Shown here in pieces: positions 1-64,000 of a stretch of 64,000 nt of DNA. The DNA comes from Phycisphaerae bacterium RAS1 (lineage in GTDB: Bacteria > Planctomycetota > Phycisphaerae > UBA1845 > Fen-1342), in the NCBI GenBank assembly GCA_007859745.1, contig SMLU01000002.1, positions 240,942 to 304,941 on the forward strand, read 5' to 3'. The stretch's first letter is position 1. The number at the start of each line of letters is the position of its first letter. Both the position numbers and the translations under genes were made by a program. The notes under the pieces are model-generated. The model was not told the DNA's origin. It was given only the letters and a program-made list of their open reading frames with translations, and ran no database searches.

Positions 1-1
1 G

Positions 2-307
2 TGGGACGAGCTGAATGAGAGCTGTGCGCGGCCGCCTGCCGCGGAGGTCCTGACGCAGATCGCGCGCGACGGTCTGGCGCAAGCGGCGTTGTTCAACGAC
101 CTCGAACCGGCGGCGATGAGTGTTTGCCCGGAGCTGGCAGAGCTGAGGGGCGCGCTTCGCGATCGCTGCGGACTGAACGTGCATATGACCGGCTCAGGGG
201 CTTGCTTTTTCTGCCTCTTCGCGGGGAGCGATTCGGCCGCCGAGGCGGCGCGGCGGGTGCGCGATTGTCAGAACGCCGTGAGGACCGTCCCTGTGGCGAT
301 TGGTTGA
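2..307 (+). CDS. ispE: 4-diphosphocytidyl-2-C-methyl-D-erythritol kinase, C-terminal part (cut by window edge)
   Basis: The reading frame enters from the left edge in frame 2 and ends at TGA 305-307, giving the last 101 residues. The segment NDLEPAAMSVCPELAELR followed by HMTGSGACFFCLF is the C-terminal GHMP-kinase signature of IspE: an asparagine-containing NDLE helix, then the glycine-rich (S/T)GSGxxxF loop. The enzyme phosphorylates CDP-methylerythritol in the cytoplasmic MEP pathway of isoprenoid precursor synthesis. The N-terminal substrate-binding half lies outside the window, so completeness cannot be judged. The family call rests on these motifs alone. Confidence 0.85.
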   Translation, partial: WDELNESCARPPAAEVLTQIARDGLAQAALFNDLEPAAMSVCPELAELRGALRDRCGLNVHMTGSGACFFCLFAGSDSAAEAARRVRDCQNAVRTVPVAIG

Positions 308-314
308 TGCACGG

Positions 315-460
315 TTTCCGAGCCGCGACCGTGACTTTCCGAGCCGCATCATGACTTTCCGAGCCGCATCATGACTTTCCGAGCCGCGACCGTGACTTTC
401 CGAGCCGCGACCGTGAGGGAGCGGAGACTTGGAAACCGCTTGCTTACGCGCGCGGCTCGG
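315..460. repeat. Tandem and palindromic intergenic repeat, GAGCCGCGACCGTGA family
   Basis: Five head-to-tail units of 20-21 bp start at about 315, 336, 356, 376 and 397. They alternate between the cores GAGCCGCGACCGTGA and GAGCCGCATCATGA. A short inverted partner, CGCGCGGCTCGGAT, lies near 449-462. The same core recurs at 33391-33453 and as a 24-bp perfect hairpin at 35533-35593. It fills the gap after ispE, and the rest of 308-505 holds nothing else I recognise. Confidence 0.8.
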
Positions 461-505
461 ATCTCGCGCGGGTCGGATATCGACGGCCGGCACGGGGGCC
501 GGGCG

Positions 506-1567
506 CTACCGGTTCGCCAGCGATGTCGCGACGTTTTCGGGGTCGATGCCCCAGTCTTCGTGATTCTGCGGCTCACCGCGCAACGCGATCGCGTGCGTGC
601 CGAGCGGTCGCCATTTCTCCGCCGCCGTGGGGCCGAAGAGCGTCAGCGTCCGAGTCCCAAGCAGCGCCGCCAAGTGAGACGGGCCGGAGTCATTGCCGAG
701 CAGCGCGGCCGCGGCGGAGAGGACGGCGGCGAGAACGTTCGGCGCAGGCTCGACCAGCGTCGCGAACTCGCTTGAGAGCGCGTCGTGCGTTGCGGCGGGC
801 CAGCGCTCCATTTCCGCCGGGCCGAGCACGAAAACCGGCGTTCGTCCGGCGGCGCGCAGCGCACGGCCGACGGCGATGAAGTTCTCCAGGGGCCAGCACT
901 TCGTGACGCCGCCGCTGCCGGGGTGAATCAGGATCACCGGCGTCGTGTCGATGGTCGCTGCGAGTTCGGATTGACACGTGGCGGCCAGGACTAGCGCTCC
1001 GTTCTGCTGCAAGCGCGCCGACGGGTGGATCAGCAGTTGCGTCCGGCGATAGGCGCACTTGCCGATCAGCAATCCCTGCCGCTCGAGGTCGTTGCGCCAC
1101 TGGTCCGTGATGTGTCCGTTCCAATCGCGGCGAGGCGGCGGGTCGAAACTGAAGAGCGACGCGGGCGAGAGCGAGGCCAGCCGGGCGTGGACGGGCGAGT
1201 CCGGCCCACTCAAGGCGCTCAACACATTTCGACCGGCGACCAGCTCCGCCAACCGCGGCGGCGGCGGGCGCGTGTCGTCTGAATGCAGCCAGTGCGTGCC
1301 GGCCGTTTCGAGCGATGTGCGGAAGATCGCCGGGTTGCAGTCGGACAGATCGCCCGGGTCGGCCCGCGAGGCGACGGTGATCCGGCCGAGCCGCCGCACG
1401 TCGCCGATTTGCAGTGCCACGTGCAGCGTCAGCACGAGGTCGCCGAGGGCGCCGGCGTGCAGGAGGGTCCATGAAGGCGCTTGGGCAATCACCGCCGCGA
1501 ATGGTACCCGCGGCGTCGCCGGAATCGGCGGCCGCGGCGTTGACGCTGGACCCTGTTTGTGGTGCAT
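506..1567 (-). CDS. Glycosyltransferase family 9 (heptosyltransferase-like)
   Basis: This 353-residue protein has the GT9 two-domain layout. The N-terminal loop HAGALGDLVLTLHVAL starts at about residue 35. The C-terminal nucleotide-sugar domain shows ILIHPGSGGVTKCWP, then NDSGPSHLAALLGT and LFGPTAAEKW. GT9 enzymes transfer heptose or other sugars from ADP- or NDP-sugars to LPS core or similar acceptors at the inner face of the cytoplasmic membrane. The donor here is unknown. The first 25 residues are Pro/Arg-rich and unlike the family, so an internal GTG at 1490-1492 is a plausible start. The gene is divergent from glgB, with 8 bp between the annotated starts. Confidence 0.8.
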   Translation of the reverse strand: MHHKQGPASTPRPPIPATPRVPFAAVIAQAPSWTLLHAGALGDLVLTLHVALQIGDVRRLGRITVASRADPGDLSDCNPAIFRTSLETAGTHWLHSDDTRPPPPRLAELVAGRNVLSALSGPDSPVHARLASLSPASLFSFDPPPRRDWNGHITDQWRNDLERQGLLIGKCAYRRTQLLIHPSARLQQNGALVLAATCQSELAATIDTTPVILIHPGSGGVTKCWPLENFIAVGRALRAAGRTPVFVLGPAEMERWPAATHDALSSEFATLVEPAPNVLAAVLSAAAALLGNDSGPSHLAALLGTRTLTLFGPTAAEKWRPLGTHAIALRGEPQNHEDWGIDPENVATSLANR

Positions 1568-1575
1568 TCCGCGAT

Positions 1576-3633
1576 ATGTCCAAATCGGTGCAGGGCAAAG
1601 TTGAATCCGACGGCACGGGCCTGATCGCGCTGGATCCCTGGCTCGAGCCCTACGCCGACGCGTTGCGCCGCCGCTACGCCCGATTCACCGCGAAAGTGGC
1701 GGAGATTCTCCGGCATGACGGCTCGCTGGCGCATTTCGCGCGCGGCCATGAGCACTTCGGCTTCAACCGCGGCGTGCGCGACGGCTGCCCGGGCGTCTGG
1801 TACCGCGAGTGGGCCCCGGCCGCCAGCGGGCTGGCGCTGATCGGCGATTTCAACGGCTGGGACCGGCGAGGCAGCCCGCTGTCGCGCGACGAATTCGGCG
1901 TCTGGAGCGTGTTTCTGCCGGATGACGAGTATGCCGCGCGCCTGGTTCACGAGAGCCGCGTCAAGGTTCATGTTGAGAGCGCCGCCGGGCCGATGGACCG
2001 CATTCCGGCGTACATCCGCCGCGTGGCGTATGACAGCACGGGCGCGCATTTTGCGGGGCAGTACTGGCAGCCGCCGCGTCCGTACGAGTGGCGCTGCGCC
2101 GCTCCGCCGCCGATGAGCGCGCCGCGCATCTACGAAGCGCACGTCGGCATGGCGTTGGAAGAGCAGCGCGTGGGCAGCTATCGAGAGTTCGAGCAGCACA
2201 TCCTGCCGCGGATCGCGGACGCCGGCTACAACGCGGTGCAGCTCATGGCGATTCAGGAGCACCCGTACTATGCGTCGTTCGGGTATCAGGTGAGCAGCTT
2301 CTTCGCCCCGTCGTCACGGTTTGGGACGCCGGAGGAGCTGAAATCGCTGATCGACGCCGCGCACGGCCGCGGCCTGTGCGTGTTTCTGGATCTGGTGCAC
2401 AGCCACTCGGTCAAGAACGTGTTCGACGGATTGAACCGCTTTGACGGGACGGATTTTCACTATTTTCACGCCGGCGCGCGCGGGCAGCACCCGGTCTGGG
2501 ATTCGCTGCTGTTTGACTACGGAAAGTGGGAGGTGCTGCGGTTTTTGCTGAGCAATGTGCGTTACTGGCTGGAGGAGTTTCGCTTCGACGGATTTCGATT
2601 CGACGGCGTGACCAGCATGCTGTACACGCACCACGGATTTCAGCGCGTCTTTTCGTCGTACGAGGACTACTTCGGCGACGCCGTGGATGACGACGCGCTG
2701 GTCTACCTGCAACTTGCGAACCGGCTTGCGCATGAGGTCAACCCCGCGGCGATCACCGTCGCCGAGGACGTCTCGGGAATGGTGGGGCTGGCGCGGCCCC
2801 TGGATGAGGGCGGGCTGGGCTTTGATTATCGCCTGGCAATGGGCCTTCCGGACTACTGGGTCAAGCTGCTGGAGCGCCGCGATGAGGACTGGCAAATGGG
2901 GGAGATGTACGGGGCGTTGACGAACCGACGGCGGGGCGAGAAACACGTGGCCTACGCCGAATCGCACGATCAGTCGCTGGTGGGAGACAAGGCGCTGGCG
3001 TTCCGGCTGATGGACGCGGCGATGTACTGGCACATGCAGAAAGGCAGCCAGGAGCTGGTGATCGAGCGCGGCGTGGCGCTGCACAAGCTGATCCGTCTGG
3101 CGACGTTCGCACTGGGCGGCGAGGGCTACCTGAACTTCATGGGCAACGAATTCGGCCACCCGGAGTGGATCGACTTTCCGCGCGAGGGGAACGGATGGTC
3201 ATTCAAGCACGCGCGGCGGCAATGGTCGCTGCGCGATGATCCGGGGCTGCGGTATCGCGACCTGGCCGAATTTGACAAGGCGATGCTCGCGCTGGAGCAG
3301 AAGTTCGGGATTCTCGCGGACGACCGGATGGAGCTGCTTTTCGCACACGAAGAGCACAAGCTGCTCGTCGTGCGGCGCGGCGCGGTGGTGTTCGCGCTGA
3401 ACTTCCACCCGACGCGTTCGGCGGCCGATTTTCGGATCGGCGTGCCGGAGGCGACGAATTATCGCGTCGTGTTGAACACAGATGATCTGTGGTTTGGGGG
3501 GCATGAAATCGTCCGCGGTGGACAGATCTATCCGCTCAGCAGCGGAGGGGATGCGGGCGCGGCAAGCGTGCAGATCTATCTTCCGGCGCGGACCGGGCAG
3601 GTCTTGGCGCCGCTTCGCGCGCGGGCGGAATGA
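1576..3633 (+). CDS. glgB: 1,4-alpha-glucan branching enzyme, eukaryotic-type GH13
   Basis: A 685-residue GH13 enzyme that makes alpha-1,6 branches in glycogen. In order: an N-terminal helical segment, a CBM48-like module (WYREWAPAASGLALIGDFNGW), a (beta/alpha)8 barrel with YEAHVGMA, VFLDLVHSHSVKN, FRFDGFRFDGVTSML and YAESHDQSLVGDKA, and a C-terminal beta domain. The TTHHG-like segment MLYTHHG and the overall length match the branching-enzyme subfamily found in eukaryotes and in some Planctomycetes and Bacteroidetes rather than E. coli GlgB. The ATG at 1576 (MSKSVQ) fits the usual family N-terminus; the frame is open further upstream, but that part is antisense to the GT9 gene. It converges on the kelch gene with 30 bp between stops. 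Confidence 0.93.
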   Translation: MSKSVQGKVESDGTGLIALDPWLEPYADALRRRYARFTAKVAEILRHDGSLAHFARGHEHFGFNRGVRDGCPGVWYREWAPAASGLALIGDFNGWDRRGSPLSRDEFGVWSVFLPDDEYAARLVHESRVKVHVESAAGPMDRIPAYIRRVAYDSTGAHFAGQYWQPPRPYEWRCAAPPPMSAPRIYEAHVGMALEEQRVGSYREFEQHILPRIADAGYNAVQLMAIQEHPYYASFGYQVSSFFAPSSRFGTPEELKSLIDAAHGRGLCVFLDLVHSHSVKNVFDGLNRFDGTDFHYFHAGARGQHPVWDSLLFDYGKWEVLRFLLSNVRYWLEEFRFDGFRFDGVTSMLYTHHGFQRVFSSYEDYFGDAVDDDALVYLQLANRLAHEVNPAAITVAEDVSGMVGLARPLDEGGLGFDYRLAMGLPDYWVKLLERRDEDWQMGEMYGALTNRRRGEKHVAYAESHDQSLVGDKALAFRLMDAAMYWHMQKGSQELVIERGVALHKLIRLATFALGGEGYLNFMGNEFGHPEWIDFPREGNGWSFKHARRQWSLRDDPGLRYRDLAEFDKAMLALEQKFGILADDRMELLFAHEEHKLLVVRRGAVVFALNFHPTRSAADFRIGVPEATNYRVVLNTDDLWFGGHEIVRGGQIYPLSSGGDAGAASVQIYLPARTGQVLAPLRARAE

Positions 3634-3663
3634 TCCCAACGCCGTGCTTACGAACGCGCGACG

Positions 3664-5637
3664 CTATCTTGCGGCCAGCAGCGCGACAAACGCGTTAATG
3701 TCCAGAACATTCACCGCGCGGTCTCCATTCAAATCCGCCAGTTCCCGATCGCACAGCGGATATTGCACGGCGTACCCCGCGGGATCGGACAGCGCCGTTA
3801 CGAACGGGGCTGCATCCATCAGGTCGACCGAGAAGTCGCAGTTCAGATCGCCGCGGGCCGGGCCGTATTCCCAGGTATCGGCTCTCGATGCGCCGAGGGC
3901 ATCCTCCCCGCCGAACAAGATCACCCGCCGGCGATGTGAATCGAAGGTCATGGCGTGCTCGTATCGGCCCGATGGCCCGTTCGCTGGGCTGCGCGTCCAG
4001 GCCCCGACGCCTTTTTCCCAGGTTTCGCTGCTCCAGGCGCCGTCGTACCCCCCAAAGAGCACGAGCCGCTGCCGCACCGAATCATAGACCATGGCGGGTT
4101 CGACGCGCGGGCTCGGGCCGGCCGAGGATCGCCGGAACCAGCTCGCCCCGTCCCACTCCCACGTCTCATGATCGAAGTAGCCATCCCAGCCGCCGAAGAG
4201 CACGACGCGCTGTGAGACGCTGCTGTACGCCATGCAGTGCTGCCAGCGCGGATCGGGGCCGCTGGTGGCGCGCACTTCCCAGGACGCGCCATCCCACTCC
4301 CATGTGTCGCCGAGCAGCGCTCCGGCCGCCAGGCCGCCGAAGAGCACCGTGCGGCCGCGAGCGGCGTCGTAGGCCAACGCCGGGTTGGTGCGGGCGCCCG
4401 GTCCGGTGTTCGCGGCCAGCATCCAGGATTCACCGTCCCACTCCCACGTCTCGGCGCCACCGGCTCCGCTGCCGCCAAACAGGACTGTCCGGCCGCGAGC
4501 TGAATCGTAGGTCATGGCGTGGGATACCCGAGTTCCCGGGCCGGCGTTCGCGATGAGCATCCAGCGCGACCCGTCGTACTCCCACGTCTCGGTGCTTCTT
4601 TCACCACCAACACCGCCGTAGAGTACGACGCGCTGGCGGAGCGCGTCATACGTCATAGCATGGCCGTTGCGCGCTTGCGGCGCACCGGCGCGGACCGTCC
4701 AGGAGCTTCCATCCCACTCCCAGAGGTCGCCTTCGGCGCCGATGTTCCAGCCCCCAAACAGCGCGACGCGATGCCGCGCGCCGTCGTAGACCAGTTTCGC
4801 CCCGGTGCGTGCGCTGGGGCCGTCGGTGGCCCGTAGTGACCAGGATTCTCCGTCCCATTCCCACGTATCACCAACGAATTCATCGTCGCTTCGCCCACCG
4901 AATAGCACGACTCGGCCACGGGCCGGGTCGCCGGCCATCTCGTGCGCATAGCGCGGACTGGGACCTTTGACATCGCGCAGTGTCCATTCAACTCCGTCCC
5001 ACTCCCACGTGTCGCCGGCTGGTCGCCCACCGGGCGTCTGCTCTTCGCCGCCGAACAATACCACGCGCTTCCGGGCGCTGTCGTAGGCGACGGCGTGCCC
5101 GATACGACGGGTCGGACCGGAGTCGGAGAGCAACTCCCATTGGGCCCCATCCCACGACCAGGTTGTTCCGCTCCAGGTCCCGTACGCGAAGCCGCCAACG
5201 AGCAGGACATGCCGCCGATCGGCGTCGTAGACCAACTCAAAATCGTGCGAGACGGTCGGCCCGGCGGTCGAAACCAGCGTCCAGGATTCTCCGTCCCATT
5301 CCCACGTCTCACCACTGAGGTCGTCGCCGCGCCCGCGAACCAGGACGATTCGATTTCGGATCGGATCCTCGGCCATTTCGACGATGCCTTGGGCATCCGG
5401 ACCCATTCGCGTGCGCAATCCCCACGAAATTCCGCTCCATTCCCAGGTTTCGCTTTGGAGTTGCGGGGAGTTGCCGCCGAACATGACGAGGCGCAGGCGG
5501 GCGCTGTCGAAAGCCATGGCGTGGCCCACACGCGGCGCGGGACAAGCCAGGCGCCATTCCTGAGCGGTGCAGCGGGGCGCGAGCGTTGCGAGGGCGATGG
5601 CTGCGAAAACGGATCGTGCCAAGCGTGCGTCGTGCAT
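3664..5637 (-). CDS. Secreted 12-repeat kelch-type protein with dockerin-like tail
   Basis: A 657-residue exported protein. The ATG at 5637 gives a signal peptide (ARLARSVFAAIALATLA, then cleavage near CTAQ). Residues of about 25-580 hold twelve kelch-like units of 44-50 residues, each with a YDSxRxRVVLFGG strand and an ETWEWDGxxW strand, so two six-bladed propellers are likely. The C-terminal 65 residues (GDLNCDFSVDLMD ... NGDRAVNVLDINAFVALL) are a divergent version of the two-loop calcium-binding tail shared by other exported proteins here. The binding partner is unknown. The frame extends upstream to 5787, but that part overlaps intergenic palindromes and lacks export features. Confidence 0.8.
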   Translation of the reverse strand: MHDARLARSVFAAIALATLAPRCTAQEWRLACPAPRVGHAMAFDSARLRLVMFGGNSPQLQSETWEWSGISWGLRTRMGPDAQGIVEMAEDPIRNRIVLVRGRGDDLSGETWEWDGESWTLVSTAGPTVSHDFELVYDADRRHVLLVGGFAYGTWSGTTWSWDGAQWELLSDSGPTRRIGHAVAYDSARKRVVLFGGEEQTPGGRPAGDTWEWDGVEWTLRDVKGPSPRYAHEMAGDPARGRVVLFGGRSDDEFVGDTWEWDGESWSLRATDGPSARTGAKLVYDGARHRVALFGGWNIGAEGDLWEWDGSSWTVRAGAPQARNGHAMTYDALRQRVVLYGGVGGERSTETWEYDGSRWMLIANAGPGTRVSHAMTYDSARGRTVLFGGSGAGGAETWEWDGESWMLAANTGPGARTNPALAYDAARGRTVLFGGLAAGALLGDTWEWDGASWEVRATSGPDPRWQHCMAYSSVSQRVVLFGGWDGYFDHETWEWDGASWFRRSSAGPSPRVEPAMVYDSVRQRLVLFGGYDGAWSSETWEKGVGAWTRSPANGPSGRYEHAMTFDSHRRRVILFGGEDALGASRADTWEYGPARGDLNCDFSVDLMDAAPFVTALSDPAGYAVQYPLCDRELADLNGDRAVNVLDINAFVALLAAR

Positions 5638-5769
5638 GTTCAATACCCGCCGGCTCTGAATACCCCCGGTCCGTCGTGGCAAAACAGCGCCCGCCCGGGT
5701 CTGGGCGCGCGCCCGCACGTTCGGGTTGGACAGGGCCTGTACGGCTTTATCCGTGCCGTCCTCAGTTTC

Positions 5770-5930
5770 GTAACGTCGCACGGACAAGCGGAGTACCGCT
5801 TGTCCGTGCCACCTGTCATTCGCCGTCGGACGCAGAGGACCGACGTTACGTACCGGCCGGGGCGGCCGGGCTACAGCGTCGGACGCGGAGGTCCGACGCT
5901 ACGGCCGACTCGGAGGTCGGCCGCTACGAA
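5770..5930. repeat. Cluster of three intergenic palindrome families
   Basis: Between the kelch gene and fliC lie an ACAAGCGGAGTACCGCTTGT palindrome (about 5783-5810), a GGCCGGGGCGGCCGGGCTAC element (about 5855-5875) and a GTCGGACGCGGAGGTCCGAC / GCCGACTCGGAGGTCGGC pair (about 5878-5925). The last ends a few bases after the fliC stop codon. All three recur elsewhere in the window. No gene is visible in 5638-5930. Confidence 0.75.
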
Positions 5931-7361
5931 TTAGCCGCCGAGCAGCCGCAGGACGCTTTGCGGCGTCTGATTGGCCAGGCCCAGCACGGTCGTGCCGGAC
6001 GCGACCAGCACCTGGTTGCGCGACAGGGCCGCGGTCTCGGCGGCGAAGTCGGCGTCGCGAATCGAGGACTCGGACGCCATCAGGTTTTCCATCGTGATCC
6101 CGAGCTGGTTCACGTTGGTTTCGAGCGTGTTCTTCTCAAACGCGCCCAGCCGGCCGCGAAGGACCGACACTTGCTTGATGGCTTCGTCGACGATGCGCTG
6201 CGCCTGCGTCTCCTGATGCTTGAGCAGCGAATACTCGCCGTCGCTCTGGATCTGCGACAGGAAGCCGATGCCGCTGTTGCCCAGGTCGGTGGCGGCGATG
6301 GACTGAATGCCGACGCCGATCTGCAGGTTGCTGTTGACGCGCGCGCCGACCTGGAACAGGGCGCCGCCCTCGACAATCGCGAAGCTGGTCGTGCCGATCC
6401 CGAAGGTGGAGTCGAGCGACAGCTCCATATCCATTGTGGCGGTCTTGATCGCCAGGCGATTGCCGTCGCCCAGGCTCAAGGCGCCGTTGATCGTCGCGAC
6501 CGCGTCGCGGCCTTCGTCGCGCGCGTCGGGCTGGCCGTTCTCGTCGACCAGGGCGAACGTGCCTCCGCCCGGCAGCGTCTGGATCGAGACGAAGTGCTTG
6601 CTGCCCAGCTCCGTGCTGCTGAGCGTGAAGCCCGACGTCGCTGTCGCCGACAGCGTCGCCTCCACGCCGGTGGCGGCGGTGACGGCGTTGATTGCCTCGA
6701 CCATCGCGGACGCGGTGGTGCCGCTGACGAAGGAAAGCGCGGTGACGCCGCCGCTGCCTTCGACCTTGATGGTGACGCTCTGGGCGATGGCGCTGCCGGT
6801 GAAATAGAGGTTGGCCGGCTGGGCCGAGGTGGTCACGTTGATGTTGACCGGCACATACGCACGATCGCCGAACTGCACGCCGTGAACCGACAGCGCATCG
6901 ACGACCGAGCCGTCGAGGCCGCTGGTGATGTAGTCGAGCGACCCGTTGAGCAGGGAGCGCCCGGCGAAGGTCGTGCTGCTGGAGATGCGCGTGATGCTCT
7001 GGATCGCAGAGTCGATCTGGAGCTGGTTGGCGCGAATCTCGTCGTCGGAGAGCGCGCCGCGGTTAGCGGCGCCGACGATCAGCTCCTGGATGTCGCGCAG
7101 CAGGTTGGCGACCTCGTCGAGGGCGCCCTCGGTGGTGGCGATGATGTTGCTGGCGCGCTGCGTGTTCTTCATCGCCTGGTCCACCGCGCCGATTTCGGAG
7201 CGCAGGCGTTCGGAGACGATCAGGCCGGCCGGGTCATCCTTGCCGCGATTGACGCGCAGGCCGGTCGACAAGCGCTCCAGCGTGCCGTTCAGCAGCTTGT
7301 AGGAGCTGTTCAGGTTGCGCTGGGCGATTACCGCCCCCACATTCGTGTTAATACGAGCCAT
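5931..7361 (-). CDS. fliC: Flagellin
   Basis: A 476-residue filament subunit. The conserved D0/D1 N-terminus (MARINTNVGAVIAQRNLN, then LSTGLRVNRGKDDPAGL) and C-terminus (SSIRDADFAAETAALSRNQV ... LANQTPQSVLRLLGG) flank a central variable region of roughly 230 residues that includes a flagellin hook-IN-type motif. The ATG at 7361 is preceded by AAGGAGG at 7369-7375 with a 7-base spacer. It is the last gene of the flagellar block, downstream of fliW and csrA. That context, and the GGA-rich ribosome binding site, suggest CsrA-mediated translational control. The stop is followed at once by palindromic repeats. Confidence 0.95.
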   Translation of the reverse strand: MARINTNVGAVIAQRNLNSSYKLLNGTLERLSTGLRVNRGKDDPAGLIVSERLRSEIGAVDQAMKNTQRASNIIATTEGALDEVANLLRDIQELIVGAANRGALSDDEIRANQLQIDSAIQSITRISSSTTFAGRSLLNGSLDYITSGLDGSVVDALSVHGVQFGDRAYVPVNINVTTSAQPANLYFTGSAIAQSVTIKVEGSGGVTALSFVSGTTASAMVEAINAVTAATGVEATLSATATSGFTLSSTELGSKHFVSIQTLPGGGTFALVDENGQPDARDEGRDAVATINGALSLGDGNRLAIKTATMDMELSLDSTFGIGTTSFAIVEGGALFQVGARVNSNLQIGVGIQSIAATDLGNSGIGFLSQIQSDGEYSLLKHQETQAQRIVDEAIKQVSVLRGRLGAFEKNTLETNVNQLGITMENLMASESSIRDADFAAETAALSRNQVLVASGTTVLGLANQTPQSVLRLLGG

Positions 7362-7375
7362 TGGCCATCCTCCTT
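7362..7375 (-). promoter_or_regulatory. fliC ribosome binding site, probable CsrA target
   Basis: The flagellin leader reads AAGGAGGATGGCC directly before the start codon. Its GGA lies inside the Shine-Dalgarno sequence, which is where CsrA binds the hag leader in Bacillus subtilis. With fliW and csrA immediately upstream, a FliW-CsrA-flagellin feedback loop is the likely reading. CsrA binding itself is inferred. Confidence 0.5.
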
Positions 7376-7448
7376 GAACGGTTCGTGGCTGGTGTGAGAT
7401 TGTTGTCGTTGACGCAAACGAGGACTGAGTGGGATCGCGACCGCAGGT

Positions 7449-7709
7449 CTAGCCGCGCGGCGGTCCGTTGTGGTTGTTCGTGGATGGACGCGTAACCGGA
7501 TTGGCGGCTGCCAGGTCCTCCGTGGTGACGCCTGCCGCCTTGCGGTTCTCGCGCTGGATGGCGTCGTACACTTCCTTGCGATGCACCGTAATCTCGGCCG
7601 GTGCAACAATGCCCAGCCTGACCTTGTCCCCCCGGATATCGACGACGGTGATCTGCACATTGTCGCCGATCACGATCGATTCGTCGCGCTGTCTTGAGAG
7701 CACCAACAT
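7449..7709 (-). CDS. csrA: Carbon storage / translational regulator CsrA
   Basis: An 86-residue protein with the complete CsrA fold: [15 protein letters not shown] at the start, [19 protein letters not shown] in the middle (the conserved RNA-binding arginine is in HRKEVY), and a longer than usual polar tail. CsrA dimers bind GGA motifs in mRNA leaders and block translation; in flagellated bacteria with FliW they act on flagellin. The ATG at 7709 is chosen because it gives the exact family N-terminus and follows AAGGAG 6-7 bases upstream. It sits 87 bp before fliC and downstream of fliW on the same strand. Confidence 0.95.
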
Positions 7710-7969
7710 CCGCGGCTCCTTCCGATGGTTTGCCGATGCGTGGTTCGGATAGAAACGAAAAGACGTGCGCTCGCTTCTGGCCGAACAGACAGTCGCCCGG
7801 TCGCGCGGCGGGATGCATCGCATGCCGCCGATCACTTCGTCTTGTCCTGAAGACGCCCGGACGCATTATAGCCGACCCTTCGGGTAAAAGATCAACCTCG
7901 GCGGGCCGCAATCTGAGCGGCCGGCCAAACGAAACTGTCTGTCCGCGCTTGCCGCCAGGCGAAGCGCAA

Positions 7970-8190
7970 TCCTGTGGCGCCGGTTCTTAACCGGTGCTGG
8001 CTGTGGCACCGGTTTCTGACCGGTGCTGTCTCTGCGGGTCTTCGACCCACAATTTGTAGGGTGGGCATCTCGCCCACCATTCGTCGCGCGTAGCCCGTAG
8101 GGTGGGCCGTGCCCACCAATTCAACATCGGATACAGAGATCCGACGCTACGGCCGACTCGGAGGTCGGCCGCTGCGGGGCCGATACAGGC
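7970..8190. repeat. Three palindrome families between fliW and csrA
   Basis: The 483-bp gap 7710-8192 holds GGCACCGGTTTCTGACCGGTG-like palindromes (7975-8035), two GTAGGGTGGGC/GCCCACC palindromes (about 8056-8080 and 8097-8117), and a GATCCGACGCTACGGCC / GACTCGGAGGTCGGCC element (8135-8175). The csrA-proximal half, about 7710-7965, shows no gene or repeat I can name. Confidence 0.7.
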
Positions 8191-8192
8191 CG

Positions 8193-8642
8193 CTACGCGC
8201 TGCGGGCGACGAGCTTCGGCCGCGCCAGGCTGACCAGCGGATGGCGCGTGCCATAGCGCTTGTCCGCCAGCACAAGCTGCTTGGCCTGCATCGATCCGCA
8301 GCCGATGAGCAGCGGTCCGAGCAGGTTGGCGGTCAGCTCATCGCCGACTTTGTTGACGATGACGACCACCTGGCAGTCTTCCAGGTCGCGCAGCCCGAGC
8401 TGCTCGACGTCGTCCTTGCGGACGCTGACGCGGTAGTCCGGCACGAAGGCCCGCGGATCGCAGACCACGAACGCCAGCGCCGGATCCTCCGCCGACTGCA
8501 GCCAGTAGAAGACCGGGTCGGGCGAGGTCTGCACAATCACGAAGCGCCGCTGGTCGGGAAATCCGAGCAGCGGCTCCTTGAACGTGATGACCTTGCCGTC
8601 ATCAATCTCGACCGTTCCAAATCGCGTGGTTTCGACGATCAT
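8193..8642 (-). CDS. fliW: Flagellar assembly factor FliW
   Basis: A 149-residue protein matching FliW: MIVETTRFGTVEIDDGKVI, then FKEPLLGFPDQRRFVIVQ, DPVFYWLQSAEDPALAFVV, and the C-terminal NLLGPLLIGCGSMQAKQLVL. FliW binds both CsrA and flagellin; when flagellin is exported, the freed FliW traps CsrA and relieves repression. The ATG at 8642 is preferred over an ATG five codons upstream because GGGAG lies 8 bases before it and it gives the family N-terminus. Gene order flgL-fliW-csrA-fliC supports the role. Confidence 0.93.
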   Translation of the reverse strand: MIVETTRFGTVEIDDGKVITFKEPLLGFPDQRRFVIVQTSPDPVFYWLQSAEDPALAFVVCDPRAFVPDYRVSVRKDDVEQLGLRDLEDCQVVVIVNKVGDELTANLLGPLLIGCGSMQAKQLVLADKRYGTRHPLVSLARPKLVARSA

Positions 8643-8871
8643 CCTGATCGCTCCCATGGCTCTGCCTGTCCGGTGCATCCGTAACGGCGGGTCGGCCGAC
8701 TCCGGCCGCTTCGCGCGCGGCGATGCAACGCCGCGCTCATCCTGTTCCGCCTTCGGACGGGGTTCTCCGAACCCGTGCCAGCGCCATCCGGCGCTGCTCA
8801 CCGGCGACGCGATTCGGCCAAGCCATCGAGCCGATCGCGTCCCGACATTCGTGCCTTCACCGCTCCATGTA

Positions 8872-9028
8872 GCCCGGCCGCCCTCGGCCGGACTGCCCAT
8901 CTATCTTGCCCGGCCGCCCTCGGCCGGACTGCCCATCTATCTTGCCCGGCCGCCCTCGGCCGGACTGTCCATCCTTCTCGCCCGGCCGGGGGCGGCCGGG
9001 CTACATCGTCCGACTCGGAGGTCGGACG
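8872..9028. repeat. Three 36-bp tandem repeats plus palindromes between flgL and fliW
   Basis: Three direct copies of a 36-bp unit start at 8872, 8908 and 8944. Each has the palindrome GCCCGGCCGCCCTCGGCCGG followed by a 16-bp tail such as ACTGCCCATCTATCTT. The first two are identical and the third has four changes. A fourth half-copy with the inverted core follows at 8980-9004, then a GACTCGGAGGTCGGAC element that runs into the flgL stop. The remainder of 8643-8871 shows no feature. Confidence 0.85.
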
Positions 9029-10942
9029 CTACCGCAGGTAGTCCAGCAAGCTCAGGTTCAGCACGCGGGCGCTGGTCGTGTAATTCGCCTGCAGCGCAGT
9101 CTGCATCTGCTGGAAGCGGACCACCGCTTCCGCATAGTCCACGTCGCGCACGTCGCTGAGCAGAATCCGCGACGCGGTCGTTTCGGCTTCCATTCGCGTG
9201 GCCCGTTCGTCCATCGTGCGGGCCTTGGCCGCCAGTTTTCCCTCGACTTCCAGCATGCGCGGCAGCACGCGTTCCAGCCGCTCGGCCGCCTGCGTAATCT
9301 CCTGGCGATCCGATGCGTTCAGCGCGTCGCGCAGCTCGATGAGCGCCGTGAAGGTCCCGTCGACACGCACCGGGCTGACGTCCTGGCCGATTAACTGGTT
9401 GCCGGTCGGCTGCACGTTCAATCCCAGCCCGTCGATCGCCGCCGACAGGTTGACGCGCTCAATCCGCAGCGCGCCGCCGCCGGCCGTGTTGTCAGTGATG
9501 ATCAGCCCGTTGCCGCTGCTCACCAGCGCGGCGCTGATCTGCCCTCCGCCGGCCGTGTTGAAGCGGTCAATCACGTCTTGAAGCGTGACGGCGCCGTCCA
9601 CGTCGATTTCAAATGACGCCCCGCTCCGCGTCGTGATGCGTATATCGTTTCCCTGCTCCGTGATGATGCCGCGCCCGTCGTTCAGGCTCGTCAGCATCGT
9701 GCCGCTGTGCATCGAACGGATGCCCAGCTCGGTCGCGGCGATGCCGCCGTTCTCCTCGATCCGCAGGTCCGAGCCGCTGACGCGATTCCGGACTTCGATC
9801 GTCCGGCCGTCGTCCGCCAGTCGCGCCCAAACGCCGATGCTCGCGCTGTTGATCTGGTTGAGCACGTCCTCGATCGTCTCGGCGGCGGCGAACGATACAT
9901 TGGCGCTTTCGAGCCCGTTTCGCAGGGTAATGCCGGCGGCCAGGTTGAGCCCTGTGCCGGCCTTCAGATCATCGATCCGCGCCCGGAGCGTCAGTTTCGG
10001 ATCAAGGTCGGCGCTGCCGGCGATCGATCCGCCGGTGACGATCAGCCCCAGGTCACGGGCCGCCTGCCCGCCGCCCAGGTCGGTCACGGTGATGTTCGCC
10101 GCGCCGGCGCCCGTGTACGTGATCGTGACGCTCGTGGCGTCGGCAACCGCCGTCAGGTCGGCCGGCATTTCGGCGTTCAGCTTGTCGAGCAGGTCCTGGA
10201 TCGTCGCGACGCTGGAAAGGTCGACCTCAGCCGTGTCGCTGCCGTTGCTGACCGAGATAATGCCGGGATGTACGCCGTTGCCGGTCGTACCGCGCAGGTC
10301 GCTGACGCGCGTTTCAGGCGTCAGCGCCGGATTCAGATCCGCGATGCCCTGTACGGCGCCTGAGACAGCGCCGAAGAAGTCCATTCCGGAAATCGTGAAC
10401 GAGTCCTGCGAGAGGTCCGAATCGACGATCGCCATCTGCCGTCCGGCGTCGCCGCGGAACAGCACCCCGCCGCCCGTCATTTCGAACGGCTGATCGCCGC
10501 CGAAGTGGCCGCTGAAGAGCGCGGCGCCCAGGTGCTCGCGGTTGCCGGCGGAGACCATCTGGCTGATGAGGCGATCGACCACGCTTGCCAGGGCGCTGCG
10601 CTCCTCGTCGGAAAGCGTGTCGCCGGCGGCGTCGCTGGCGATGCGCTGCGCTTCGCGCATCAGGTCGACGCCCTCCTGCATGGCGTTCTCGCCGGCGGAC
10701 AGGGCTGCATTCGCGGTGCGGACGTTGTCGGCGACCTGGCTGAGCCTCTCCAACCGGCGGTCGATGACGCTCGACTGCGCGGCTCGGACCGAATCTTCGC
10801 TGCCGACGCTGAAGCGCAAGCCGGTCGCAAGCTGGTTCTGCGTGCGGAACAGACTCAGCTCGGTATGGCGGGCCGACTGCAGGACGTTGAACGCCCGCAG
10901 GTTCTGGCTCACGCGCGCGACATTGACCGGGACGATTGCCAT
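9029..10942 (-). CDS. flgL: Flagellar hook-associated protein 3
   Basis: A 637-residue hook-filament junction protein. The N-terminus MAIVPVNVARVSQNLRAFN, with ELSLFRTQNQLATGLRF, and the C-terminus DVRDVDYAEAVVRFQQMQ ... SLLDYLR are FlgL-type flagellin ends. The long middle holds several repeated flagellin-hook-IN-like modules (AEVDLSSVATIQDLLDKLN, ANVSFAAAETIEDVLNQIN, FEIDVDGAVTLQDVIDRFN), which makes it about twice the size of E. coli FlgL. The ATG at 10942 gives the conserved start. It lies downstream of flgK, and palindromes follow its TAG stop directly. Confidence 0.92.
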   Translation of the reverse strand: MAIVPVNVARVSQNLRAFNVLQSARHTELSLFRTQNQLATGLRFSVGSEDSVRAAQSSVIDRRLERLSQVADNVRTANAALSAGENAMQEGVDLMREAQRIASDAAGDTLSDEERSALASVVDRLISQMVSAGNREHLGAALFSGHFGGDQPFEMTGGGVLFRGDAGRQMAIVDSDLSQDSFTISGMDFFGAVSGAVQGIADLNPALTPETRVSDLRGTTGNGVHPGIISVSNGSDTAEVDLSSVATIQDLLDKLNAEMPADLTAVADATSVTITYTGAGAANITVTDLGGGQAARDLGLIVTGGSIAGSADLDPKLTLRARIDDLKAGTGLNLAAGITLRNGLESANVSFAAAETIEDVLNQINSASIGVWARLADDGRTIEVRNRVSGSDLRIEENGGIAATELGIRSMHSGTMLTSLNDGRGIITEQGNDIRITTRSGASFEIDVDGAVTLQDVIDRFNTAGGGQISAALVSSGNGLIITDNTAGGGALRIERVNLSAAIDGLGLNVQPTGNQLIGQDVSPVRVDGTFTALIELRDALNASDRQEITQAAERLERVLPRMLEVEGKLAAKARTMDERATRMEAETTASRILLSDVRDVDYAEAVVRFQQMQTALQANYTTSARVLNLSLLDYLR

Positions 10943-10954
10943 GCGCCTCTTCAG

Positions 10955-11048
10955 TCGCGTCGGACCTCCGAGTCCGACGGTGTTTTGACCGTTGCTCACG
11001 CCGTCGAACGCGGAGGTCCGACGCTACGGCCGACTCGGAGGCCGGCCG
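10955..11048. repeat. Inverted GTCGGACCTCCGAGTCCGAC palindromes between flgK and flgL
   Basis: One palindrome at about 10957-10979 and a pair at about 10999-11047 occupy almost the whole 106-bp gap between the flgK stop and the flgL start. In the second pair the 3' half supplies the sequence directly after the flgK stop codon. They match the family seen after fliC and fliW. Confidence 0.75.
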
Positions 11049-12758
11049 TTACGACCCGACCAGGGCCAGGACTTCATCCGTCAGGTTCTCGACCACGGTC
11101 AGGAAGCGCGCCGCTCCCTGGTACGACCGTTCGAATTTCGTCAGGTTGATCGCCTCTTCGTCGAGGCTCACGCCGCTGATCGCCTCGCGCTGCGCGATCA
11201 ACCCGCTGTACACGGCTTCGGCGGCTTCGGTGCCGGTGAGCGCGCCCGCCGCCGCCACGGAAACGCTGTTGACCATCGCGCCGTGAAAATCCTGCACGCT
11301 CTGGTTTCCCAGGAGCGAGCTGGCCATCTCGCCCAGAAGCGCCAGCCGGCCGGCGTTGCCGCCGTCGCCAATCTGGCCGTTCCCGGAAGCGGCCAGCAGC
11401 CGCGGATCGGCCTGGACACGGGCGTCCACCGCGATGTCTGCGGCGTTCACGCCATCGAAGAAGGTCGCCAGCCCCAGCGCCGCCAGAGCGCCGGATGAAT
11501 CTTCCGAGAATGACACCTCAGAGCCGGCCGCCGCGCTGATTTGCAGCCGATTGTCGCTCGTCACCGACGCGGTCAGCCCCGGCACGCCGCTCAGCGCGGC
11601 AGCCAGCGAGTTCAGCGTGCTGTCGCTGCCGACGCCGTCGAGATCGACGCGAATCTGCCGCGTGACCTCCGTGCCCGTCGCTTGATTCCGCACGTGAACG
11701 ATGAACGTGCCGTTCTGTAGCGGGAAGGGCAGGCCGGCGTTCGTGCTGTTCAGCACCGCCGCCGGATCATCCACCGCGTAGTTGCTCGTAAGCGCTCCGT
11801 AGCCGATCAGTCCGCGGCCGGAGCTGTGGACGCGATTCACTTCGTAGATCAGCCCCTTGGCCAGCGTGTCGAGTTGGTCGAGCTGGCCGGCCAGGTGCGT
11901 GTCGCGTGCGGTAAGAATGGCCTCAAGCTGCCCGGCGCGCGGCAGCACCGGGGCGCCGTCATCCGCGAAGCGCACCGAGGCGATCTCGACGCCGTTCTTC
12001 AACTCGCGCTGCGTCGTCAGCTCGCGCGGGCGGTCGAACGTGATCAGTGGATCGCCGCCGACGAAGACGTTGATCGATCCGCCTTCCTGCTCGCGGACGG
12101 TCACGTCCAGATACTCGGAAAGCTCGCGCAACAGACCGTCGCGCCGGTCGCGAAGCGGATTGCCGCCCGCCTGCCCCTGCGCGTCGGCGGCGACGATTTT
12201 CTCATTGAGCTTGGCGATTTCCTTCGAAATGCCGTTGATGCGGCTGACGGCGGCCTCGGCCGAGTCATTCAGGTCGGATATCTGCTGCAGGATGCCCTTG
12301 TTCAGCCGATGCAGCTCGCCGGCGATGCGATCGGCGGCGGCAATCGTGAGATTGCGGCTGGTCGCGTCCTGCGGCTGTGTCTGGAGCGTGGAAAAACTGG
12401 CGAACAGCTCGTTGAAGCCGGTCGAAAGGTCCTGATCCGTCAGCTCGTTGTAGAGCGTCTCGACCTGCGAGAGCGTCTGGTAGAGCGCACTGCTGCCGCG
12501 CCGGTTGCCGAGCGCCAGGCGCAGTTGACCTTCGAGCGCCTCGTCGACGTGCCGCTGAAGCGCGGACATGTTTACCCCGGCGCCCGGGGCCCACCCGGCC
12601 ACGCTGGCGCCGGCGGCGAGAGCCGACAGCCGGCCGGTCTGGCGGGCGTAATCGGGATTGCCGACGTTGGCGATGTTCTGGCCGGCGACGCTGATGGCGG
12701 ACTGATATGCCGCCAGGGCGCTGCGACCGATCTGAAAGCTGGTTCCGAAGATCGCCAT
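11049..12758 (-). CDS. flgK: Flagellar hook-associated protein 1
   Basis: A 569-residue junction protein. The N-terminus MAIFGTSFQIGRSALAAYQS with ISVAGQNIANVGNPDYARQT is the axial-family rod motif; the helical segment LSTGFNELFASFSTLQTQP is typical of FlgK, and the C-terminus SGVSLDEEAINLTKFERSYQ followed by GAARFLTVVENLTDEVLALV closes the coiled D0 domain. It joins hook to filament with FlgL. The start is 3 bp after the flgN stop, which implies translational coupling and fits the role of FlgN as its export chaperone. Confidence 0.94.
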   Translation of the reverse strand: MAIFGTSFQIGRSALAAYQSAISVAGQNIANVGNPDYARQTGRLSALAAGASVAGWAPGAGVNMSALQRHVDEALEGQLRLALGNRRGSSALYQTLSQVETLYNELTDQDLSTGFNELFASFSTLQTQPQDATSRNLTIAAADRIAGELHRLNKGILQQISDLNDSAEAAVSRINGISKEIAKLNEKIVAADAQGQAGGNPLRDRRDGLLRELSEYLDVTVREQEGGSINVFVGGDPLITFDRPRELTTQRELKNGVEIASVRFADDGAPVLPRAGQLEAILTARDTHLAGQLDQLDTLAKGLIYEVNRVHSSGRGLIGYGALTSNYAVDDPAAVLNSTNAGLPFPLQNGTFIVHVRNQATGTEVTRQIRVDLDGVGSDSTLNSLAAALSGVPGLTASVTSDNRLQISAAAGSEVSFSEDSSGALAALGLATFFDGVNAADIAVDARVQADPRLLAASGNGQIGDGGNAGRLALLGEMASSLLGNQSVQDFHGAMVNSVSVAAAGALTGTEAAEAVYSGLIAQREAISGVSLDEEAINLTKFERSYQGAARFLTVVENLTDEVLALVGS

Positions 12759-12761
12759 GTC

Positions 12762-13310
12762 TTAGCCCACTGCGTCCACGAACGAGAGTCGGTTTCGTTG
12801 CTCGTGCCGCCCCTGCGGGCCGTACACGATCGATTCCTGGCCGGCCTTCGCGACCTCCGCGAAGACTCCGCGGATGTGCAATTGCAGATGGCGTGCCACG
12901 CCGGCGGCGAGGCGGTTTTTTTCGCGGAGTTTCAGGGCCGCCTGCCGCAAGCCCGCGTTTTTCGCGAGGATTTGCGACGCCAGCGGCTCCGGCAGAATTC
13001 CAGCAAGGTCGGACAGCCGCGCGATCCGAGACGGCCCGCCCGGCAGCGCCTGCGCCAGACGCGCAAGGAGTTCATGTCGCTCCTGCTCGCCGGCGCCGAC
13101 GCCGCGGAGCAAGGCCTCCTCGCGCTGCGCGCAGGCCGTGAGGGCGTCGGCGTCGGCGCGTTTCATCGCGGCGAGCTTGTCGTCCGCAATCTGTAGCAGC
13201 CCGGCAAGTTGGGCCTGCCAGCGGCCCAGGAGCGTCAGAAGCTGCAACACGTCGGCGCCATCCGGGCGGGTTATCGAAGCGTCGCGGGTCGGCGGGTGTA
13301 TCAGGTTCAT
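12762..13310 (-). CDS. flgN: FlgN-type flagellar export chaperone
   Basis: A 182-residue, largely helical protein with LLTLLGRWQAQLAGLLQIAD, a heptad-rich core (REEALLRGV ... ERHELLARLAQAL) and LREKNRLAAGVARHLQLHI, in the size and pattern of FlgN. FlgN binds the C-termini of FlgK and FlgL and delivers them to the export gate. Sequence conservation in this family is low, so position directly before flgK carries much of the call. The ATG overlaps the flgJ stop as ATGA. Confidence 0.75.
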   Translation of the reverse strand: MNLIHPPTRDASITRPDGADVLQLLTLLGRWQAQLAGLLQIADDKLAAMKRADADALTACAQREEALLRGVGAGEQERHELLARLAQALPGGPSRIARLSDLAGILPEPLASQILAKNAGLRQAALKLREKNRLAAGVARHLQLHIRGVFAEVAKAGQESIVYGPQGRHEQRNRLSFVDAVG

Positions 13311-13792
13311 GCGGGGATGTCCTGGAATCGGGGAGCATCGGCGTCCCGCCGGTGCGTTCGGGCGTTCATATTGCGCACCGGCGGGACGCCGATGCTCCCC
13401 GCGCTATCGCGTGGGGTAAGGCGGGCGGCGAGCTGCGCGACCAGGCCGCCGGAGCCGGCCGCCGCGATGCGGTCGGCGATGCGCAGGTCGAACTGCTCGC
13501 CGAAGATCTCTTCCGTCCGTCCGCCATGGCCGACTCCCTTGCCGAACGGGAACCGCCGCATTTCGGCCAGCAGCGGCGCGAAGAAAAGTTCGGAGGTCAT
13601 TTGCGCGGCGGCGGTATGAATGACCGTCGGATTCTGCGCGTCATCCTTGCGCCCCAGCTTGCGCTGCATTTCCAGCTCCCGCCGCCGGGTGGCCGGCAGG
13701 GACGTCGGGAGTGCGGCGCTCTCGCCCGCACGTCGACCGAATGCGGCGGTTGCGGCGTTCGGACTCGTTCGGAGCGCGGCAATCATGCTCAT
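13307..13792 (-). CDS. flgJ: FlgJ-like rod-binding protein with repeat-encoded C-terminus
   Basis: A 161-residue protein. Residues of about 60-125 match the rod-binding domain: SELFFAPLLAEMRRFPFG, TEEIFGEQFDLRIADRIA and GGLVAQLAARL. There is no muramidase domain, as in many non-enterobacterial rod-binding proteins. It assists assembly of the rod through the periplasm. The last 30 residues, including SIGVPPVR and HRRDADAPR, are encoded by an intergenic-type palindrome at 13330-13400. The start overlaps the flgI stop as ATGA, and the stop overlaps the flgN start, so the operon coupling survived the insertion. Confidence 0.82.
   Translation of the reverse strand: MSMIAALRTSPNAATAAFGRRAGESAALPTSLPATRRRELEMQRKLGRKDDAQNPTVIHTAAAQMTSELFFAPLLAEMRRFPFGKGVGHGGRTEEIFGEQFDLRIADRIAAAGSGGLVAQLAARLTPRDSAGSIGVPPVRNMNARTHRRDADAPRFQDIPA
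13330..13400. repeat. GGGAGCATCGGCGTCCCGCC palindrome inside flgJ
   Basis: A 71-bp element with arms of about 26 bp (GGGAGCATCGGCGTCCCGCC plus GGTGCG, and its reverse complement) around a 19-bp centre. The same element lies in intergenic DNA at 34823-34874 and 43802-43865. Here it lies wholly inside the flgJ reading frame. Confidence 0.9.
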
Positions 13793-15012
13793 TCCTCGTA
13801 CACCAGCCGGGCGTGCAGCGAGCCGGTGCGATGCAGGTGTTCCACCGCCGCGATCATCTGCTCAGGCGACGCCTTGATCGCCGACAGCGTCGTCAGCAGC
13901 CGTTCGAGCTGCGTGCCTTCGGCCTCGTCGGTCGCGACGCCGACCAGACCGGCGGCTGCACCGGCGTCCGCGCCGCCGCTTCCGCCGACGGTCACGGTTC
14001 CCAACCCGGGAAGCTGCAACACGGTCGGGGCGATCGTGACGGCCCCCGTGAAAGAGACGCTTTTGGTGGTGCGATTGATGATGACCTTCGCCTGCTGTTC
14101 GGGCAGCAGGAAAATCTGCGTCTGAAGCACGCGCGTGAGGAACCCCGCCGGCCGGGTCATTTCGCTGAGCGGGATCTGAACCCGGATGTTCTTGGGCCCC
14201 AGCGCGACCGCGGTTTCCACGCCGACAATGACGCGGCGCTCCGTATGGGCGCCGCCGGCGTCAGGCGCCGGCGCCCCGCTGCCGACCTCATGATTGATGG
14301 CGCGCGTCAGCATCTGGGCCCAGCCCCATCCGGCGTGTGTGTCGTCGAGCACCAGCGTGACGCCGCGCTCCTCGTCGATGAAGGCGTAGATGAACTCATC
14401 TTCGAGCGTGCAGCCGCCGCGGACGATTCCGCGCCGCATGGACTTGGCGTCCGGCAGGTCGATTCGCCCGCCGGCCAGCGCGAGGATGTCGGGGATGGTC
14501 AGCGTGGCGTCCTGCAAAGGCGTCAACAGGAGCTGCCCGCCGGCCAGCGATTTCGCCGGGCCGATGGCGGAGACGACGATGTCCAGCGTCTGGCCTTCGC
14601 GGGCGCCGAATTCGGGGATCGTTGCTTCGACGGTGACCAGTGCGACGCTGTTGGTGACGCGCAGCTCGTTGGGATCCAGCACCGGTTGCTGATAGCGCTT
14701 GTGCAGGGCCATCAGGGCGCGGATGGTGGTCGCGCTCTTCGCGCCGTCGCCGGTGCCGTCCAGCCCGACGACCAGGCCGAAGCCCATGAGCTTGTTGGTG
14801 CGCTGGCCCTGAAGCCGGGCGATGTCCTGCACGCGCACATCGGCAAGGGTCGGGGCGGCCAGCAAGATCAACGCGAGCGACCAAGCCAATCCAGGAGCGC
14901 CTGAGCGAACCCGCCACGGAAGTCGCGGGCGAGCAGGCCCCGCACTTCCGTGCGGGGTTCGGATATGAGTGCTTAGACTTCTGACTTCTGACTTCTGACT
15001 TCCCACTTCCAT
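13789..15012 (-). CDS. flgI: Flagellar P-ring protein
   Basis: A secreted protein of up to 407 residues forming the periplasmic P-ring. The mature region starts at about ADVRVQDIARLQGQRTNKLM and carries GFGLVVGLDGTGDGAKSATT, RVTNSVALVTVEATIPEF and the C-terminal AAVEHLHRTGSLHARLVYEE. The hydrophobic export core is GLAWSLALILLAAPTLA. The only ATG, at 15012, is 4 bp after the flgH stop, and the roughly 40 residues between it and the hydrophobic core come from a tandem AGAAGTC-like run and a palindromic repeat. A TTG at the start of LAWSLALIL is an alternative start. The gene body is certain; the start is not. Confidence 0.9.
   Translation of the reverse strand: MEVGSQKSEVRSLSTHIRTPHGSAGPARPRLPWRVRSGAPGLAWSLALILLAAPTLADVRVQDIARLQGQRTNKLMGFGLVVGLDGTGDGAKSATTIRALMALHKRYQQPVLDPNELRVTNSVALVTVEATIPEFGAREGQTLDIVVSAIGPAKSLAGGQLLLTPLQDATLTIPDILALAGGRIDLPDAKSMRRGIVRGGCTLEDEFIYAFIDEERGVTLVLDDTHAGWGWAQMLTRAINHEVGSGAPAPDAGGAHTERRVIVGVETAVALGPKNIRVQIPLSEMTRPAGFLTRVLQTQIFLLPEQQAKVIINRTTKSVSFTGAVTIAPTVLQLPGLGTVTVGGSGGADAGAAAGLVGVATDEAEGTQLERLLTTLSAIKASPEQMIAAVEHLHRTGSLHARLVYEE
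14893..15005. repeat. Palindrome plus tandem 9-mers at the 5' end of flgI
   Basis: Positions 14893-14965 match the intergenic repeat at 23161-23234: both begin AGGAGCGCCT and contain GAACCCGCCACGGAAGT and CACTTCCGTGCGGGGTTC as partly inverted arms. Next to it, about 14976-15002, are four near-copies of ACTTCTGAC. Both lie within the open frame preceding the FlgI signal sequence. Confidence 0.85.
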
Positions 15013-15016
15013 CTCC

Positions 15017-15913
15017 CTACTCCAGCCTCAGGAAATCCGTCAGCCGCTTCAGCCAGCCGCGGCGGGCCGCGTCGCGCGCGGCCCCGGCGTGCTGCACATC
15101 CACGATCAACTCGGCCACCTGCGTGCTGAGAACCGTGTTCTGCGGGGTGAGATCGTCGGTGCGGCAGACGCCGGTAAGCGTGTAGACCTGCTCGTCCTCG
15201 TCCTGCTTGATCGTCTTTTTGGCTTCAAGCACCAGGTTGCCGTTGGGCTTCACGTCAATCACCTTGGCTGTGATGCGCGTGGTCAGCTCATCGCGGCGGT
15301 CGACCCGCCCGCGGCCCTGGTACTGGTCCTGCAGCTTGAACTCCACCCCCGGCGCGCCGTTCGGAAAATCCTGCGGGATCAGGTGGTCTTCCGGGTTCAG
15401 CCGGAACCACTTGCCCAGCTCGCTGCCCACCTGCCACTGCTTGTTCTGCCGCAGGTTCGAATCGCTGATCGCCAGCTTGGTCTCGCGAATAATGATCGTG
15501 ATCAGGTCATTGACCTGAATGACCTGCGGCTTGGGCGGCTCAACCGCGATCGGCGAGAACGCCAGCAGCGCCGGATTGGTGCTTTGCGCTTCAGGATCGA
15601 CACGCGGCGGCGGCGCAGCCCGCAGCCCGGGCATGGCAGCGTTCTTGTTCAAGCCCCCGCCGCTACTCCGCGCCGGTTGCGACGCCGCTGGCGGCATCGA
15701 CGGGGCCCGGCCGGAGCGGAAGAGCGAATTGCTCTGGGCTGATGCGGTCACGGCGCCGAGCAGAACAAATGCCGCCGTCAGCCGGAGCGACAGTGAATTG
15801 TGGGTGGGACCGGCGTCTCGCCGGTCCCCTCGCCCCGCGCGGACGGGCGAGACGCCCGTCCCACCCGCCGAAATCGCCTCGCACCGCGCCATCGCTTGAC
15901 ATCTCGACTTCAT
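15017..15913 (-). CDS. flgH: Flagellar L-ring protein with palindrome-encoded N-terminal segment
   Basis: A 298-residue outer-membrane ring protein. The mature part includes LITIIIRETKLAISDSN, RITAKVIDVKPNGNLVLEA and TDDLTPQNTVLSTQVAELIV, all FlgH motifs. The ATG at 15913 has GGAGG 6 bases upstream and overlaps the end of flgA, so this start is well supported. Between it and the signal sequence (LRLTAAFVLLGAVTASAQ) lie about 30 extra residues, GGTGVSPVRAGRGDRRDAG, encoded by a palindromic element. No ATG, GTG or TTG start exists between the repeat and the hydrophobic core. A lipobox cysteine is not evident. Confidence 0.9.
   Translation of the reverse strand: MKSRCQAMARCEAISAGGTGVSPVRAGRGDRRDAGPTHNSLSLRLTAAFVLLGAVTASAQSNSLFRSGRAPSMPPAASQPARSSGGGLNKNAAMPGLRAAPPPRVDPEAQSTNPALLAFSPIAVEPPKPQVIQVNDLITIIIRETKLAISDSNLRQNKQWQVGSELGKWFRLNPEDHLIPQDFPNGAPGVEFKLQDQYQGRGRVDRRDELTTRITAKVIDVKPNGNLVLEAKKTIKQDEDEQVYTLTGVCRTDDLTPQNTVLSTQVAELIVDVQHAGAARDAARRGWLKRLTDFLRLE
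15801..15867. repeat. GGGACGGGCGTCTCGCCCGT-type palindrome inside flgH
   Basis: Arms TGGGTGGGACCGGCGTCTCG and CGAGACGCCCGTCCCACCC surround a short GC-rich centre. Relatives occur at 18003-18064, 24536-24631 and 50955-51036, all between genes. This copy is translated as part of the FlgH N-terminus. Confidence 0.88.
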
Positions 15914-15914
15914 T

Positions 15915-16988
15915 TCAATCCTCCTCAACCCGCACGGTTCCCAGCCCCGTCACCACGCCGCGCAGTTCGCGCCACTGCTTGCGGCCTTCGCCCACGCGGA
16001 CGCGGACGGTTTCGCCGTAGCCGGCCGTGTCGAGCGCCGTGCCGGCCATCCGTACGTTGACGCTGCCGGCGGCCCCCAGGACCGTGACCGGCCGCGAGCG
16101 CTCGACCAGCGGCGTCGATTTCAGATCCACGGCCTTCACCATTTCCCCGGCCTGGAGAAACCGCTTGAGCTGCTGGCCGACGACCTGCTCGACCGTCGCC
16201 AGGCCGATTTCTTTTTCGGATTCGAAGGAGCGGCTTTCGACGCCGACGTCTTCGCGTTTCACAAATGAGCCGATCGCCAGCGGCTTGCGGGCCACGATCA
16301 CGCTGCGCGTGAGCTGCACACGGGCAAAAACGCTGACCGTCCGCTGCGTCTGACCATCGCGACGAATCGTCACGCGAAACTCACGCAAACCGAGCTTCTC
16401 GCGGCCGGCGGGACGCACGAGGAAATCCCACGGCGGCGACGTGAGCCCCAGAAAATCCCGCCCGGCGGCCTCGAACGCGACTTCAGGCGTTCCGCCGAGC
16501 GACTTCAGCTCGGCGGCGACGCTGAGCCGAATCGCGTCCGCCAGGGTCTGCGAGCGAATGATGGCGGCGGGATCGTCGGTTCGCAGGCTCGAAGCATCCG
16601 AATCGGGCGACGGCGCCGGCGACGATTCAAGTTGAACGCGACACGTCGCCGCGCCGCTTAGCAGAACGAACGAGAGGTTGGCGCCCGCCTGGTGAAGCTG
16701 CCGCAGGACATCTTCATGATCGAGCGTAAACGCGGCGGGCGTTGTATCCAGCTTGATAGGCTTCTCGGCGAGCGCGGCGAGCTTCTCGTCCGCCCCCGCG
16801 AAATCGACCACGTCGCCCAATCGAACGGTGGCGCCGTGCACGACCGCGGTCGGTTTGAGCTTCAACCGGGAAACGGGCGCATCAGCGACCGCGGGAACGA
16901 CGATCGTCAGAATTACGATCAGCGACCACGTCGCGGGTTCGCGGAGCATTTCCCATTTTCCATTTTTGATTTTTGATTTCTTGTTCAT
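15915..16988 (-). CDS. flgA: Flagellar basal-body P-ring formation protein
   Basis: A 357-residue periplasmic chaperone for P-ring assembly. The C-terminal SAF-like region shows VIVARKPLAIGSFVKREDV, QVVGQQLKRFLQAGEMVKA, VLGAAGSVNVRMAGTALD and the final RGVVTGLGTVRVEED. The export segment is TWSLIVILTIVVPAVADA. The ATG at 16988 follows GGAG with a suitable spacer; an ATG 13 codons later is possible. The stretch between them (KKSKIKNGKWEM) comes from A-rich low-complexity DNA unlike the rest of the gene. The N-terminal domain is longer than in E. coli FlgA. Confidence 0.88.
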   Translation of the reverse strand: MNKKSKIKNGKWEMLREPATWSLIVILTIVVPAVADAPVSRLKLKPTAVVHGATVRLGDVVDFAGADEKLAALAEKPIKLDTTPAAFTLDHEDVLRQLHQAGANLSFVLLSGAATCRVQLESSPAPSPDSDASSLRTDDPAAIIRSQTLADAIRLSVAAELKSLGGTPEVAFEAAGRDFLGLTSPPWDFLVRPAGREKLGLREFRVTIRRDGQTQRTVSVFARVQLTRSVIVARKPLAIGSFVKREDVGVESRSFESEKEIGLATVEQVVGQQLKRFLQAGEMVKAVDLKSTPLVERSRPVTVLGAAGSVNVRMAGTALDTAGYGETVRVRVGEGRKQWRELRGVVTGLGTVRVEED

Positions 16989-16999
16989 CGCTCGCTCCG

Positions 17000-17178
17000 T
17001 CGCTCCGCCGTCGGACGCCGAGGTCCGACCATGTAGCCCGGCCGCCCTCGGCCGGTCCATTCAGTCCGCGTTGGGTGGGCACTGCCCACCATCCGCCGTC
17101 GGCCACAGAGGGCCGACGCTACGGCCGACTCGGAGGTCGGCCGCTACAGCCCGGCCGGGGGCGGCCGGGCTACATCGC
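17000..17178. repeat. Repeat cluster between flgG and flgA
   Basis: The 192-bp gap 16989-17180 is almost all repeat: GTCGGACGCCGAGGTCCGAC (about 17010-17029), GCCCGGCCGCCCTCGGCCGG (17036-17055), GGGTGGGCACTGCCCACC (17074-17091), GGCCACAGAGGGCC, GCCGACTCGGAGGTCGGC (about 17125-17142) and CCGGCCGGGGGCGGCCGGGC (17151-17170). The last runs up to the flgG stop. Confidence 0.8.
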
Positions 17179-17180
17179 TA

Positions 17181-17981
17181 TTAGCGCCTCAGGTTCGCGA
17201 CTACCTGCAACGACTCATCCGCCGCCTGGATCGTCTGCGAGTTGATCTGGAAGACGCGCTGCGTCTTGATCAGCTCGACGAGTTCAGTCACAGCTTCGGT
17301 CGTGCTCAGCTCCAGCGTCGATTGCGTAATCGTCCCGATGCCCTGCTCGCCGGCGGCGCCCTCGATCGGCGTGCCCGAGGCCGGGCTGGGCAGGAACACG
17401 TTGGATCCGTATTGCAGAAGTCCCGAGGGGTTCGCGAATCTCGCCAGGCGAATCTGGGCCAGCTCGTTGGCCGTCCCGTCCGCCTGGATCGCCACGATGC
17501 GCCCGTCCTTGCCGATGCTCACCTTGTTGTCCGGAATGTCTGCAGGAATCTGCGGCGTGTCGCGCAGGCGGTAGCCCGAGTTGTTGCCCAGCACCAGCTC
17601 GCCCTGCGAATTCCGCACGAAGTTGCCCGCGCGCGTGTAGCCGATGCTGCCGTCGGGGAACTGAATCTGGAAAAAGCCGTCGCCCTCGATCATCAGGTCG
17701 AGACTGTTGCCGGTCAGAATCGCCGAGCCTTGCTTATGGATCGATTGCGTGTTGCTGACCGCGACGCCCAGGCCGACCTGCGTAGGCAGCGGCGTCTGCG
17801 TGTCGTTACTGGTCTGCACGCCCGGCTGGGCGCGGGTCTGGTAGAGCAGGTCCTGAAAGTTGACTCGCGCGGCCTTGAAGCCGGGCGTATCGGCGTTGGC
17901 CAGGTTGTTGGCGATCACGTCGATCTTCACCGACATCGCCTGCATTCCCGTCGCCGCCGTGTGCAGTGCTGTGATGGCCAT
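17181..17981 (-). CDS. flgG: Flagellar distal rod protein
   Basis: A 266-residue axial protein with MAITALHTAATGMQAMSVKI followed by the rod signature VIANNLANADTPGFKAARVN. The middle region, ILTGNSLDLMIEGDGFFQIQ and GYTRAGNFVRNSQGELV, is typical of FlgF/FlgG, and the C-terminal TEAVTELVELIKTQRVFQIN with QTIQAADESLQVVANLR is diagnostic of FlgG. It forms the distal rod inside the P- and L-rings encoded next to it. Confidence 0.95.
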   Translation of the reverse strand: MAITALHTAATGMQAMSVKIDVIANNLANADTPGFKAARVNFQDLLYQTRAQPGVQTSNDTQTPLPTQVGLGVAVSNTQSIHKQGSAILTGNSLDLMIEGDGFFQIQFPDGSIGYTRAGNFVRNSQGELVLGNNSGYRLRDTPQIPADIPDNKVSIGKDGRIVAIQADGTANELAQIRLARFANPSGLLQYGSNVFLPSPASGTPIEGAAGEQGIGTITQSTLELSTTEAVTELVELIKTQRVFQINSQTIQAADESLQVVANLRR

Positions 17982-18002
17982 TCAGCGTTCTCCAGTCTTC
18001 CG

Positions 18003-18064
18003 TGGGTGGCACGGGCGTCTCGCCCGTGCAGACCGCGGGACGGGCGAGACGCCCGTCCCACCCA
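18003..18064. repeat. GGGACGGGCGTCTCGCCCGT-type palindrome between flgF and flgG
   Basis: Arms TGGGTGGCACGGGCGTCTCG and GGGACGGGCGAGACGCCCGT, with CCCACCC at the end, occupy most of the 90-bp gap between the flgF stop and the flgG start. It is the intergenic counterpart of the copy inside flgH. Confidence 0.85.
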
Positions 18065-18071
18065 AACCGCG

Positions 18072-18824
18072 CTACGCGCGGGTCAGGACGCTCAACAGGC
18101 GTCCGATGCTCTGATCCTGAAGCTCGATCATCCGCGCGTTCATCTGGTACGCACGCGAGGTCTCAATCATGTTCACCAGTTCCGGCACCGCCTCCGCGCT
18201 CGATGATTCGATGAACCCGCCCTTCAATCGTGCTACGCCGGGCGTCGTCTGCGACTCGTTGAACGAAAAACGCACCGCGCCCTGCTTGCGCAGCACGCGC
18301 GCGTCCGGCACATCCACCACCGCAAGCTGCGCCACGGGCTGACCGTCCTGAAGGATGCGGCCCTCTTCCGTCACCGCGATTGTGCTGCTGAGCGGATTAA
18401 GCTGAATCGCCGCCCCGCCCACGCCCAGCACCGGCGCCCCGTCGAGCGCCGACACGAGCTGCCCCTCGGGCGTCATCACCAGCCGCCCGTCGCGCGTGAG
18501 CTGCTTTTGTCCGTTGACGTCCACCATCAGAAAGCCCGGCCCGTCGAGCGCCACGTCAAGCGGATTGTCCGTTTGAACGTGCGTGCCTTCGCTGAAATCC
18601 GTCTCTGTGCGGCCCAGCCAGATGCCGCCGGTCATGTTACGCAGCAGCTCGTCGCTCGCCCCGCGGCGGACGCCGGCCTCCGACGCGGGGCGACGCTCGG
18701 CGAACACGGCGATTTCGCGTTTGAAGCCGGGCGTGTCGGCGTTGGCCAGGTTGTTGGCGACGACGTCCTGTCGATACTCGCTGGTCAGCATTCCCGCGGC
18801 GGATTGGTAGAGGCCGTGGATCAT
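18072..18824 (-). CDS. flgF: Flagellar proximal rod protein FlgF
   Basis: A 250-residue rod protein. MIHGLYQSAAGMLTSEYRQD and VVANNLANADTPGFKRE form the conserved N-terminus; NPLDVALDGPGFLMVD, LTRDGRLVMTPEGQLVSALD and the C-terminal SSAEAVPELVNMIETSRAYQ with LQDQSIGRLLSVLTRA fit FlgF/FlgG-type proteins. It is assigned FlgF because a clear FlgG follows. The ATG overlaps the stop of the small upstream ORF as ATGA. Confidence 0.88.
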   Translation of the reverse strand: MIHGLYQSAAGMLTSEYRQDVVANNLANADTPGFKREIAVFAERRPASEAGVRRGASDELLRNMTGGIWLGRTETDFSEGTHVQTDNPLDVALDGPGFLMVDVNGQKQLTRDGRLVMTPEGQLVSALDGAPVLGVGGAAIQLNPLSSTIAVTEEGRILQDGQPVAQLAVVDVPDARVLRKQGAVRFSFNESQTTPGVARLKGGFIESSSAEAVPELVNMIETSRAYQMNARMIELQDQSIGRLLSVLTRA

Positions 18825-19147
18825 CGCGCATCCCCTGCGCCGTCGCCGCGAGAAAGGCGTCCGTCAGCATGCCGCCGCGCCATCTCAACCAGCGCCCGGC
18901 GCAGCGCCTCGCGCCGCACACGTTGCCCGAGCGCCGTCAGCCCGTTGGCCGATTCGACGCCGTTCGACGGTGTTTCAGGCGTCGCGCGGCAGCGGCCGGC
19001 CCCCGTGCCGGCCGTGGACTGCGGCGACCCCGCCGTCACCAATCCGGCTGCATCGCGATGAACGAGTGTCTTCGAAATTCGATTGGGACGATTCACGGCA
19101 ATCCTCGAGGTCGCGCCGCTCATCCGCGTCCATGCGGCATGCGGCAC
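18821..19147 (-). CDS. Small hypothetical protein at the head of the flagellar block
   Basis: A reading frame of up to 108 residues, or 100 from the ATG at 19123, ending in a 4-base ATGA overlap with flgF. The C-terminal half (LTALGQRVRREALRRALVEM) looks helical and charged; the N-terminal half is low-complexity. I do not recognise a family. The tight coupling to flgF and the preceding sigma-54-like sequence support a real gene in flagellar assembly, but conservation cannot be checked here. Confidence 0.45.
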   Translation of the reverse strand: MPHAAWTRMSGATSRIAVNRPNRISKTLVHRDAAGLVTAGSPQSTAGTGAGRCRATPETPSNGVESANGLTALGQRVRREALRRALVEMARRHADGRLSRGDGAGDAR

Positions 19148-19160
19148 ACGCGATTGCCTA

Positions 19161-19179
19161 ATAGCACAGGCTGTGCCGC
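19161..19179 (-). promoter_or_regulatory. Possible sigma-54 promoter for the flagellar block
   Basis: On the minus strand CGGCACAGCCTGTGCTA fits the -24/-12 pattern (GGCAC, five bases, then TGC), with the required 10 bp between GG and GC. The downstream ATG at 19123 would then have a leader of about 25 bases. The site is also partly palindromic (GCACAGGCTGTGC), so chance or an operator is possible. Confidence 0.3.
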
Positions 19180-19325
19180 GCGGGCAGGCGTCGGGCGAAT
19201 TCTTCGGCGAATGGTTGGAAATGCGTGGCTTGCCGGAGGTTATGACGCTGTGAGCGCGGCTGACAATGACATCACGGCGCGACGCGAACGCCGATCCGCC
19301 GGCGAATCATGCGCTGACCCGGCGT

Positions 19326-20393
19326 TCACTGCGCCCGTTGCTCGGCGCGCTCGCTTGCGCTTCGCGTTCCGAACCAGAGCGTGAGCCGCTTCAACCCCTC
19401 ATCGATGCTGACATGCGGCTCATATCCCAGCTCCCGCCGCGCCGCGGATAGGTCGAACCAGTGCGAAGTGGCCAGCTCGTTTGCAACAAAGCGCGTCATG
19501 GGCGGCTCGCGCGTGCTCCGGACGACGCCGTACGCGACTTCCATGAGGCCGCCCAACAGGCACGCCATGCCGCGTGAGATGCCACGCGTCACCGGCGGTA
19601 GCCCGGCGGTCGCGAGAATCGCGTTCACGATGTCCCACAGCGGACGCGGCTCGCCGTTGCTGATGAAGTATGCCCGTCCGGCCGCCCGCGGGTTTGTGTC
19701 GAGCGCCGCGGCGGCGAGGATGTGGGCGTCTGCAGCGTTGTCGATGTACGTGGTGTCCACGCGGTTTTTCCCGTCGCCGACTCGGCGCAGCTTTCCTGCG
19801 CGGGCGCGGGCGATCAGCCGCGGAACAATGTGATTGTCGCGCGGTCCCCAAACCAGGTGCGGCCGCAGCGCAATCGTACGCAGGCTCGGCCCGCTGGCAG
19901 CCAGCACTTCCTGCTCGGCGACGGCCTTCGTGGCGCTGTAGTGCGAATGATGCCGCAGCGGATACGGCGACGACTCATCGACGCCGCACATGTCACGGCC
20001 GTCGAAGACCACGCTCGGGGAACTGGTATAGACCAGGCGCGCGACGCCGCCTTCCCGACACGCGCGGAGCACATTTCGCGTTCCGATCACGTTCGGCTCA
20101 AAAAAGTCGCGGTACGATCCCCACACGCCGGCGCGGGCCGCGACGTGAAATACCGTATCGCAGCCGGCCACGGCTTCGGCGACCGCCGTGGCATCGCGCA
20201 GATCAGCCCGCCACTGCACCGCCCCCATGGCGCGCAGCTCCGGATAGTTCTGCCGCGCGAGGATCGACACGCGTGCGCGGGCGGCGATCAACCGTTCAAC
20301 GATCGCCCGCCCCAGGAAGCCGCCGCCGCCGGTGACGAGGCAATTGCCGTGCGACAAACCTGACACAGCGTTTTCGACGTGAGCCGGCGGCAT
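19326..20393 (-). CDS. oleD: NAD(P)-dependent 2-alkyl-3-ketoalkanoate reductase, OleD-like
   Basis: A 355-residue extended short-chain dehydrogenase of the 3-beta-HSD type: LVTGGGGFLGRAIVERL at 19-35 binds the cofactor, VYTSSPSVVFDG is the serine strand, and HYSATK (Tyr152, Lys156) is catalytic. OleD reduces the 2-alkyl-3-keto acid made by OleA to the beta-hydroxy acid used by OleC. With oleA, oleB and oleC next to it on the same strand, OleD is far likelier than a steroid enzyme. It lies 70 bp downstream of oleC and is the last gene of the cluster. Confidence 0.87.
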   Translation of the reverse strand: MPPAHVENAVSGLSHGNCLVTGGGGFLGRAIVERLIAARARVSILARQNYPELRAMGAVQWRADLRDATAVAEAVAGCDTVFHVAARAGVWGSYRDFFEPNVIGTRNVLRACREGGVARLVYTSSPSVVFDGRDMCGVDESSPYPLRHHSHYSATKAVAEQEVLAASGPSLRTIALRPHLVWGPRDNHIVPRLIARARAGKLRRVGDGKNRVDTTYIDNAADAHILAAAALDTNPRAAGRAYFISNGEPRPLWDIVNAILATAGLPPVTRGISRGMACLLGGLMEVAYGVVRSTREPPMTRFVANELATSHWFDLSAARRELGYEPHVSIDEGLKRLTLWFGTRSASERAEQRAQ

Positions 20394-20463
20394 GGACAGT
20401 CATCCTACGCGCTATTTCGCACCGGGGAGTGTGGGCGTCCCGCCCGCATAGTTGGGCCCGGCT

Positions 20464-22152
20464 TCACATGTGCTTCGCCGCCCAGGCCGCCAGCTTTTCG
20501 CGCACGATCTTCGCATTGTGCCGGACGTCGACCGGAAACCGGCGCGCGAAGAGCACGGTGGTGATGCCGCGCGTACTCTCATGTGCCGCCGCGATTTCAA
20601 GCAGTTCCGCCCGCACATCGTCTTTTCGGCCCCCACGTGGCCGGCGTTTTTCCGCCGGTTTCAACTCCACGCACAAAACAGGCCGCTGCCCTCCCGCGGG
20701 GCCGACGCCGACCAGCGCCGTCCGCTCCACCGCCGCGTGCTGATTGAAAATCGCCTCGCACGGCTCCGTAAAGAGCGCGCCGCCGGCGGTCGTGACGCGC
20801 TGCGACTTGCGCCCGCAATACCACAGCCGGCCGGCGCTGTCGAAGTAGCCGACGTCGCCCATGCGATGCCAGACGCCGCCGTCACGCGGGTCGTTGATCT
20901 TCGCAGCGGCGGTGGCGTCAGGCAGGCGATGATACGTCCGCGTGGCGATCGGGCCCTTTACGACGATTTCGCCGATCTCGCCTGCGCCGCACGCGCGCGT
21001 GTCGCACCATCTTGCGATCGGCCGGTCACCGATCTCGATCACGCGCACATCCAGCCCCGCCAGCGGCCGCCCGACGCAGTTGCCCGCCCCGCAGCGCGTC
21101 TCGTGGGCGGTGTTAGAGAGAATCTCAGCATCCGTAATGTCTGAAACCGGCAGCGCCTCGGTCGCACCATAGGGGGTGTGAATGCGGCAGGAATCGGGCA
21201 CAACCGCCCGAACGCGCGCGAGCAGCTCGGGCCGGATCGGCGCCCCGGCAGTCAGAATTCGCTTCAATCCGCTGAGCCGAATTCCAGCTCGGCTGCAATG
21301 ATCGGCCAGCCGCCCCAGAAGTGCCGGCGAGCCGAACATATGCGTGCATCCGAAACGCGCGATGGTGGCCGCGAGCTTTCGCGGATCGGCCCGGCCGGGG
21401 CGGCTGGCGTCCATATCCGGGATCACGGCGGTCATTCCGAGCGCCACGTCGAATAGTGCGAACAAAGGAAACGTCGCCAGGTCCGTTTCGTCCGGTGCGT
21501 AGCCGAAGTGCGATTCGAGACAGCGCACCTGCGCCTCGAAGACGCCGTGCGTGTACATCACCCCCTTGGCCGGTCCCGTGCTGCCGCTCGTGAAGAGAAT
21601 CGCCGCCGCGTCGTCGGCGCTGGTGTCGGCCGCGCGGGAGGGCGCGCGGGGCAGGGACTCGGCCCAGCGGCGGTCGACGGTCACGGACGTCCGGACGGTG
21701 CGAAATGCGCGTGGATGCGTTAACCGGAAAAGCTGCGCCAGCGGAATGCCCACCAGCGCCTGCGCCCCCACTTGCGCGATGCAGCGCGCCATTCCGGCAC
21801 GACCCATGCCGGGGTCGATCAGCACCGGCACGGCCCCGATTCGAAACAGGGCGAACGTGACCGCGAAGAAATCGCGCCCGGGGCGGATCATCACCAGCGT
21901 CAGCATGCTGCGGCGAATGCCGGCATTGCTCAGCGCCGCCGCGCTCGCGTCGACCAGCTCATTCACCGCCCGAAATGAGATCGACTCGTGGTCCGCGGCC
22001 CGAAGCCGCCGCCGCCGCGGCCAGATGACCGCCGGCTTGTCGGGGAAGCGAGCCGCCGATTCGGCGAGTCGATCGGCGATATTCACGCGCTGCCTCGCGG
22101 TCGCCGCCGCTTGGAACTCAGCCGCAAGCCCGCTCACGACGCGACCCCGCAT
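20464..22152 (-). CDS. oleC: Beta-lactone synthetase, OleC-like AMP-dependent ligase
   Basis: A 562-residue ANL-superfamily enzyme. ILFTSGSTGPAKGVMYTHG (about 186-204) is the AMP-binding loop, HTPYGATEALPVSDI is the A5 motif, and HRMGDVGYFDSAGRLWYCGR is the A7/A8 hinge. OleC activates a 2-alkyl-3-hydroxy acid with ATP and closes it to a cis-beta-lactone. The TEALPVSD stretch is typical of the OleC branch as I recall it. The ATG at 22152 overlaps the oleB stop by 19 bp; a GTG at 22137 (GTGA overlap) is an alternative start. Confidence 0.87.
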   Translation of the reverse strand: MRGRVVSGLAAEFQAAATARQRVNIADRLAESAARFPDKPAVIWPRRRRLRAADHESISFRAVNELVDASAAALSNAGIRRSMLTLVMIRPGRDFFAVTFALFRIGAVPVLIDPGMGRAGMARCIAQVGAQALVGIPLAQLFRLTHPRAFRTVRTSVTVDRRWAESLPRAPSRAADTSADDAAAILFTSGSTGPAKGVMYTHGVFEAQVRCLESHFGYAPDETDLATFPLFALFDVALGMTAVIPDMDASRPGRADPRKLAATIARFGCTHMFGSPALLGRLADHCSRAGIRLSGLKRILTAGAPIRPELLARVRAVVPDSCRIHTPYGATEALPVSDITDAEILSNTAHETRCGAGNCVGRPLAGLDVRVIEIGDRPIARWCDTRACGAGEIGEIVVKGPIATRTYHRLPDATAAAKINDPRDGGVWHRMGDVGYFDSAGRLWYCGRKSQRVTTAGGALFTEPCEAIFNQHAAVERTALVGVGPAGGQRPVLCVELKPAEKRRPRGGRKDDVRAELLEIAAAHESTRGITTVLFARRFPVDVRHNAKIVREKLAAWAAKHM

Positions 22153-23012
22153 CCCGGTGTCGTCGGCACGCCCGGATCGACGCCGGCGAACGCCCGGATC
22201 GCGGCGATGACCTCGTCGCGCGCATCTTCGAGCACATAGTGCCCCGCGTCCTCAAACACCCGGAAATCCGCCGCCGGAAGGCGCCGTCGCCATTCATCGA
22301 GAAACGCACCGTTGAACACGAAATCCTGCCGCCCCCAGCAAACCAACGTCGGCAGCCGCCGAAGCTGGTCGACGCGCTCATCCACCCAGCGCGCCAACTC
22401 GTAACTCGGGTGCCCCGGCCCAAGCGGGATGTCCTGCACGAAGCGCAGCGTGGCGATGCGATTCGCCCACGAATTGTATGGCTCGACGTATTTTTCGCGT
22501 ACCTCACGCGGCAACGGCCGAACCACCGCCATCCGCGTCGCCGCCGCGGCGAACAGGTTGAACCCGCGGATCATCAGCGTCGGCAGCAGGGGGATCCGCC
22601 GCAGCGCCCACAGCCGCCAGGGCAGGCGCTTGCCCGCCGGCAAGAGAAATGCCGCCGTGTTCAGCAGGACCAGCCTCGAGATCATCTCCGGCCGGCGCAG
22701 CGCCAGGGCGCACCCGATCATGCCGCCCCAATCGTGCAGCACAAACGTCGCGTTGCGGACGTTCAAGTGCTCCAGCAGCGCTTCGACGTCGGCCACGCGC
22801 CGCGCGAGCGTGTACGAGTACTCCGAATCACGCGGCTTGTCCGAGCGGCCGCAGCCGATATGGTCCGGGGCGATGACGCGGTGCGTCGATCGAAGCGCGG
22901 CGATGAGCTCGCGAAAGTAAAACGACCAGGTCGGATTGCCGTGAAGGCAGACGACGACCGGGCAGTCTTCGGCGCAAGCGTGTTCACAGGCGTCGACGTA
23001 GTGCATCCGCAC
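22134..23012 (-). CDS. oleB: Beta-lactone decarboxylase, OleB-like alpha/beta hydrolase
   Basis: A haloalkane-dehalogenase-like hydrolase: LHGNPTWSFYFRE forms the oxyanion loop, VLHDWGGMIG carries the nucleophile Asp94, WGRQDFVF an acid near Asp230 and FEDAGHYVLED the His258. OleB decarboxylates the OleC beta-lactone to the olefin. The annotated start is a GTG at 23012. The frame upstream reads FGDNWFLLDGG, which resembles the normal family N-terminus but has no ATG, GTG or TTG before an in-frame TGA, so the true start may be a CTG or the 5' end may be altered. The stop overlaps oleC. Confidence 0.85.
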   Translation of the reverse strand: MRMHYVDACEHACAEDCPVVVCLHGNPTWSFYFRELIAALRSTHRVIAPDHIGCGRSDKPRDSEYSYTLARRVADVEALLEHLNVRNATFVLHDWGGMIGCALALRRPEMISRLVLLNTAAFLLPAGKRLPWRLWALRRIPLLPTLMIRGFNLFAAAATRMAVVRPLPREVREKYVEPYNSWANRIATLRFVQDIPLGPGHPSYELARWVDERVDQLRRLPTLVCWGRQDFVFNGAFLDEWRRRLPAADFRVFEDAGHYVLEDARDEVIAAIRAFAGVDPGVPTTPGCGVAS

Positions 23013-23160
23013 TCCGCCGTCGAGAAGAAACCAGTTGTCGCCAAATCCGTTCAGGAGATCTCACTTTAATGCTACAACACCGCTTTCTTCAGCCCTGGAA
23101 GGGCGAAAGAGTATAGCCCCGGGCGCGAGCCCGGGGGTGTCTGAGTAGCGATGTAGTATT

Positions 23161-23345
23161 AGGAGCGCCTAACAGAACCCGCCACGGAAGTGGCAGGGAA
23201 GCGGGCCCCGCACTTCCGTGCGGGGTTCTGATAGGAGTTCGAAGTCCGATCGCGCCGCGATCGGACTTCACCCGGTCGCGGCCGGCCGGGGTTCGGCGAA
23301 ACGCGCGCGTCCGACACCGTACGGCCGGCACGGGGGCCGGCCGCT
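23161..23345. repeat. Palindromic repeats between oleA and oleB
   Basis: The 351-bp gap 23013-23363 carries a CCCGGGCGCGAGCCCGGG palindrome (about 23117-23134), the element 23161-23234 that matches the one in flgI, a GATCGCGCCGCGATC palindrome (about 23248-23262) and GGCCGGCACGGGGGCCGGCC (23323-23342). The first 60 bp next to oleB may still be coding (see oleB). No other gene is visible. Confidence 0.75.
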
Positions 23346-23363
23346 ACCGCGTCGCAGGGGCCG

Positions 23364-24452
23364 TCACCACTCCACGCCGAGCATGATACAGTTCAACCCG
23401 CTCCCAATCCCCAGGAATCCCACCCGCTGCCCGGCCTGCAGAAAGCCGCGCTCCTCAGCGATTGCGGCCGTGATCGGCAGCGACACCGTGCCGATGTTCC
23501 CCAGGTATCGGAAGGTCGAGAAGTCCTTCTCAGGCGCGAGCGACAGCGCCGTCAGGATCGCATCGCGATTCGCCGCGCCGACCTGGTGACAAATCACACG
23601 ATCCGGGCCGTCCGAGCGCTCGGCAGCGAGACCGGCCGGAGGTCGGTCCCCCAAGTGGCCGCCGGCCCAGCCGATCGTCGGCAGAAAATCCCGCCAGGTC
23701 GCCACGCCCAGCTTGACGCCATTCTCAAGCACCTCGATCGCGTGCGTCTCCATCACTTGCGGTGAAGTCGCCGGAATTCCGCTGTCCGGCCCCCAGCGGC
23801 ACAGTCCGTGGTGCTGCGTCGCGCTGCGCGCCACGCCGCCGACCAGCCGGCGCCCGCCCGGCCGCCGCCGCGCATCGCACAGCAGCACGGCGATCGCCCC
23901 CGACCCACCCGTGAGCGTCGCGAGCGTCGTCTTGAACCGCTCCATCGTCGGCTCGGCGACCAGCCGCTCGATCATCAGGTCCACGATCTGTCGCGCCGAC
24001 TCGCACGAAACGACCAGCCCGGCGGTCATTTGGCCCAGCTCGATGGCATTCGCAATCTGCACGATGCCGTTCAGGACGCCCAAGCAGGCGTTTGAAATGT
24101 CGTAGACTTGCGTCCGAGGCGAGACGCCCAGGGCGTCCGCCACCCGGCATGCCGACGCCGGTTCGAGATTGTCGCGGCACACGCCGGCGTAAATCACCGC
24201 CCCCAGCTCGGCGGCGGGCGCGGCCGACGCCGCCAGTGCTTTTCGCCCCGCCGCGATCGCCCCGTCCGTCACCTGGAATCCCGCCGGCCAGAAGCGCCGC
24301 TCACGAATGCCGGTCAGCGGCTCGATCTGCCCCGGCGGAATCCGCAGCGCGGCGTAGACGGGCGCGATGCGATCCTCCAGCGCCGCAGACGAGATGACGT
24401 GCGGGGCCAGTTCGTAGGCGATCGCGTCGATTCGAACGTGGGAAAACTGCAT
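23364..24452 (-). CDS. oleA: Long-chain acyl-CoA head-to-head Claisen condensing enzyme, OleA-like
   Basis: A 362-residue thiolase-superfamily protein with FabH-like layout. The nucleophile is Cys123 in DISNACLGVLNG, with Glu97 in CRDNLEPASACR, His289 in VICHQVGAANRD and Asn319 in YLGNIGTVSLP. The Glu that acts as base in OleA is kept, which separates it from FabH. OleA condenses two fatty acyl-CoAs to a 2-alkyl-3-keto acid, the first step of olefin synthesis. The ATG at 24452 starts MQFSHVRIDAIAYELAP, matching family N-termini. Confidence 0.92.
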   Translation of the reverse strand: MQFSHVRIDAIAYELAPHVISSAALEDRIAPVYAALRIPPGQIEPLTGIRERRFWPAGFQVTDGAIAAGRKALAASAAPAAELGAVIYAGVCRDNLEPASACRVADALGVSPRTQVYDISNACLGVLNGIVQIANAIELGQMTAGLVVSCESARQIVDLMIERLVAEPTMERFKTTLATLTGGSGAIAVLLCDARRRPGGRRLVGGVARSATQHHGLCRWGPDSGIPATSPQVMETHAIEVLENGVKLGVATWRDFLPTIGWAGGHLGDRPPAGLAAERSDGPDRVICHQVGAANRDAILTALSLAPEKDFSTFRYLGNIGTVSLPITAAIAEERGFLQAGQRVGFLGIGSGLNCIMLGVEW

Positions 24453-24535
24453 GTTCAGTGGGCGATTATTACCCGGGATGCGGGTTCCGGATAGGCGGCG
24501 GCGCTGGGACTACAACGTTGCTTCCTTCGTAATTC

Positions 24536-24631
24536 GGGTGGGACGGGCGTCTCGCCCGTCCCTACGGTTCGACGAACGGGCAAGCTGCCCGTTTCGATGC
24601 GGCCGGGACGGGCGAGACGCCCATCCCACCC
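24536..24631. repeat. Compound palindrome between oleA and plsC
   Basis: GGGTGGGACGGGCGTCTCGC at one end and GGGACGGGCGAGACGCCCAT with CCCACCC at the other enclose a second small palindrome, AACGGGCAAGCTGCCCGTT (24581-24599). It follows the plsC stop directly. Confidence 0.85.
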
Positions 24632-24640
24632 AATTTACTC

Positions 24641-25285
24641 TCACGCCGCACGCTTTTCCCCCGCCCCCACGTTCGCCCGCAGCTCGGCGAACATGCTCCG
24701 CAGCGTCCGGTCGATCACGGCCAGAATTTCGTCGCGATCCAGGCCGGCCAGCTCCATGGGCGGACCGAACAGAATGCGGATCGGCCGCAGGCGCGGGAAC
24801 CGGCGGGGGAAAGGCCACGCGTCGAACGCCCCGACAATCACGGCCGGGACGACGGCCACCCGCGCCCGCTGCACGATCAGGGCCACGCCGCCCTGCAGCG
24901 GCGCAATCTCACCGTCTACGGTACGCGATCCCTCCGGATAGATGTTCATGAGATGGCCCTCCTGCAAGCGGTGGATCGTCTCCTTCACCGCGCGCACATC
25001 GCCATGCCCCATCCGCACCGGGAAGGCGTTGAGCACGCGCCGCAGGAACCAGGCGACAACGGGGTTCCTGAAGAGCTCGGACTTGGCGATGTAGTTCAGC
25101 GGCCGCTCCAGCCGCAGCGGCAGGAGAATCGGATCCAGCAGGCTCTGGTGGTTCGACACGATCAGGACGCCGCCCTCGCGCGGAATGTGCTCCTGGCCGT
25201 GCACCTTCAGATCGAACAGCAGCGTTGCCAGCGGCCGGACAAAGCTCCGAAGAACGCTCCAGAAGAACGTGGTTTGTGTCGTCAT
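24641..25285 (-). CDS. 1-acylglycerol-3-phosphate acyltransferase family protein
   Basis: A 214-residue PlsC-type acyltransferase. VSNHQSLLDPILLPLRL contains the HX4D catalytic motif, and NIYPEGSRTVDG is the substrate-binding EGxR motif. An N-terminal hydrophobic segment (FFWSVLRSFVRPLATLLF) should tether it to the membrane. It transfers acyl groups to a glycerophospholipid or similar acceptor. The ATG at 25285 overlaps the stop of the acyl-CoA dehydrogenase gene as ATGA, so the two are coupled and both precede oleA. A role in supplying or diverting acyl chains around olefin synthesis is inferred. Confidence 0.85.
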   Translation of the reverse strand: MTTQTTFFWSVLRSFVRPLATLLFDLKVHGQEHIPREGGVLIVSNHQSLLDPILLPLRLERPLNYIAKSELFRNPVVAWFLRRVLNAFPVRMGHGDVRAVKETIHRLQEGHLMNIYPEGSRTVDGEIAPLQGGVALIVQRARVAVVPAVIVGAFDAWPFPRRFPRLRPIRILFGPPMELAGLDRDEILAVIDRTLRSMFAELRANVGAGEKRAA

Positions 25286-27183
25286 TCGGTCCGCCGCTCG
25301 GCCCCGGGTGAGGAGTGAAGAGGATCGTCTTCGCACCTCTGTTCCATTTGCGTCGCGACAAAGTCACGCTGACTATCGGTAAGCCTCGGCGCCGATACGA
25401 GTCGGCGAAACAGGCGGCGGCCGCGCGCACCGGCCTCGGACGCTCCGCAATCAAGATCGGCGCCGCCGCAGGAGAAGAGCGTGAGCGCCGCGACGCTGAA
25501 GTCGTGGACGAGCGCCTGAAACATCGCGGCGATCATCGCGCTGGGAACGCTGAGGCGCAGGGCGTTTTCCGCAACCAACTGTCCGTATGCAATCGTCGCC
25601 AGGCACTGGCCCAGCGCCAGCGTCGCCGGCGAATCGGCCCGGGGTGATGGATCCGGAGGCCGGCGACGGACCAGCAGTTGGAATGCCTTCGCCGCCTGTG
25701 CGAACCGCCGCACGTTCTCGACCGCCATCAACGGCCGAAACGCCCGAAGGAAATGCGGAAACGCAATCGTGTGGATGGCGCCCGTACGGCCTTCCATCAA
25801 GTAAGTGTTTTCGTCCGAAGCGACGTCGCCGGCGACCAGAGAACCCGGCTGCGCGAGCGCCGGCTCGGGACCGGTCAGATAGCGCGGCATGAACTGGACC
25901 GTCAGGCCCAGGTTAATGTGCGCGCTGCTCTCCAGGCCGGGGATGAGCTGCACGTCGCGCAGCGCCATCTCGAAAAAAGTCTCGGACTCGAAGCCGCGTG
26001 CGCCGACGCATTCGGAAAGCAACGCCATCACTCTTACCCCCTCGGTGCTCACTTTCGCCTTCTGGACCGCCGCGAAAAGCAGGTAGCGCCGGTCCGTGGC
26101 GTTCGCGGCGTGTACGTAATCCAGCGCCCGGTACGCGTACAGCTTCATCGCGGTCAGCCGGGCATAGGCCTGCACCAGGGTCGCGCGGATGTGCGGCATC
26201 TCGATGACCGGCTTGCCGTAAAGCACGCGGGCGCGCAGATGGCCGGCGGCTTCCTCGAACGCGTGCGCGCAGATTCCGATCGAACCGAACCCCAGGAAGA
26301 ACTTGCCCAGTGTCACCGCGCCGAAGACCGCGTCCCAGGCCTGGCGCCCTTCCGCGATCACATCGGCCGCGTCGAATGCGTGATCTTTCACCTCGAATTC
26401 GCCGACGAAAGCCGACCGCACGCCCAGCGTGCGGATCTTCTGCGCGCTACGAAGTCCCTTCGAGTCGCCCGGCCGCAGCGCGAACAGCACCAGCGGCGCT
26501 CGCCGGGCGCTACCGGCGCTGCGCTGATTCTCCTTCCGCGCCAGAATCGCGATCATCGCGGCGGCGTTCGCGTTGCCGATGTAGTACTTGGCCCCGTTTG
26601 CCAGATAGCGGCCGCCGCCCGACTCGACGACCGTGAACTCATTGCCCAGCAGGTCGGAGCCGTGGCCGCGCTCGGATACGCCGAACGCCAGCAGTCCGCC
26701 GCGCTCCAGCGCCGCGGCCGCCTCCTGTTTCAAGGCGAGGTTGTCGCCCAGGAGAATCGCGAAGAATCCGAGGAAGCTGACCTGCAGGCTGTACCCGTGC
26801 GCCGGGCTGAAATACGCGAACACTTCCAGAAAGCGCGCGAACCGAAGCAGATCGAACTCCGACCCCAGTGTTGAAAGCTGCCTGGGGCAGATCAACTGCG
26901 CGTACAGCCGGTGACGGGCCTGAAACGCAAGCCAGTCGTCGTACCACTGCTCGCGCTGGTCCTCCTCCTTAATCGCCGCTAGGCCTTTCTTCTCGAAAAA
27001 CTCCGCCAGTTTCCCGATCAGCGGTTGGTCAAGATAGAGCGCAGCCCCGGCGCAGCGCCGACGCCCACTGAGGCCGAGCGGGTAGATCGCCGCCTGCGCC
27101 GCCGCGGAAGCGGCGGCGAAAGCCGGACGCGGATTGTCGAGCCGGCCAAAGCCCATCGCGGCAGCGCGGAATCCGCGCCGCAC
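25282..27183 (-). CDS. Acyl-CoA dehydrogenase family flavoprotein
   Basis: A protein of about 630 residues, longer than the usual 380-400. The ACAD core is visible as LLAFGVSERGHGSDLLGNEF (flavin loop), YLANGAKYYIGNANAAAMIA, GFGSIGICAHAFEEAAGHLR and VMALLSECVGARGFESETFF. The C-terminal 200 residues form an extra helical region, as in very-long-chain or FadE-type enzymes. It probably oxidises long acyl-CoAs or a related substrate with FAD. The GTG at 27183 opens the frame; an ATG at 27156 is the alternative start. It heads the plsC-oleABCD run. Confidence 0.82.
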   Translation of the reverse strand: MRRGFRAAAMGFGRLDNPRPAFAAASAAAQAAIYPLGLSGRRRCAGAALYLDQPLIGKLAEFFEKKGLAAIKEEDQREQWYDDWLAFQARHRLYAQLICPRQLSTLGSEFDLLRFARFLEVFAYFSPAHGYSLQVSFLGFFAILLGDNLALKQEAAAALERGGLLAFGVSERGHGSDLLGNEFTVVESGGGRYLANGAKYYIGNANAAAMIAILARKENQRSAGSARRAPLVLFALRPGDSKGLRSAQKIRTLGVRSAFVGEFEVKDHAFDAADVIAEGRQAWDAVFGAVTLGKFFLGFGSIGICAHAFEEAAGHLRARVLYGKPVIEMPHIRATLVQAYARLTAMKLYAYRALDYVHAANATDRRYLLFAAVQKAKVSTEGVRVMALLSECVGARGFESETFFEMALRDVQLIPGLESSAHINLGLTVQFMPRYLTGPEPALAQPGSLVAGDVASDENTYLMEGRTGAIHTIAFPHFLRAFRPLMAVENVRRFAQAAKAFQLLVRRRPPDPSPRADSPATLALGQCLATIAYGQLVAENALRLSVPSAMIAAMFQALVHDFSVAALTLFSCGGADLDCGASEAGARGRRLFRRLVSAPRLTDSQRDFVATQMEQRCEDDPLHSSPGAERRTE

Positions 27184-27345
27184 CTCTTTCTGGCTGCAAA
27201 TCTGGCGTGGATCAACGGATGCGGGACGTCACGCCGCGCCCGCGACGAGCGGGCGCGCATCTTCATTATATCGCATTCGCGGCCGGTCGCCGCGCAACAG
27301 CGCCAGTGGCGTCGGCGCGCCCTCGGGTCGGGTGGCACGAGGTGG

Positions 27346-27548
27346 CACGGACAAGCGGTACTCCGCTTGTCCGGGTTCTTGCCGCAGAACTTCAAAGAAA
27401 CGCTCAACTCATCGCGGAATTCCCAAATTCGGCCAGGACTGAGAAGGCTGAAGCGAGCCAGGCCAGGCGCATGGCGTTTGAAGACGCGCGGCACCAGGCG
27501 CGGCGCGAAGACACGGACAAGCGGAGTACCGTTTGTCTGTGCCACCCG
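27346..27548. repeat. Left 119-bp direct repeat with flanking palindromes upstream of the toxin-antitoxin pair
   Basis: The direct repeat is 27381-27499 and is about 90 percent identical to 28189-28307. It is bordered on both sides by GACAAGCGG..CCGCTTGTC-type palindromes (27346-27378 and 27516-27548). In one frame it reads AAELQRNAQLIAEFPN and EKAEASQARRMAFEDAR, so it may be the remnant of a coding segment. The rest of 27184-27574 shows no gene. Confidence 0.8.
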
Positions 27549-27574
27549 CAACCCGCCCGGCTATAATGCGGGAC

Positions 27575-27808
27575 ATGAGCAAAGCTGAAATCATCGCCGG
27601 GTTGCCGCGCCTCAGCCCCGAGGAACTGGCCGAAGTGCAGGCCAAGCTCGACGAACTGGCCGGCGACGCCTGGCACGATCGCGGCGAACTCAACAACGCC
27701 GATCGGCAGGCGCTCGACGGTACGCTTTCAGAATACGAAAAGTCCCCCGATGCCGGCAGCCCATGGGAGGATGTCCGCGCCCGCATCGAGTCCAAGCTGC
27801 GTCCATGA
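27575..27808 (+). CDS. Addiction-module antitoxin (ParD / TIGR02574-like)
   Basis: A 77-residue acidic protein, MSKAEIIAGLPRLSPEELAE onward, with a short helix-rich N-terminus and a negatively charged tail (LDGTLSEYEKSPDAGSPWED). The small-antitoxin pattern of an EELAEVQ helix followed by an acidic toxin-binding segment is clear. It would neutralise the RelE/ParE-type toxin encoded next and repress the pair. The ATG at 27575 is preferred over one three codons upstream, but both are possible. The stop overlaps the toxin start as ATGA. Confidence 0.8.
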   Translation: MSKAEIIAGLPRLSPEELAEVQAKLDELAGDAWHDRGELNNADRQALDGTLSEYEKSPDAGSPWEDVRARIESKLRP

Positions 27809-28125
27809 CGCCCCCGCGCCATCGCGTCATCGTCCGGACCGAGGCCGAGGCGGACCTCGGCGACGCCGCGGTCTGGTACGAGCAGAAAGAACCCGGCCTT
27901 GGCCGCCAGTTTCTCGTCGAAATCGAAACAGCCATCGTCGGCGCCGCTGAAAACCCGTTCCGCTACCCATGTTTACGCCGCAAGCCCGAGGTGCGTCGGG
28001 TGCTTCTGAAGCGATTCCCGTACCGGGTGTTCTTCATTCGTCGGTCTGACGCCATCGTCGTTTTCCGGGTCTTGCACGGCGCTCGCCATGACCGGGAATG
28101 GCGCGGGAATCTGCCGAAGGACTAG
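27805..28125 (+). CDS. RelE/ParE family toxin
   Basis: A 106-residue basic protein: VIVRTEAEADLGDAAVWYEQ, LGRQFLVEIETAIVGAAENP, YPCLRRKPEVRRVLLKRFPY and the last strand AIVVFRVLHGARHDREWRG. This is the compact RelE/ParE fold with the typical C-terminal HxxRxxxxW ending. Members inhibit gyrase or cleave mRNA; which one applies cannot be read from sequence alone. The 4-base overlap with the antitoxin and the surrounding direct repeats mark it as a mobile-type module. Confidence 0.86.
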   Translation: MTPPRHRVIVRTEAEADLGDAAVWYEQKEPGLGRQFLVEIETAIVGAAENPFRYPCLRRKPEVRRVLLKRFPYRVFFIRRSDAIVVFRVLHGARHDREWRGNLPKD

Positions 28126-28188
28126 GGCGCCGCAACGCGACGCGGCGGGGTGGCGCGCACAAGCGGTGCTCCAGTTGTCCGTGTGATG

Positions 28189-28307
28189 GCCGCAGAACTT
28201 CAAAAAAACGCTCAGCTCATCGCGGAATTCCCAAATCCGGCCAGGACTGAGAAGGCTGAAGCGAGTCAGGGAAGGCGCATGGCGTTTGAAGACGCGCGGC
28301 AGCAGGC
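28189..28307. repeat. Right 119-bp direct repeat downstream of the toxin-antitoxin pair
   Basis: This copy matches 27381-27499, starting GCCGCAGAACTTCAAA and running through GCATGGCGTTTGAAGACGCG. It also has a degenerate ACAAGCGG..TTGTCCG palindrome just upstream (28157-28183). The open frame through it continues to 28425 (AATVRRAANAAREAGSHADV) with no recognised family. Nothing else is visible in 28126-28457. Confidence 0.8.
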
Positions 28308-28457
28308 GGGCATCGACGACGCCGGCATCGCGGCGACAGTGCGGCGGGCGGCGAACGCGGCCCGCGAGGCGGGTTCGCACGCAGACGTGTCGCACGAGCA
28401 GCGTCCGGCGAAGCGCGGGCGCTGAAGGAAGCGGTGCGGCGAGTTGTCGCGCAGCGA

Positions 28458-29138
28458 CTAGTGCGCCGTCGATTTGTGGAGCCGAAGAATCTCTTGCGCC
28501 AACTCGTCGTCTATCACAAGGACATTGCCGTAGCCCGAGGAACACAACGCATGAACGGCCTCCGCCTTTTCCTTTCCTGATGCCACGATCATTACTACGC
28601 GGTCACGCCGTTGGCTTGCGGCGTGCAGTACATCGGGCGGTATGCTCCGTACGTGGCACCAAATCCGAGCCAAGAATCCCCTGAACAGCGCTGGAAGCTG
28701 CTTCGTGCGGAGGCACTCCAACACCTGGGCTTGGGTAACAAAATCCGCAACGGTCCGGCCGTCAACCAGCCGGCGCTTGAACACCCGGTATGTAATGTCT
28801 CCGCAGTAGTCCAAGTCCGCTAGAGCGTTGACGTACTTATCAAAGTGTGTTTGAAAGTCCAAGTCGTGTCTTGTTGCGACGGCCCGGCAGGCCTCCTGGA
28901 GGCAGGCCGCGATGTAGCTCATCAGGCCGCTTGTCCGTGCCTTGAATGCACCAACGCCAAGCACGAACACGTCCGAGCCCGCCGCCTCTCGCAAGTATGC
29001 ATCGATTGCCTCATTCAACCGCGGAGCGGCGTCGATGTCTTGAGCGCGGAGAAACTCACGAAATTCAGGCGGTGCCATGCTCTCACAGAACGCCGACGGC
29101 AACTGATACGCCCGTCCAATCACTCCCTGCGGTTGCAT
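28458..29138 (-). pseudogene. SIR2-SorC fusion gene, C-terminal fragment: SorC-type sugar-binding domain
   Basis: A 226-residue frame holding most of a SorC/DeoR-type ligand-binding domain: YQLPSAFCESMAPPEFREF, then VFVLGVGAFK, DLDYCGDITYRVFKR, and VVMIVASGKEKAEAVHALCS with NVLVIDDELAQEIL. In SorC regulators this part binds phosphorylated sugars and sits behind a helix-turn-helix; here no HTH is present. The frame is +1 relative to the SIR2-encoding frame upstream, and the two meet at a seven-base T run (coding strand) at 29149-29155. Read together with the fragments at 29083-30246 and 31045-31393, one protein of about 700 residues results. Confidence 0.85.
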
Positions 29139-30246
29139 TCGTTGAATGAAAAAAAGTAATCAATCCATACGGCGCAAGCACATTGCAGTCATCAAATGCC
29201 GCCACCGACGTACTCATGATCTTACAGCGGCGGAACTTGCTCCAATTGGGGTCGGCCATTTGTGCCAAGATGCGCAGGGTCGAGCCACAACTCAGGGCGA
29301 TAGAGCAGCCTTCCTTCGCAGTATCCTTCAGGAGGTCCGCGGCGCGCCGACCGACCGACTCTTTGCGGGCATCGCGCGACGTCAGCTCGGCGGGATCAGC
29401 GTTTTCTGATGGCAACACGACTTCTGCCCGAAGGATCTGCGGGAAGATCTTGAGCAGCTCCGACGCGCGCTTGCACTGTGTGCGCGCCCAGTACGCCACG
29501 CTACCGGTTTGTACTTCTGTGACCCGCGAAGCGAAGCCGGCCGCTCCCCCAAGGTAGTCGGAGTGCGTCTTGACATAGCCGAGGAAATCAGCGGCAGTTA
29601 TCGGAATGTAGTCTCGCTGCTTGAAGTCGGGAACTAGGGGTGGGGCCGGGTCAACGAAGCAGATTTGGCGCATTGTGCCGTGCAGGGATAAAGTCACAAA
29701 ATCATATAGTCTAAGAAAATTGTAGTCCGTTGGCCGAAATCCAATTACAACAACTCGATGCGACGTGAATAGTGTTTTCAAGTGGTTGAATAGGGCAGGC
29801 TCCTCTCGTTCGAGCGAGCGCAAATCAGCATCCGTAATCCGCGGTTTCGATACGAAGCGCTTGTCGTCGAGGTCAAAATCACCGTGAATTTTGATCACGG
29901 AAACGCGTGAGGCATCGATGTGCGGAATATCGGCCGAGGAGCGAACGACGAACGCGGAGCGCGAGAGTGAACTCTGCGATGAATGATAGGCCTTTTCAAT
30001 TAGGCGGTCCCAGTTCGTGGTTATGATGAAGCGGAACTGACGGACGCTGGCGAGAAGCTCATGTTGGGGAAAGACGTTCGCGGGAAAACGGTGCGCGCAC
30101 AGGCGTACCAGTTGGGCCTCAAGGCCTTCCCGATGGAATCTCTCCTCGTAGAGCTGCGCAACACCCGCGAGCGAAAGGCTTTCCAAATCGTGAGGATCGT
30201 TCCCCTCGTTACTAGAACCTATCCCTAAACTGGCATATTGTGGCAT
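29083..30246 (-). pseudogene. SIR2-SorC fusion gene, middle fragment: SIR2-like domain and start of SorC domain
   Basis: RFIITTNWDRLIEKAY and VSVIKIHGDFDLDDKRFVS are the conserved NAD-pocket asparagine and catalytic histidine motifs of the SIR2 family (Asn183 and His226 in the joined protein). LKTLFTSHRVVVIGFRPTD is the closing strand. From about residue 397 the sequence becomes SorC-like (SVGRRAADLL, GCSIALSCGSTLRILAQM). The first 11 codons (30214-30246) are IS sequence; the true upstream part lies beyond the element. After the T run the frame reads 21 unrelated residues before stopping. The likely role, if intact, is an NAD-using effector controlled by a small ligand. Confidence 0.85.
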
Positions 30247-31044
30247 TCAGATGTATAATACACAACATGTTGACGCTCACGGATGATGTGTGTAGTTGGC
30301 TGTTGGAACGGATTCCCGATCCGCCGATCAGTGCCAAGGGCGGTCGGCCTGCGTTGGACAAGGCCAGGGTGCTGCGCGGCATCTTCTGGATTCTGGACAA
30401 CGGGGCCAAGTGGAAGGACTTGCCTCGGGCGTTCGGGGCCAAGAGCGCCGTGCATCGGCACTTTCAGCGCTGGGTGCGGGACGGCGTCTTTGAACGCGTG
30501 CTGCGCGAGGCCGGCCGCGTGGTCGAGGAGCGCGACGGCTTCCGGCTGTACGAGTGTTTCATGGACGGCATGTTCTCGAAAGCCAAGGGCGGCGGCGACG
30601 GCGTGGGGCTCACGAAGGCCGGAAAAGGGGTGAAAATCATGATTCTGGTGGATGCCCAGGGGTTGCCGGTGTCGATCGACACGATGTCGGCCACGCCGCA
30701 CGAGAGCCGACTGGTGCAGCGGCTGTTCGACTTCATGCTGACCAGCGGCGTGCCCGAGCGGGTGATCGGCGACAAAGCGTACGACGACGACGGGCTGGCG
30801 GCAGAGCTGGCGCAGCGCGGGACGGAGCTGATCGCGCCGCATCGCTCCAACCGCGTCAACATCACACAGGATGGCCGGCCGCTGCGAAGATACAAGCGTC
30901 GCTGGACCGTGGAGCGCACCATTGCCTGGATTCAACACTTCCGCCGCTTGTGCATCCGCTGGGAAAAGTCCACCAAGTTGTTCCGCGGCTTTCTGCACCT
31001 GGCATGCACCATTCTGTTGATTCGACAGGTTTAGGGATAGCTTC
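30215..31044 (+). mobile_element. IS5-family insertion sequence, 830 bp, inside the SIR2-SorC gene
   Basis: The ends GAACCTATCCCTAAAC (30215-30230) and its near reverse complement at 31029-31044 form 16-bp inverted repeats with one mismatch. TA is present on both sides (30213-30214 and 31045-31046), within CTAG on both flanks. Removing the element and one TA joins codons ACT and AGT-AAC and restores the host frame. It carries one transposase gene on the plus strand, opposite to the host gene. Confidence 0.92.
30267..31034 (+). CDS. IS5-family transposase
   Basis: A 255-residue single-frame DDE transposase. The N-terminal part (WLLERIPDPPISAKGGRPAL, LRGIFWILDNGAKWKDLP) is the IS5-type helical domain. 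The catalytic core has YECFMDGMFSKAKGGGDGVG, then VIGDKAYDDDGLAAEL, and RRWTVERTIAWIQHFRRLCI with the final glutamate. The ATG at 30267 follows TATAAT at 30254-30259 by 7 bases, with no ribosome binding site, which suggests a leaderless transcript. The TAG stop lies inside the right inverted repeat. It appears intact. Confidence 0.93.
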   Translation: MLTLTDDVCSWLLERIPDPPISAKGGRPALDKARVLRGIFWILDNGAKWKDLPRAFGAKSAVHRHFQRWVRDGVFERVLREAGRVVEERDGFRLYECFMDGMFSKAKGGGDGVGLTKAGKGVKIMILVDAQGLPVSIDTMSATPHESRLVQRLFDFMLTSGVPERVIGDKAYDDDGLAAELAQRGTELIAPHRSNRVNITQDGRPLRRYKRRWTVERTIAWIQHFRRLCIRWEKSTKLFRGFLHLACTILLIRQV

Positions 31045-31393
31045 TAGTGAATGGACTGAGTTGTTCGATCAGTTCGGCCTTTATGTCGCCCCCGAGGAGG
31101 CCGCCGGTCGATGGCGGCGGCGGAAGGCTGAAGCCAGCACCGACCCAGAGGATGGCGCGCCCGGCGTAAATATCGTTCAAGGCGTTCTCGAGTGTCGGAA
31201 TCGAATACGCCTGACGCTCAGCGTCTATCGCCGCGTCAATGTCCGCATCGTGCCCGGGCGCGAGTTTCTTAACATGGTACCCCAGACTTGCCCTGATCAT
31301 TGGAGGCCAAACAGACGCGAATTCTCGCTCGACGGCCTGACCAATCCGATCGGTGAACCAAGGTTTCTCGCGCAAACGGCGCATTACACTCAT
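31045..31393 (-). pseudogene. SIR2-SorC fusion gene, N-terminal fragment
   Basis: The ATG at 31393 is preceded by GGAGGG with a 6-base spacer, a good start. About 65 residues of unassigned sequence (MSVMRRLREKPWFTDRIGQA onward) lead into LENALNDIYAGRAILWVGAG, with GAGFS at about 85-89, the phosphate-binding loop that opens SIR2 domains. Reading then runs into the IS after SPFT and stops. Joined to the fragment at 30214, the frame continues as SNEGNDPHDLESLSL. The 286 bp upstream (31394-31679) contain no feature I recognise. Confidence 0.83.
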
Positions 31394-31679
31394 CGCGTGC
31401 CCTCCAACTGAACGGCGCGAGTCGGGTAACCGGTAGCCCTGCGAATCTCTACTTATGAGGGGTTAGTTAACGTCGCGCTCGGCAGGTGTCAAGCAATCGT
31501 GCAAGAGTGCAGTGCGGCGGCGTGGCATGGCTGCGGCCTCTGGCAGCCATGTTCTTTCGCCCTCTTGAGCGCCGCGAATCAGGGCGAAAGCACGCTCGCC
31601 AACGGCCGCGAACGTGCCACGCGTCGCGCAGTCAGACCCTCGGCGCTCGCGAAGTCGATCGGGTTACAAACGCGCCGGA

Positions 31680-31928
31680 TCACGGGCGCGTCGCCTCGCT
31701 TTGCGACGGCTGATGCGCTTCGTAGCGCGCGATTTCTTCCTTGAGCTGGTTGATGATCCGCTTGAGCGAGCGCAGGGTCAATTCTTGAACATGGGCGTCA
31801 ACGGCGTCTTTCCCGCGGCGGGCCTCGTAGCGCTCCTCCAGCTCCCGGAGCTTCTCGCGCGTGTTTTCCAACTCTGCGTCGCTTTTCAGCTTCAGAGGGA
31901 CACCTCGATCATGACCACCGTCGGCCAC
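31680..31928 (-). CDS. Small coiled-coil protein of unknown function
   Basis: An 82-residue frame. LKLKSDAELENTREKLRELE and ELTLRSLKRIINQLKEEIAR are strongly heptad-like and charged, giving a two-helix coiled-coil hairpin. I do not know its role, but the codon pattern and the conserved-looking core make it credible. The first ten residues overlap a genome-wide repeat (GTCGGCCACGGAGGGCC), so the real start is uncertain. It is convergent with nothing and lies downstream of kbl on the same strand. Confidence 0.55.
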   Translation of the reverse strand: MADGGHDRGVPLKLKSDAELENTREKLRELEERYEARRGKDAVDAHVQELTLRSLKRIINQLKEEIARYEAHQPSQSEATRP

Positions 31929-32090
31929 GGAGGGCCGGCGCTACGGCACGGGTCGAAGACCCGTGCCACACTCACCGGTTGGAAACCGGTGCCACACAGA
32001 AACCGGTGCCACACGGAAACCGGTGCCACACGGAAACCGGTGCAACACAGAATCACCGGTTGGAAACCGGTGCCACAAATGCAGGTTCGT
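31918..32090. repeat. GGCACCGGTTTCCAACCGGTG-type repeat array downstream of kbl
   Basis: A GTCGGCCACGGAGGGCCGGC element, a CACGGGTCGAAGACCCGTG palindrome and then six short tandem half-units of the type GAAACCGGTGCCACAC occupy almost the whole interval. A CACCGGTTGGAAACCGGTG palindrome stands at each end of the array. The same family appears at 7975-8035. Confidence 0.8.
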
Positions 32091-33296
32091 TCAGTGCGTG
32101 CCCCGTGCCTCGGGGAACTTGTCGGCGACTTTGCGGAAGGCGGCGATGGCGCGTTCCAAATCCGCCTGCTCATGCCCCGCCGAAATCTGGCAGCGGAGGC
32201 GGGCCTCGCCCTTGGGCACCACCGGAAAGCCGAAGCCGCTCACGAAAACGCCCTCTTCAAACATCGCCCGCTGCATGCGGATCGCCGTCGCCGTTTCGCC
32301 CACCATCACCGGCACGATCGGCGTCACGCCGGGGATCGTTTTCAGGCCCAGCGCCTGCACCTGCTCGCGGAAAAACGCCACGTTCCGCCGCAGCTTCGCG
32401 AGCCGCTGCGGCTCGGCCATCAGCACGTCGATCGCCGCCATGGAGCCGTAGCACACCGACGGCGGCAGGGCGTTTGAGAAAAGTTGCGTGCGCGACTTCT
32501 GCGTCAGGTACTCGCACACGACCTTCGGCCCGGCCACGTATCCGCCGCACGCCCCGCCCAGGGCCTTGCCCAGCGTGCTGGTCTGGATCGTGTTGTGGTC
32601 CATCACGCCGAAGTGCTCGGCGGTGCCGCGACCGTGCTCGCCGAGGACGCCGGTGGCGTGCGATTCATCGACGACCAGCACGGCGTCGTTTTTCTCGGCG
32701 AGTTCCTTGAGGGCCGGCAGGTCGGCGATGTCGCCTTCCATGCTGAAGACGCCGTCGGTGATGATGAGCTTGTTGCGGGCCTTTTTCGCCTCGGGCGTTT
32801 CGAGCATGCGCTTCAGCTCGGCCAGGTCGCGGTGCTTGTAGATGAAGCGCTGCGCCTTGCTGAGGCGGATGGCGTCGATGATCGAGGCGTGGTTGAGGGC
32901 GTCGGAGAAGATCGCGTCTTCGGGCGTCGAGGCGAGCGTGGGCATCAGGCCGACGTTGGCGTCCCAGCAACTGATATAAGTGGTCGCCGCTTCGCAGCCG
33001 AGAAACTGGCAGATCTTCTTTTCGAGCGCGAGGTGGCAGCTCATCGTGCCGCAGATGAAGCGCACGGACGCCGTGCCCAGGCCGAATTCCTCCACGCCGC
33101 GCTTGCCGGCTTCGATGACTTTCGGATGGTCGGCCAGGCCCAGGTAGTTGTTGGACGAGAGCATGACGATGTCGCGGCCGTCCATCTTCGTCCGCGGCGA
33201 CTGCGGGCGTTGAAGCTCGCCTTGCTGCTTGTACTGGCCGCTCTCGCGCAGGTCGTGCAGTTCGGCGGCGAGGGTTTTTTCGAGCGTCGTGATCAT
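32091..33296 (-). CDS. kbl: Glycine C-acetyltransferase (2-amino-3-ketobutyrate CoA ligase)
   Basis: A 401-residue alpha-oxoamine synthase. VMLSSNNYLGLADHPKVIEA and GLGTASVRFICGTMSCHLAL define the family; VVDESHATGVLG (Asp210, His213) and TSTLGKALGGACGG (Lys244) bind PLP. The family also contains BioF and SPT; the ICGTMSCH segment and length favour Kbl, which cleaves 2-amino-3-oxobutyrate with CoA to glycine and acetyl-CoA in threonine breakdown. The ATG at 33296 has AAAGGAGG with a 4-base spacer. No threonine dehydrogenase gene is adjacent, so a different amino-acid substrate cannot be excluded. Confidence 0.85.
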   Translation of the reverse strand: MITTLEKTLAAELHDLRESGQYKQQGELQRPQSPRTKMDGRDIVMLSSNNYLGLADHPKVIEAGKRGVEEFGLGTASVRFICGTMSCHLALEKKICQFLGCEAATTYISCWDANVGLMPTLASTPEDAIFSDALNHASIIDAIRLSKAQRFIYKHRDLAELKRMLETPEAKKARNKLIITDGVFSMEGDIADLPALKELAEKNDAVLVVDESHATGVLGEHGRGTAEHFGVMDHNTIQTSTLGKALGGACGGYVAGPKVVCEYLTQKSRTQLFSNALPPSVCYGSMAAIDVLMAEPQRLAKLRRNVAFFREQVQALGLKTIPGVTPIVPVMVGETATAIRMQRAMFEEGVFVSGFGFPVVPKGEARLRCQISAGHEQADLERAIAAFRKVADKFPEARGTH

Positions 33297-33390
33297 GTGG
33301 CCTCCTTTGCGACTCTCCGCGCGAGACGTCGACCCGCCGCTGGGCGCAGCGGGTTCGGACAAGCGCCGGCGGATGCGGGGAGTATATCGT

Positions 33391-33453
33391 TCAGAGCCGC
33401 AACCGTGAGGGAGCGGCGGCCTAAGAACCGCTTGCTTACGCGCGCGGCTCGGA
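33391..33453. repeat. GAGCCGCGACCGTGA-family palindrome upstream of kbl
   Basis: AGAGCCGCAACCGTGAGGGA and CGCGCGGCTCGGAT form imperfect arms around AAGAACCGCTTGCTTACG. The internal CCGCTTGCTTACGCGCG is also found in the copy near 440. It lies between the divergent kbl and YkgJ-type genes. Confidence 0.75.
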
Positions 33454-33498
33454 TTGCCGAAGGAATCTCCGGCCCGTTCCCTGCGCGGAGACCGCCGT

Positions 33499-34794
33499 AT
33501 GAGACTTCAGATTATCGACCCCAGCGTGAGCTTCGACTGCCAGTCCTGCACGCGCTGTTGCGATCAGCCGTGGCACACGCTCATCGAACACGAGAAGCTG
33601 GCCGCAATCGACGCCGTGGACTGGGCGGGCGAGTTTCCGGAGATGAAAGGGTGGCCCCTGTATCGCCGCGCGCAGCGCGGCGAACAAATCGTCTATGAGC
33701 TCGGCAAGGGCGACGGCACGCGCTGCGTTTTCCTCGACGGCGACGGCCTGTGCCGCATTCATAAGAAGCTCGGCGCCGAAGCCAAACCGGCGATGTGCCG
33801 GCAGTTTCCGTTTTTCGCCGCCAAGGCGTGGGATGCGGATTACGTGTCGGCCAACTACGGGTGCAAGGCGGTGCAGGCGCAGCGCGGGCGGCCGCTGCGC
33901 GAGCAAGCCGACGCCGTTCGCGAGCTGGTCCCGCTCAGCCAGACGCCCGTCCGGCCCGACGCGCCGTTTCTGCTGGCGACGGAGCGCCTGATTCCCGCCG
34001 GCGCCGCGCGAAAATTGCTTGAATACCTGGGAGCGCATGCCGCCGCGGATGGATCGCTCGCGCAGCGCCTTGCACGCGTGCTGACCGCGACAGAGCGCGC
34101 GATACGGATCGAGCCGGACCGCGTGGGCGAGGCGATCGCCGCGGGTGACCTCGCTGACGATGAAGACGCAGGCCGAAGCGAACCGTTCGAGTCCGCGCGG
34201 CAGGCCCCGCTGCCGAGTCGATTCCTGCTGGCCGCGACGCTCTTTCCCGACACGCTGCCGCCGGACAGCACGGCGAGCATGGGGATTTTCCGGCGGCTGC
34301 TGCTGGTGCCGCGCCTGATGTCGCTGACCCGGATGCGCGGCACGTACGCCAGCCGCGTGCTGCGGTGCAATGTGCGCGTCGACGCGGTTCTTGACCGGGC
34401 GGCGGCGGCGACCATCGCGCCCCAGGCGGTCGAGCTGCTGGGGCGCTGCCTGCGATCGCGCCTGTGGCAGCAATTCCCCGGCGGCACGCGCCTTCCGCTC
34501 TTGTCGGCCGTGCATCAGCACATTCTCGACATGAACGCCGTCGTGTTCTTCGCCCTGGCGGAGTCGGATCAGCGCGGCTCGCCTGTGCGTGAACTGGGCC
34601 TGGATCAGATCGAGCGCGCCCTGATGCACGTCGAGTTTCACCTTGCGAATCAGCCGCGGCTGTACGACCACACGCTCAAGGCCTGGCTGAAGCAGTCGCT
34701 GGCGTCGCCGGAAGCGGCGTGGGCGTCGCTGCGGATGCTGCGCTGCAAGGCCGAAGCGACGGCGGCGGCCGCCGGGATCGGCGTCGGCCGTTGA
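33499..34794 (+). CDS. YkgJ/FliB-type cysteine-cluster protein
   Basis: A 431-residue protein. The N-terminus carries CQSCTRCC (Cys14, 17, 20, 21), followed by RCVFLDGDGLCRIHKK and AKPAMCRQFPFFAAK, the CxxCxxCC signature of a family that includes flagellin lysine N-methylase FliB. The cysteines probably bind a metal or Fe-S cluster. The 300-residue helical C-terminal part is not recognised. The ATG at 33499 gives MRLQIIDPSVSFDCQSC, and GGAG lies 9 bases upstream. A link to the flagellin gene in this window is possible but not shown. Confidence 0.75.
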   Translation: MRLQIIDPSVSFDCQSCTRCCDQPWHTLIEHEKLAAIDAVDWAGEFPEMKGWPLYRRAQRGEQIVYELGKGDGTRCVFLDGDGLCRIHKKLGAEAKPAMCRQFPFFAAKAWDADYVSANYGCKAVQAQRGRPLREQADAVRELVPLSQTPVRPDAPFLLATERLIPAGAARKLLEYLGAHAAADGSLAQRLARVLTATERAIRIEPDRVGEAIAAGDLADDEDAGRSEPFESARQAPLPSRFLLAATLFPDTLPPDSTASMGIFRRLLLVPRLMSLTRMRGTYASRVLRCNVRVDAVLDRAAAATIAPQAVELLGRCLRSRLWQQFPGGTRLPLLSAVHQHILDMNAVVFFALAESDQRGSPVRELGLDQIERALMHVEFHLANQPRLYDHTLKAWLKQSLASPEAAWASLRMLRCKAEATAAAAGIGVGR

Positions 34795-34822
34795 CGCGCG
34801 CTTCCGTGTAATTCCGTCTTTC

Positions 34823-34874
34823 GGGGAGCATCGGCGTCTCGCCGGTGCGCACCGGCGGGACGCCGATGCTCCCC
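34823..34874. repeat. Near-perfect 52-bp palindrome between convergent genes
   Basis: GGGGAGCATCGGCGTCTCGC and its inverted partner (GGGACGCCGATGCTCCCC) meet with almost no loop. It is the same family as inside flgJ. Lying between two convergent stops, it could act as a two-way terminator, but there is no T tract. Confidence 0.85.
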
Positions 34875-34900
34875 GTGTGAGAGCCCAACCGTGATGCCGA

Positions 34901-35431
34901 CTAGCCTAAGGTCTTCCGGGTTACGTTGTCGGCGAATCGCTCAAACTTGTCGCGGGTCGGGAGCATTAGGAGGATCACCGCCGCGCCGGCGGCCGGCGCC
35001 GCCAGTGCCAGCGGTGAGGCTGTCAGCAAGTACAACACCGCGCCGAAGAGAGCGAAGCCCTCGCCCAGCGCGGCCGCGACGAGCGTAAGCGAGAAGTACT
35101 CCGATTCGAGATTGACGGGCGAAGTGGCGGGGCGCGCCGCGGCCGCGGCGGAAATCCGGGTGGCCGCTGGTCGCTGCGATTCGGCGCCGGCCTCGGCGGT
35201 GCGTTTCTGGAGATCAGCCAGCTTGACGCTGCGAACACCGAAGAACACGGGCGTCTCCATGAGCGCCATTCCGGCCAGGATGGCGAGCAGGAGCTGGTGC
35301 TCGGACTGCTTCGGAATCAAAGCGCCGGGCGGTGTGAGATACAGGAACACTCCACTGAGCACGGCGATGCCGGCGACCATGGCGAGGAGGATGATGGTCA
35401 GCGTGCGCAGCGACGCGGCGTCCGATTTCAT
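34901..35431 (-). CDS. Predicted membrane protein of unknown function
   Basis: A 176-residue protein from the ATG at 35431; an ATG four codons upstream is also open. Four hydrophobic helices are visible: LTIILLAMVAGIAVLSGVFL, LLLAILAGMALMETPVFFG, TLVAAALGEGFALFGAVLYL and PLALAAPAAGAAVILLML. A charged loop of about 45 residues lies between the second and third. The paired small-residue helices and the buried acidic residues (METPVFF, ALGEGF) recall rotary-ATPase c-type subunits, but the similarity is weak and I make no functional call. Confidence 0.6.
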   Translation of the reverse strand: MKSDAASLRTLTIILLAMVAGIAVLSGVFLYLTPPGALIPKQSEHQLLLAILAGMALMETPVFFGVRSVKLADLQKRTAEAGAESQRPAATRISAAAAARPATSPVNLESEYFSLTLVAAALGEGFALFGAVLYLLTASPLALAAPAAGAAVILLMLPTRDKFERFADNVTRKTLG

Positions 35432-35530
35432 GTGTGCTCCCAACGGCCGGTGAAGAGGATAGCACGTGCCCGTATCGCCGCCCGCCGACGTGACAGCTTC
35501 ATACCGAATTCGACAGGGCGGTGGGGCTCT

Positions 35531-35596
35531 TTCCGAGCCGCGACCGTGAGGGAGCGGTTCTTACGCCGGCGCTCCCTCACGGTCGCGGCTCGGATA
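35531..35596. repeat. 24-bp perfect inverted repeat, GAGCCGCGACCGTGA family
   Basis: CCGAGCCGCGACCGTGAGGG (arm 35533-35556) is repeated exactly in inverse at 35570-35593 across a 13-base loop. It is the cleanest copy of the family also found at 315-460 and 33391-33453, and lies just after the 3' end of the zinc-ribbon membrane protein gene. Confidence 0.92.
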
Positions 35597-35620
35597 ATGC
35601 TCCATCAGCGAAACGCGGCG

Positions 35621-36616
35621 CTAGGCGGCGATTTCGATCAGCTCGTTGATGCTCCGTTCGACGATTTCGTCGATGGTTCCGCTCCAGCCGCACTCCGGGC
35701 AGCGCGCCTCGGGCAGACCGCGCAGGCTGTAGCGGCAGGCGGGGCAGGAGACCGAGCGCACCTTCTCGTCGCCCAGCTCCGCGACGCGCGCGGCCGCCTC
35801 GGCTGGCTTCAGTCGCCAGGACCACGCGGTTCCCGCGAGAAAAGCCGTGCCGGCAAAGAGCGGCGACGCGAGGATGATCGCATCAACGATCGAATCGTAA
35901 CCCCGCCATGCGCTGCGGAGGTCTTCATGCGCCAGGACGCCCAGCGGCGAGAGCAGCACCAGCGCGCCAAGCGACACCGAGGTGAGCACGCGCCGCCGCG
36001 TCCACCGCACGCTGCGGCGCCACACGAGAAACCAAAGCAAGACCGTCACGACCGCACACGCCTGGTAGGCCAGCCAGCCGGGCAGCGGCCAACCGGACGC
36101 CGACCAGTACTGGCTGCCCCAAAGCGTGAACGTGAAGGTCCCTGCCAGGAGCGGAAAGAGCGCGAAACTGCACGCACAACGAACGGCTGAGCGGGTCATC
36201 AGTAACCCTCCTTCTGCATCGCGGCTGCGACGGGACCGCAGAACCGGCCAGAGCACAGGACCCCACCAGACCAGGCAGCAGGCGATCGCCCAGAATCCCC
36301 CAAGCAGTGCGCTTTGACCGAAGCACAGACCCGACGCAACGCATCCAACGGGCAGCAGCGGGACCCAGAGGACAGCGTGAAGAAGCAGCAGAGCGGTCGC
36401 ACCAAGCGTGCCGATGGACCGCAGCACGGTCCAGCGCACGTATCGTCGCCAAATCCCGATGAGTGCGACGAACGCGACCAGCGTATCGACGATGCACGCG
36501 ACCTGGACGGCATCAGCAGACCAGCTAGCGCCGATCCAGAGAAGCACCAACAGAAGACCCGTGAGAAAGAACAACAGGGCCAGCACTAGCGCCAGTCTGA
36601 CGGTGCGGTCGTGCAT
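35621..36616 (-). CDS. Multi-pass membrane protein with C-terminal zinc ribbon
   Basis: A 331-residue protein with seven or eight hydrophobic segments, starting with VRLALVLALLFFLTGLLLVL. The last 50 residues face the cytoplasm and contain CPACRYSLRGLPEARCPECG, a CxxC...CxxC zinc ribbon often seen in Planctomycetes proteins of unknown function. The tail ends in an acidic helix (TIDEIVERSINELIEIA). No enzymatic motif is seen. It is transcribed away from the RNase E operon end. Confidence 0.7.
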   Translation of the reverse strand: MHDRTVRLALVLALLFFLTGLLLVLLWIGASWSADAVQVACIVDTLVAFVALIGIWRRYVRWTVLRSIGTLGATALLLLHAVLWVPLLPVGCVASGLCFGQSALLGGFWAIACCLVWWGPVLWPVLRSRRSRDAEGGLLMTRSAVRCACSFALFPLLAGTFTFTLWGSQYWSASGWPLPGWLAYQACAVVTVLLWFLVWRRSVRWTRRRVLTSVSLGALVLLSPLGVLAHEDLRSAWRGYDSIVDAIILASPLFAGTAFLAGTAWSWRLKPAEAAARVAELGDEKVRSVSCPACRYSLRGLPEARCPECGWSGTIDEIVERSINELIEIAA

Positions 36617-36667
36617 GTTCAGCGCCGAATGCGAGCATCGCCGGAACGCGCATGCTCACGCCGGGCA

Positions 36668-36870
36668 CGACGGGTGGCACGGACAAGCGGTACTCCGCTT
36701 GTCCGTGTTATGCCCAAGAACAAGAACCCACGTCCAGCATCAGAATCCACACGCCCGACGGCGGGGCGGCGCGCGGTACAAGTCGCGCGGCGAACAGACG
36801 GACAAGCGGAGTACCACTTGTCCGTGCCGCCCGCCGATGCCCCGGCCGGGGGCGGCCGGGCTACACGTAC
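36668..36870. repeat. Two ACAAGCGG-type palindromes and a GGCCGG element before the rne stop
   Basis: Palindromes GGACAAGCGGTACTCCGCTT (with GTCC) at about 36679-36703 and GGACAAGCGGAGTACCACTT (with GTCC) at about 36800-36823 flank about 90 bp without features. CCCCGGCCGGGGGCGGCCGG follows at 36840-36859 and touches the RNase gene stop. Confidence 0.75.
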
Positions 36871-39740
36871 GGCACGGGCCTCCCGCGGATGTCGGAGCAG
36901 CGAATCTCCACCTGGTCGATGCTGTACGTCGGCTCCGGCCGGATCGAGATCACCTTGCGGTTCTTGTTCTCCCACGCCGCAATCTGCGAGCGCTTGTGAT
37001 TCTGCAGCAGGTTCGCCACCTCCATCGAGACCGACACCTCGATCAGGTACGTCTGCTCGCGCGTCGCGGCGAGCTGAATCGAGCGCATCACGTCCAGCGA
37101 GACGGACTCATTGGTCTTCACCAGCCCGGTGCCGCGGCAATGCACGCAGTCGGTGTACACGCTGCGCTGCAGGCTGGCCCGCTGGCGCTGCCGCGTCATC
37201 TCGATGATTCCGAACGCGCTCATCCGCAGCACCTTGGCGCGCTCCTTGTGCTTCTTCAGGTTGCGGATCAGGCGCTGCTCGATCTGCCGGCGGTGCGATT
37301 CCATGCGCATGTCGATAAAGTCGCACACGATCACGCCGCCCATGTCGCGCAGCCGGAGCTGCCGCGGAATCTCGTCCGCCGCCTCGATGTTGATCTTGAA
37401 CGCCGTCAGCTCCGCATCGTCCTCGGTGCGGAACTTGCCGCTGTTCACGTCGATCGCGACCAGCGCCTCGGTCTGATCGATGACCAGCGACCCGCCGGAG
37501 CGCAGCGGCACACGCCGCGCGTGCAGCATTTCCAGCTCGGCCTCGATGCCGTACTTGTGGAAGATCGGCTCCGGGCCGTCATAGGTGACCACCACATCGT
37601 TCGAGTTCGGGCTGAAGATCGACAGAAATTCGCGCGCCCGCTCGGCCACCTGCGCATCATCAACGATGATCCGCCCGATGTCGGCCGAGAACACGTCGCG
37701 GATCGTGCGAATCATCAGGTCCGACTCGCGGTACAGCTCGCACGGAGCGCGATCGTTCTTGCGGCGGTTCTCGACCGCCCGCCAGAGGCGCGAGAGGTAA
37801 TTCAGATCGCCCTGCAACTCGCGCTGGCTGCGGTTCTGGGCGGCGGTGCGGGCGATGAAGCCCATGCCTTCCGGAAGCTCCAACTTGTCCAGCTCGCCGC
37901 GCAGTTTGTGGCGCGTGTCGTCGTCCTCGATCTTGCGCGAGACGCCCAGCTTGCGCATGCCGGGCATCATCACCATGAAGCGGCCGGGAATGCTCAGGTA
38001 CGTCGAGAGCGTCGGACCCTTGGTGCCGATGCCCTCTTTCGTCACCTGCACAATGACTTCCTGTCCGCGGCGCAGGCATTTCTGGATCGGCGGTCGGTGC
38101 CGGCGGGCGATCTTGCGGCCGACTGCTTCCGGTCCGCCGCCGCCGTCGGGGAAGTACTCCGGGTTCAAGTCGGAGATGTGCAGGAAGCCGTTCTTGCCGA
38201 CGCCGAAGTCGATGAAGGCGGCCTGAATGCTCGGCTCGACGTTGGTGATGACGCCCTTGTAGATGTTGCCGACGTAGTTTTCCGCGCCGGCGCGCTCCAG
38301 GTACATCTCTTCGAGACGGCCCTTGTTGCTGATCGCGATGCGGCACTCTTCGCGCGGAGTGGCGTTGATGATCATTTCGCGCGTCGCCGGGCCGCCTTCT
38401 TCGGCGCCTTCCTCCGCCGGTTCGTCGCCGATGTCGGCCACCACTTCGATCGGGCTGTCGTCGTGCCAGTCGTCGCGATAACGGAAGCGGCGCTCGCGTC
38501 CGCGCCCGCGGCGGCGATCACGATCTCGATCACGCCCGCGGCCGCGCGGAGCGCCCGGCTCCGGCTCGGCCTCCGGCAGCTCCTCGTCGACGGTGGGTTC
38601 TACGTCGGCGTCGAAGTCGATCGCGCCTTCCGGTTCGTGGTCCGCGTCCGTCTCGGGTTCCTCGACGAACGGTCGGGTCGCCGGCTCCTCCATGTGCCCG
38701 CCCAGCGAGGGGTCCTCGAATGCCAGTTCTTCCGTCTCAAACTCGTCATCCGGCGGCTCGAGCGGCGGGAGCGACACCACCGGCGGCGTCGGCGGCATCG
38801 CCGGACGGTCGAATCGCTGCCGATCCTGCGGCGGACGACTCTGCGGCGGACGATCCTGCATCGGCCGCGTCGGACCATGCGCATCGCCGCCCTCCTCGCC
38901 CAGGCGCTGCATGCGCCGCTTCCGGCGCAGCCGCCGGCGCTGGCTGGGCGAGAGTTTCGACATATCGATGTCGTCAAGCGGTCGCGGGCCGGACGGCGGT
39001 TGCGCAGGAGCTGGAGGCATCGGTCGCTGCGGCGGCGGAGGCACTGACTCAGGCGCGCGTTCGCGCGGCGGCTCGCCGCGATCGCGCGGACCGGCGAAGG
39101 GCGGCGGGCCGCCTTCGCGATCGCCGCCGCGGCCACGGCCGCGTCGGCCGCGGCGGCGCCGGCCGCGATCGCGGAACTCGCCCTCCTCCTGACCTTCGCG
39201 GGGTTCTCGTGGGGTGAAAGGCGGCGCTTCCTCGATTGACTCGCCACGGCCGCGGTCCTCAGGCCCGATGTCGCGGCTCACGTCCGCTCGCGGCGCACTC
39301 ACCGGCGGCGCGGGGCGCTGCACAGGCTCCGGTCGCGGCGGTGGAGCCGGATGCTCGCGAGCAGGCGGCGGAGCCGGCGCCGGCCGCGGCTCAGGCGCCT
39401 TGGCCGCCGGCGCCCCGACCGGAAACGGCGGCGGCGCGGCAGGGGGGAAGCGAATAACGAATTCGTCATCGGCCGGCTTCGGCGGAGTGCGAACCGCCAC
39501 GCTCACCGGCCTTTCGTCCGCGACCGGCGGCGCCGTCTCCCGCGGCGGACGCTGCGGCCCGCGGCGTCGGCCGCCGCCGCGCCCCGCCGGTTCGGCCGGC
39601 GCCGGCGACTGGGCCACCACGGGCGGCAGAACGATGGTGTTGGTATCGGGCAGCGCCTCGGCGTCCGCCTCACCGCGACGCGGCGGCTTGCCCTTCGAGA
39701 CCTTGCTGATTTTCTTGCGACTGACTTTCTTCGTAGCCAA
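36861..39740 (-). CDS. rne: Ribonuclease E/G family protein with large N-terminal disordered extension
   Basis: A 959-residue endoribonuclease. Residues 1-455 are low-complexity, rich in Pro, Arg, Gly and Glu, with basic blocks such as DRGRRRRGRRGRGRGGDR. The catalytic core starts near 456 (MIINATPREECRIAI) and includes the S1 part YVGNIYKGVITNVEPSIQ, the DNase-I-like ALVAIDVNSGKF and GGVIVCDFIDMRMESHRR with the metal-binding aspartates, and DCVHCRGTG, the zinc-link. It processes rRNA and starts mRNA decay. The scaffold-like region is N-terminal, the reverse of E. coli RNase E. Its 5' end overlaps the DUF2344 gene by 71 bp. Confidence 0.92.
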   Translation of the reverse strand: MATKKVSRKKISKVSKGKPPRRGEADAEALPDTNTIVLPPVVAQSPAPAEPAGRGGGRRRGPQRPPRETAPPVADERPVSVAVRTPPKPADDEFVIRFPPAAPPPFPVGAPAAKAPEPRPAPAPPPAREHPAPPPRPEPVQRPAPPVSAPRADVSRDIGPEDRGRGESIEEAPPFTPREPREGQEEGEFRDRGRRRRGRRGRGRGGDREGGPPPFAGPRDRGEPPRERAPESVPPPPQRPMPPAPAQPPSGPRPLDDIDMSKLSPSQRRRLRRKRRMQRLGEEGGDAHGPTRPMQDRPPQSRPPQDRQRFDRPAMPPTPPVVSLPPLEPPDDEFETEELAFEDPSLGGHMEEPATRPFVEEPETDADHEPEGAIDFDADVEPTVDEELPEAEPEPGAPRGRGRDRDRDRRRGRGRERRFRYRDDWHDDSPIEVVADIGDEPAEEGAEEGGPATREMIINATPREECRIAISNKGRLEEMYLERAGAENYVGNIYKGVITNVEPSIQAAFIDFGVGKNGFLHISDLNPEYFPDGGGGPEAVGRKIARRHRPPIQKCLRRGQEVIVQVTKEGIGTKGPTLSTYLSIPGRFMVMMPGMRKLGVSRKIEDDDTRHKLRGELDKLELPEGMGFIARTAAQNRSQRELQGDLNYLSRLWRAVENRRKNDRAPCELYRESDLMIRTIRDVFSADIGRIIVDDAQVAERAREFLSIFSPNSNDVVVTYDGPEPIFHKYGIEAELEMLHARRVPLRSGGSLVIDQTEALVAIDVNSGKFRTEDDAELTAFKINIEAADEIPRQLRLRDMGGVIVCDFIDMRMESHRRQIEQRLIRNLKKHKERAKVLRMSAFGIIEMTRQRQRASLQRSVYTDCVHCRGTGLVKTNESVSLDVMRSIQLAATREQTYLIEVSVSMEVANLLQNHKRSQIAAWENKNRKVISIRPEPTYSIDQVEIRCSDIRGRPVPYV

Positions 39741-40620
39741 GAGTGTCCCTCACTTGCAATTGGGGCGATTTCTGATCGCCCGTCACGTCCATGTTCCATT
39801 CCACCCGGCGGCGGTGCATGCGATGGGCATACGTCTCCGCGGGCAGGTCCAAAGCCTCCAGGAGTTCCGTCGGTCGCGCCGTGCGCTGATCCGCGAAACG
39901 CAGACCGATCTCAAGCTGCGAACCCGAAAGCGACAGTGTTTCCACGTTCGGGCGAATGTCGCCCGGCTGCGGCGTGCGGCCCGGACCGGCGTCGCGCAGC
40001 ACGACGACGGACGATTGAGCGAGGAGCGGGGCGACTCGGGCACAGACGCGGGCGACGTCCGTCTCGTCCAACTCCAGCGTGTACCACATGCGGAGCGGCT
40101 GCGGCGACTTGCGGCTCGCGTGCGGGTGAACGCAGACCAGCGGACATCCCTGCGGCAGCGCCGCCCGAAGCTGGCCGACAAGCGCTTGTAGCGTCGGACC
40201 GCCGAGTCCGGCGCCGCCGCCATCGTCGCGCGTCGCGCCAGAACGCGAAGCGCCAGCGAGCGCCGGGAGCGAAGCGCTTCCCGACTCCAGCCGCATCGCC
40301 TCTCCGGGCGCTCGCTCGCCCGTCGCGTTCGGATCGTGCGGCGCGGGCGGCTCAAGCTCGACGATCGCCAGTTCACACGACGACGACACGCCGACCGGCC
40401 GCGGCAAGGGCAGGACGATCCGCGGACGCGGATTGAAGCCCTGTGAAAACGCCACGGGCCAGCGCGCCCGAACCAGCGCTCGCGCCAGCATCCGCAGCTC
40501 GTCGTGATGCGAGATGTAGCGCAGATCGCCCAACATTCCGAACGTGACGGCGACCGATGGCCGAGATGGAACGGGCTGGAGGCCCATGCCACATGTATCC
40601 AACTCCGGGCTCGCCATCAT
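39670..40620 (-). CDS. DUF2344 / TIGR03936-type radical-SAM-associated protein
   Basis: A 316-residue protein. VTFGMLGDLRYISHHDELRM and AFSQGFNPRPRIVLPLPRPV are the diagnostic strands of the family. A linker of about 50 residues rich in Gly, Ala and Ser interrupts it near GERAPGEAMRLESG. It usually sits next to, or is fused to, a radical SAM protein and is often beside rne/rng. Here RNase E/G follows, but no radical SAM gene is adjacent. The ATG at 40620 (or 40617) overlaps the ptsI stop as ATGA. The frame upstream of it is antisense-like and ignored. Confidence 0.85.
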   Translation of the reverse strand: MMASPELDTCGMGLQPVPSRPSVAVTFGMLGDLRYISHHDELRMLARALVRARWPVAFSQGFNPRPRIVLPLPRPVGVSSSCELAIVELEPPAPHDPNATGERAPGEAMRLESGSASLPALAGASRSGATRDDGGGAGLGGPTLQALVGQLRAALPQGCPLVCVHPHASRKSPQPLRMWYTLELDETDVARVCARVAPLLAQSSVVVLRDAGPGRTPQPGDIRPNVETLSLSGSQLEIGLRFADQRTARPTELLEALDLPAETYAHRMHRRRVEWNMDVTGDQKSPQLQVRDTLGYEESQSQENQQGLEGQAAASR

Positions 40621-42359
40621 TCCGCCGCTCCCGGATCCAGCTCCCGCACCGCGTCCTTCAGGAAATTCAGCACCTGCCGTTCCGTGCCGAAGCTCATCGC
40701 CTTGCGCGCGATCTGTCGGCAGCGCTCGATGGTCGTCGAGCGGATGACCTTCTTGATCTCCGGAATGTCCTTGGCCGACATCGACAGCCGCCGCAGACCC
40801 ATGCCGATCAGGGGCTGTACGTACAGCGGCGAGCCGCCCATCTCTCCGCAGAGATTCACGTCGACGTTGGCGCGCCGGCCGGCGCGGCACACGTCGCGAA
40901 TGAGCTTCAGCACGGCCGGGTTGTGCGGCGAGTACAAATGCGCCACGCGTTCGTTAGCCCGGTCCACGGCCAGCGTGTACTGCGTCAGATCGTTGGTTCC
41001 GATGCTCAGGAACGACACGTCTTCCGTAAAACGCGACGCCAGCAGGGCGGCCGAGGGGGTCTCGACCATCATGCCAATGGGCACGTCGCGGCGGAAGGGG
41101 AGTCCCTCCTCTTCCAGGTCTTCCATGGCATCGGCAAGGGCCGCCTTCGCCTGGCGCAGTTCGATCAGGTTCGAGATCATCGGGAACATGATGCGCACGT
41201 CTCCTTCGGCCGAGGCGCGCAGGATGGCCCGCAGATGCGTCTTGAACATGTCCAGGTGCGTCAGGCAATAGCGCAGCGAGCGCAACCCCAGCACCGGGTT
41301 GTGGTCCGCCGTGGCGGCCATGGAGTCCATCATCTTGTCGGCCCCCAGGTCGATCGTGCGGACGACGAACGGCCGCCCGCCGACCGCCTGGATCGCCTTG
41401 CGAAGCGTCTCGTACTGCTGCTCTTCGGTCGGCGGCTTCTTGCTGGCCAGGAACATGAACTCCGTGCGATACAGTCCGACGCCTTCCGCGCCGGAATTCA
41501 TCGCCGACCCGGCTTCTTCCGCAATTTCGATATTGGCCCACAGGGCGATCGGAACGTTGTCCTGCGTCATCGATGGCAGGTAGCGGATTTCCTCGAGCGC
41601 CAGCTCGATCCGCTCATATTCCTTCTGCTGCACCGAGTAACGCTGGGTGGTCTCGACGTCCGGCTTGACCACCACGATGCCGTGCGTGCCGTCGACGATG
41701 ATCGTGTCGCCGCCGGAGATGTCGGCGGTAATGTCGTTCAGGGCCAGCACCGCCGGAATGCCCAGTTGCCGCGCGATGATCGCCAGGTGCGACGTCTGCC
41801 CGCCGACGTTGGCCGCAAAGCCGAGAACGTGCTGGCGGTCGAGCGACACCGCCTGCGACGGCGTGATGTCGTTGGCGATGATGATGACCGGCTCAGTCAG
41901 GCGGGTGATGTCCTCGCGCTGCCGGCCGAGGATGTTTCGCAGGACGCGCTTCTCGATGTCGTACAGATCGCGAACACGGTCGCGCAGGTAGGCGTCGCGC
42001 ACCGCCAGCAGCTCCTTTTGCCGCTGGCGCATCTCCTCCGCGTAGGCGTACGCGGCGGTGTAGGAGTTCTTTTCGATGGACTGCACCACGCGCGCCCGCA
42101 GCGAGGGGTCGGCGATGAGCGTCTCATGAAACGCGAAGATGAGCGCGGTTTGCTCCCCCAGTTTGCGCGCAGCCGCCTGGCGCAGCTCGTTCACTTCCTG
42201 ACGCGAGGCGGACAAGGCCTCGTCGAGCAGGACGACTTGCTGCGGGACGGTGGAAGCGTCGATCGTGCGGCGCGGGATGCGATACTCTTCCGTATCGAAA
42301 ACCAGCGCCGGGCCGATCGCCACCCCAGGCGATGCGTTTATGCCTTTCTTGGTGATCAT
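40617..42359 (-). CDS. ptsI: Phosphoenolpyruvate-protein phosphotransferase (enzyme I)
   Basis: A 580-residue PTS enzyme I. GINASPGVAIGPALVF opens the HPr-binding domain, GGQTSHLAIIARQLGIPAVL carries the phosphorylated histidine, and the PEP-binding barrel shows EGVGLYRTEFMFL, RTIDLGADKMM, IMFPMISNLIELRQAK, GTNDLTQYTLAVDR and VNLCGEMGGSPLYVQPLIG. It passes phosphate from PEP to HPr. The gene follows the HPr gene by about 57 bp. No sugar-specific EIIB/EIIC is nearby, so this is likely a regulatory PTS branch. Confidence 0.96.
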   Translation of the reverse strand: MITKKGINASPGVAIGPALVFDTEEYRIPRRTIDASTVPQQVVLLDEALSASRQEVNELRQAAARKLGEQTALIFAFHETLIADPSLRARVVQSIEKNSYTAAYAYAEEMRQRQKELLAVRDAYLRDRVRDLYDIEKRVLRNILGRQREDITRLTEPVIIIANDITPSQAVSLDRQHVLGFAANVGGQTSHLAIIARQLGIPAVLALNDITADISGGDTIIVDGTHGIVVVKPDVETTQRYSVQQKEYERIELALEEIRYLPSMTQDNVPIALWANIEIAEEAGSAMNSGAEGVGLYRTEFMFLASKKPPTEEQQYETLRKAIQAVGGRPFVVRTIDLGADKMMDSMAATADHNPVLGLRSLRYCLTHLDMFKTHLRAILRASAEGDVRIMFPMISNLIELRQAKAALADAMEDLEEEGLPFRRDVPIGMMVETPSAALLASRFTEDVSFLSIGTNDLTQYTLAVDRANERVAHLYSPHNPAVLKLIRDVCRAGRRANVDVNLCGEMGGSPLYVQPLIGMGLRRLSMSAKDIPEIKKVIRSTTIERCRQIARKAMSFGTERQVLNFLKDAVRELDPGAAE

Positions 42360-42416
42360 CTAACCGCGATCATCGCGGCGGCGCGCCGCACATGCGGACG
42401 CGCGTCAAGTTTCGTT

Positions 42417-42686
42417 TCAGGCTTCGCCGAAGCCCGTTTCAAAAAGCTTCGCCAGGGCCTCCGCGGCGGCGGCTTCGTCGGGGCCGTCCGTCAGAATCAC
42501 GACGCGCGTCGCCTGCGTCGCCACGAGCATCAGCAGCTCCATCGGGCTGCGCCCGTCGGCTTCACGGTCGTTGCAGCGCACCGCCACGCGCGAGGTGAAG
42601 CGCGAGGCCGTGTCCACGAACTGCATGATCGGCCTGAAATGCAGGCCTTCGCGGTTCTTGACGACAATCTCGCGCTCGATCGCCAC
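42417..42686 (-). CDS. Phosphocarrier protein HPr
   Basis: From the GTG at 42686 the protein has 89 residues, the usual HPr length. IEREIVVKNREGLHFRPIMQ contains the phosphorylated histidine; the standard HARPA is HFRPI here. ADGRSPMELLMLVATQATRV includes the position of the regulatory serine. The frame is open further upstream, but that part is Arg-rich and unlike HPr. It lies between the EIIA and EI genes, completing a short phosphorelay. Confidence 0.9.
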   Translation of the reverse strand: MAIEREIVVKNREGLHFRPIMQFVDTASRFTSRVAVRCNDREADGRSPMELLMLVATQATRVVILTDGPDEAAAAEALAKLFETGFGEA

Positions 42687-42798
42687 ACGAAAAATCCATC
42701 GCTGCCTCGGGGCGCACAGGCCTCTGCCCGTCGCTTCGGCGCTCGCCCGCCGCCCGGGCGAAACCGCGCGCACGCCCCGTCTTCTGTCACGCCCGGCG

Positions 42799-43278
42799 TC
42801 ACAGCGACGCCGTCGATTCGTCCGCTTCCTTCAGCAGGTCCAGGATCTTCGCCGGCTGGTCCGACTGCCGTAGGAACTTGCGGAACCGTTCCTGCAGCAG
42901 GTGGCGGTAGACCAGGTCCATCGCCCGCAGGTGTTCCTCCGGCTTCTCATCCGGACTCAGGATCAGAAATACGCCGAACACCGGCTCACCGTCGAGCGCG
43001 GCAAAGTCGATCCCGCGGCTGCTGCGCCCGACCGCGACCACGACCGCCGACAGCCCGGCCACCTTCGCATGCGGCACGGCCACGCCCTTGCCGAACGCCG
43101 TCGTGCCTCGGGAGCGCTCACGGGTGACGATCGTCTTCACGACCGTATCGACCCAGTCGTCCCGAATCGCCCCGCAACTCCCAAGGATCGCCACCAACTC
43201 GCGAATCACGCCGTTGCGATTCGTCGATTCGAGTTCGGCGATTATCGCCTCCGGCCGAACCAAGTCGAGCAGCTTCAT
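42799..43278 (-). CDS. PTS EIIA domain protein, PtsN/fructose type
   Basis: A 159-residue single-domain EIIA. LLDLVRPEAIIAELESTNRN begins the fold, TTAFGKGVAVPHAKVAGLSA contains the phospho-accepting histidine, and FGVFLILSPDEKPEEHLRAM with LVYRHLLQERFRKFLRQ follows. It accepts phosphate from HPr and, in PTS-Ntr-like systems, regulates rather than transports. Position directly after hpf and before HPr resembles the hpf-ptsN-npr neighbourhood of Proteobacteria, without rpoN. Confidence 0.9.
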   Translation of the reverse strand: MKLLDLVRPEAIIAELESTNRNGVIRELVAILGSCGAIRDDWVDTVVKTIVTRERSRGTTAFGKGVAVPHAKVAGLSAVVVAVGRSSRGIDFAALDGEPVFGVFLILSPDEKPEEHLRAMDLVYRHLLQERFRKFLRQSDQPAKILDLLKEADESTASL

Positions 43279-43305
43279 GTCGCGCTCCGCTGCACGAATG
43301 GTCCC

Positions 43306-43635
43306 TCAGGATTCTCCGCCGCGCTCATCGGCCTGCGGAGGGTGCTTGCGGTTGCGCAAACGCTCTTTGTGCCGGCTGATCTGGCGCTCGATTTTGTCGA
43401 TCACCAGATCAACAGCGGCATAGACGTCGGCGTGCTCTTCGCTGGCGACAAAGGGCATGGTGCCGTCGGCGTGGACGATCATCTCCGCGGAGTGAGTGCC
43501 CTGGTGGCCATCCAAAACGACGTCGACGGCCTGCACCCGATCGTAGAACCTGGACAGCTTCTCGGCCTTTTCCCGGCAGAAATCCCGCAGCCCGTCGCTG
43601 ATGCCCATATGTCTGCCGGAAACGGTCACCCGCAT
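43306..43635 (-). CDS. hpf: Ribosome hibernation promoting factor (HPF/RaiA family), short form
   Basis: A 109-residue protein, MRVTVSGRHMGISDGLRDFC onward, with EKAEKLSRFYDRVQAVDVVL, THSAEMIVHADGTMPFVASE and DVYAAVDLVIDKIERQISRH, the beta-alpha-beta-beta-beta-alpha fold of HPF. It binds the 30S subunit and helps inactivate ribosomes in stationary phase. The C-terminal dimerisation domain of long HPF is absent. The ATG at 43635 follows GGAGG with an 11-base spacer. It is the first gene of the hpf-EIIA-HPr-EI run. Confidence 0.93.
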   Translation of the reverse strand: MRVTVSGRHMGISDGLRDFCREKAEKLSRFYDRVQAVDVVLDGHQGTHSAEMIVHADGTMPFVASEEHADVYAAVDLVIDKIERQISRHKERLRNRKHPPQADERGGES

Positions 43636-43801
43636 CAAACGAAGTCCTCCTGCACCGCGACGGCGCTTGCCGGCCGCGTCCATACGGCCGACGCGGGGCC
43701 GGGCAGCCGGCAGCCGCGAGCGCATGGGACTTTACGGAAAGGTCGTGAGTACGTCAATACGCGGCGGCGGAGCGGTACTGGTCAAGTTTGACTCCCGGTG
43801 C

Positions 43802-43865
43802 GGGGAGCATCAGCGTCCCGCCGGTGCGAGTGCAGAATCGCACCGGCGGGACGCCGATGCTCCCC
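43802..43865. repeat. GGGAGCATCGGCGTCCCGCC palindrome upstream of hpf
   Basis: Arms GGGGAGCATCAGCGTCCCGC and GGGACGCCGATGCTCCCC enclose GAGTGCAGAATC. It lies in the 582-bp divergent gap 43636-44217. The remainder of that gap, which should hold the promoters for hpf and for the secreted protein, shows no site I can call with confidence. Confidence 0.85.
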
Positions 43866-44217
43866 GCAAACTTGACCAGCACCGGCGGAGCGGCCTCGCG
43901 TCGCCGCTGGCGGCGCCTGGGGCGCGCCGCGGGTCCGAGAAACCGCGCGGCGCTCGAATATCGCGGCGCGACTCAACATTCGTTTCGCTATGATTGATGT
44001 TCGCAGTTTTCGCCGCAAGTATGCCACCGGCTGCCAGGGTACGGAGCATCGGCCCGCGCCGGTTCGTGCCGCTTGAATTATCAGTTCCGCGGACGCGTTT
44101 GTCATTCGGGCATACGCGTCAGTGTTGTGCGCTGCCCGTCTCGCTGGTGCGCCGGCGGTCGCGGCGCGCGGCGCGCAGCCGGGCCCGACGGTTTGTCGGA
44201 GCGGAGAGGAGTCTATC

Positions 44218-46836
44218 ATGATCGCCCGTGCATCGCGCGTGTTCGCCGGTTTGGCTGTTCTCGTCGGAATGAGCTCGGCGACGATGGCGGGCGCACCGCC
44301 GCTATTGCCGGCCGCAGATTACGCCGAACAGGTTCGCGCCAACCGCTGCGCCTTCTCGACACTAACCGGCGTTTCGCCGGCCGACTCCGCCGCCGTCCTG
44401 GCCGACCTGCTGGATGGCGATCCGCGCACCGGCATTCGGTTCGCCGCCGGGCAGCGCGAATCGCTGGAGCTTCGCTTCGTCGGGGCGTGGCGCTGGCTCA
44501 GCAGCGTCCGTGTGACCTGCGACGCGACGCTTCGCGTCGCATGGCTCGATCTGAACGGCGCCTGGCAGGAAGTCGGTGTCGCAGCTCCCGACGCCGGCGG
44601 CCGTCTGCAATTTCCCTCCGCCCGCGCGATGGGGCTTCGGTTCTCACTGACCGGCGCGGAGGCGATGCTCGCAGATATTCACGCCGGCTATGAGATCGAT
44701 GATCCGGAACGCTTCGGCGGCAGCCAGACCTACAACGCCTTCGCGGAAGGCAATGACTATGGTGTGGAGCTCTATTACGCCGCCGATGACGCTTTTACGT
44801 TCGGCGATGAGATGAACGGGGTCGGCACGTGGGCGGCGGAGTGGTACACCGAGGAGGAAACGGACGTCGATCACTTCAAACGCACCGACCTGGGCGGCCG
44901 CAATTCGGAGTTTGCGGACGCCTGCGACATCGCCTGGGCGGTGGGCTTTACCGAGCCGGTCGACGACGAGTTCTACGCTCGACGCCTGCGCGGGATGTCC
45001 ATGGGTCTCGGAGCGGCCGGCGACGACAACGAGCTGACGCCCGGCGATTCACACGCGGCGCTGGGAGACAACGACCTCGAATGGCTGATTCTCAACTGCT
45101 CGACGATCTTCAAGAATGAGGCCAATCTCGACGCCTGGCGCGAGACCATGGACCGGCTGCACCTTCTCTGCGGCTGGAAGTCCGCCAAGCACGACGTGAT
45201 CATGAGCGACGAATTCGTCCGCAAGGTCAACGGCTGGCTGGTCTTTGACCCGCCCCGCACGATCAAGCACGCCTGGTTCGACGCGGTCGACGCCACGCAC
45301 GGACACGGATTCTCTTACGGCGTCGTTTCAGAGAGCAGCACCGTCGCTGACGATTACCTCCTGGGCGAAGGCGACGTCGGGAACGATCCGACCGCGGACG
45401 ACATCTACACGTATTACTACATCGACGAAACGGGATCGCAGGCGGCCCCCCGCGCGGCCGCTGCGCCGGTTGAAATGACGCGCATCGACGCCGGCCGGCC
45501 GGGGTGGAAGATCGACGTGCCGACCGAGTTGCTCCGCGGCGGCGGCCTCCCGACGCAGATGCCGGTCTTTGTCGTACAGCCGGTCATGGTCGACCAGATG
45601 GATGTCGAAGCACTGGCGGATCGCGTTTGCGAGACCGCCGGGCGATTCTGTAACGCCATGGTCGGCCCGGACGAGGCGATGACCGAGCTGACCGCGACCG
45701 ACGGCGCCTGGGAAATCCGCGTCTGCACGGCGACCGGCGCGCCGCACATCGAGGCGACCGACCGCTGGCTGCAGCACCACATGACCGCGCCGATGCTGCC
45801 CACCTCCAACGACGCGATGATGATGGCCGATCAACTGCTCGACGCATGGGAAATCCGCCCCAGCGGCGCCATGTTCGCCGGCTTCGACGTCTCCGGTCAG
45901 CGCGAACGGAAGATGGTCAACGGAGTGTGGGACGACGTCCCCGGCCTGCATTTCCCCACCGCCCTGCGCGTCCTCTATCGCCGCTTTCTCGGCTCCTATC
46001 CCGTCGGCGGGCCGGGCGGCTCAATGTCCGTGGTCTTCGGCGACGGTGGGCGTTTCGAGCGCATCTACCGCGGCGCCTGGCGGCCCGTCGCGCTCGGGCC
46101 GACCGCCGATCTTCTGCCGCTTCAGACCGTCCTCGACGCCCTCGCCGAGCGCGGCGCGGCGATGGTCATCAATGGCGTGGCCGTCCGCGTGCAGGGGATT
46201 CAGATCAACAGCGTCGACGCCGGCTACTGGGAAAAGGGCCGCAACGAGATGCAAAGCGTGCTCCGGCCCGTCTACAGGCTGGACACGACCATCACCGATT
46301 CGCCGCCGGGCATGATGCCGCCGGAAACGACGGACTACATCATGGCCGTCTACGCCGACGCGCTGCCGCCGACGATCATGATTCAGGGGTTTGAAGACGG
46401 CCTGTGCGTCGCGCCCGACACGCAGGTGTGTCTGACCGCGATGGTCTCCGGCGGCCAGCCGCCCTATGAGATCATGTGGGACGACGCCCGTGACGGCCCG
46501 CTGGGGACCGGTTCGATGGTCTGCCACACGCTGACCATTGCGGCCCATCCGCTGCAATATCTCAACAACCACACGCTGCGGGCGACGGTTCGCGATGCCC
46601 GCGGCAGCATGGCTCGTGCGGCGATCAACGCCTGCGTCGTGCAGCGCGGCGACATGAACTGCGACGGCGCCGCCGACGTGCTCGATATCAACGCGTTCGT
46701 CCTGGCGCTGCTGGACCCGATGGCCTACGCGGCGCAGTTCCCGAACTGCGACGTCCGCAACGGCGACGTGGACGGCGACGGCATGGCTAACGTGCTCGAC
46801 ATCAACCCGTTTGTCGCGCTGCTGCTGGGCGGCTGA
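44218..46836 (+). CDS. Secreted protein of unknown function with dockerin-like tail
   Basis: An 872-residue exported protein. The ATG at 44218 follows GAGGAG with a 7-base spacer and gives the signal peptide RVFAGLAVLVGMSSATMAGA. The first 200 residues look like a beta-rich, discoidin-like module (LELRFVGAWRWLSSVRVTCD). The middle holds an unassigned domain with DLEWLILNCSTIF and HAWFDAVDATHGHGFSYG. Before the tail, GQPPYEIMWDDARDG is PKD/Ig-like. The final 65 residues are the shared two-loop tail, RGDMNCDGAADVLDINAFVL onward. No enzyme family is recognised. Confidence 0.75.
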   Translation: MIARASRVFAGLAVLVGMSSATMAGAPPLLPAADYAEQVRANRCAFSTLTGVSPADSAAVLADLLDGDPRTGIRFAAGQRESLELRFVGAWRWLSSVRVTCDATLRVAWLDLNGAWQEVGVAAPDAGGRLQFPSARAMGLRFSLTGAEAMLADIHAGYEIDDPERFGGSQTYNAFAEGNDYGVELYYAADDAFTFGDEMNGVGTWAAEWYTEEETDVDHFKRTDLGGRNSEFADACDIAWAVGFTEPVDDEFYARRLRGMSMGLGAAGDDNELTPGDSHAALGDNDLEWLILNCSTIFKNEANLDAWRETMDRLHLLCGWKSAKHDVIMSDEFVRKVNGWLVFDPPRTIKHAWFDAVDATHGHGFSYGVVSESSTVADDYLLGEGDVGNDPTADDIYTYYYIDETGSQAAPRAAAAPVEMTRIDAGRPGWKIDVPTELLRGGGLPTQMPVFVVQPVMVDQMDVEALADRVCETAGRFCNAMVGPDEAMTELTATDGAWEIRVCTATGAPHIEATDRWLQHHMTAPMLPTSNDAMMMADQLLDAWEIRPSGAMFAGFDVSGQRERKMVNGVWDDVPGLHFPTALRVLYRRFLGSYPVGGPGGSMSVVFGDGGRFERIYRGAWRPVALGPTADLLPLQTVLDALAERGAAMVINGVAVRVQGIQINSVDAGYWEKGRNEMQSVLRPVYRLDTTITDSPPGMMPPETTDYIMAVYADALPPTIMIQGFEDGLCVAPDTQVCLTAMVSGGQPPYEIMWDDARDGPLGTGSMVCHTLTIAAHPLQYLNNHTLRATVRDARGSMARAAINACVVQRGDMNCDGAADVLDINAFVLALLDPMAYAAQFPNCDVRNGDVDGDGMANVLDINPFVALLLGG

Positions 46837-46987
46837 ACCGGCGCGTCGGCGCGCCGGCCGGCACACCTGCCGGTGGGGCGGTGCCCCGCCGCCAGAATCT
46901 GGTATCATGGATTCACCTATCGAGCCGGAGGCCTTGGCGACCGCCGCTTTGAATCGAGTCGTTTCGCCCCACCCGGAGACACCCATC

Positions 46988-49003
46988 ATGCAGACGCTGC
47001 CCGTTCGGCGTGCACTTTTCCCGCTGGCCGCTCTTGTGATACTCGCTCTTGCCGCCGTCGCGCGGGCTGACGACGACATCAAGTCGGGCATCGCCGCCGC
47101 CGGCGACGCCAAGAAGCACGACAGCGATGTCGTCATCGTTCTGGATGAAACGCACGTCACCGTCCGCCCGAACGGCATCGGTGAAGCCCGTACCCGCCGC
47201 GTCGCGAAGGTGCTGCGCGACCGGGGCGCCCGCGGCGAGGCGGTGCAGCGGTTTGAGTTCGATCCAAAGACCAACGAGCTGACGCTGAACGCCGCCCGCG
47301 TCTACCGCGCCGACGGAAAGGTCGAAGAGCTTGCCGTCCACGACGCTGTCGAGCAGCCGGCCGCTGACCGCACCATTTTCTGGGGCAGCCGCCAACGGCT
47401 GCTCTCCGTCGGCCGGCTCGAAGTCGGCGACGCGATCGAGACGATCGTCACCAAGACGGGGTTCAATGTGGCGTATCTTGAGGAGGGGAACGGGGAACAG
47501 GGAACTGGGAACAGCGACGCCGCTACGGCGCTTGAGCCGCCGATGCCGGGGCACTGGTATGACGAAGTGACCTGGTCGGCGGGCGTCCCGATCGTCGAGA
47601 AGCGCTACGTCGTCCGCATGCCGAAGGACAAGCGCCTTCAATACGAGATCTACAACGGCTCGCTCCGCGTGGCGGTCGCGCTGGATGGCGAGCACATGGT
47701 CTACACCTTCGAGAAACGCGACATCCCCGCCTGGAAGGGCGAGCCCAAGTCCACCGCCCGCAGCGACATCGACACCAAGCTTGTTCTCGCGACGCTGCCC
47801 GACTGGGAGAGCAAGTCGCGCTGGTTCCACGAGAAGAACGAAGCCGGCTTCGCCGTGGACGACGCCATTCGCGCCAAAGTCGCCGAGATCATCAAGTCCT
47901 GCAAGTCAGACGAGGAGAAGTACACCGCGCTGAATCACTGGGTGGCTGAGAACATCCGCTACATCGGAACCAGCCGCGGCGCGTGCGAAGGCTACACCAC
48001 CCACCCGGCCATCGAGACCTTCCACGACCGCGGCGGCGTCTGCAAGGACAAGGCCGGCCTGCTGGTCGCGATGCTGCGCGTCGCCGGCTTCGATTCCTAC
48101 ATCGTCATGACGCAGGCCGGCTCGGCGGTCGCGCCCGTGCCCGCGGATCAGTTCAACCACGCCGTCACCTCCATCCGCAATACGGACGGCTCCTTCACGA
48201 TGCTCGATCCGACCTGGATGCCCAAGAGCCGCGACAACTGGTCCACCGCTGAGTCGCTTCAGAACATCGTCTACGGCACGCCCGAGGGCATCGGCCTCAG
48301 CATCACGCCCGCCAGCGGGCCGGAGCAGAATGTCGTGAAATACGAGTCGAGCTGCGCGGCGCTGCCCGATGGCCGGCTCGAGGGACGCGTGCGCCTGACG
48401 GCGACCGGAACGCCGGAGACGCAGCTTCGCCGGCGCCTGGCGGGGCGCGTGCCGGATGAGCGGCGACAGGTGATCGAAGAGGGCTTCACGCGACTGGCCG
48501 CGAGTGTGCGTCTGGCGAATCTGCGGGTGATGGACCCGGTGGATTTCTCCAGGCCGTTCGAGCTCGAAAGCGAATTCACGGCGGATGGGTATGTCGTCGG
48601 CGGCGGGGCGAAGGCGTACCTCAAGCTGCCGATGATGCAGCGCGTGCTGGCGGACGTGCTTTGCGGCGACTGGGAGGGCACGACCACGCTCGAGCAGCGC
48701 AAGCAGCCGCTGCGCATGCGGGCCACGCGACGGCTCGAGATTCGAGAGACCGTGAAACTACCCGAGGGATGGAAAGCGATTGAGCTGCCCAAGGCCCGCA
48801 CGCTCGACGGCCCGTCGGCGTCTCTAGCGTTCACGATCGAGCGGACCAATGGCTCGATCGAGTACCGCTGCGACGTGGACGTGAAGAAGCACATCGTGCC
48901 GCCGGCGGAATACGCGAACTTCCGCGAGGTGATGCAGGCGCTGGACGAGATCGCCGGCCGAGCGGTGGTGTGCGAACGGGAGGTAGCCAGTGCGCAGCGC
49001 TAG
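46988..49003 (+). CDS. DUF3857 / transglutaminase-like exported protein
   Basis: A 671-residue protein with the signal sequence ALFPLAALVILALAAVARAD. An N-terminal DUF3857 beta region is followed by a transglutaminase-like core: YTALNHWVAENIRYIG, HDRGGVCKDKAGLLVAMLRV (Cys), DQFNHAVTSIRN (His) and MLDPTWMP (Asp), so the catalytic triad is complete. The substrate is unknown. A short insertion, EEGNGEQGTGN, comes from GGGAACAGGGAAC-type repeat DNA at about 47488-47515. The ATG at 46988 follows GGAG; ATG 46907 is also open. Its stop overlaps the GTG of the next paralogue. Confidence 0.82.
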   Translation: MQTLPVRRALFPLAALVILALAAVARADDDIKSGIAAAGDAKKHDSDVVIVLDETHVTVRPNGIGEARTRRVAKVLRDRGARGEAVQRFEFDPKTNELTLNAARVYRADGKVEELAVHDAVEQPAADRTIFWGSRQRLLSVGRLEVGDAIETIVTKTGFNVAYLEEGNGEQGTGNSDAATALEPPMPGHWYDEVTWSAGVPIVEKRYVVRMPKDKRLQYEIYNGSLRVAVALDGEHMVYTFEKRDIPAWKGEPKSTARSDIDTKLVLATLPDWESKSRWFHEKNEAGFAVDDAIRAKVAEIIKSCKSDEEKYTALNHWVAENIRYIGTSRGACEGYTTHPAIETFHDRGGVCKDKAGLLVAMLRVAGFDSYIVMTQAGSAVAPVPADQFNHAVTSIRNTDGSFTMLDPTWMPKSRDNWSTAESLQNIVYGTPEGIGLSITPASGPEQNVVKYESSCAALPDGRLEGRVRLTATGTPETQLRRRLAGRVPDERRQVIEEGFTRLAASVRLANLRVMDPVDFSRPFELESEFTADGYVVGGGAKAYLKLPMMQRVLADVLCGDWEGTTTLEQRKQPLRMRATRRLEIRETVKLPEGWKAIELPKARTLDGPSASLAFTIERTNGSIEYRCDVDVKKHIVPPAEYANFREVMQALDEIAGRAVVCEREVASAQR

Positions 49004-50903
49004 AAAGACTGTACGGTGGGTTGAGCGCAGCGAAACCCACCACCGCCCCGCCAACCTCCGCCGACTCTTGCTATGCCTGTCCCTCCTCGCGATCGCCGCG
49101 ACCGCCCGAGCCTCCGACGCCCCCGAAGCCGTCATCGAGAAGTGGGAGCAGCGCTGGTCCTTCGCGCGCGACGGCGGGATGACGTATCAGGAGATCAAGC
49201 ACGTCCGGCTGAATCACGAACGCGCCAACGGCGAGTTCGCCGATCCCAAGATCGCGTTCAACAAAGACCTCGACACCGTCGAGGTGAAAGTCGCCCGCAC
49301 AAGACTGCCGGACGGAAAATACATCGACGTCCCGGCCTATTCGCGAAACGAGGTTGCGCTGCCCGGCGCTGCCGGCTGGCCGGCCTTCGCCGGCCTTCGC
49401 CAGCTCGTGCTCACCATGAGCGGCATTCAGGCCGGCTGCGTGGTCGAGCTCGAGTACCAGGTGACACGCAAGCCCGGCGGATTCGCGCCGGAACTGGGCC
49501 ATGAGCTGCGCCTGGATCACCGCTATCCCATCACCGCGCGAACAATCGAGATCGTCGCGGCCGAGCGCGTCCCGCTGCAATGGACCATCGCCGGTCCGCC
49601 GCCGCTGGGCGGGACCCAGCCGGAGCGGAAGGCCGACGAAGGCATGCAGCGCCTGTCCTGGCGCCTGCGCGACATCCCCGCCGGCGTTGACGAGTCGCAG
49701 GCCCCGCCCTGGCAGACCCGCTGCCCGCGGCTGGTGTTCAGCACGCAGAGCAGCGGCGACGAAGCGATCCGGCGTCGCCTTGAGAGCATCCAGGCTGCCG
49801 CCAACGGCGCGGATGAATCGATCAAGACGGCGGCGGCAAAGTGGACCGCGGATGCCGGCGCGGCCGGCGACAAGCTCAGCGCGATCCAGGAGAAGCTGGC
49901 GGCGACATTTTCCGTCGTGGATTTCGACGCCCGCCTGCAACCGGCCGGCCTGCGCCCGGCCAGCGAGCTGCTGCGGGCGAATTATGGCACCAGCGCCGAG
50001 GCGACGGCCCTGCTCCTCGCGCTGGCGAAAGCCGTGGAAGCGACGGCCGACGCGGCCATCGTCCTCAATCTGGAAACATCGCTCTCGGAAGACGGCGTGC
50101 TCGTCGGGCCAAGCGCGTATGCCGTCTGCCTCGGCGAGCGCGGCGCGTGGGATGCATCCAGCGGCCGCATCGGGCGCGCGGCGCGCTGGGTCGGGTCGGA
50201 GCTGGCCGTGCGATCAAGCGACGGCGTTTCTCGCACCGCGATCGCCGAGTGGGAGTCAGCCGATGAGAGCCGCGCCGCCTGCCGCGGGAAGCTAATTCTG
50301 GCCGCCGACGGCGCCGTGGCCGGCAAGCTGACCATCGAGCTGAGCGGGCTCTTCGTGAACGCCGCCGACTTGAGGACCACCGAAAAGCAAAAAGGCAGGC
50401 TTCAGTCAATCGTCGGACGGATTATCCCGGACCTTCAGGTGGCGTCCTTCGCCGTCGCGACGCTGGCCGAATCCGCGTTCGTCGCGACCGCCGAGGTGAA
50501 ATCAGCCAGGCCGCTGCCGGTCATTGACGGCGTGTATCGGTTGGTGCTGGCGCAGGATGATCCGCTCTGCGGCGAGTTGGGTCTGCCGCTGGCCTACGAG
50601 GAGCGCAAGCTGCCGGTGCGGCTGGCGGGTCCGTGTGCGGAAGAGATCGACCTGACAATCGAATGGCCTGAGAAATGGGCGGCGGATGCGATTCCGGCCG
50701 CGTTGGGCGCAGCGCTTAACACGTCCGACGCCGCTGTGTTTCAAAATGTCGAGGCGGGCCAGAACAAGCTGACGCTGACACGCGGCGTCCGCCTTTCCTC
50801 TCGCGATGTCGCGCTCGGCTCGGTTCGCGCTCCGTTGAACATGCTCCGCTCCGAGCGCTGCCGGACGCTGGTGCTCCGCCCGGAAGCGCGTAAGACGGAG
50901 TAG
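48990..50903 (+). CDS. DUF3857 paralogue without transglutaminase cysteine
   Basis: A 637-residue exported protein related to its upstream neighbour (KWEQRWSFARDGGMTYQEIK and GCVVELEYQVTRKPGG are DUF3857 strands). The region that should hold the catalytic Cys is changed (LRPASELLRANYGTSAEATA), so it is probably not an enzyme. The GTG at 48990 has GGGAGG with a 6-base spacer and overlaps the upstream stop. Residues 9-20 (RWVERSETHHRP) are encoded by a GGTGGGTT..AACCCACC palindrome, ahead of the signal core LLLCLSLLAIAATARA. It may partner with the upstream protein. Confidence 0.75.
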   Translation: MRSARKTVRWVERSETHHRPANLRRLLLCLSLLAIAATARASDAPEAVIEKWEQRWSFARDGGMTYQEIKHVRLNHERANGEFADPKIAFNKDLDTVEVKVARTRLPDGKYIDVPAYSRNEVALPGAAGWPAFAGLRQLVLTMSGIQAGCVVELEYQVTRKPGGFAPELGHELRLDHRYPITARTIEIVAAERVPLQWTIAGPPPLGGTQPERKADEGMQRLSWRLRDIPAGVDESQAPPWQTRCPRLVFSTQSSGDEAIRRRLESIQAAANGADESIKTAAAKWTADAGAAGDKLSAIQEKLAATFSVVDFDARLQPAGLRPASELLRANYGTSAEATALLLALAKAVEATADAAIVLNLETSLSEDGVLVGPSAYAVCLGERGAWDASSGRIGRAARWVGSELAVRSSDGVSRTAIAEWESADESRAACRGKLILAADGAVAGKLTIELSGLFVNAADLRTTEKQKGRLQSIVGRIIPDLQVASFAVATLAESAFVATAEVKSARPLPVIDGVYRLVLAQDDPLCGELGLPLAYEERKLPVRLAGPCAEEIDLTIEWPEKWAADAIPAALGAALNTSDAAVFQNVEAGQNKLTLTRGVRLSSRDVALGSVRAPLNMLRSERCRTLVLRPEARKTE

Positions 50904-50954
50904 CCGTCGGTTGGCCTGCGGCCGCCTGGGCGAGCCAGCGAGCTTCTGAACATC

Positions 50955-51036
50955 TGGGTGGGACGGGCGTCAGGGTGGGACGGGCGTCTCGCCCGTCCCC
51001 GTTGTCTCTGGAACGGGCACGATGCCCGTTCCACCC
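50955..51036. repeat. GGGACGGGCGTCTCGCCCGT-type compound palindrome
   Basis: A partial copy, GGGTGGGACGGGCGTCA, is followed by a complete GGGTGGGACGGGCGTCTCGC element and a nested GAACGGGCACGATGCCCGTT palindrome. It lies after the second DUF3857 gene. The rest of the 292-bp gap to the GH13 gene is its leader. Confidence 0.85.
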
Positions 51037-51060
51037 GAATACGGCATACCTGAATTCGTT

Positions 51061-51088
51061 TTGTTGTCCACGCACCGGCGGCTATAGT
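51061..51088 (+). promoter_or_regulatory. Possible sigma-70-type promoter for the exported GH13 gene
   Basis: TTGTTG (51061-51066) and TATAGT (51083-51088) are separated by 16 bases, about 105 bp before the GH13 start. The long leader between them and the ATG contains GC-rich stems (CGCCCATCGCTGGG) that do not fit a riboswitch I know. Confidence 0.35.
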
Positions 51089-51195
51089 TTAATGGACATT
51101 CGCCTTGATTCGCGGTCGCCCATCGCTGGGAAAACGCCGGGCGACGAGCCAAAAGTACAGGCATTCGGCCCAGAGCCGTTGAAGGGAGTCTTTCG

Positions 51196-53778
51196 ATGTT
51201 GGTCGCGTGCGTTGCTCCGTTTCTGATGGTCCTGGCCGCCGCCGATAACAACGTGGAGTGGGCCGGCCTGTCGCATGTAGGTTGGGAAGATCGTCGCCCG
51301 CTGTGTCCGATTCAGCAGGAGGCCTTCGACGTTTACTTCCAGGCCTACCGCTTCGACATCACCGCCGCCCGGGCCGTCGTCACCGCCGGCAGCACGTCCT
51401 TCGTGAATTGCGTCTACGATCATGACCGCGGTCCGTACGCCATCTGGAAAGCGTCGATACCCGCCAGCCCCACCAGCACCCTCCGCTACTACTTCGAAAT
51501 CACCGACGGGTCCGACACGGATTATCTGAGCGTCAGCGGCGTGACGGACGGAATCCCCGGCGACGGCGGCTGGCTGGTCAACTTCAGCACGCTTGAGCAC
51601 GCTCCCTACGGCGCGACGCTCGTCTACAACGCCGCCGGCAATCCCGCCGGCTGCGTCTTCCGCGTCTGGTCGCAGAATCAGACGCAGGCCTGGGTGCGCG
51701 GGCAGTTCAACAACTGGGGCACCACCAACCCGATGACGAAGATCGGCAACGATTTCTTCGCGTACGTTTCAAACGCGGCCGACCGGCAGATGTACAAGTA
51801 CTACTTCAACACCGGCGCGATCTGGAAAACCGACGCGCGCGGCCGGGCGATCAATCCCGGCGACAACTACAACACGCACATCGAAAACCCGCTGCGCCAC
51901 CAGTGGAACGACGGTTCGTTCCAGACGCCGGCATTTGAAGACATGATCTGCTACGAGTTGCACGTCGGCACCTTCTCCGGCTTCAACGACGGCATCGGGG
52001 CGCCGATCCCCGGCCGCTACCAGGATGTCGCGACGCACGTCAGCCACCTCGTCGAGCTGGGCGTCAACGTCGTCGAGCTGATGCCCGTGACCGAATATCC
52101 CTGGGACTTCTCCGCCGGCTACAACCCGGTCTCGCAGTGGGCCCCGGAGTGGAAGCACGGCAACCCGGATGATCTGAAGCAGATGATCGACGTGCTGCAC
52201 CAGAATGGCATCGCCGTCACGCTCGACCTGGTCTGGAACCACTTCTCCAACACCGACAACTTCATGTGGCAATACGACAGCACGGCCACGCAGCTTTATT
52301 TCGACAATCCGGCGATCAACACGCCCTGGGGCTCGCAGGCCGACTACGACAAGGTCGAGGTGCGCGACTACTACGCCGACAGCCTGTTGCAATGGCTGGA
52401 AGAATTCCACGTGGACGGCTTCCGTTTCGACGCCACCGATTTCATCAACCAGTATCAGCCGGCCAACGGCTGGGGGCTGATGCAGCGGCTGAACAACAGC
52501 ATGGACAACCGCTGGGTGGACAAGATCGCCGTGGCGGAGCAGCTCCCGAACGATTCCTGGGTGACGCGGCCGACGTCGCTGGGCGGGGCGGGCTTCGACA
52601 GCCAGTGGCACGACGCCTTCACCGACAATCTGCGCCAGGAGCTCATCGACGCGTCCTTTGGCGATCCCGAAATGTGGAAGATCGGCAATATCATCAACGG
52701 CAGCGGCCAGTACCTTGAGTACACGCAGGTTTCGAATTACCTGGAGCTGCACGACGAAGCCTGGCCCACCAGCGGCGGACAGCGATTCGTGCGTACGATC
52801 GACTCGGGCAACACGTCCAGCGTCTACGCCAAGGGCCGCACCAAGCTGGGACAGGGCGTCGTCATGTTCTCTCCGGGAATCCCCGTCATGCTTCAGGGAA
52901 CCGAGTGGCTCGAAGACATCAACTTCGGCTCAGGCTCGCCCAGCGGCGTCGATCGCATCGACTGGTCCAAGAAAGTCACCTACCGCAGAATCTTCGACTT
53001 CTACCGCGACATGATCCATGTGCGCAAGACCAACGGCGCATTTCGCGCCAACGCCGGCCGGCAGGTCTACCACCTCAATGAAGGCGGCAACGTCATCGGC
53101 TGGCAACGGTACGACGGCTCGGGCAATGTCTGCGTCGTCATCGCCAACTTCAGCAACACCGATTACATGGACTATCACATCGGCCTGCCGCAGTCCGGCA
53201 ACTGGTACGAATTGATCAACAGCCAGGCCAAGGGCTATGACGGAAACTGGCAGACCAACCCCGGCGCGCTGTCCAGCGTGGCCGAGCCCTACGACGGCCA
53301 CCCGCAGTCGATCTACCTGACGCTGCCGCAAATGGGCCTCATTGTGCTCCGATGGAACAACCCGCCGGATGCGTTCCTCGACCCGGACGGCGACCTGATC
53401 ACCAGCGCCAATGACAACTGCCCGGACTATCCCAACCCGGACCAGGCCGACGACAACAGCGACGGACTGGGCAACGCCTGCGATTGCAACGAGAACGGCG
53501 TTTACGACTTGACTGACATTGGCAACGGCACGAGCCAGGATACGAACTCGAACAACATCCCGGACGAGTGCGAAGCCGGATTCGCCGTCGGCGACATGAA
53601 CTGCGACGGTAGCATTGACGTGCTGGATATCAACCCGTTCATCCTGGCCCTGTCCGATCCGATCGCGTACGCGGCGCAGTATCCGGCGTGCGATATCAAC
53701 AACGGCGACATCAATGACGACGGAAACGTCGACGTGCTGGATATCAACCCGTTTGTGGCGCTGCTGGCGGGAGGATGA
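51196..53778 (+). CDS. Exported GH13 alpha-glucan-acting enzyme with dockerin-like tail
   Basis: An 860-residue exported enzyme. After a short signal sequence (MLVACVAPFLMVLAAA) come beta-rich modules and a CBM48-like domain (VFRVWSQNQTQAWVRGQFNN), then a GH13 barrel: YELHVGTFSGF, GVNVVELMPVTEYPWD, VTLDLVWNHFSN, FHVDGFRFDATDF (nucleophile Asp), KIAVAEQLPNDSW (acid Glu) and YLELHDEAWP. It resembles branching or maltooligosyl-type GH13 more than plain amylase. A thrombospondin-3-like stretch (DPDGDLITSANDNCPDYPN) leads to the shared tail GDMNCDGSIDVLDINPFILA. GGGAG lies 7 bases before the ATG. Confidence 0.85.
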   Translation: MLVACVAPFLMVLAAADNNVEWAGLSHVGWEDRRPLCPIQQEAFDVYFQAYRFDITAARAVVTAGSTSFVNCVYDHDRGPYAIWKASIPASPTSTLRYYFEITDGSDTDYLSVSGVTDGIPGDGGWLVNFSTLEHAPYGATLVYNAAGNPAGCVFRVWSQNQTQAWVRGQFNNWGTTNPMTKIGNDFFAYVSNAADRQMYKYYFNTGAIWKTDARGRAINPGDNYNTHIENPLRHQWNDGSFQTPAFEDMICYELHVGTFSGFNDGIGAPIPGRYQDVATHVSHLVELGVNVVELMPVTEYPWDFSAGYNPVSQWAPEWKHGNPDDLKQMIDVLHQNGIAVTLDLVWNHFSNTDNFMWQYDSTATQLYFDNPAINTPWGSQADYDKVEVRDYYADSLLQWLEEFHVDGFRFDATDFINQYQPANGWGLMQRLNNSMDNRWVDKIAVAEQLPNDSWVTRPTSLGGAGFDSQWHDAFTDNLRQELIDASFGDPEMWKIGNIINGSGQYLEYTQVSNYLELHDEAWPTSGGQRFVRTIDSGNTSSVYAKGRTKLGQGVVMFSPGIPVMLQGTEWLEDINFGSGSPSGVDRIDWSKKVTYRRIFDFYRDMIHVRKTNGAFRANAGRQVYHLNEGGNVIGWQRYDGSGNVCVVIANFSNTDYMDYHIGLPQSGNWYELINSQAKGYDGNWQTNPGALSSVAEPYDGHPQSIYLTLPQMGLIVLRWNNPPDAFLDPDGDLITSANDNCPDYPNPDQADDNSDGLGNACDCNENGVYDLTDIGNGTSQDTNSNNIPDECEAGFAVGDMNCDGSIDVLDINPFILALSDPIAYAAQYPACDINNGDINDDGNVDVLDINPFVALLAGG

Positions 53779-53873
53779 GGACTTGTCGCAGGGCAGGTCG
53801 TGGGGTCGTAGTGTCCGCCGCTCGGACGAAGAACGCGGCATATGCCCGTGATGCCGCGACCTGCCGTGCCTGT

Positions 53874-55391
53874 CTACCGTTGCTTGGGCGACAGAGCCTC
53901 GAGCTGCTGCGTCCATTGGGCGAGAGCCGCTTCGTCGTTGCGGTAGCGGGCAATGGCGAGCAGGCGCTTCACGCAATCGATCCGCCAGACGGGATTCACG
54001 TCTTTGCCGTCGCGAAGGATCGGCCAGGCCGCGGCGAGCAGCGGTTCGGCCTCGTCCTGGCGGTCGAGCGCGATCAGGATGCCGCCCAGGACGTTACGGG
54101 ATTGCGCTACTTTCGTGTGGCTTTCGCCCAGGCGGAGCAGGCGGACGCGCAGGGCCTCGCGCGAAATCGGCTCGGCATCGGCGGGGCGGTCGGCGGAGAG
54201 CAGCATGAAGGCAAAGGCGTGCTGCGGGTCGGCGGCGTGAAGGGTCTCCGGCCCCCCGGCCGCCAGGGCCACGTTGATCGTCTCGCGATAGTACTGTTCG
54301 GCGGCGGCGAATTGCGATTTTCCGTGGAGCGCGGTCGCGATCGAGAATAGATCGCTCGACAACGTGATGGACGCGGGGCCCTGCGCGGCTCGACGCGCAC
54401 GAACGACTTGTTCGAGCAGGGTCAGCGACTTGTCGTTTTCGCCCAGGCTCAAATGGCACATCGCCAGGTTTTTCAGGGTTGAGATTGTCGCGTTGTGCGA
54501 TTCGCCAACGGCCGCGCAAAGCTGGTCGTACGCAGACTCCAGCATGGGCGCCGCCTCGGCGAAGCGACGCTGATCGTGCAGCGACATGGCCAGATTGGCC
54601 GTTGTGGTGGCAATCAACATGTGCCCGGCGGGGAGATTGGCCTCGTTCAGCGCCAGCGCGCGGCGGAAGAGCCGCTCGGCCTCGGCAGCCCGATTGGTCA
54701 GGCTGCACAGCCGTGCGAGGCGCTGCAAGGTGGGGGCCAGTACGTCCTTTTCACTTAAGCCCGTGCCTTCGGCGATGTCGAGCGCCACCCGCAGCACAGG
54801 CTCGGCCTCGGAAAAGTTCGACAGTTCGGTCAGCGTGTGGCCCAGTTGGGCGAAGGCGCGAGCGCGGTCCTCCATCGTGACGCCGGAATCCGCGTCGCCG
54901 CAGAGCGCCGCCGCCTCGCGCGCGGGCGCCTCGGCGGCGGCCGGATCGCCGCGCTCGACCAGTACGTGAGCCAGAAGCATTCGGGCGCCGACCTGATCCG
55001 GCACGTCGCCCGGGACGGCATCGGCGAGATGCGCCGCCGCGATGCACTGTCGTTCGGCTTCGTCCAAGTCGCCGAGGCCGACGAAGATGTTGCCAAGTTG
55101 GAAACGAATGGCGCTCTCCGTGGCGGGATCGGCGCCGAATTTCCCGTCGTCGATCTTCTGCCTGGCGTCCAAGGCGACTTCGCGCAGCGTGCGGTCTGCG
55201 CCGCCCGGAGTCTCAAAGGGCGTCGCAGGGATCAGCAGATCGGCGAAGAAGGCCAGCAGGCGTTCCGCGCCGAAGCGCACTTGAAACTCGCGCGCAGAGA
55301 GACCCGCCCGCACGACCTTGATCGCGACCCGCCGCCGGCGCCCGGGCACGTGCCGCATCCGCAGCTCGGCATCGGCCCGGGCGCGCCGCAC
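53874..55391 (-). pseudogene. Remnant of a Ser/Thr kinase-TPR protein lacking the catalytic domain
   Basis: A 505-residue frame. Residues of about 20-43 (RRVAIKVVRAGLSAREFQVR) are the beta-3 lysine region of planctomycete Ser/Thr kinases. Directly afterwards comes AERLLAFFADLLIPATPFET, sequence that normally follows the kinase and membrane segment. The rest is about ten TPR or tetratricopeptide-like units (for example FQLGNIFVGLGDLDEAERQC). The HRD, DFG and transmembrane parts are missing, as if an internal deletion joined two AER-containing sites. The 5' end is also doubtful. A stable TPR protein is still possible. Confidence 0.7.
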
Positions 55392-58300
55392 GCGCCGCCA
55401 TACGACGCCGAAGTCGCGGTCGGGTTGGCGGCGAACAACTGGCTCGACGACGACACGTTCACGCTTGCGGAGTTCGCCAAAGGCAACGCGGTGATGCTGA
55501 CGCTGATGACGGTTCCGGTCGGCGGGGGTTCGGGCGCGGTCGGACGCACGCCCGATTCACTGAACGGACTGATGATCCCGAACACGATCTTTCCCATCGG
55601 CTTCTCGATCGAGTCGCTCGTGGGCGGGCAGCCGTTTAGTCCGGCATTCGTAATCTCCGTCCCGGCCCTCGATACGAATCTTGATCCGCCATTTCCGAAT
55701 ATCGACGGCCACAGTCACTCTCCGGTTTTCGCGTTCGATTCGGCGGAGTTCGCCAACGCCGGCGCGGCGGTGATCGGCCCGCACGAGTATCGAGTGCAGG
55801 CCCGCGACCAGCTCGGGCACGGCTGGGACATCGTCGCCACGTTCAGCGTGGCCGCGGAGCCGGGCGTCACGTGCACGTACGGCTGGTCGCGGCGCTTCGG
55901 CGTACCCGGGTTCGGGAATCAGGGCGGCGGCTCGCCGCAGGCGCTCGCATTCCAGACGTGGGACGACGGCAACGGGCCGGCGCTCTACATCGGCGGCACG
56001 TTTGTGGACACCGGGGGGAACCTGGGCGGGCCGAACACAATCCACAGCATCGCGCGCTGGGATGGTGAGGCGTTCTCAGCGCTGACGAACGGGACCACCA
56101 ACGGGCAGGTAAACGCGCTGACGCTGTTTGACGACGACGGCCCGGGGCCGCGCGGAACCGCGCTGTACGCCGCCGGCACCTTTACGCAGATCGCCGGCTT
56201 CTCTGCCACGCGGATTGCGCGCTGGGATGGCGCAGCCTGGGAGGCCCTGAGCACCGGGATCGGCGCCAGCAGCGTGTCGGCCCTGGAGGTGTTTGACGAA
56301 GACGGCGCCGGCCCGAACCCGCCGCGGCTTTTCGTCGGCGGGTCGTTCGGCAGCGCCGGCGGCACGCCGGTCAACAACATCGCCCGCTGGGACGGGACGA
56401 CCTGGACGGCCGTCGGCGGGCCGACCAACGGCGTCAACGGTTCGGTGCTCGCGCTGAAGACCTACGAAGGCGCATTGGTCGTTGCGGGTAACTTCTCGCA
56501 AGCCGGCGGCGCACCCGCGCAGCGCCTGGCACGCTGGAACGGAACGTCATGGTCCGCGCTCGCATCCAGCGGCGCGGGAGGGAGTATTCGCGCGCTGGAG
56601 ATGTACGACGACGGAACCGGCCCGGGGCTCTATGTCGGCGGCGAATTCACCGGCATCAACGGCGTCAGCGCGAACAACGTGGCGCGCTACAAGAACGGCA
56701 CGTTCTCGGCGCTCGGGAGCGGCGTAACCGGGTCGAACGGCGTGAACGCACTGCGCGCCTACGACGACGGCAACGGCCCCGCCCTGCACGTCGCCGGCAA
56801 CTTCACGACCGCCGGCGGGCAGGCGGCCAACGGCATCGCGCGCTGGAAGCTCAGCGGCTGGACGGTCATTCCGGGCGCCGGGGCGAACTCGTTCGCCAGT
56901 CTCCGCGTGTTCGACGACGGCAAGCAGCGCGAGGTCTACGCCGGCGGACCCTGGTCATTCATCGACGATCTTCGCCCGTACGGCGTGGCGCGCTGGAACG
57001 GCAGCCGCTGGGCGTCGCTGGGCCAGGGCGTGTCGTCGGAGAATCGGGTCACGCTGGCCGCGTGCGTCCATGACGACGGCGGCGGGGCGAAGCTCTACGT
57101 CGGCGGCAGCGGCGCAACGATCCAGTACGGCGGCGAGCGGACCGGCGCGGTTGCGAAGTGGAACGGCGCGGAGTGGGCGACGCTCTTTCCGGGCACGACA
57201 ACCGGGACGGTGCTGAATGGCCTGATCGAGACGCTCGAGAGCGTCACGCTGCCGAGCGGCGGAGGCGTTACGACCGAGCTGTACGCCGGTGGTGCTTTCT
57301 CGATGATCAACGGCAACCCGATCAACGGCGTGGCGCGTTTCGATGACGGCCTGAACCAGTGGGTCGCCGTTGGAACCGGTCTCGTGGGGTTGGCGGGCCC
57401 GGTGCGCGACCTGAAGGTATTTGACGACGACGGCGCCGGGCCCATTCCGCCGGCGCTCTACGCGTGCGGACAGAACATCCTGAACTGCCTGCCCGCGTGC
57501 GGTACCTACGCCGTCGCGCGTTGGGATGGCGCCACGTGGGTCGGCGTGGGCAGCACGAGCGGCGGCACGATGCGCCGGCTGATCGCGTTCGACGCGGACG
57601 GGGCCGGACCGAACGGCGAAACGCTGATCGCCGTCGGGGCAAACGCTGGCGGCCCGATGGTGCGCTGTGTCGCCGGCGCGGCGATTCCCGGCTGCCTGAA
57701 CGGCGGCCCGGCCACGGGCTTCGACGCGGACGATGCGGTGCTCTACGACAGCGGCAGCGGTCCGCAGCTTTACATCTGCGGCTGGTTCCGCGAACCCGGA
57801 CTGGACACCCAGATTCGCCGCTGGAACGGCGCTTCATGGGACGTGATTCCGTTCGCGCCGGGATTCCCGCTGAATCGCGTCATGGCCATGGCCGTGCTTG
57901 ACGACGGAACGGGGCCCAAGCTCTACAGCGCATCGCAGGTCACCAACGATGGCGTCTTTGTGCGGAGCTGGGACGGAACGACCGACGCGCCCGTGGGCGG
58001 CGGCGTCTTCAGTCCATTCCCATTCCAAATAGACGAGATGATCGTGCACGATGACGACGGGGCCGGCCCAAAGCCCGCGTCACTGTGGCTCATCGACGCG
58101 GGTCGCTACGTGCAGGGCATCAGCACGTCGGGAATCGCCGAATGGGCCGCGCTCCCGCCGACGATCACTCTGCACCCCGATTCACAGCGCGTCGAGCACG
58201 GCAGCTTCGTGACGCTTGCCGCCGACGCCACCGCCAGCGGTCCGCGGCTGTTCCGCTGGACCAAGGACGGCGCACCGCTGTCCGACGGCCCGAACCTATT

Positions 58301-58554
58301 CGGCAGCGCGACGAACACGCTGCTCATCTTCTCCGCCGCGTACGCCGACGAAGGTGAGTATCGCTGCGTGGTTAGCGACGCCTGCGGCCAGAGCTGCACC
58401 GTCGCCGCCGAGCTGGACGTATTCCTGATCGGCGACATGAACTGCGACGGGAACGTGGACATCATCGACATCAACCCGTTCATCCTGGCGCTCTCCGATC
58501 CGGCGGCGTACGCGGCGCAGTATCCCACTTGTGAGATCAACAACGGCGACATTA

Positions 58555-59384
58555 GAACCTATCCCAAAACCGGTCTAAGCAACAGGAGCGTGCAGCCGAG
58601 ATGCAGGAAGCCCTGAAACAGCTTTGTGGACTTCTCCCAGCGAATGCACAGTCTCCGGAAGTTCTGAATCCAGGCAATGCTGCGTTCGACCGTCCAGCGC
58701 CGCCGGTAACGCTGCAATGGACGGCGATCCTGCGTCACGTTGTCCGGGCTGCGATTGCTGCGGTGCGGAGCGATCAATTCAATGCCGCGCTCGGCCAGCT
58801 CCGCGTCCAGTTCGTCACAGTCATACGCCTTGTCGCCAATCACGCGCGGCGGCGTCTCGCGGGTCAACATGAAATCGAACAGGCGCTGGACCAGCTTGCT
58901 CTCGTGCGGACCGGCGGACATGGTCTCGACCGCCACCGGCAACCCGCGTGCATCGACCAGGACCATGATTTTCACGCCTTTTCCGACTTTCGTCAGTCCA
59001 ACGCCGTCGCCGCCGCTCTTGGCCTTCGCAAACGTCCCGTCAATGTAGCATTCGTACAGACGGTAGCCGCCCCGCGTCTCGACGAGCCGGCCAGCCAATT
59101 GCAACAGGCGCTCGAAGACACCTTCGGCGACCCACCGGGCGAACCAGCGGTGCACGGTGCTCTTCGAGCCAAACTGCGACGGCAAGTCTTTCCACTTCGC
59201 GCCATTGTCCAGAATCCAGAAGATGCCGCGCAGCGTCCTGCGTTTGTCCGCAATTGGACGTCCGCCCTTCGGTCGCGCCGGCGGATCGGGTATCTGCGCC
59301 GCATTCCAGTCCAATTGCTCATCCGTGAGTATCAACATGTAGCATTATACGGATTCCACAGGTGTCTGGTTTTGGGATAGGTTC
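58555..59384 (-). mobile_element. IS5-family insertion sequence, 830 bp, in a dockerin-like domain
   Basis: Ends GAACCTATCCCAAAACC (58555-58571) and its exact reverse complement (59368-59384) give 17-bp perfect inverted repeats. TA occurs on both sides (58553-58554, 59385-59386). Removing the element and one TA yields GGC GAC ATT AAC GAC GAC and restores the host frame. Length and ends are close to the element at 30215-31044, but the transposases differ, so they are related and not copies. Confidence 0.93.
58559..59338 (-). CDS. IS5-family transposase
   Basis: A 259-residue transposase: GIFWILDNGAKWKDLPSQFG, then YECYIDGTFAKAKSGGDGVG, VIGDKAYDCDELDAELAERG and RRWTVERSIAWIQNFRRLCI hold the DDE residues. 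It is clearly similar over its full length to the one at 30267-31034, with many substitutions. The ATG at 59338 follows TATAAT by 5 bases, with no ribosome binding site, the same leaderless layout. It appears intact. Confidence 0.93.
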   Translation of the reverse strand: MLILTDEQLDWNAAQIPDPPARPKGGRPIADKRRTLRGIFWILDNGAKWKDLPSQFGSKSTVHRWFARWVAEGVFERLLQLAGRLVETRGGYRLYECYIDGTFAKAKSGGDGVGLTKVGKGVKIMVLVDARGLPVAVETMSAGPHESKLVQRLFDFMLTRETPPRVIGDKAYDCDELDAELAERGIELIAPHRSNRSPDNVTQDRRPLQRYRRRWTVERSIAWIQNFRRLCIRWEKSTKLFQGFLHLGCTLLLLRPVLG

Positions 59385-59543
59385 TAACGACGACGGCAAC
59401 GTAGACGTGTTGGATATCAACCCGTTTGTGGCGCAGCTGGCAGGGGGCTGACCACGGGGGTCGGTCGCCGCGGCGATCGTACGCGGCGTACGCCTTGCTG
59501 CGCGATCACGACAAGCTGATTTTCAGGAAGACGCACGGCGCGG

Positions 59544-59577
59544 CCGCGCGGCTGGCGAGCCGCGCGGTTTTTCTTTC
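59544..59577 (+). terminator. Rho-independent terminator
   Basis: The stem CCGCGCGGCT / AGCCGCGCGG (59544-59553 and 59558-59567) with loop GGCG is followed by TTTTTCTTTC. It lies about 95 bp after the dockerin-protein stop and is the only hairpin with a T tract that I found. The rest of 59452-59751 shows no gene. Confidence 0.85.
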
Positions 59578-59751
59578 ATTTCGCCGATTTGCAGAAAAAC
59601 GCTGAGAAAAGCGGGACACATCTGATAGGTCAGGCCGCATCGCTTGCATAGCGGGTGTCGCCGGCGCGTGCGCCGTCTGGCGCCGGGCGCGTCGCCCGGA
59701 CGCCGCGTCCGCACGCCCGTGCGACAACCGGCAACGAAAGGAAGGTTCGCC

Positions 59752-62316
59752 ATGACCACTCAGAATCCCGCAAATCGTGTCCGATACGCTCCTCGGTCGA
59801 CAGGTGAGCGCCGCGGTCGCCGCGCAGCGCTGCTTCGCCGCAGCCTGGCGGGACTCGTCGGCGCCGCAGCGCTATCCGGCGCTGCGCTCGGACAGGACTC
59901 GATCATCTGCGGCACGAAATTCAACGACCTCAATCACGACGGCGTGAGGGACCCGGGCGAACCGGGCATCCCCGGCTGGACCATTGTCGCCAATGACCCC
60001 AACTGCCAGGTCAGTTGGGTCGCCACCACCGACGCCAATGGCGACTACTGCATTGAGGTCTGTTCGGGCCCGAACGCAATTCAGGTGTTCGAGCAGCAAC
60101 GGCCGGGGTGGCGGCAATCCGCGCCCGCGAGCGGCACATACACCTTTAACATCAACATCCCCATGGGTATCGGCGGAATCGACTTCGGCAACTATGACAC
60201 CACGTCATGTCCCGCGGAGTACTACTCGCTCACGCTCCGCAGCGGCGTCGACGACTACGGGGCGCCTCTGCCGCTGGGCAACGGCGATCCGTCGGCCCCG
60301 AACTGGCAAATCGTGCTCGATCCCGATTCCAGCACGGTCGAGCCGCGTCCGGCGGTTGCGGTGCCGCAGAACACCTCGGCGAGCTGGGCGTCGCCCATGG
60401 GAACGAGCCGGTGGATTTCGTCGACCTACGCGACAGGAACCGGCACGGCCCTCAATGGTCAATACGCCTACGAGATGCACTTCTGCCTTGACCCTCGCTT
60501 TGATCCGAACCAGACCACGCTTATCCTCCAGGTCCGCAGCGACAACGCCGGCGCCGCCATTCTGCTCAACGGGACGGGCATCGGAACCGCCTCGGCGCCC
60601 AACGTGACCCCAACGCCGATCATCCTGAGCGGCGGAAGCTTGTTCGTGGCCGGCGACAACGTCATTCGGATCAATGTCACCAACAGCGGCGGGGCGACCG
60701 GGATCAATGTCTTCGGCTCGCTCGGCTCCGAGAATGGAAAATGCTGCTGCGAAGGGCGCGACGTGAACAAGACGCTCAACACGGCGTTCGAGGACGACCC
60801 GCTCCCGCCGCAGACGCCGTCCATGCTCCTGTATCCGCTCGCCGACGATGACTGGCAGCTTGTCTCGACGCCAAGCGGTTCGACGCCGCAGCCGGCAATT
60901 GTCCTGGGCAACACCACCAGCGGCTCTGTCTTGCCGGGCACGATTCCCGGATCCTGGTTGACCACCGGCTGCCCCAATACCGCCTGGATCGGCGCCAGCA
61001 CGGCTGGATGGGGCTACGCGCCGCAGGGCGACTACACATACGAATACAAGTTCTGCTTGGACCCGCGATTCAAGAATCCGCAGCTCAATATCTGCGCTCG
61101 CGCGGACGACTTCGGCACTGCGTTCCTGAATGGAACGCTGATCGGACCAATCAGCAGCTTCTCCTCGCCGCTGTCGTGCTACACGGTGACGAATCCGGCG
61201 TTCTTCCTGCCAGGCGACAACGTGCTCCAGGTCATCGTACACAATACGCCGTCCGGCACCAGTCCCACGGGCCTTTACCTGTGCGGCACGCTCACGGTGG
61301 ACGACGGCCGTTGCTGCCACTGTGCGACCGCTCCGCCGGCGATGGTCGGGTGGTGGCAACTTGACGAATTCCCCCTTGTCACGACGGCGACCGACATCAC
61401 CGGCAGCGTAATCGACAACGGCGCCTACCTCGGCAGCGCCGGCCCCAACAACCGCCCGGTGACGGTCAACCCGGGAATGGTGACGCGCGCCAAGGATTTC
61501 GACGGCGTCGACGACCTCGTGCAGGTTCCCGATTGCGCGCCTGTCCCGGCTGCGTGTGACGAGCTGGATTTCGGTCTGTACGGCGGAACCAACAATCCGG
61601 GCGACGGAAACCTCTCGATTGACGCCTGGATCTTCATGGATACCTATCTGGGCGAAGCCCCGATTGTAGACAATCGCGGCTCCATTCTTCCGCCGCCGCA
61701 TTTCGACCTGCACGTCTCGGGATACTACTTCTTTGTCAGCGACGGCCAGCTGGCGCTCAAGCTCGAAACGGGGACGACGTCGCCGGTATGTGCGCCGTAC
61801 GTGGACAATCGCCCGCTGCCGCTGCTGACCTGGGTCCACGCGACCGTCACGGTGGACCGCTCCGGAGCCGTTGTGTTCTACGTCGATGGTCTGGCTGGAA
61901 CCACCAGCGGCGGCCCCAGCGGCGGCGTCACGACACAGCAGGGGTCCTTGACCAACGCCGCCCCGCTCCTGATCGGCGCCGCCTATCCGATCTGCGCGCA
62001 GCCGTGGATGTACTTCAACGGGAAGATCGACGAGGTCGAGATTTTCAGCCGCGCCCTCACTCCCGCGGAGGTCTGGGAGATCTACGACGCCAAGCAGACG
62101 GGCAAGTGCCGGCCGGACTATTCCGGCGGCGACACCAACTGCGACGGCGAGGTGGATATTCTGGACATCAACAGCTTCATTCTCGCGGTCGGCGACCCGG
62201 CGGCCTACGCGGCCGCGTATCCGGGCTGCAATGTTCGCGCGGCGGATGCCAACGAGGACGGCAGCGTCGACGTGCTGGACATCAACCCGTTCATCGCCCT
62301 GCTGGCGGGCGGTTAG
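59752..62316 (+). CDS. Exported SdrD-B / LamG-like protein with dockerin-like tail
   Basis: An 854-residue protein. After a long n-region and the signal core (SLAGLVGAAALSGAALGQ), ICGTKFNDLNHDGVRDPGEP is an SdrD-B/Cna-B-type calcium-binding start. Two related modules of about 170 residues follow, each with YEMHFCLDPRF or YEYKFCLDPRF, LNGTxIG and a GDNV strand, ending in Cys-rich KCCCEG or RCCHC. Next is a concanavalin-like LamG domain (MVGWWQLDEF, ARDFDGVDDLVQV-like, KIDEVEIFSRALTPAEV). The tail GGDTNCDGEVDILDINSFIL closes it. The ATG at 59752 follows GGAAGG. Likely a cell-surface or secreted adhesin-like protein. Confidence 0.78.
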   Translation: MTTQNPANRVRYAPRSTGERRGRRAALLRRSLAGLVGAAALSGAALGQDSIICGTKFNDLNHDGVRDPGEPGIPGWTIVANDPNCQVSWVATTDANGDYCIEVCSGPNAIQVFEQQRPGWRQSAPASGTYTFNINIPMGIGGIDFGNYDTTSCPAEYYSLTLRSGVDDYGAPLPLGNGDPSAPNWQIVLDPDSSTVEPRPAVAVPQNTSASWASPMGTSRWISSTYATGTGTALNGQYAYEMHFCLDPRFDPNQTTLILQVRSDNAGAAILLNGTGIGTASAPNVTPTPIILSGGSLFVAGDNVIRINVTNSGGATGINVFGSLGSENGKCCCEGRDVNKTLNTAFEDDPLPPQTPSMLLYPLADDDWQLVSTPSGSTPQPAIVLGNTTSGSVLPGTIPGSWLTTGCPNTAWIGASTAGWGYAPQGDYTYEYKFCLDPRFKNPQLNICARADDFGTAFLNGTLIGPISSFSSPLSCYTVTNPAFFLPGDNVLQVIVHNTPSGTSPTGLYLCGTLTVDDGRCCHCATAPPAMVGWWQLDEFPLVTTATDITGSVIDNGAYLGSAGPNNRPVTVNPGMVTRAKDFDGVDDLVQVPDCAPVPAACDELDFGLYGGTNNPGDGNLSIDAWIFMDTYLGEAPIVDNRGSILPPPHFDLHVSGYYFFVSDGQLALKLETGTTSPVCAPYVDNRPLPLLTWVHATVTVDRSGAVVFYVDGLAGTTSGGPSGGVTTQQGSLTNAAPLLIGAAYPICAQPWMYFNGKIDEVEIFSRALTPAEVWEIYDAKQTGKCRPDYSGGDTNCDGEVDILDINSFILAVGDPAAYAAAYPGCNVRAADANEDGSVDVLDINPFIALLAGG

Positions 62317-62339
62317 CAGCCCGCGGAAATGGAAGCGCT

Positions 62340-62700
62340 TTGCCGACCGTAGCGTCGGACCTTGGCTTCTGACGGTGTCTTCCGCGCGATGTCACACCGT
62401 CGAATACAGAGGTCCGACGCTGCACCCCCTTTTCAACGGGTACTCTGTCGCGGCACAGACCGCGGGCTTGCATTTCCGAACCCGCCGCGCCAAGCGGCGG
62501 GTCGACGTCCCCAAGCCCATCAGGCGCCGCTCGCCCGCGGTCGTCAACCCGCCGCTTGGCGCGGCGGGTTCGGAAAAGCGGCCGGGCCGACGGCGTCTGC
62601 CAAAAACTCCGCTGACACTCGAGTCCTGCCCGCGGCCTACGTGGCCCGAAATTCCGTATCCGCCGCCGTGGGCGGCGCGGTAAAGTGCACCGATCGGGTC
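62340..62700. repeat. Palindromes in the gap before the last gene
   Basis: A split pair GTAGCGTCGGACC (62351) / GGTCCGACGCTGC (62411) and a long inverted pair, CGAACCCGCCGCGCCAAGCG (about 62478) with CCGCTTGGCGCGGCGGGTTC (about 62552-62571), fill most of 62317-62727. The leader just before the next gene, about 62660-62727, has no called site. Confidence 0.75.
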
Positions 62701-62727
62701 CAATTCGCCCCTGTTCGGAGACCGATT

Positions 62728-64000
62728 GTGCTTGCATCTCGCTTCGCCGCGCCCGGGCTCTTCCTGGTCGCCTGGCTTCTCGCGGCCGACGCCCCGGCTA
62801 CCAGCCGCAACAACGGCCAGAACGGTTACACGCGCCAACCGACGCCGCTGCTGGTTCCCGTGCCGATCGGGCATGTCTTGCAGGCGGTCGTCATGCAGCC
62901 GCACTCAACGATCCGACTGCGGAATAACCGCCGCCTGACGGACACGACCGTCACGAGCCTCATACAGACCAGCCTCGTCAGCAACGGCCAGCCCAAGTAT
63001 GAGAAGATGGTGCTGCACATGGCGCAATGCTACGGCGGCGGGTTCATCGACGAGCTGGAGGACGCCGCGGTGCTGACGAACTTCTCGATCAACACCAGCT
63101 CGTTCTGGGAGCACGTTTCGTACGGGCAACTCAACGCGGGCGGCAACCCGCGCAATTATCACAGCCACAGTTGGCGCGAGCAGGTCAACACGCCGAACAC
63201 GCCCAAGGCGATGCTGGCGTCCTACAGCGATTCACTGACAGCCCAGATTTACAACATCGCCCATCCGGACAAGGGCAACCAGATTCTGCGAAACCTGGAG
63301 CGGCCGCAGTTCTTCAGCCGTCCCAACGCCGCCGATGATCACACGCTCACGCGCTCCGCCGACCAGAATGTCGCGCTCATCTTCGTCGGCGAGGATCGCG
63401 AGCGGAACAACCCGCGCGACACCCGCCATTTCCGGGATGCCGGCCGTATGTACGACACGCTCCGCGCTTACGGCTTCACGGACGCGCAGATTTCCTTTCA
63501 GTACGTCGACGGCACGACCCCCGCCGGCGGCAACGACGCCCGCATCGACGGCGCCGCCTCGCTGCTGACCTATCTCGGTTTCATCAGCGGCGCAGGCGTC
63601 GCCTGCGGCGATCAGAACGACTTCGTCTTCATCTGGACTTCCGGTCACGGCGGCACGTACGCCGATGTCCAGGGAATCGTCCAGTTGCTCCCCATCGGCG
63701 CCGGCGTCGGAGTCGCGGAGGCCGAGTACGACCTGCCGCTCTGGGGAGGGTTCCTCGACGCGGCGATTGGCCCGTGGGCGCCCTACGCCGGCGACGATCC
63801 GATCCTCGAGATGAGTGACTTCACGCTCGCCCCCGGGGACGCGCTGCAGGTCTTTCTGAACGACAGCTTCATTGGCTCCATCGGCGACTCGCAGCCGGTT
63901 GAGTTGCCGTTTTCGCCGTCATTGCTGACGCAGACGCAGAATCGACTCCGATTCGTGGGCACCTCGCCGCAAACCGAGATTCGGCGCTTCAGTCTGCACC
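62728..64000 (+). CDS. Exported protein with possible caspase/legumain-like fold (cut by window edge)
   Basis: The frame runs open from a GTG at 62728 (GGAG 9 bases upstream) to the window end, at least 424 residues. The N-terminus LASRFAAPGLFLVAWLLAAD is a signal peptide. The middle reads TRSADQNVALIFVGEDRERN, then ARIDGAASLLTYLGFISG, and NDFVFIWTSGHGGTYADVQG. The hydrophobic strand ending in SGHGG is the histidine motif of clan CD cysteine peptidases such as legumain and caspases. The expected cysteine motif is not evident in what is visible, so an inactive relative is possible. Confidence 0.6.
   Translation, partial: MLASRFAAPGLFLVAWLLAADAPATSRNNGQNGYTRQPTPLLVPVPIGHVLQAVVMQPHSTIRLRNNRRLTDTTVTSLIQTSLVSNGQPKYEKMVLHMAQCYGGGFIDELEDAAVLTNFSINTSSFWEHVSYGQLNAGGNPRNYHSHSWREQVNTPNTPKAMLASYSDSLTAQIYNIAHPDKGNQILRNLERPQFFSRPNAADDHTLTRSADQNVALIFVGEDRERNNPRDTRHFRDAGRMYDTLRAYGFTDAQISFQYVDGTTPAGGNDARIDGAASLLTYLGFISGAGVACGDQNDFVFIWTSGHGGTYADVQGIVQLLPIGAGVGVAEAEYDLPLWGGFLDAAIGPWAPYAGDDPILEMSDFTLAPGDALQVFLNDSFIGSIGDSQPVELPFSPSLLTQTQNRLRFVGTSPQTEIRRFSLH

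Follow-up and report, generated by a model that had tools for sequence, protein, structure and literature searches.

The flgH gene of Phycisphaerae bacterium RAS1 appears to be read through a palindrome that lies between its start codon and the core of its signal peptide, which raises the question of what kind of element this is and how the gene accommodates it. flgH (15017-15913, minus strand; Pfam FlgH, 2.3e-30) encodes the L-ring protein and sits between flgA and flgI in the window, the whole 64-kb stretch of DNA that was analysed. The upstream gene, flgA, occupies 15915-17060 on the same strand (Pfam ChapFlgA). A sequence-only reading of the window had placed the start of flgH at 15913 behind a strong GGAGG. 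This was borne out, with the ATG (15913-15911, minus strand) lying one base past the flgA stop codon (15917-15915) and the GGAGG Shine-Dalgarno sequence at 15920-15924 (minus strand), within the 3' end of flgA.

A REP doublet in the predicted leader of FlgH

Codons 1-16 of flgH encode MKSRCQAMARCEAISA, codons 17-37 correspond to the element, and the residues HNS then lead into the hydrophobic signal-peptide core LSLRLTAAFVLLGAVTASAQ (15734-15793, minus strand), which corresponds to the AQ(S/N)NSL region of relatives. Two in-frame ATG codons, at 15913 and 15892, lie 5' of the element. The sequence-only reading had proposed that the palindrome is translated in frame ahead of the core, with no alternative start in between; the frame is indeed open across 15803-15865, where the element would be translated, and no in-frame ATG, GTG or TTG was found between the element and the core. 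The length it gave, 67 bp, needs correcting to 63 bp, or 21 codons. Our hexamer-based gene caller placed the flgH start downstream of the ATG at 15913 because the N-terminal third of the gene scores low.

The distance from the start to the cleavage region is 60 residues, or 39 if the 21 element codons are subtracted. At 29 FlgH loci from the same GTDB family and order as RAS1, the likely starts lie about 15-37 residues ahead of the corresponding point. The sequence-only reading had called for a comparison with close relatives; at this family and order distance, the element is absent from all 29 loci, none of which has a comparable insert ahead of the AQ(S/N)NSL-like region. No close relative emerged when contigs were searched with FlgH. 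In this lineage the protein has an SPI-type AQ(S/N)NSL cleavage region without a lipobox cysteine (window 15734-15793), although FlgH is typically a lipoprotein.

The element (15803-15865, minus strand) encodes GGTGVSPVRAGRGDRRDAGPT in frame and consists of two head-to-head REP units. Unit 1, GGTGGGACGGGCGTCTCGCCCGTCC (15841-15865, minus strand), is identical to the family consensus and reads GGTGVSPV, while unit 2, GGTGGGACCGGCGTCTCGCCGGTCC (15803-15827, plus strand), carries a compensated change across both arms. Unit 1 forms a hairpin of GTGG followed by GACGGGCG-TCT-CGCCCGTC, and unit 2 one of GTGG followed by GACCGGCG-TCT-CGCCGGTC, so that each has an 8-bp stem, a TCT loop and a GTGG foot pointing outward. 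Folding likewise predicts a strong hairpin here. Canonical REPs carry GTAG or GTGG 0-2 nt 5' of a 7-20 bp stem with a loop of 2-5 nt (PMC6006769), a description that fits both units, and the inverted pair has the arrangement of a REPIN. The genome also contains a Y1/HUH transposase gene flanked by repeats of the same family. Judged by its sequence, the flgH element is a canonical GTGG-foot REP doublet (REPIN) of the REP/RAYT system. The sole Rfam match over the whole window is an Acido-Lenti-1 RNA (23091-23136, minus strand), indicating that the element belongs to no known RNA family.

Distribution of the repeat family

The RAS1 genome contains 130 exact occurrences of the 26-mer GGTGGGACGGGCGTCTCGCCCGTCCC and none of the reversed pattern, and the 26-mer is absent from 26 other genomes of the GTDB family and 391 others of the phylum. 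Element and frame statistics were gathered over 2.44 Mb of the 5.5 Mb genome, with genes called by our own simple hexamer-based caller. This portion yielded 239 strong unit matches (0 for the reversed sequence), making up at least 142 flgH-family elements, 73 of which have the commonest arrangement, '+-'. Although 83% of the sequence is coding, 124 of the 142 elements lie outside called genes. Their flanking genes are in tandem (77), convergent (32) or divergent (12) orientation.

Three further sites in the window, named earlier as 18003, 24536 and 50955, were correctly assigned to the same family: an intergenic REPIN at 18003-18066, intergenic copies at 24535-24630 and an intergenic copy at 50973-51001. 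A separate array of ~141-nt repeats lies at window positions 3900-5540, probably within the gene for a repetitive protein.

In-gene copies and their reading frame

Eighteen flgH-family elements of the 2.44 Mb lie inside called genes, and 16 of these share one frame, which reads GGTGVSPV in one orientation and TGETPVPP in the other; the flgH copy is in this frame too. All three reading frames of the REP are open. When each gene is counted once and one weak match is excluded, frame 0 is used in 13 of the 15 genes that contain a copy (binomial p = 3e-5 under equal chances), a figure that depends on our own caller and in which a few weak flanks are counted. The hosts include genes for ArgS, a class II (D/K/N) tRNA synthetase, QueG, Mfd, SppA, a prolyl oligopeptidase, a molybdopterin oxidoreductase and CcoNO, as well as the flagellar gene for FlhF. 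ArgS, the arginyl-tRNA synthetase, contains three consecutive REP units, and relatives of QueG align across both flanks with the REP stretch absent. Two in-gene copies are in frame 2, one of them in FlhF. The FlhF copy (contig C1, 904708-905826) reads RVGRASRPS ahead of the GTPase domain.

The shared frame could stem from codon usage, from bias in gene calling or from the choice of target site rather than from tolerance of the encoded peptide. Frame 0 of the REP scores highest in host hexamer usage, so gene calling slightly favours it; the hexamer differences, however, amount to a few units against gene scores above 80, and REPs flanking the RAYT nested in the IleRS of a different genome encode the variant GGVGVSPA, again in this frame. 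We therefore regard an origin of the frame preference in such biases as unlikely, while giving it some weight.

The in-gene copies also bear on the start of flgH itself. The palindrome might be an untranslated leader or RNA hairpin at the flgA-flgH junction, with translation beginning at a CTG at 15793 or 15781; REPs at predicted N-termini often prove extragenic through mis-called starts (PMC3733652), and the strong hairpin would suit such a role. This is quite improbable given that neither CTG is preceded by a Shine-Dalgarno sequence, that the GGAGG is well spaced from the ATG at 15913, and that the same REPs lie in frame deep within other conserved genes, where there is no ambiguity about the start.

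RAYT genes nested in core-enzyme genes

Searching the RAS1 genome for Y1_Tnp yielded 20 matches, of which three lie within open frames of more than 1200 aa. The RAYT matching the flgH REP family (contig C3, 131480-131965) is preceded by three REP units and followed by one inverted unit, and lies in frame and stop-free within a composite ileS (C3, 128474-132733) encoding an isoleucyl-tRNA synthetase of 1419 aa. Aligned with PDB entry 8c8v, IleRS residues 11-214 correspond to 9-212 and residues 448-964 to 219-661; the intervening insert of 233 residues, made up of REPs and RAYT, stands where 8c8v has a six-residue gap. A single further REP stretch, GTGGTGVSPV, is present near residue 1080 and is extra relative to 8c8v. 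Ahead of the RAYT in ileS there is no internal start accompanied by a ribosome site, so the transposase is probably produced solely as a segment of the enzyme.

Two other core enzymes are interrupted likewise: the valyl-tRNA synthetase encoded by valS (contig C4, 135734-140425), in which residue 689 aligns with 472 and 1041 with 474 of 1gax, and the glycine dehydrogenase GcvP (gcvP, contig C1, 698412-702089), in which residue 768 aligns with 754 and 1015 with 768 of 4lgl. A profile built from the nested RAYTs revealed a fourth nest, in purH (C1, 616551-619433), whose host halves are colinear with 3zzm. Every one of the four nested RAYTs is bordered on either side by a REP family of its own, and the window contains all four families. 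Besides the flgH family, copies of the family flanking the valS-nested RAYT lie at 398-462, 33390-33454 and 35531-35595, GTAG-foot copies of the gcvP family at 8864-9007, 17033-17176 and 36841-36865, and copies of the purH family at 31972-32077. Among the remaining Y1_Tnp matches, any HUH-bearing ORF found is an ordinary stand-alone RAYT or IS200-like gene. The IleRS and PurH composites (loci L204, 3474-7733, and L122, 16551-19433) also share an in-frame short repeat, GTGNREQGTE, which may represent a further translated repeat family.

Including those of RAS1, about 17 nests were found in 13 genomes, with G027 and Bin_19R counted as one record. In relatives, PurH is interrupted in G014, G007, G036, L258 and L260, LeuRS in G027 and G385, ValRS in G363, G379, Bin_19R and Bin_14R, IleRS in G016, at a site differing from that of RAS1, and AlaRS in G058 (residue 297 aligning with 307 and 529 with 311 of 4xem). 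At the loci examined, which were partly selected for long open frames, every RAYT that interrupts IleRS, ValRS, LeuRS, AlaRS, PurH or GcvP keeps the frame and is free of stops; the ORFs of stand-alone RAYTs mostly stop no more than 40 residues past the domain. Some sites recur with different occupants. The PurH site before the F(I/V)KH motif holds a type A RAYT in RAS1 and type B in five others, and the ValRS site between QW(F/Y).K. and F.P(E/D)RY holds type A in L228/L229 and type B in L261/L262. The HUH motif and catalytic tyrosine are invariant across nine nested RAYTs. The sole nest with a broken motif is that of L258, whose RAYT no longer has the first HUH histidine while its frame is kept, indicating that the frame can outlast activity. 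Structure prediction for the PurH-RAYT composite (four sequences) gave a pLDDT of 38 and no usable fold.

The nests could be ordinary insertions in decaying genes, or assembly or annotation fusions, devoid of biological meaning. A 2018 study that reported REPs inside tnpA_REP genes discarded unexpectedly long members of the transposase family as fusions or annotation errors (PMC6006769), and the broken motif in L258 would fit decay. Against this, all of the roughly 17 nests are in frame and stop-free, and they fall in core enzymes at recurring sites, some of them hit by two RAYT types; ileS and valS are each present in one copy in RAS1, the host halves are colinear with solved structures, and in the one-contig genome G351, too, a RAYT match lies within a long composite frame. 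Decay or artefact is thus a very improbable account of the nests.

Proposed explanation

We propose, with a probability of about 0.78, that the flgH insert is a RAYT-spread REPIN tolerated in the protein's leader, and that the same habit extends to whole RAYT genes nested in ileS, valS, gcvP and purH. A REPIN, a non-autonomous REP doublet copied by a RAYT (an HUH/Y1 transposase), would have landed between the flgH start and the signal core. There it would lengthen only the leader, which signal peptidase should remove on export, leaving the mature L-ring protein unchanged. Several properties probably helped the insert to stay: a length divisible by three, the absence of a stop in this frame, a first unit that encodes an unremarkable Gly/Thr/Pro-rich linker (GGTGVSPV), and an effect confined to the leader. 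More generally, genic insertions would persist only where the frame is kept and the peptide is tolerated, as in leaders and loops. RAYTs with their flanking REPs may obey the same rule, perhaps by entering REPs already present in loops, and the flgH copy would then exemplify this process on its smallest scale, with a repeat turned into part of a protein leader.

For the nests, this explanation would mean that each composite ORF yields one continuous protein and that the hosts remain functional enzymes with the transposase domain lodged in a surface loop. The nested RAYT part may still mobilise REPs, although the loss of the HUH histidine in L258 means that activity is not guaranteed. Nesting in an essential gene would presumably protect a RAYT from loss. 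How RAYTs can last for millions of years as single genes passed on vertically is an acknowledged puzzle, one that extends to the persistence of REPINs (PMC8049555). A transposase held in frame within an essential enzyme could explain such long persistence, and offers a testable answer for one lineage.

A broader reading, which we put forward tentatively and with somewhat less than even confidence, is that in this branch of the Planctomycetota the REP/RAYT systems have become protein-embedded replicators. The RAYTs would occupy, in frame, loops on the surface of core enzymes (IleRS, ValRS, LeuRS, AlaRS, PurH and GcvP) and, being made only there, could not be lost by ordinary deletion or frameshift. 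The REPs would have one frame encoding a harmless linker, allowing them to enter genes such as flgH, argS and queG without killing them. RAYTs may also use REPs already present in loops as landing pads, and the occurrence of different RAYT types at the same PurH and ValRS sites would then be explained.

Relation to known systems

The flgH element shares with the GTAG/GTGG superfamily of REP/REPIN elements and their RAYTs (TnpA_REP) the GTGG foot by an 8-bp stem, the 3-nt loop and the head-to-head doublets, and its family shares the copy number in the hundreds, the mostly tandem or convergent intergenic positions and the RAYT gene flanked by the same units. What differs in RAS1 is that the RAYT gene is nested in frame in ileS and that in-gene copies nearly always use one frame. 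In-frame intragenic REPs were described in 2013, including one in uvrA of the PVC bacterium Opitutus terrae (Di Nocera 2013, PMC3733652). Taken alone, the flgH element thus belongs to a known class: like the published examples it is an in-frame doublet, and some of those, in housekeeping genes, also lie near N-termini. The earlier cases are short repeats in genes, whereas RAS1 has whole RAYT genes in them.

The sequence-only reading had likened the element to Rickettsia palindromic elements. The likeness stands in that both are palindromes translated inside unrelated proteins, and flgH-family copies do lie in frame within protein-coding genes; it fails as a classification, the element being a GTGG-foot REP of a REP/RAYT system that differs from the Rickettsia elements in sequence and lineage. 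That it is a Rickettsia-type element, or an independent analogue unrelated to REP/RAYT, is hardly credible despite the shared in-frame translation within many kinds of gene, since its foot is GTGG rather than CGTC and RAS1 has a RAYT flanked by the flgH family, whereas CGTC repeats have no known dedicated transposase (PMC3733652).

Type-B nested RAYTs resemble TnpAY1 class 3 of Planctomycetes and Acidobacteria (TWLLTWTTYG... and the Y....Q motif), whose published members, unlike the nested ones, are stand-alone genes (PMC6006769). Inteins with homing endonucleases offer a further parallel, as selfish enzymes held in frame in essential genes at recurring conserved sites. The nested RAYT inserts differ in carrying an HUH transposase; a Pfam scan of eight composite ORFs found no intein domain in the inserts, and they bear no sign of splicing.

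Searching the open-access literature, we found no paper on RAYTs nested in frame in core enzymes. We regard such nests as a new aspect of the REP/RAYT system, and the flgH element as one of a known kind. Filters against 'fusions' and 'annotation errors' may have hidden the nests, and RAYT surveys and gene calls in the Planctomycetota appear due for redoing. The nests also make up a natural set of large domain insertions, apparently tolerated, in aminoacyl-tRNA synthetases and PurH.

RAYT-like domains also occur within non-core open frames of other Planctomycetota (L243, L244, L245, L247, L256 and L264), the hosts being DNA methylases (MmeI, Eco57I, N6_N4 and DUF1156), a DEAD helicase and an FAD/FMN oxidoreductase ORF. 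Further RAYT matches lie in frames of 1283-1614 aa at G351:C1:7397710, G258:C7:111411, G228:C3:288718 and G093:C5:45328, and on contigs C249 and C2 of G442.
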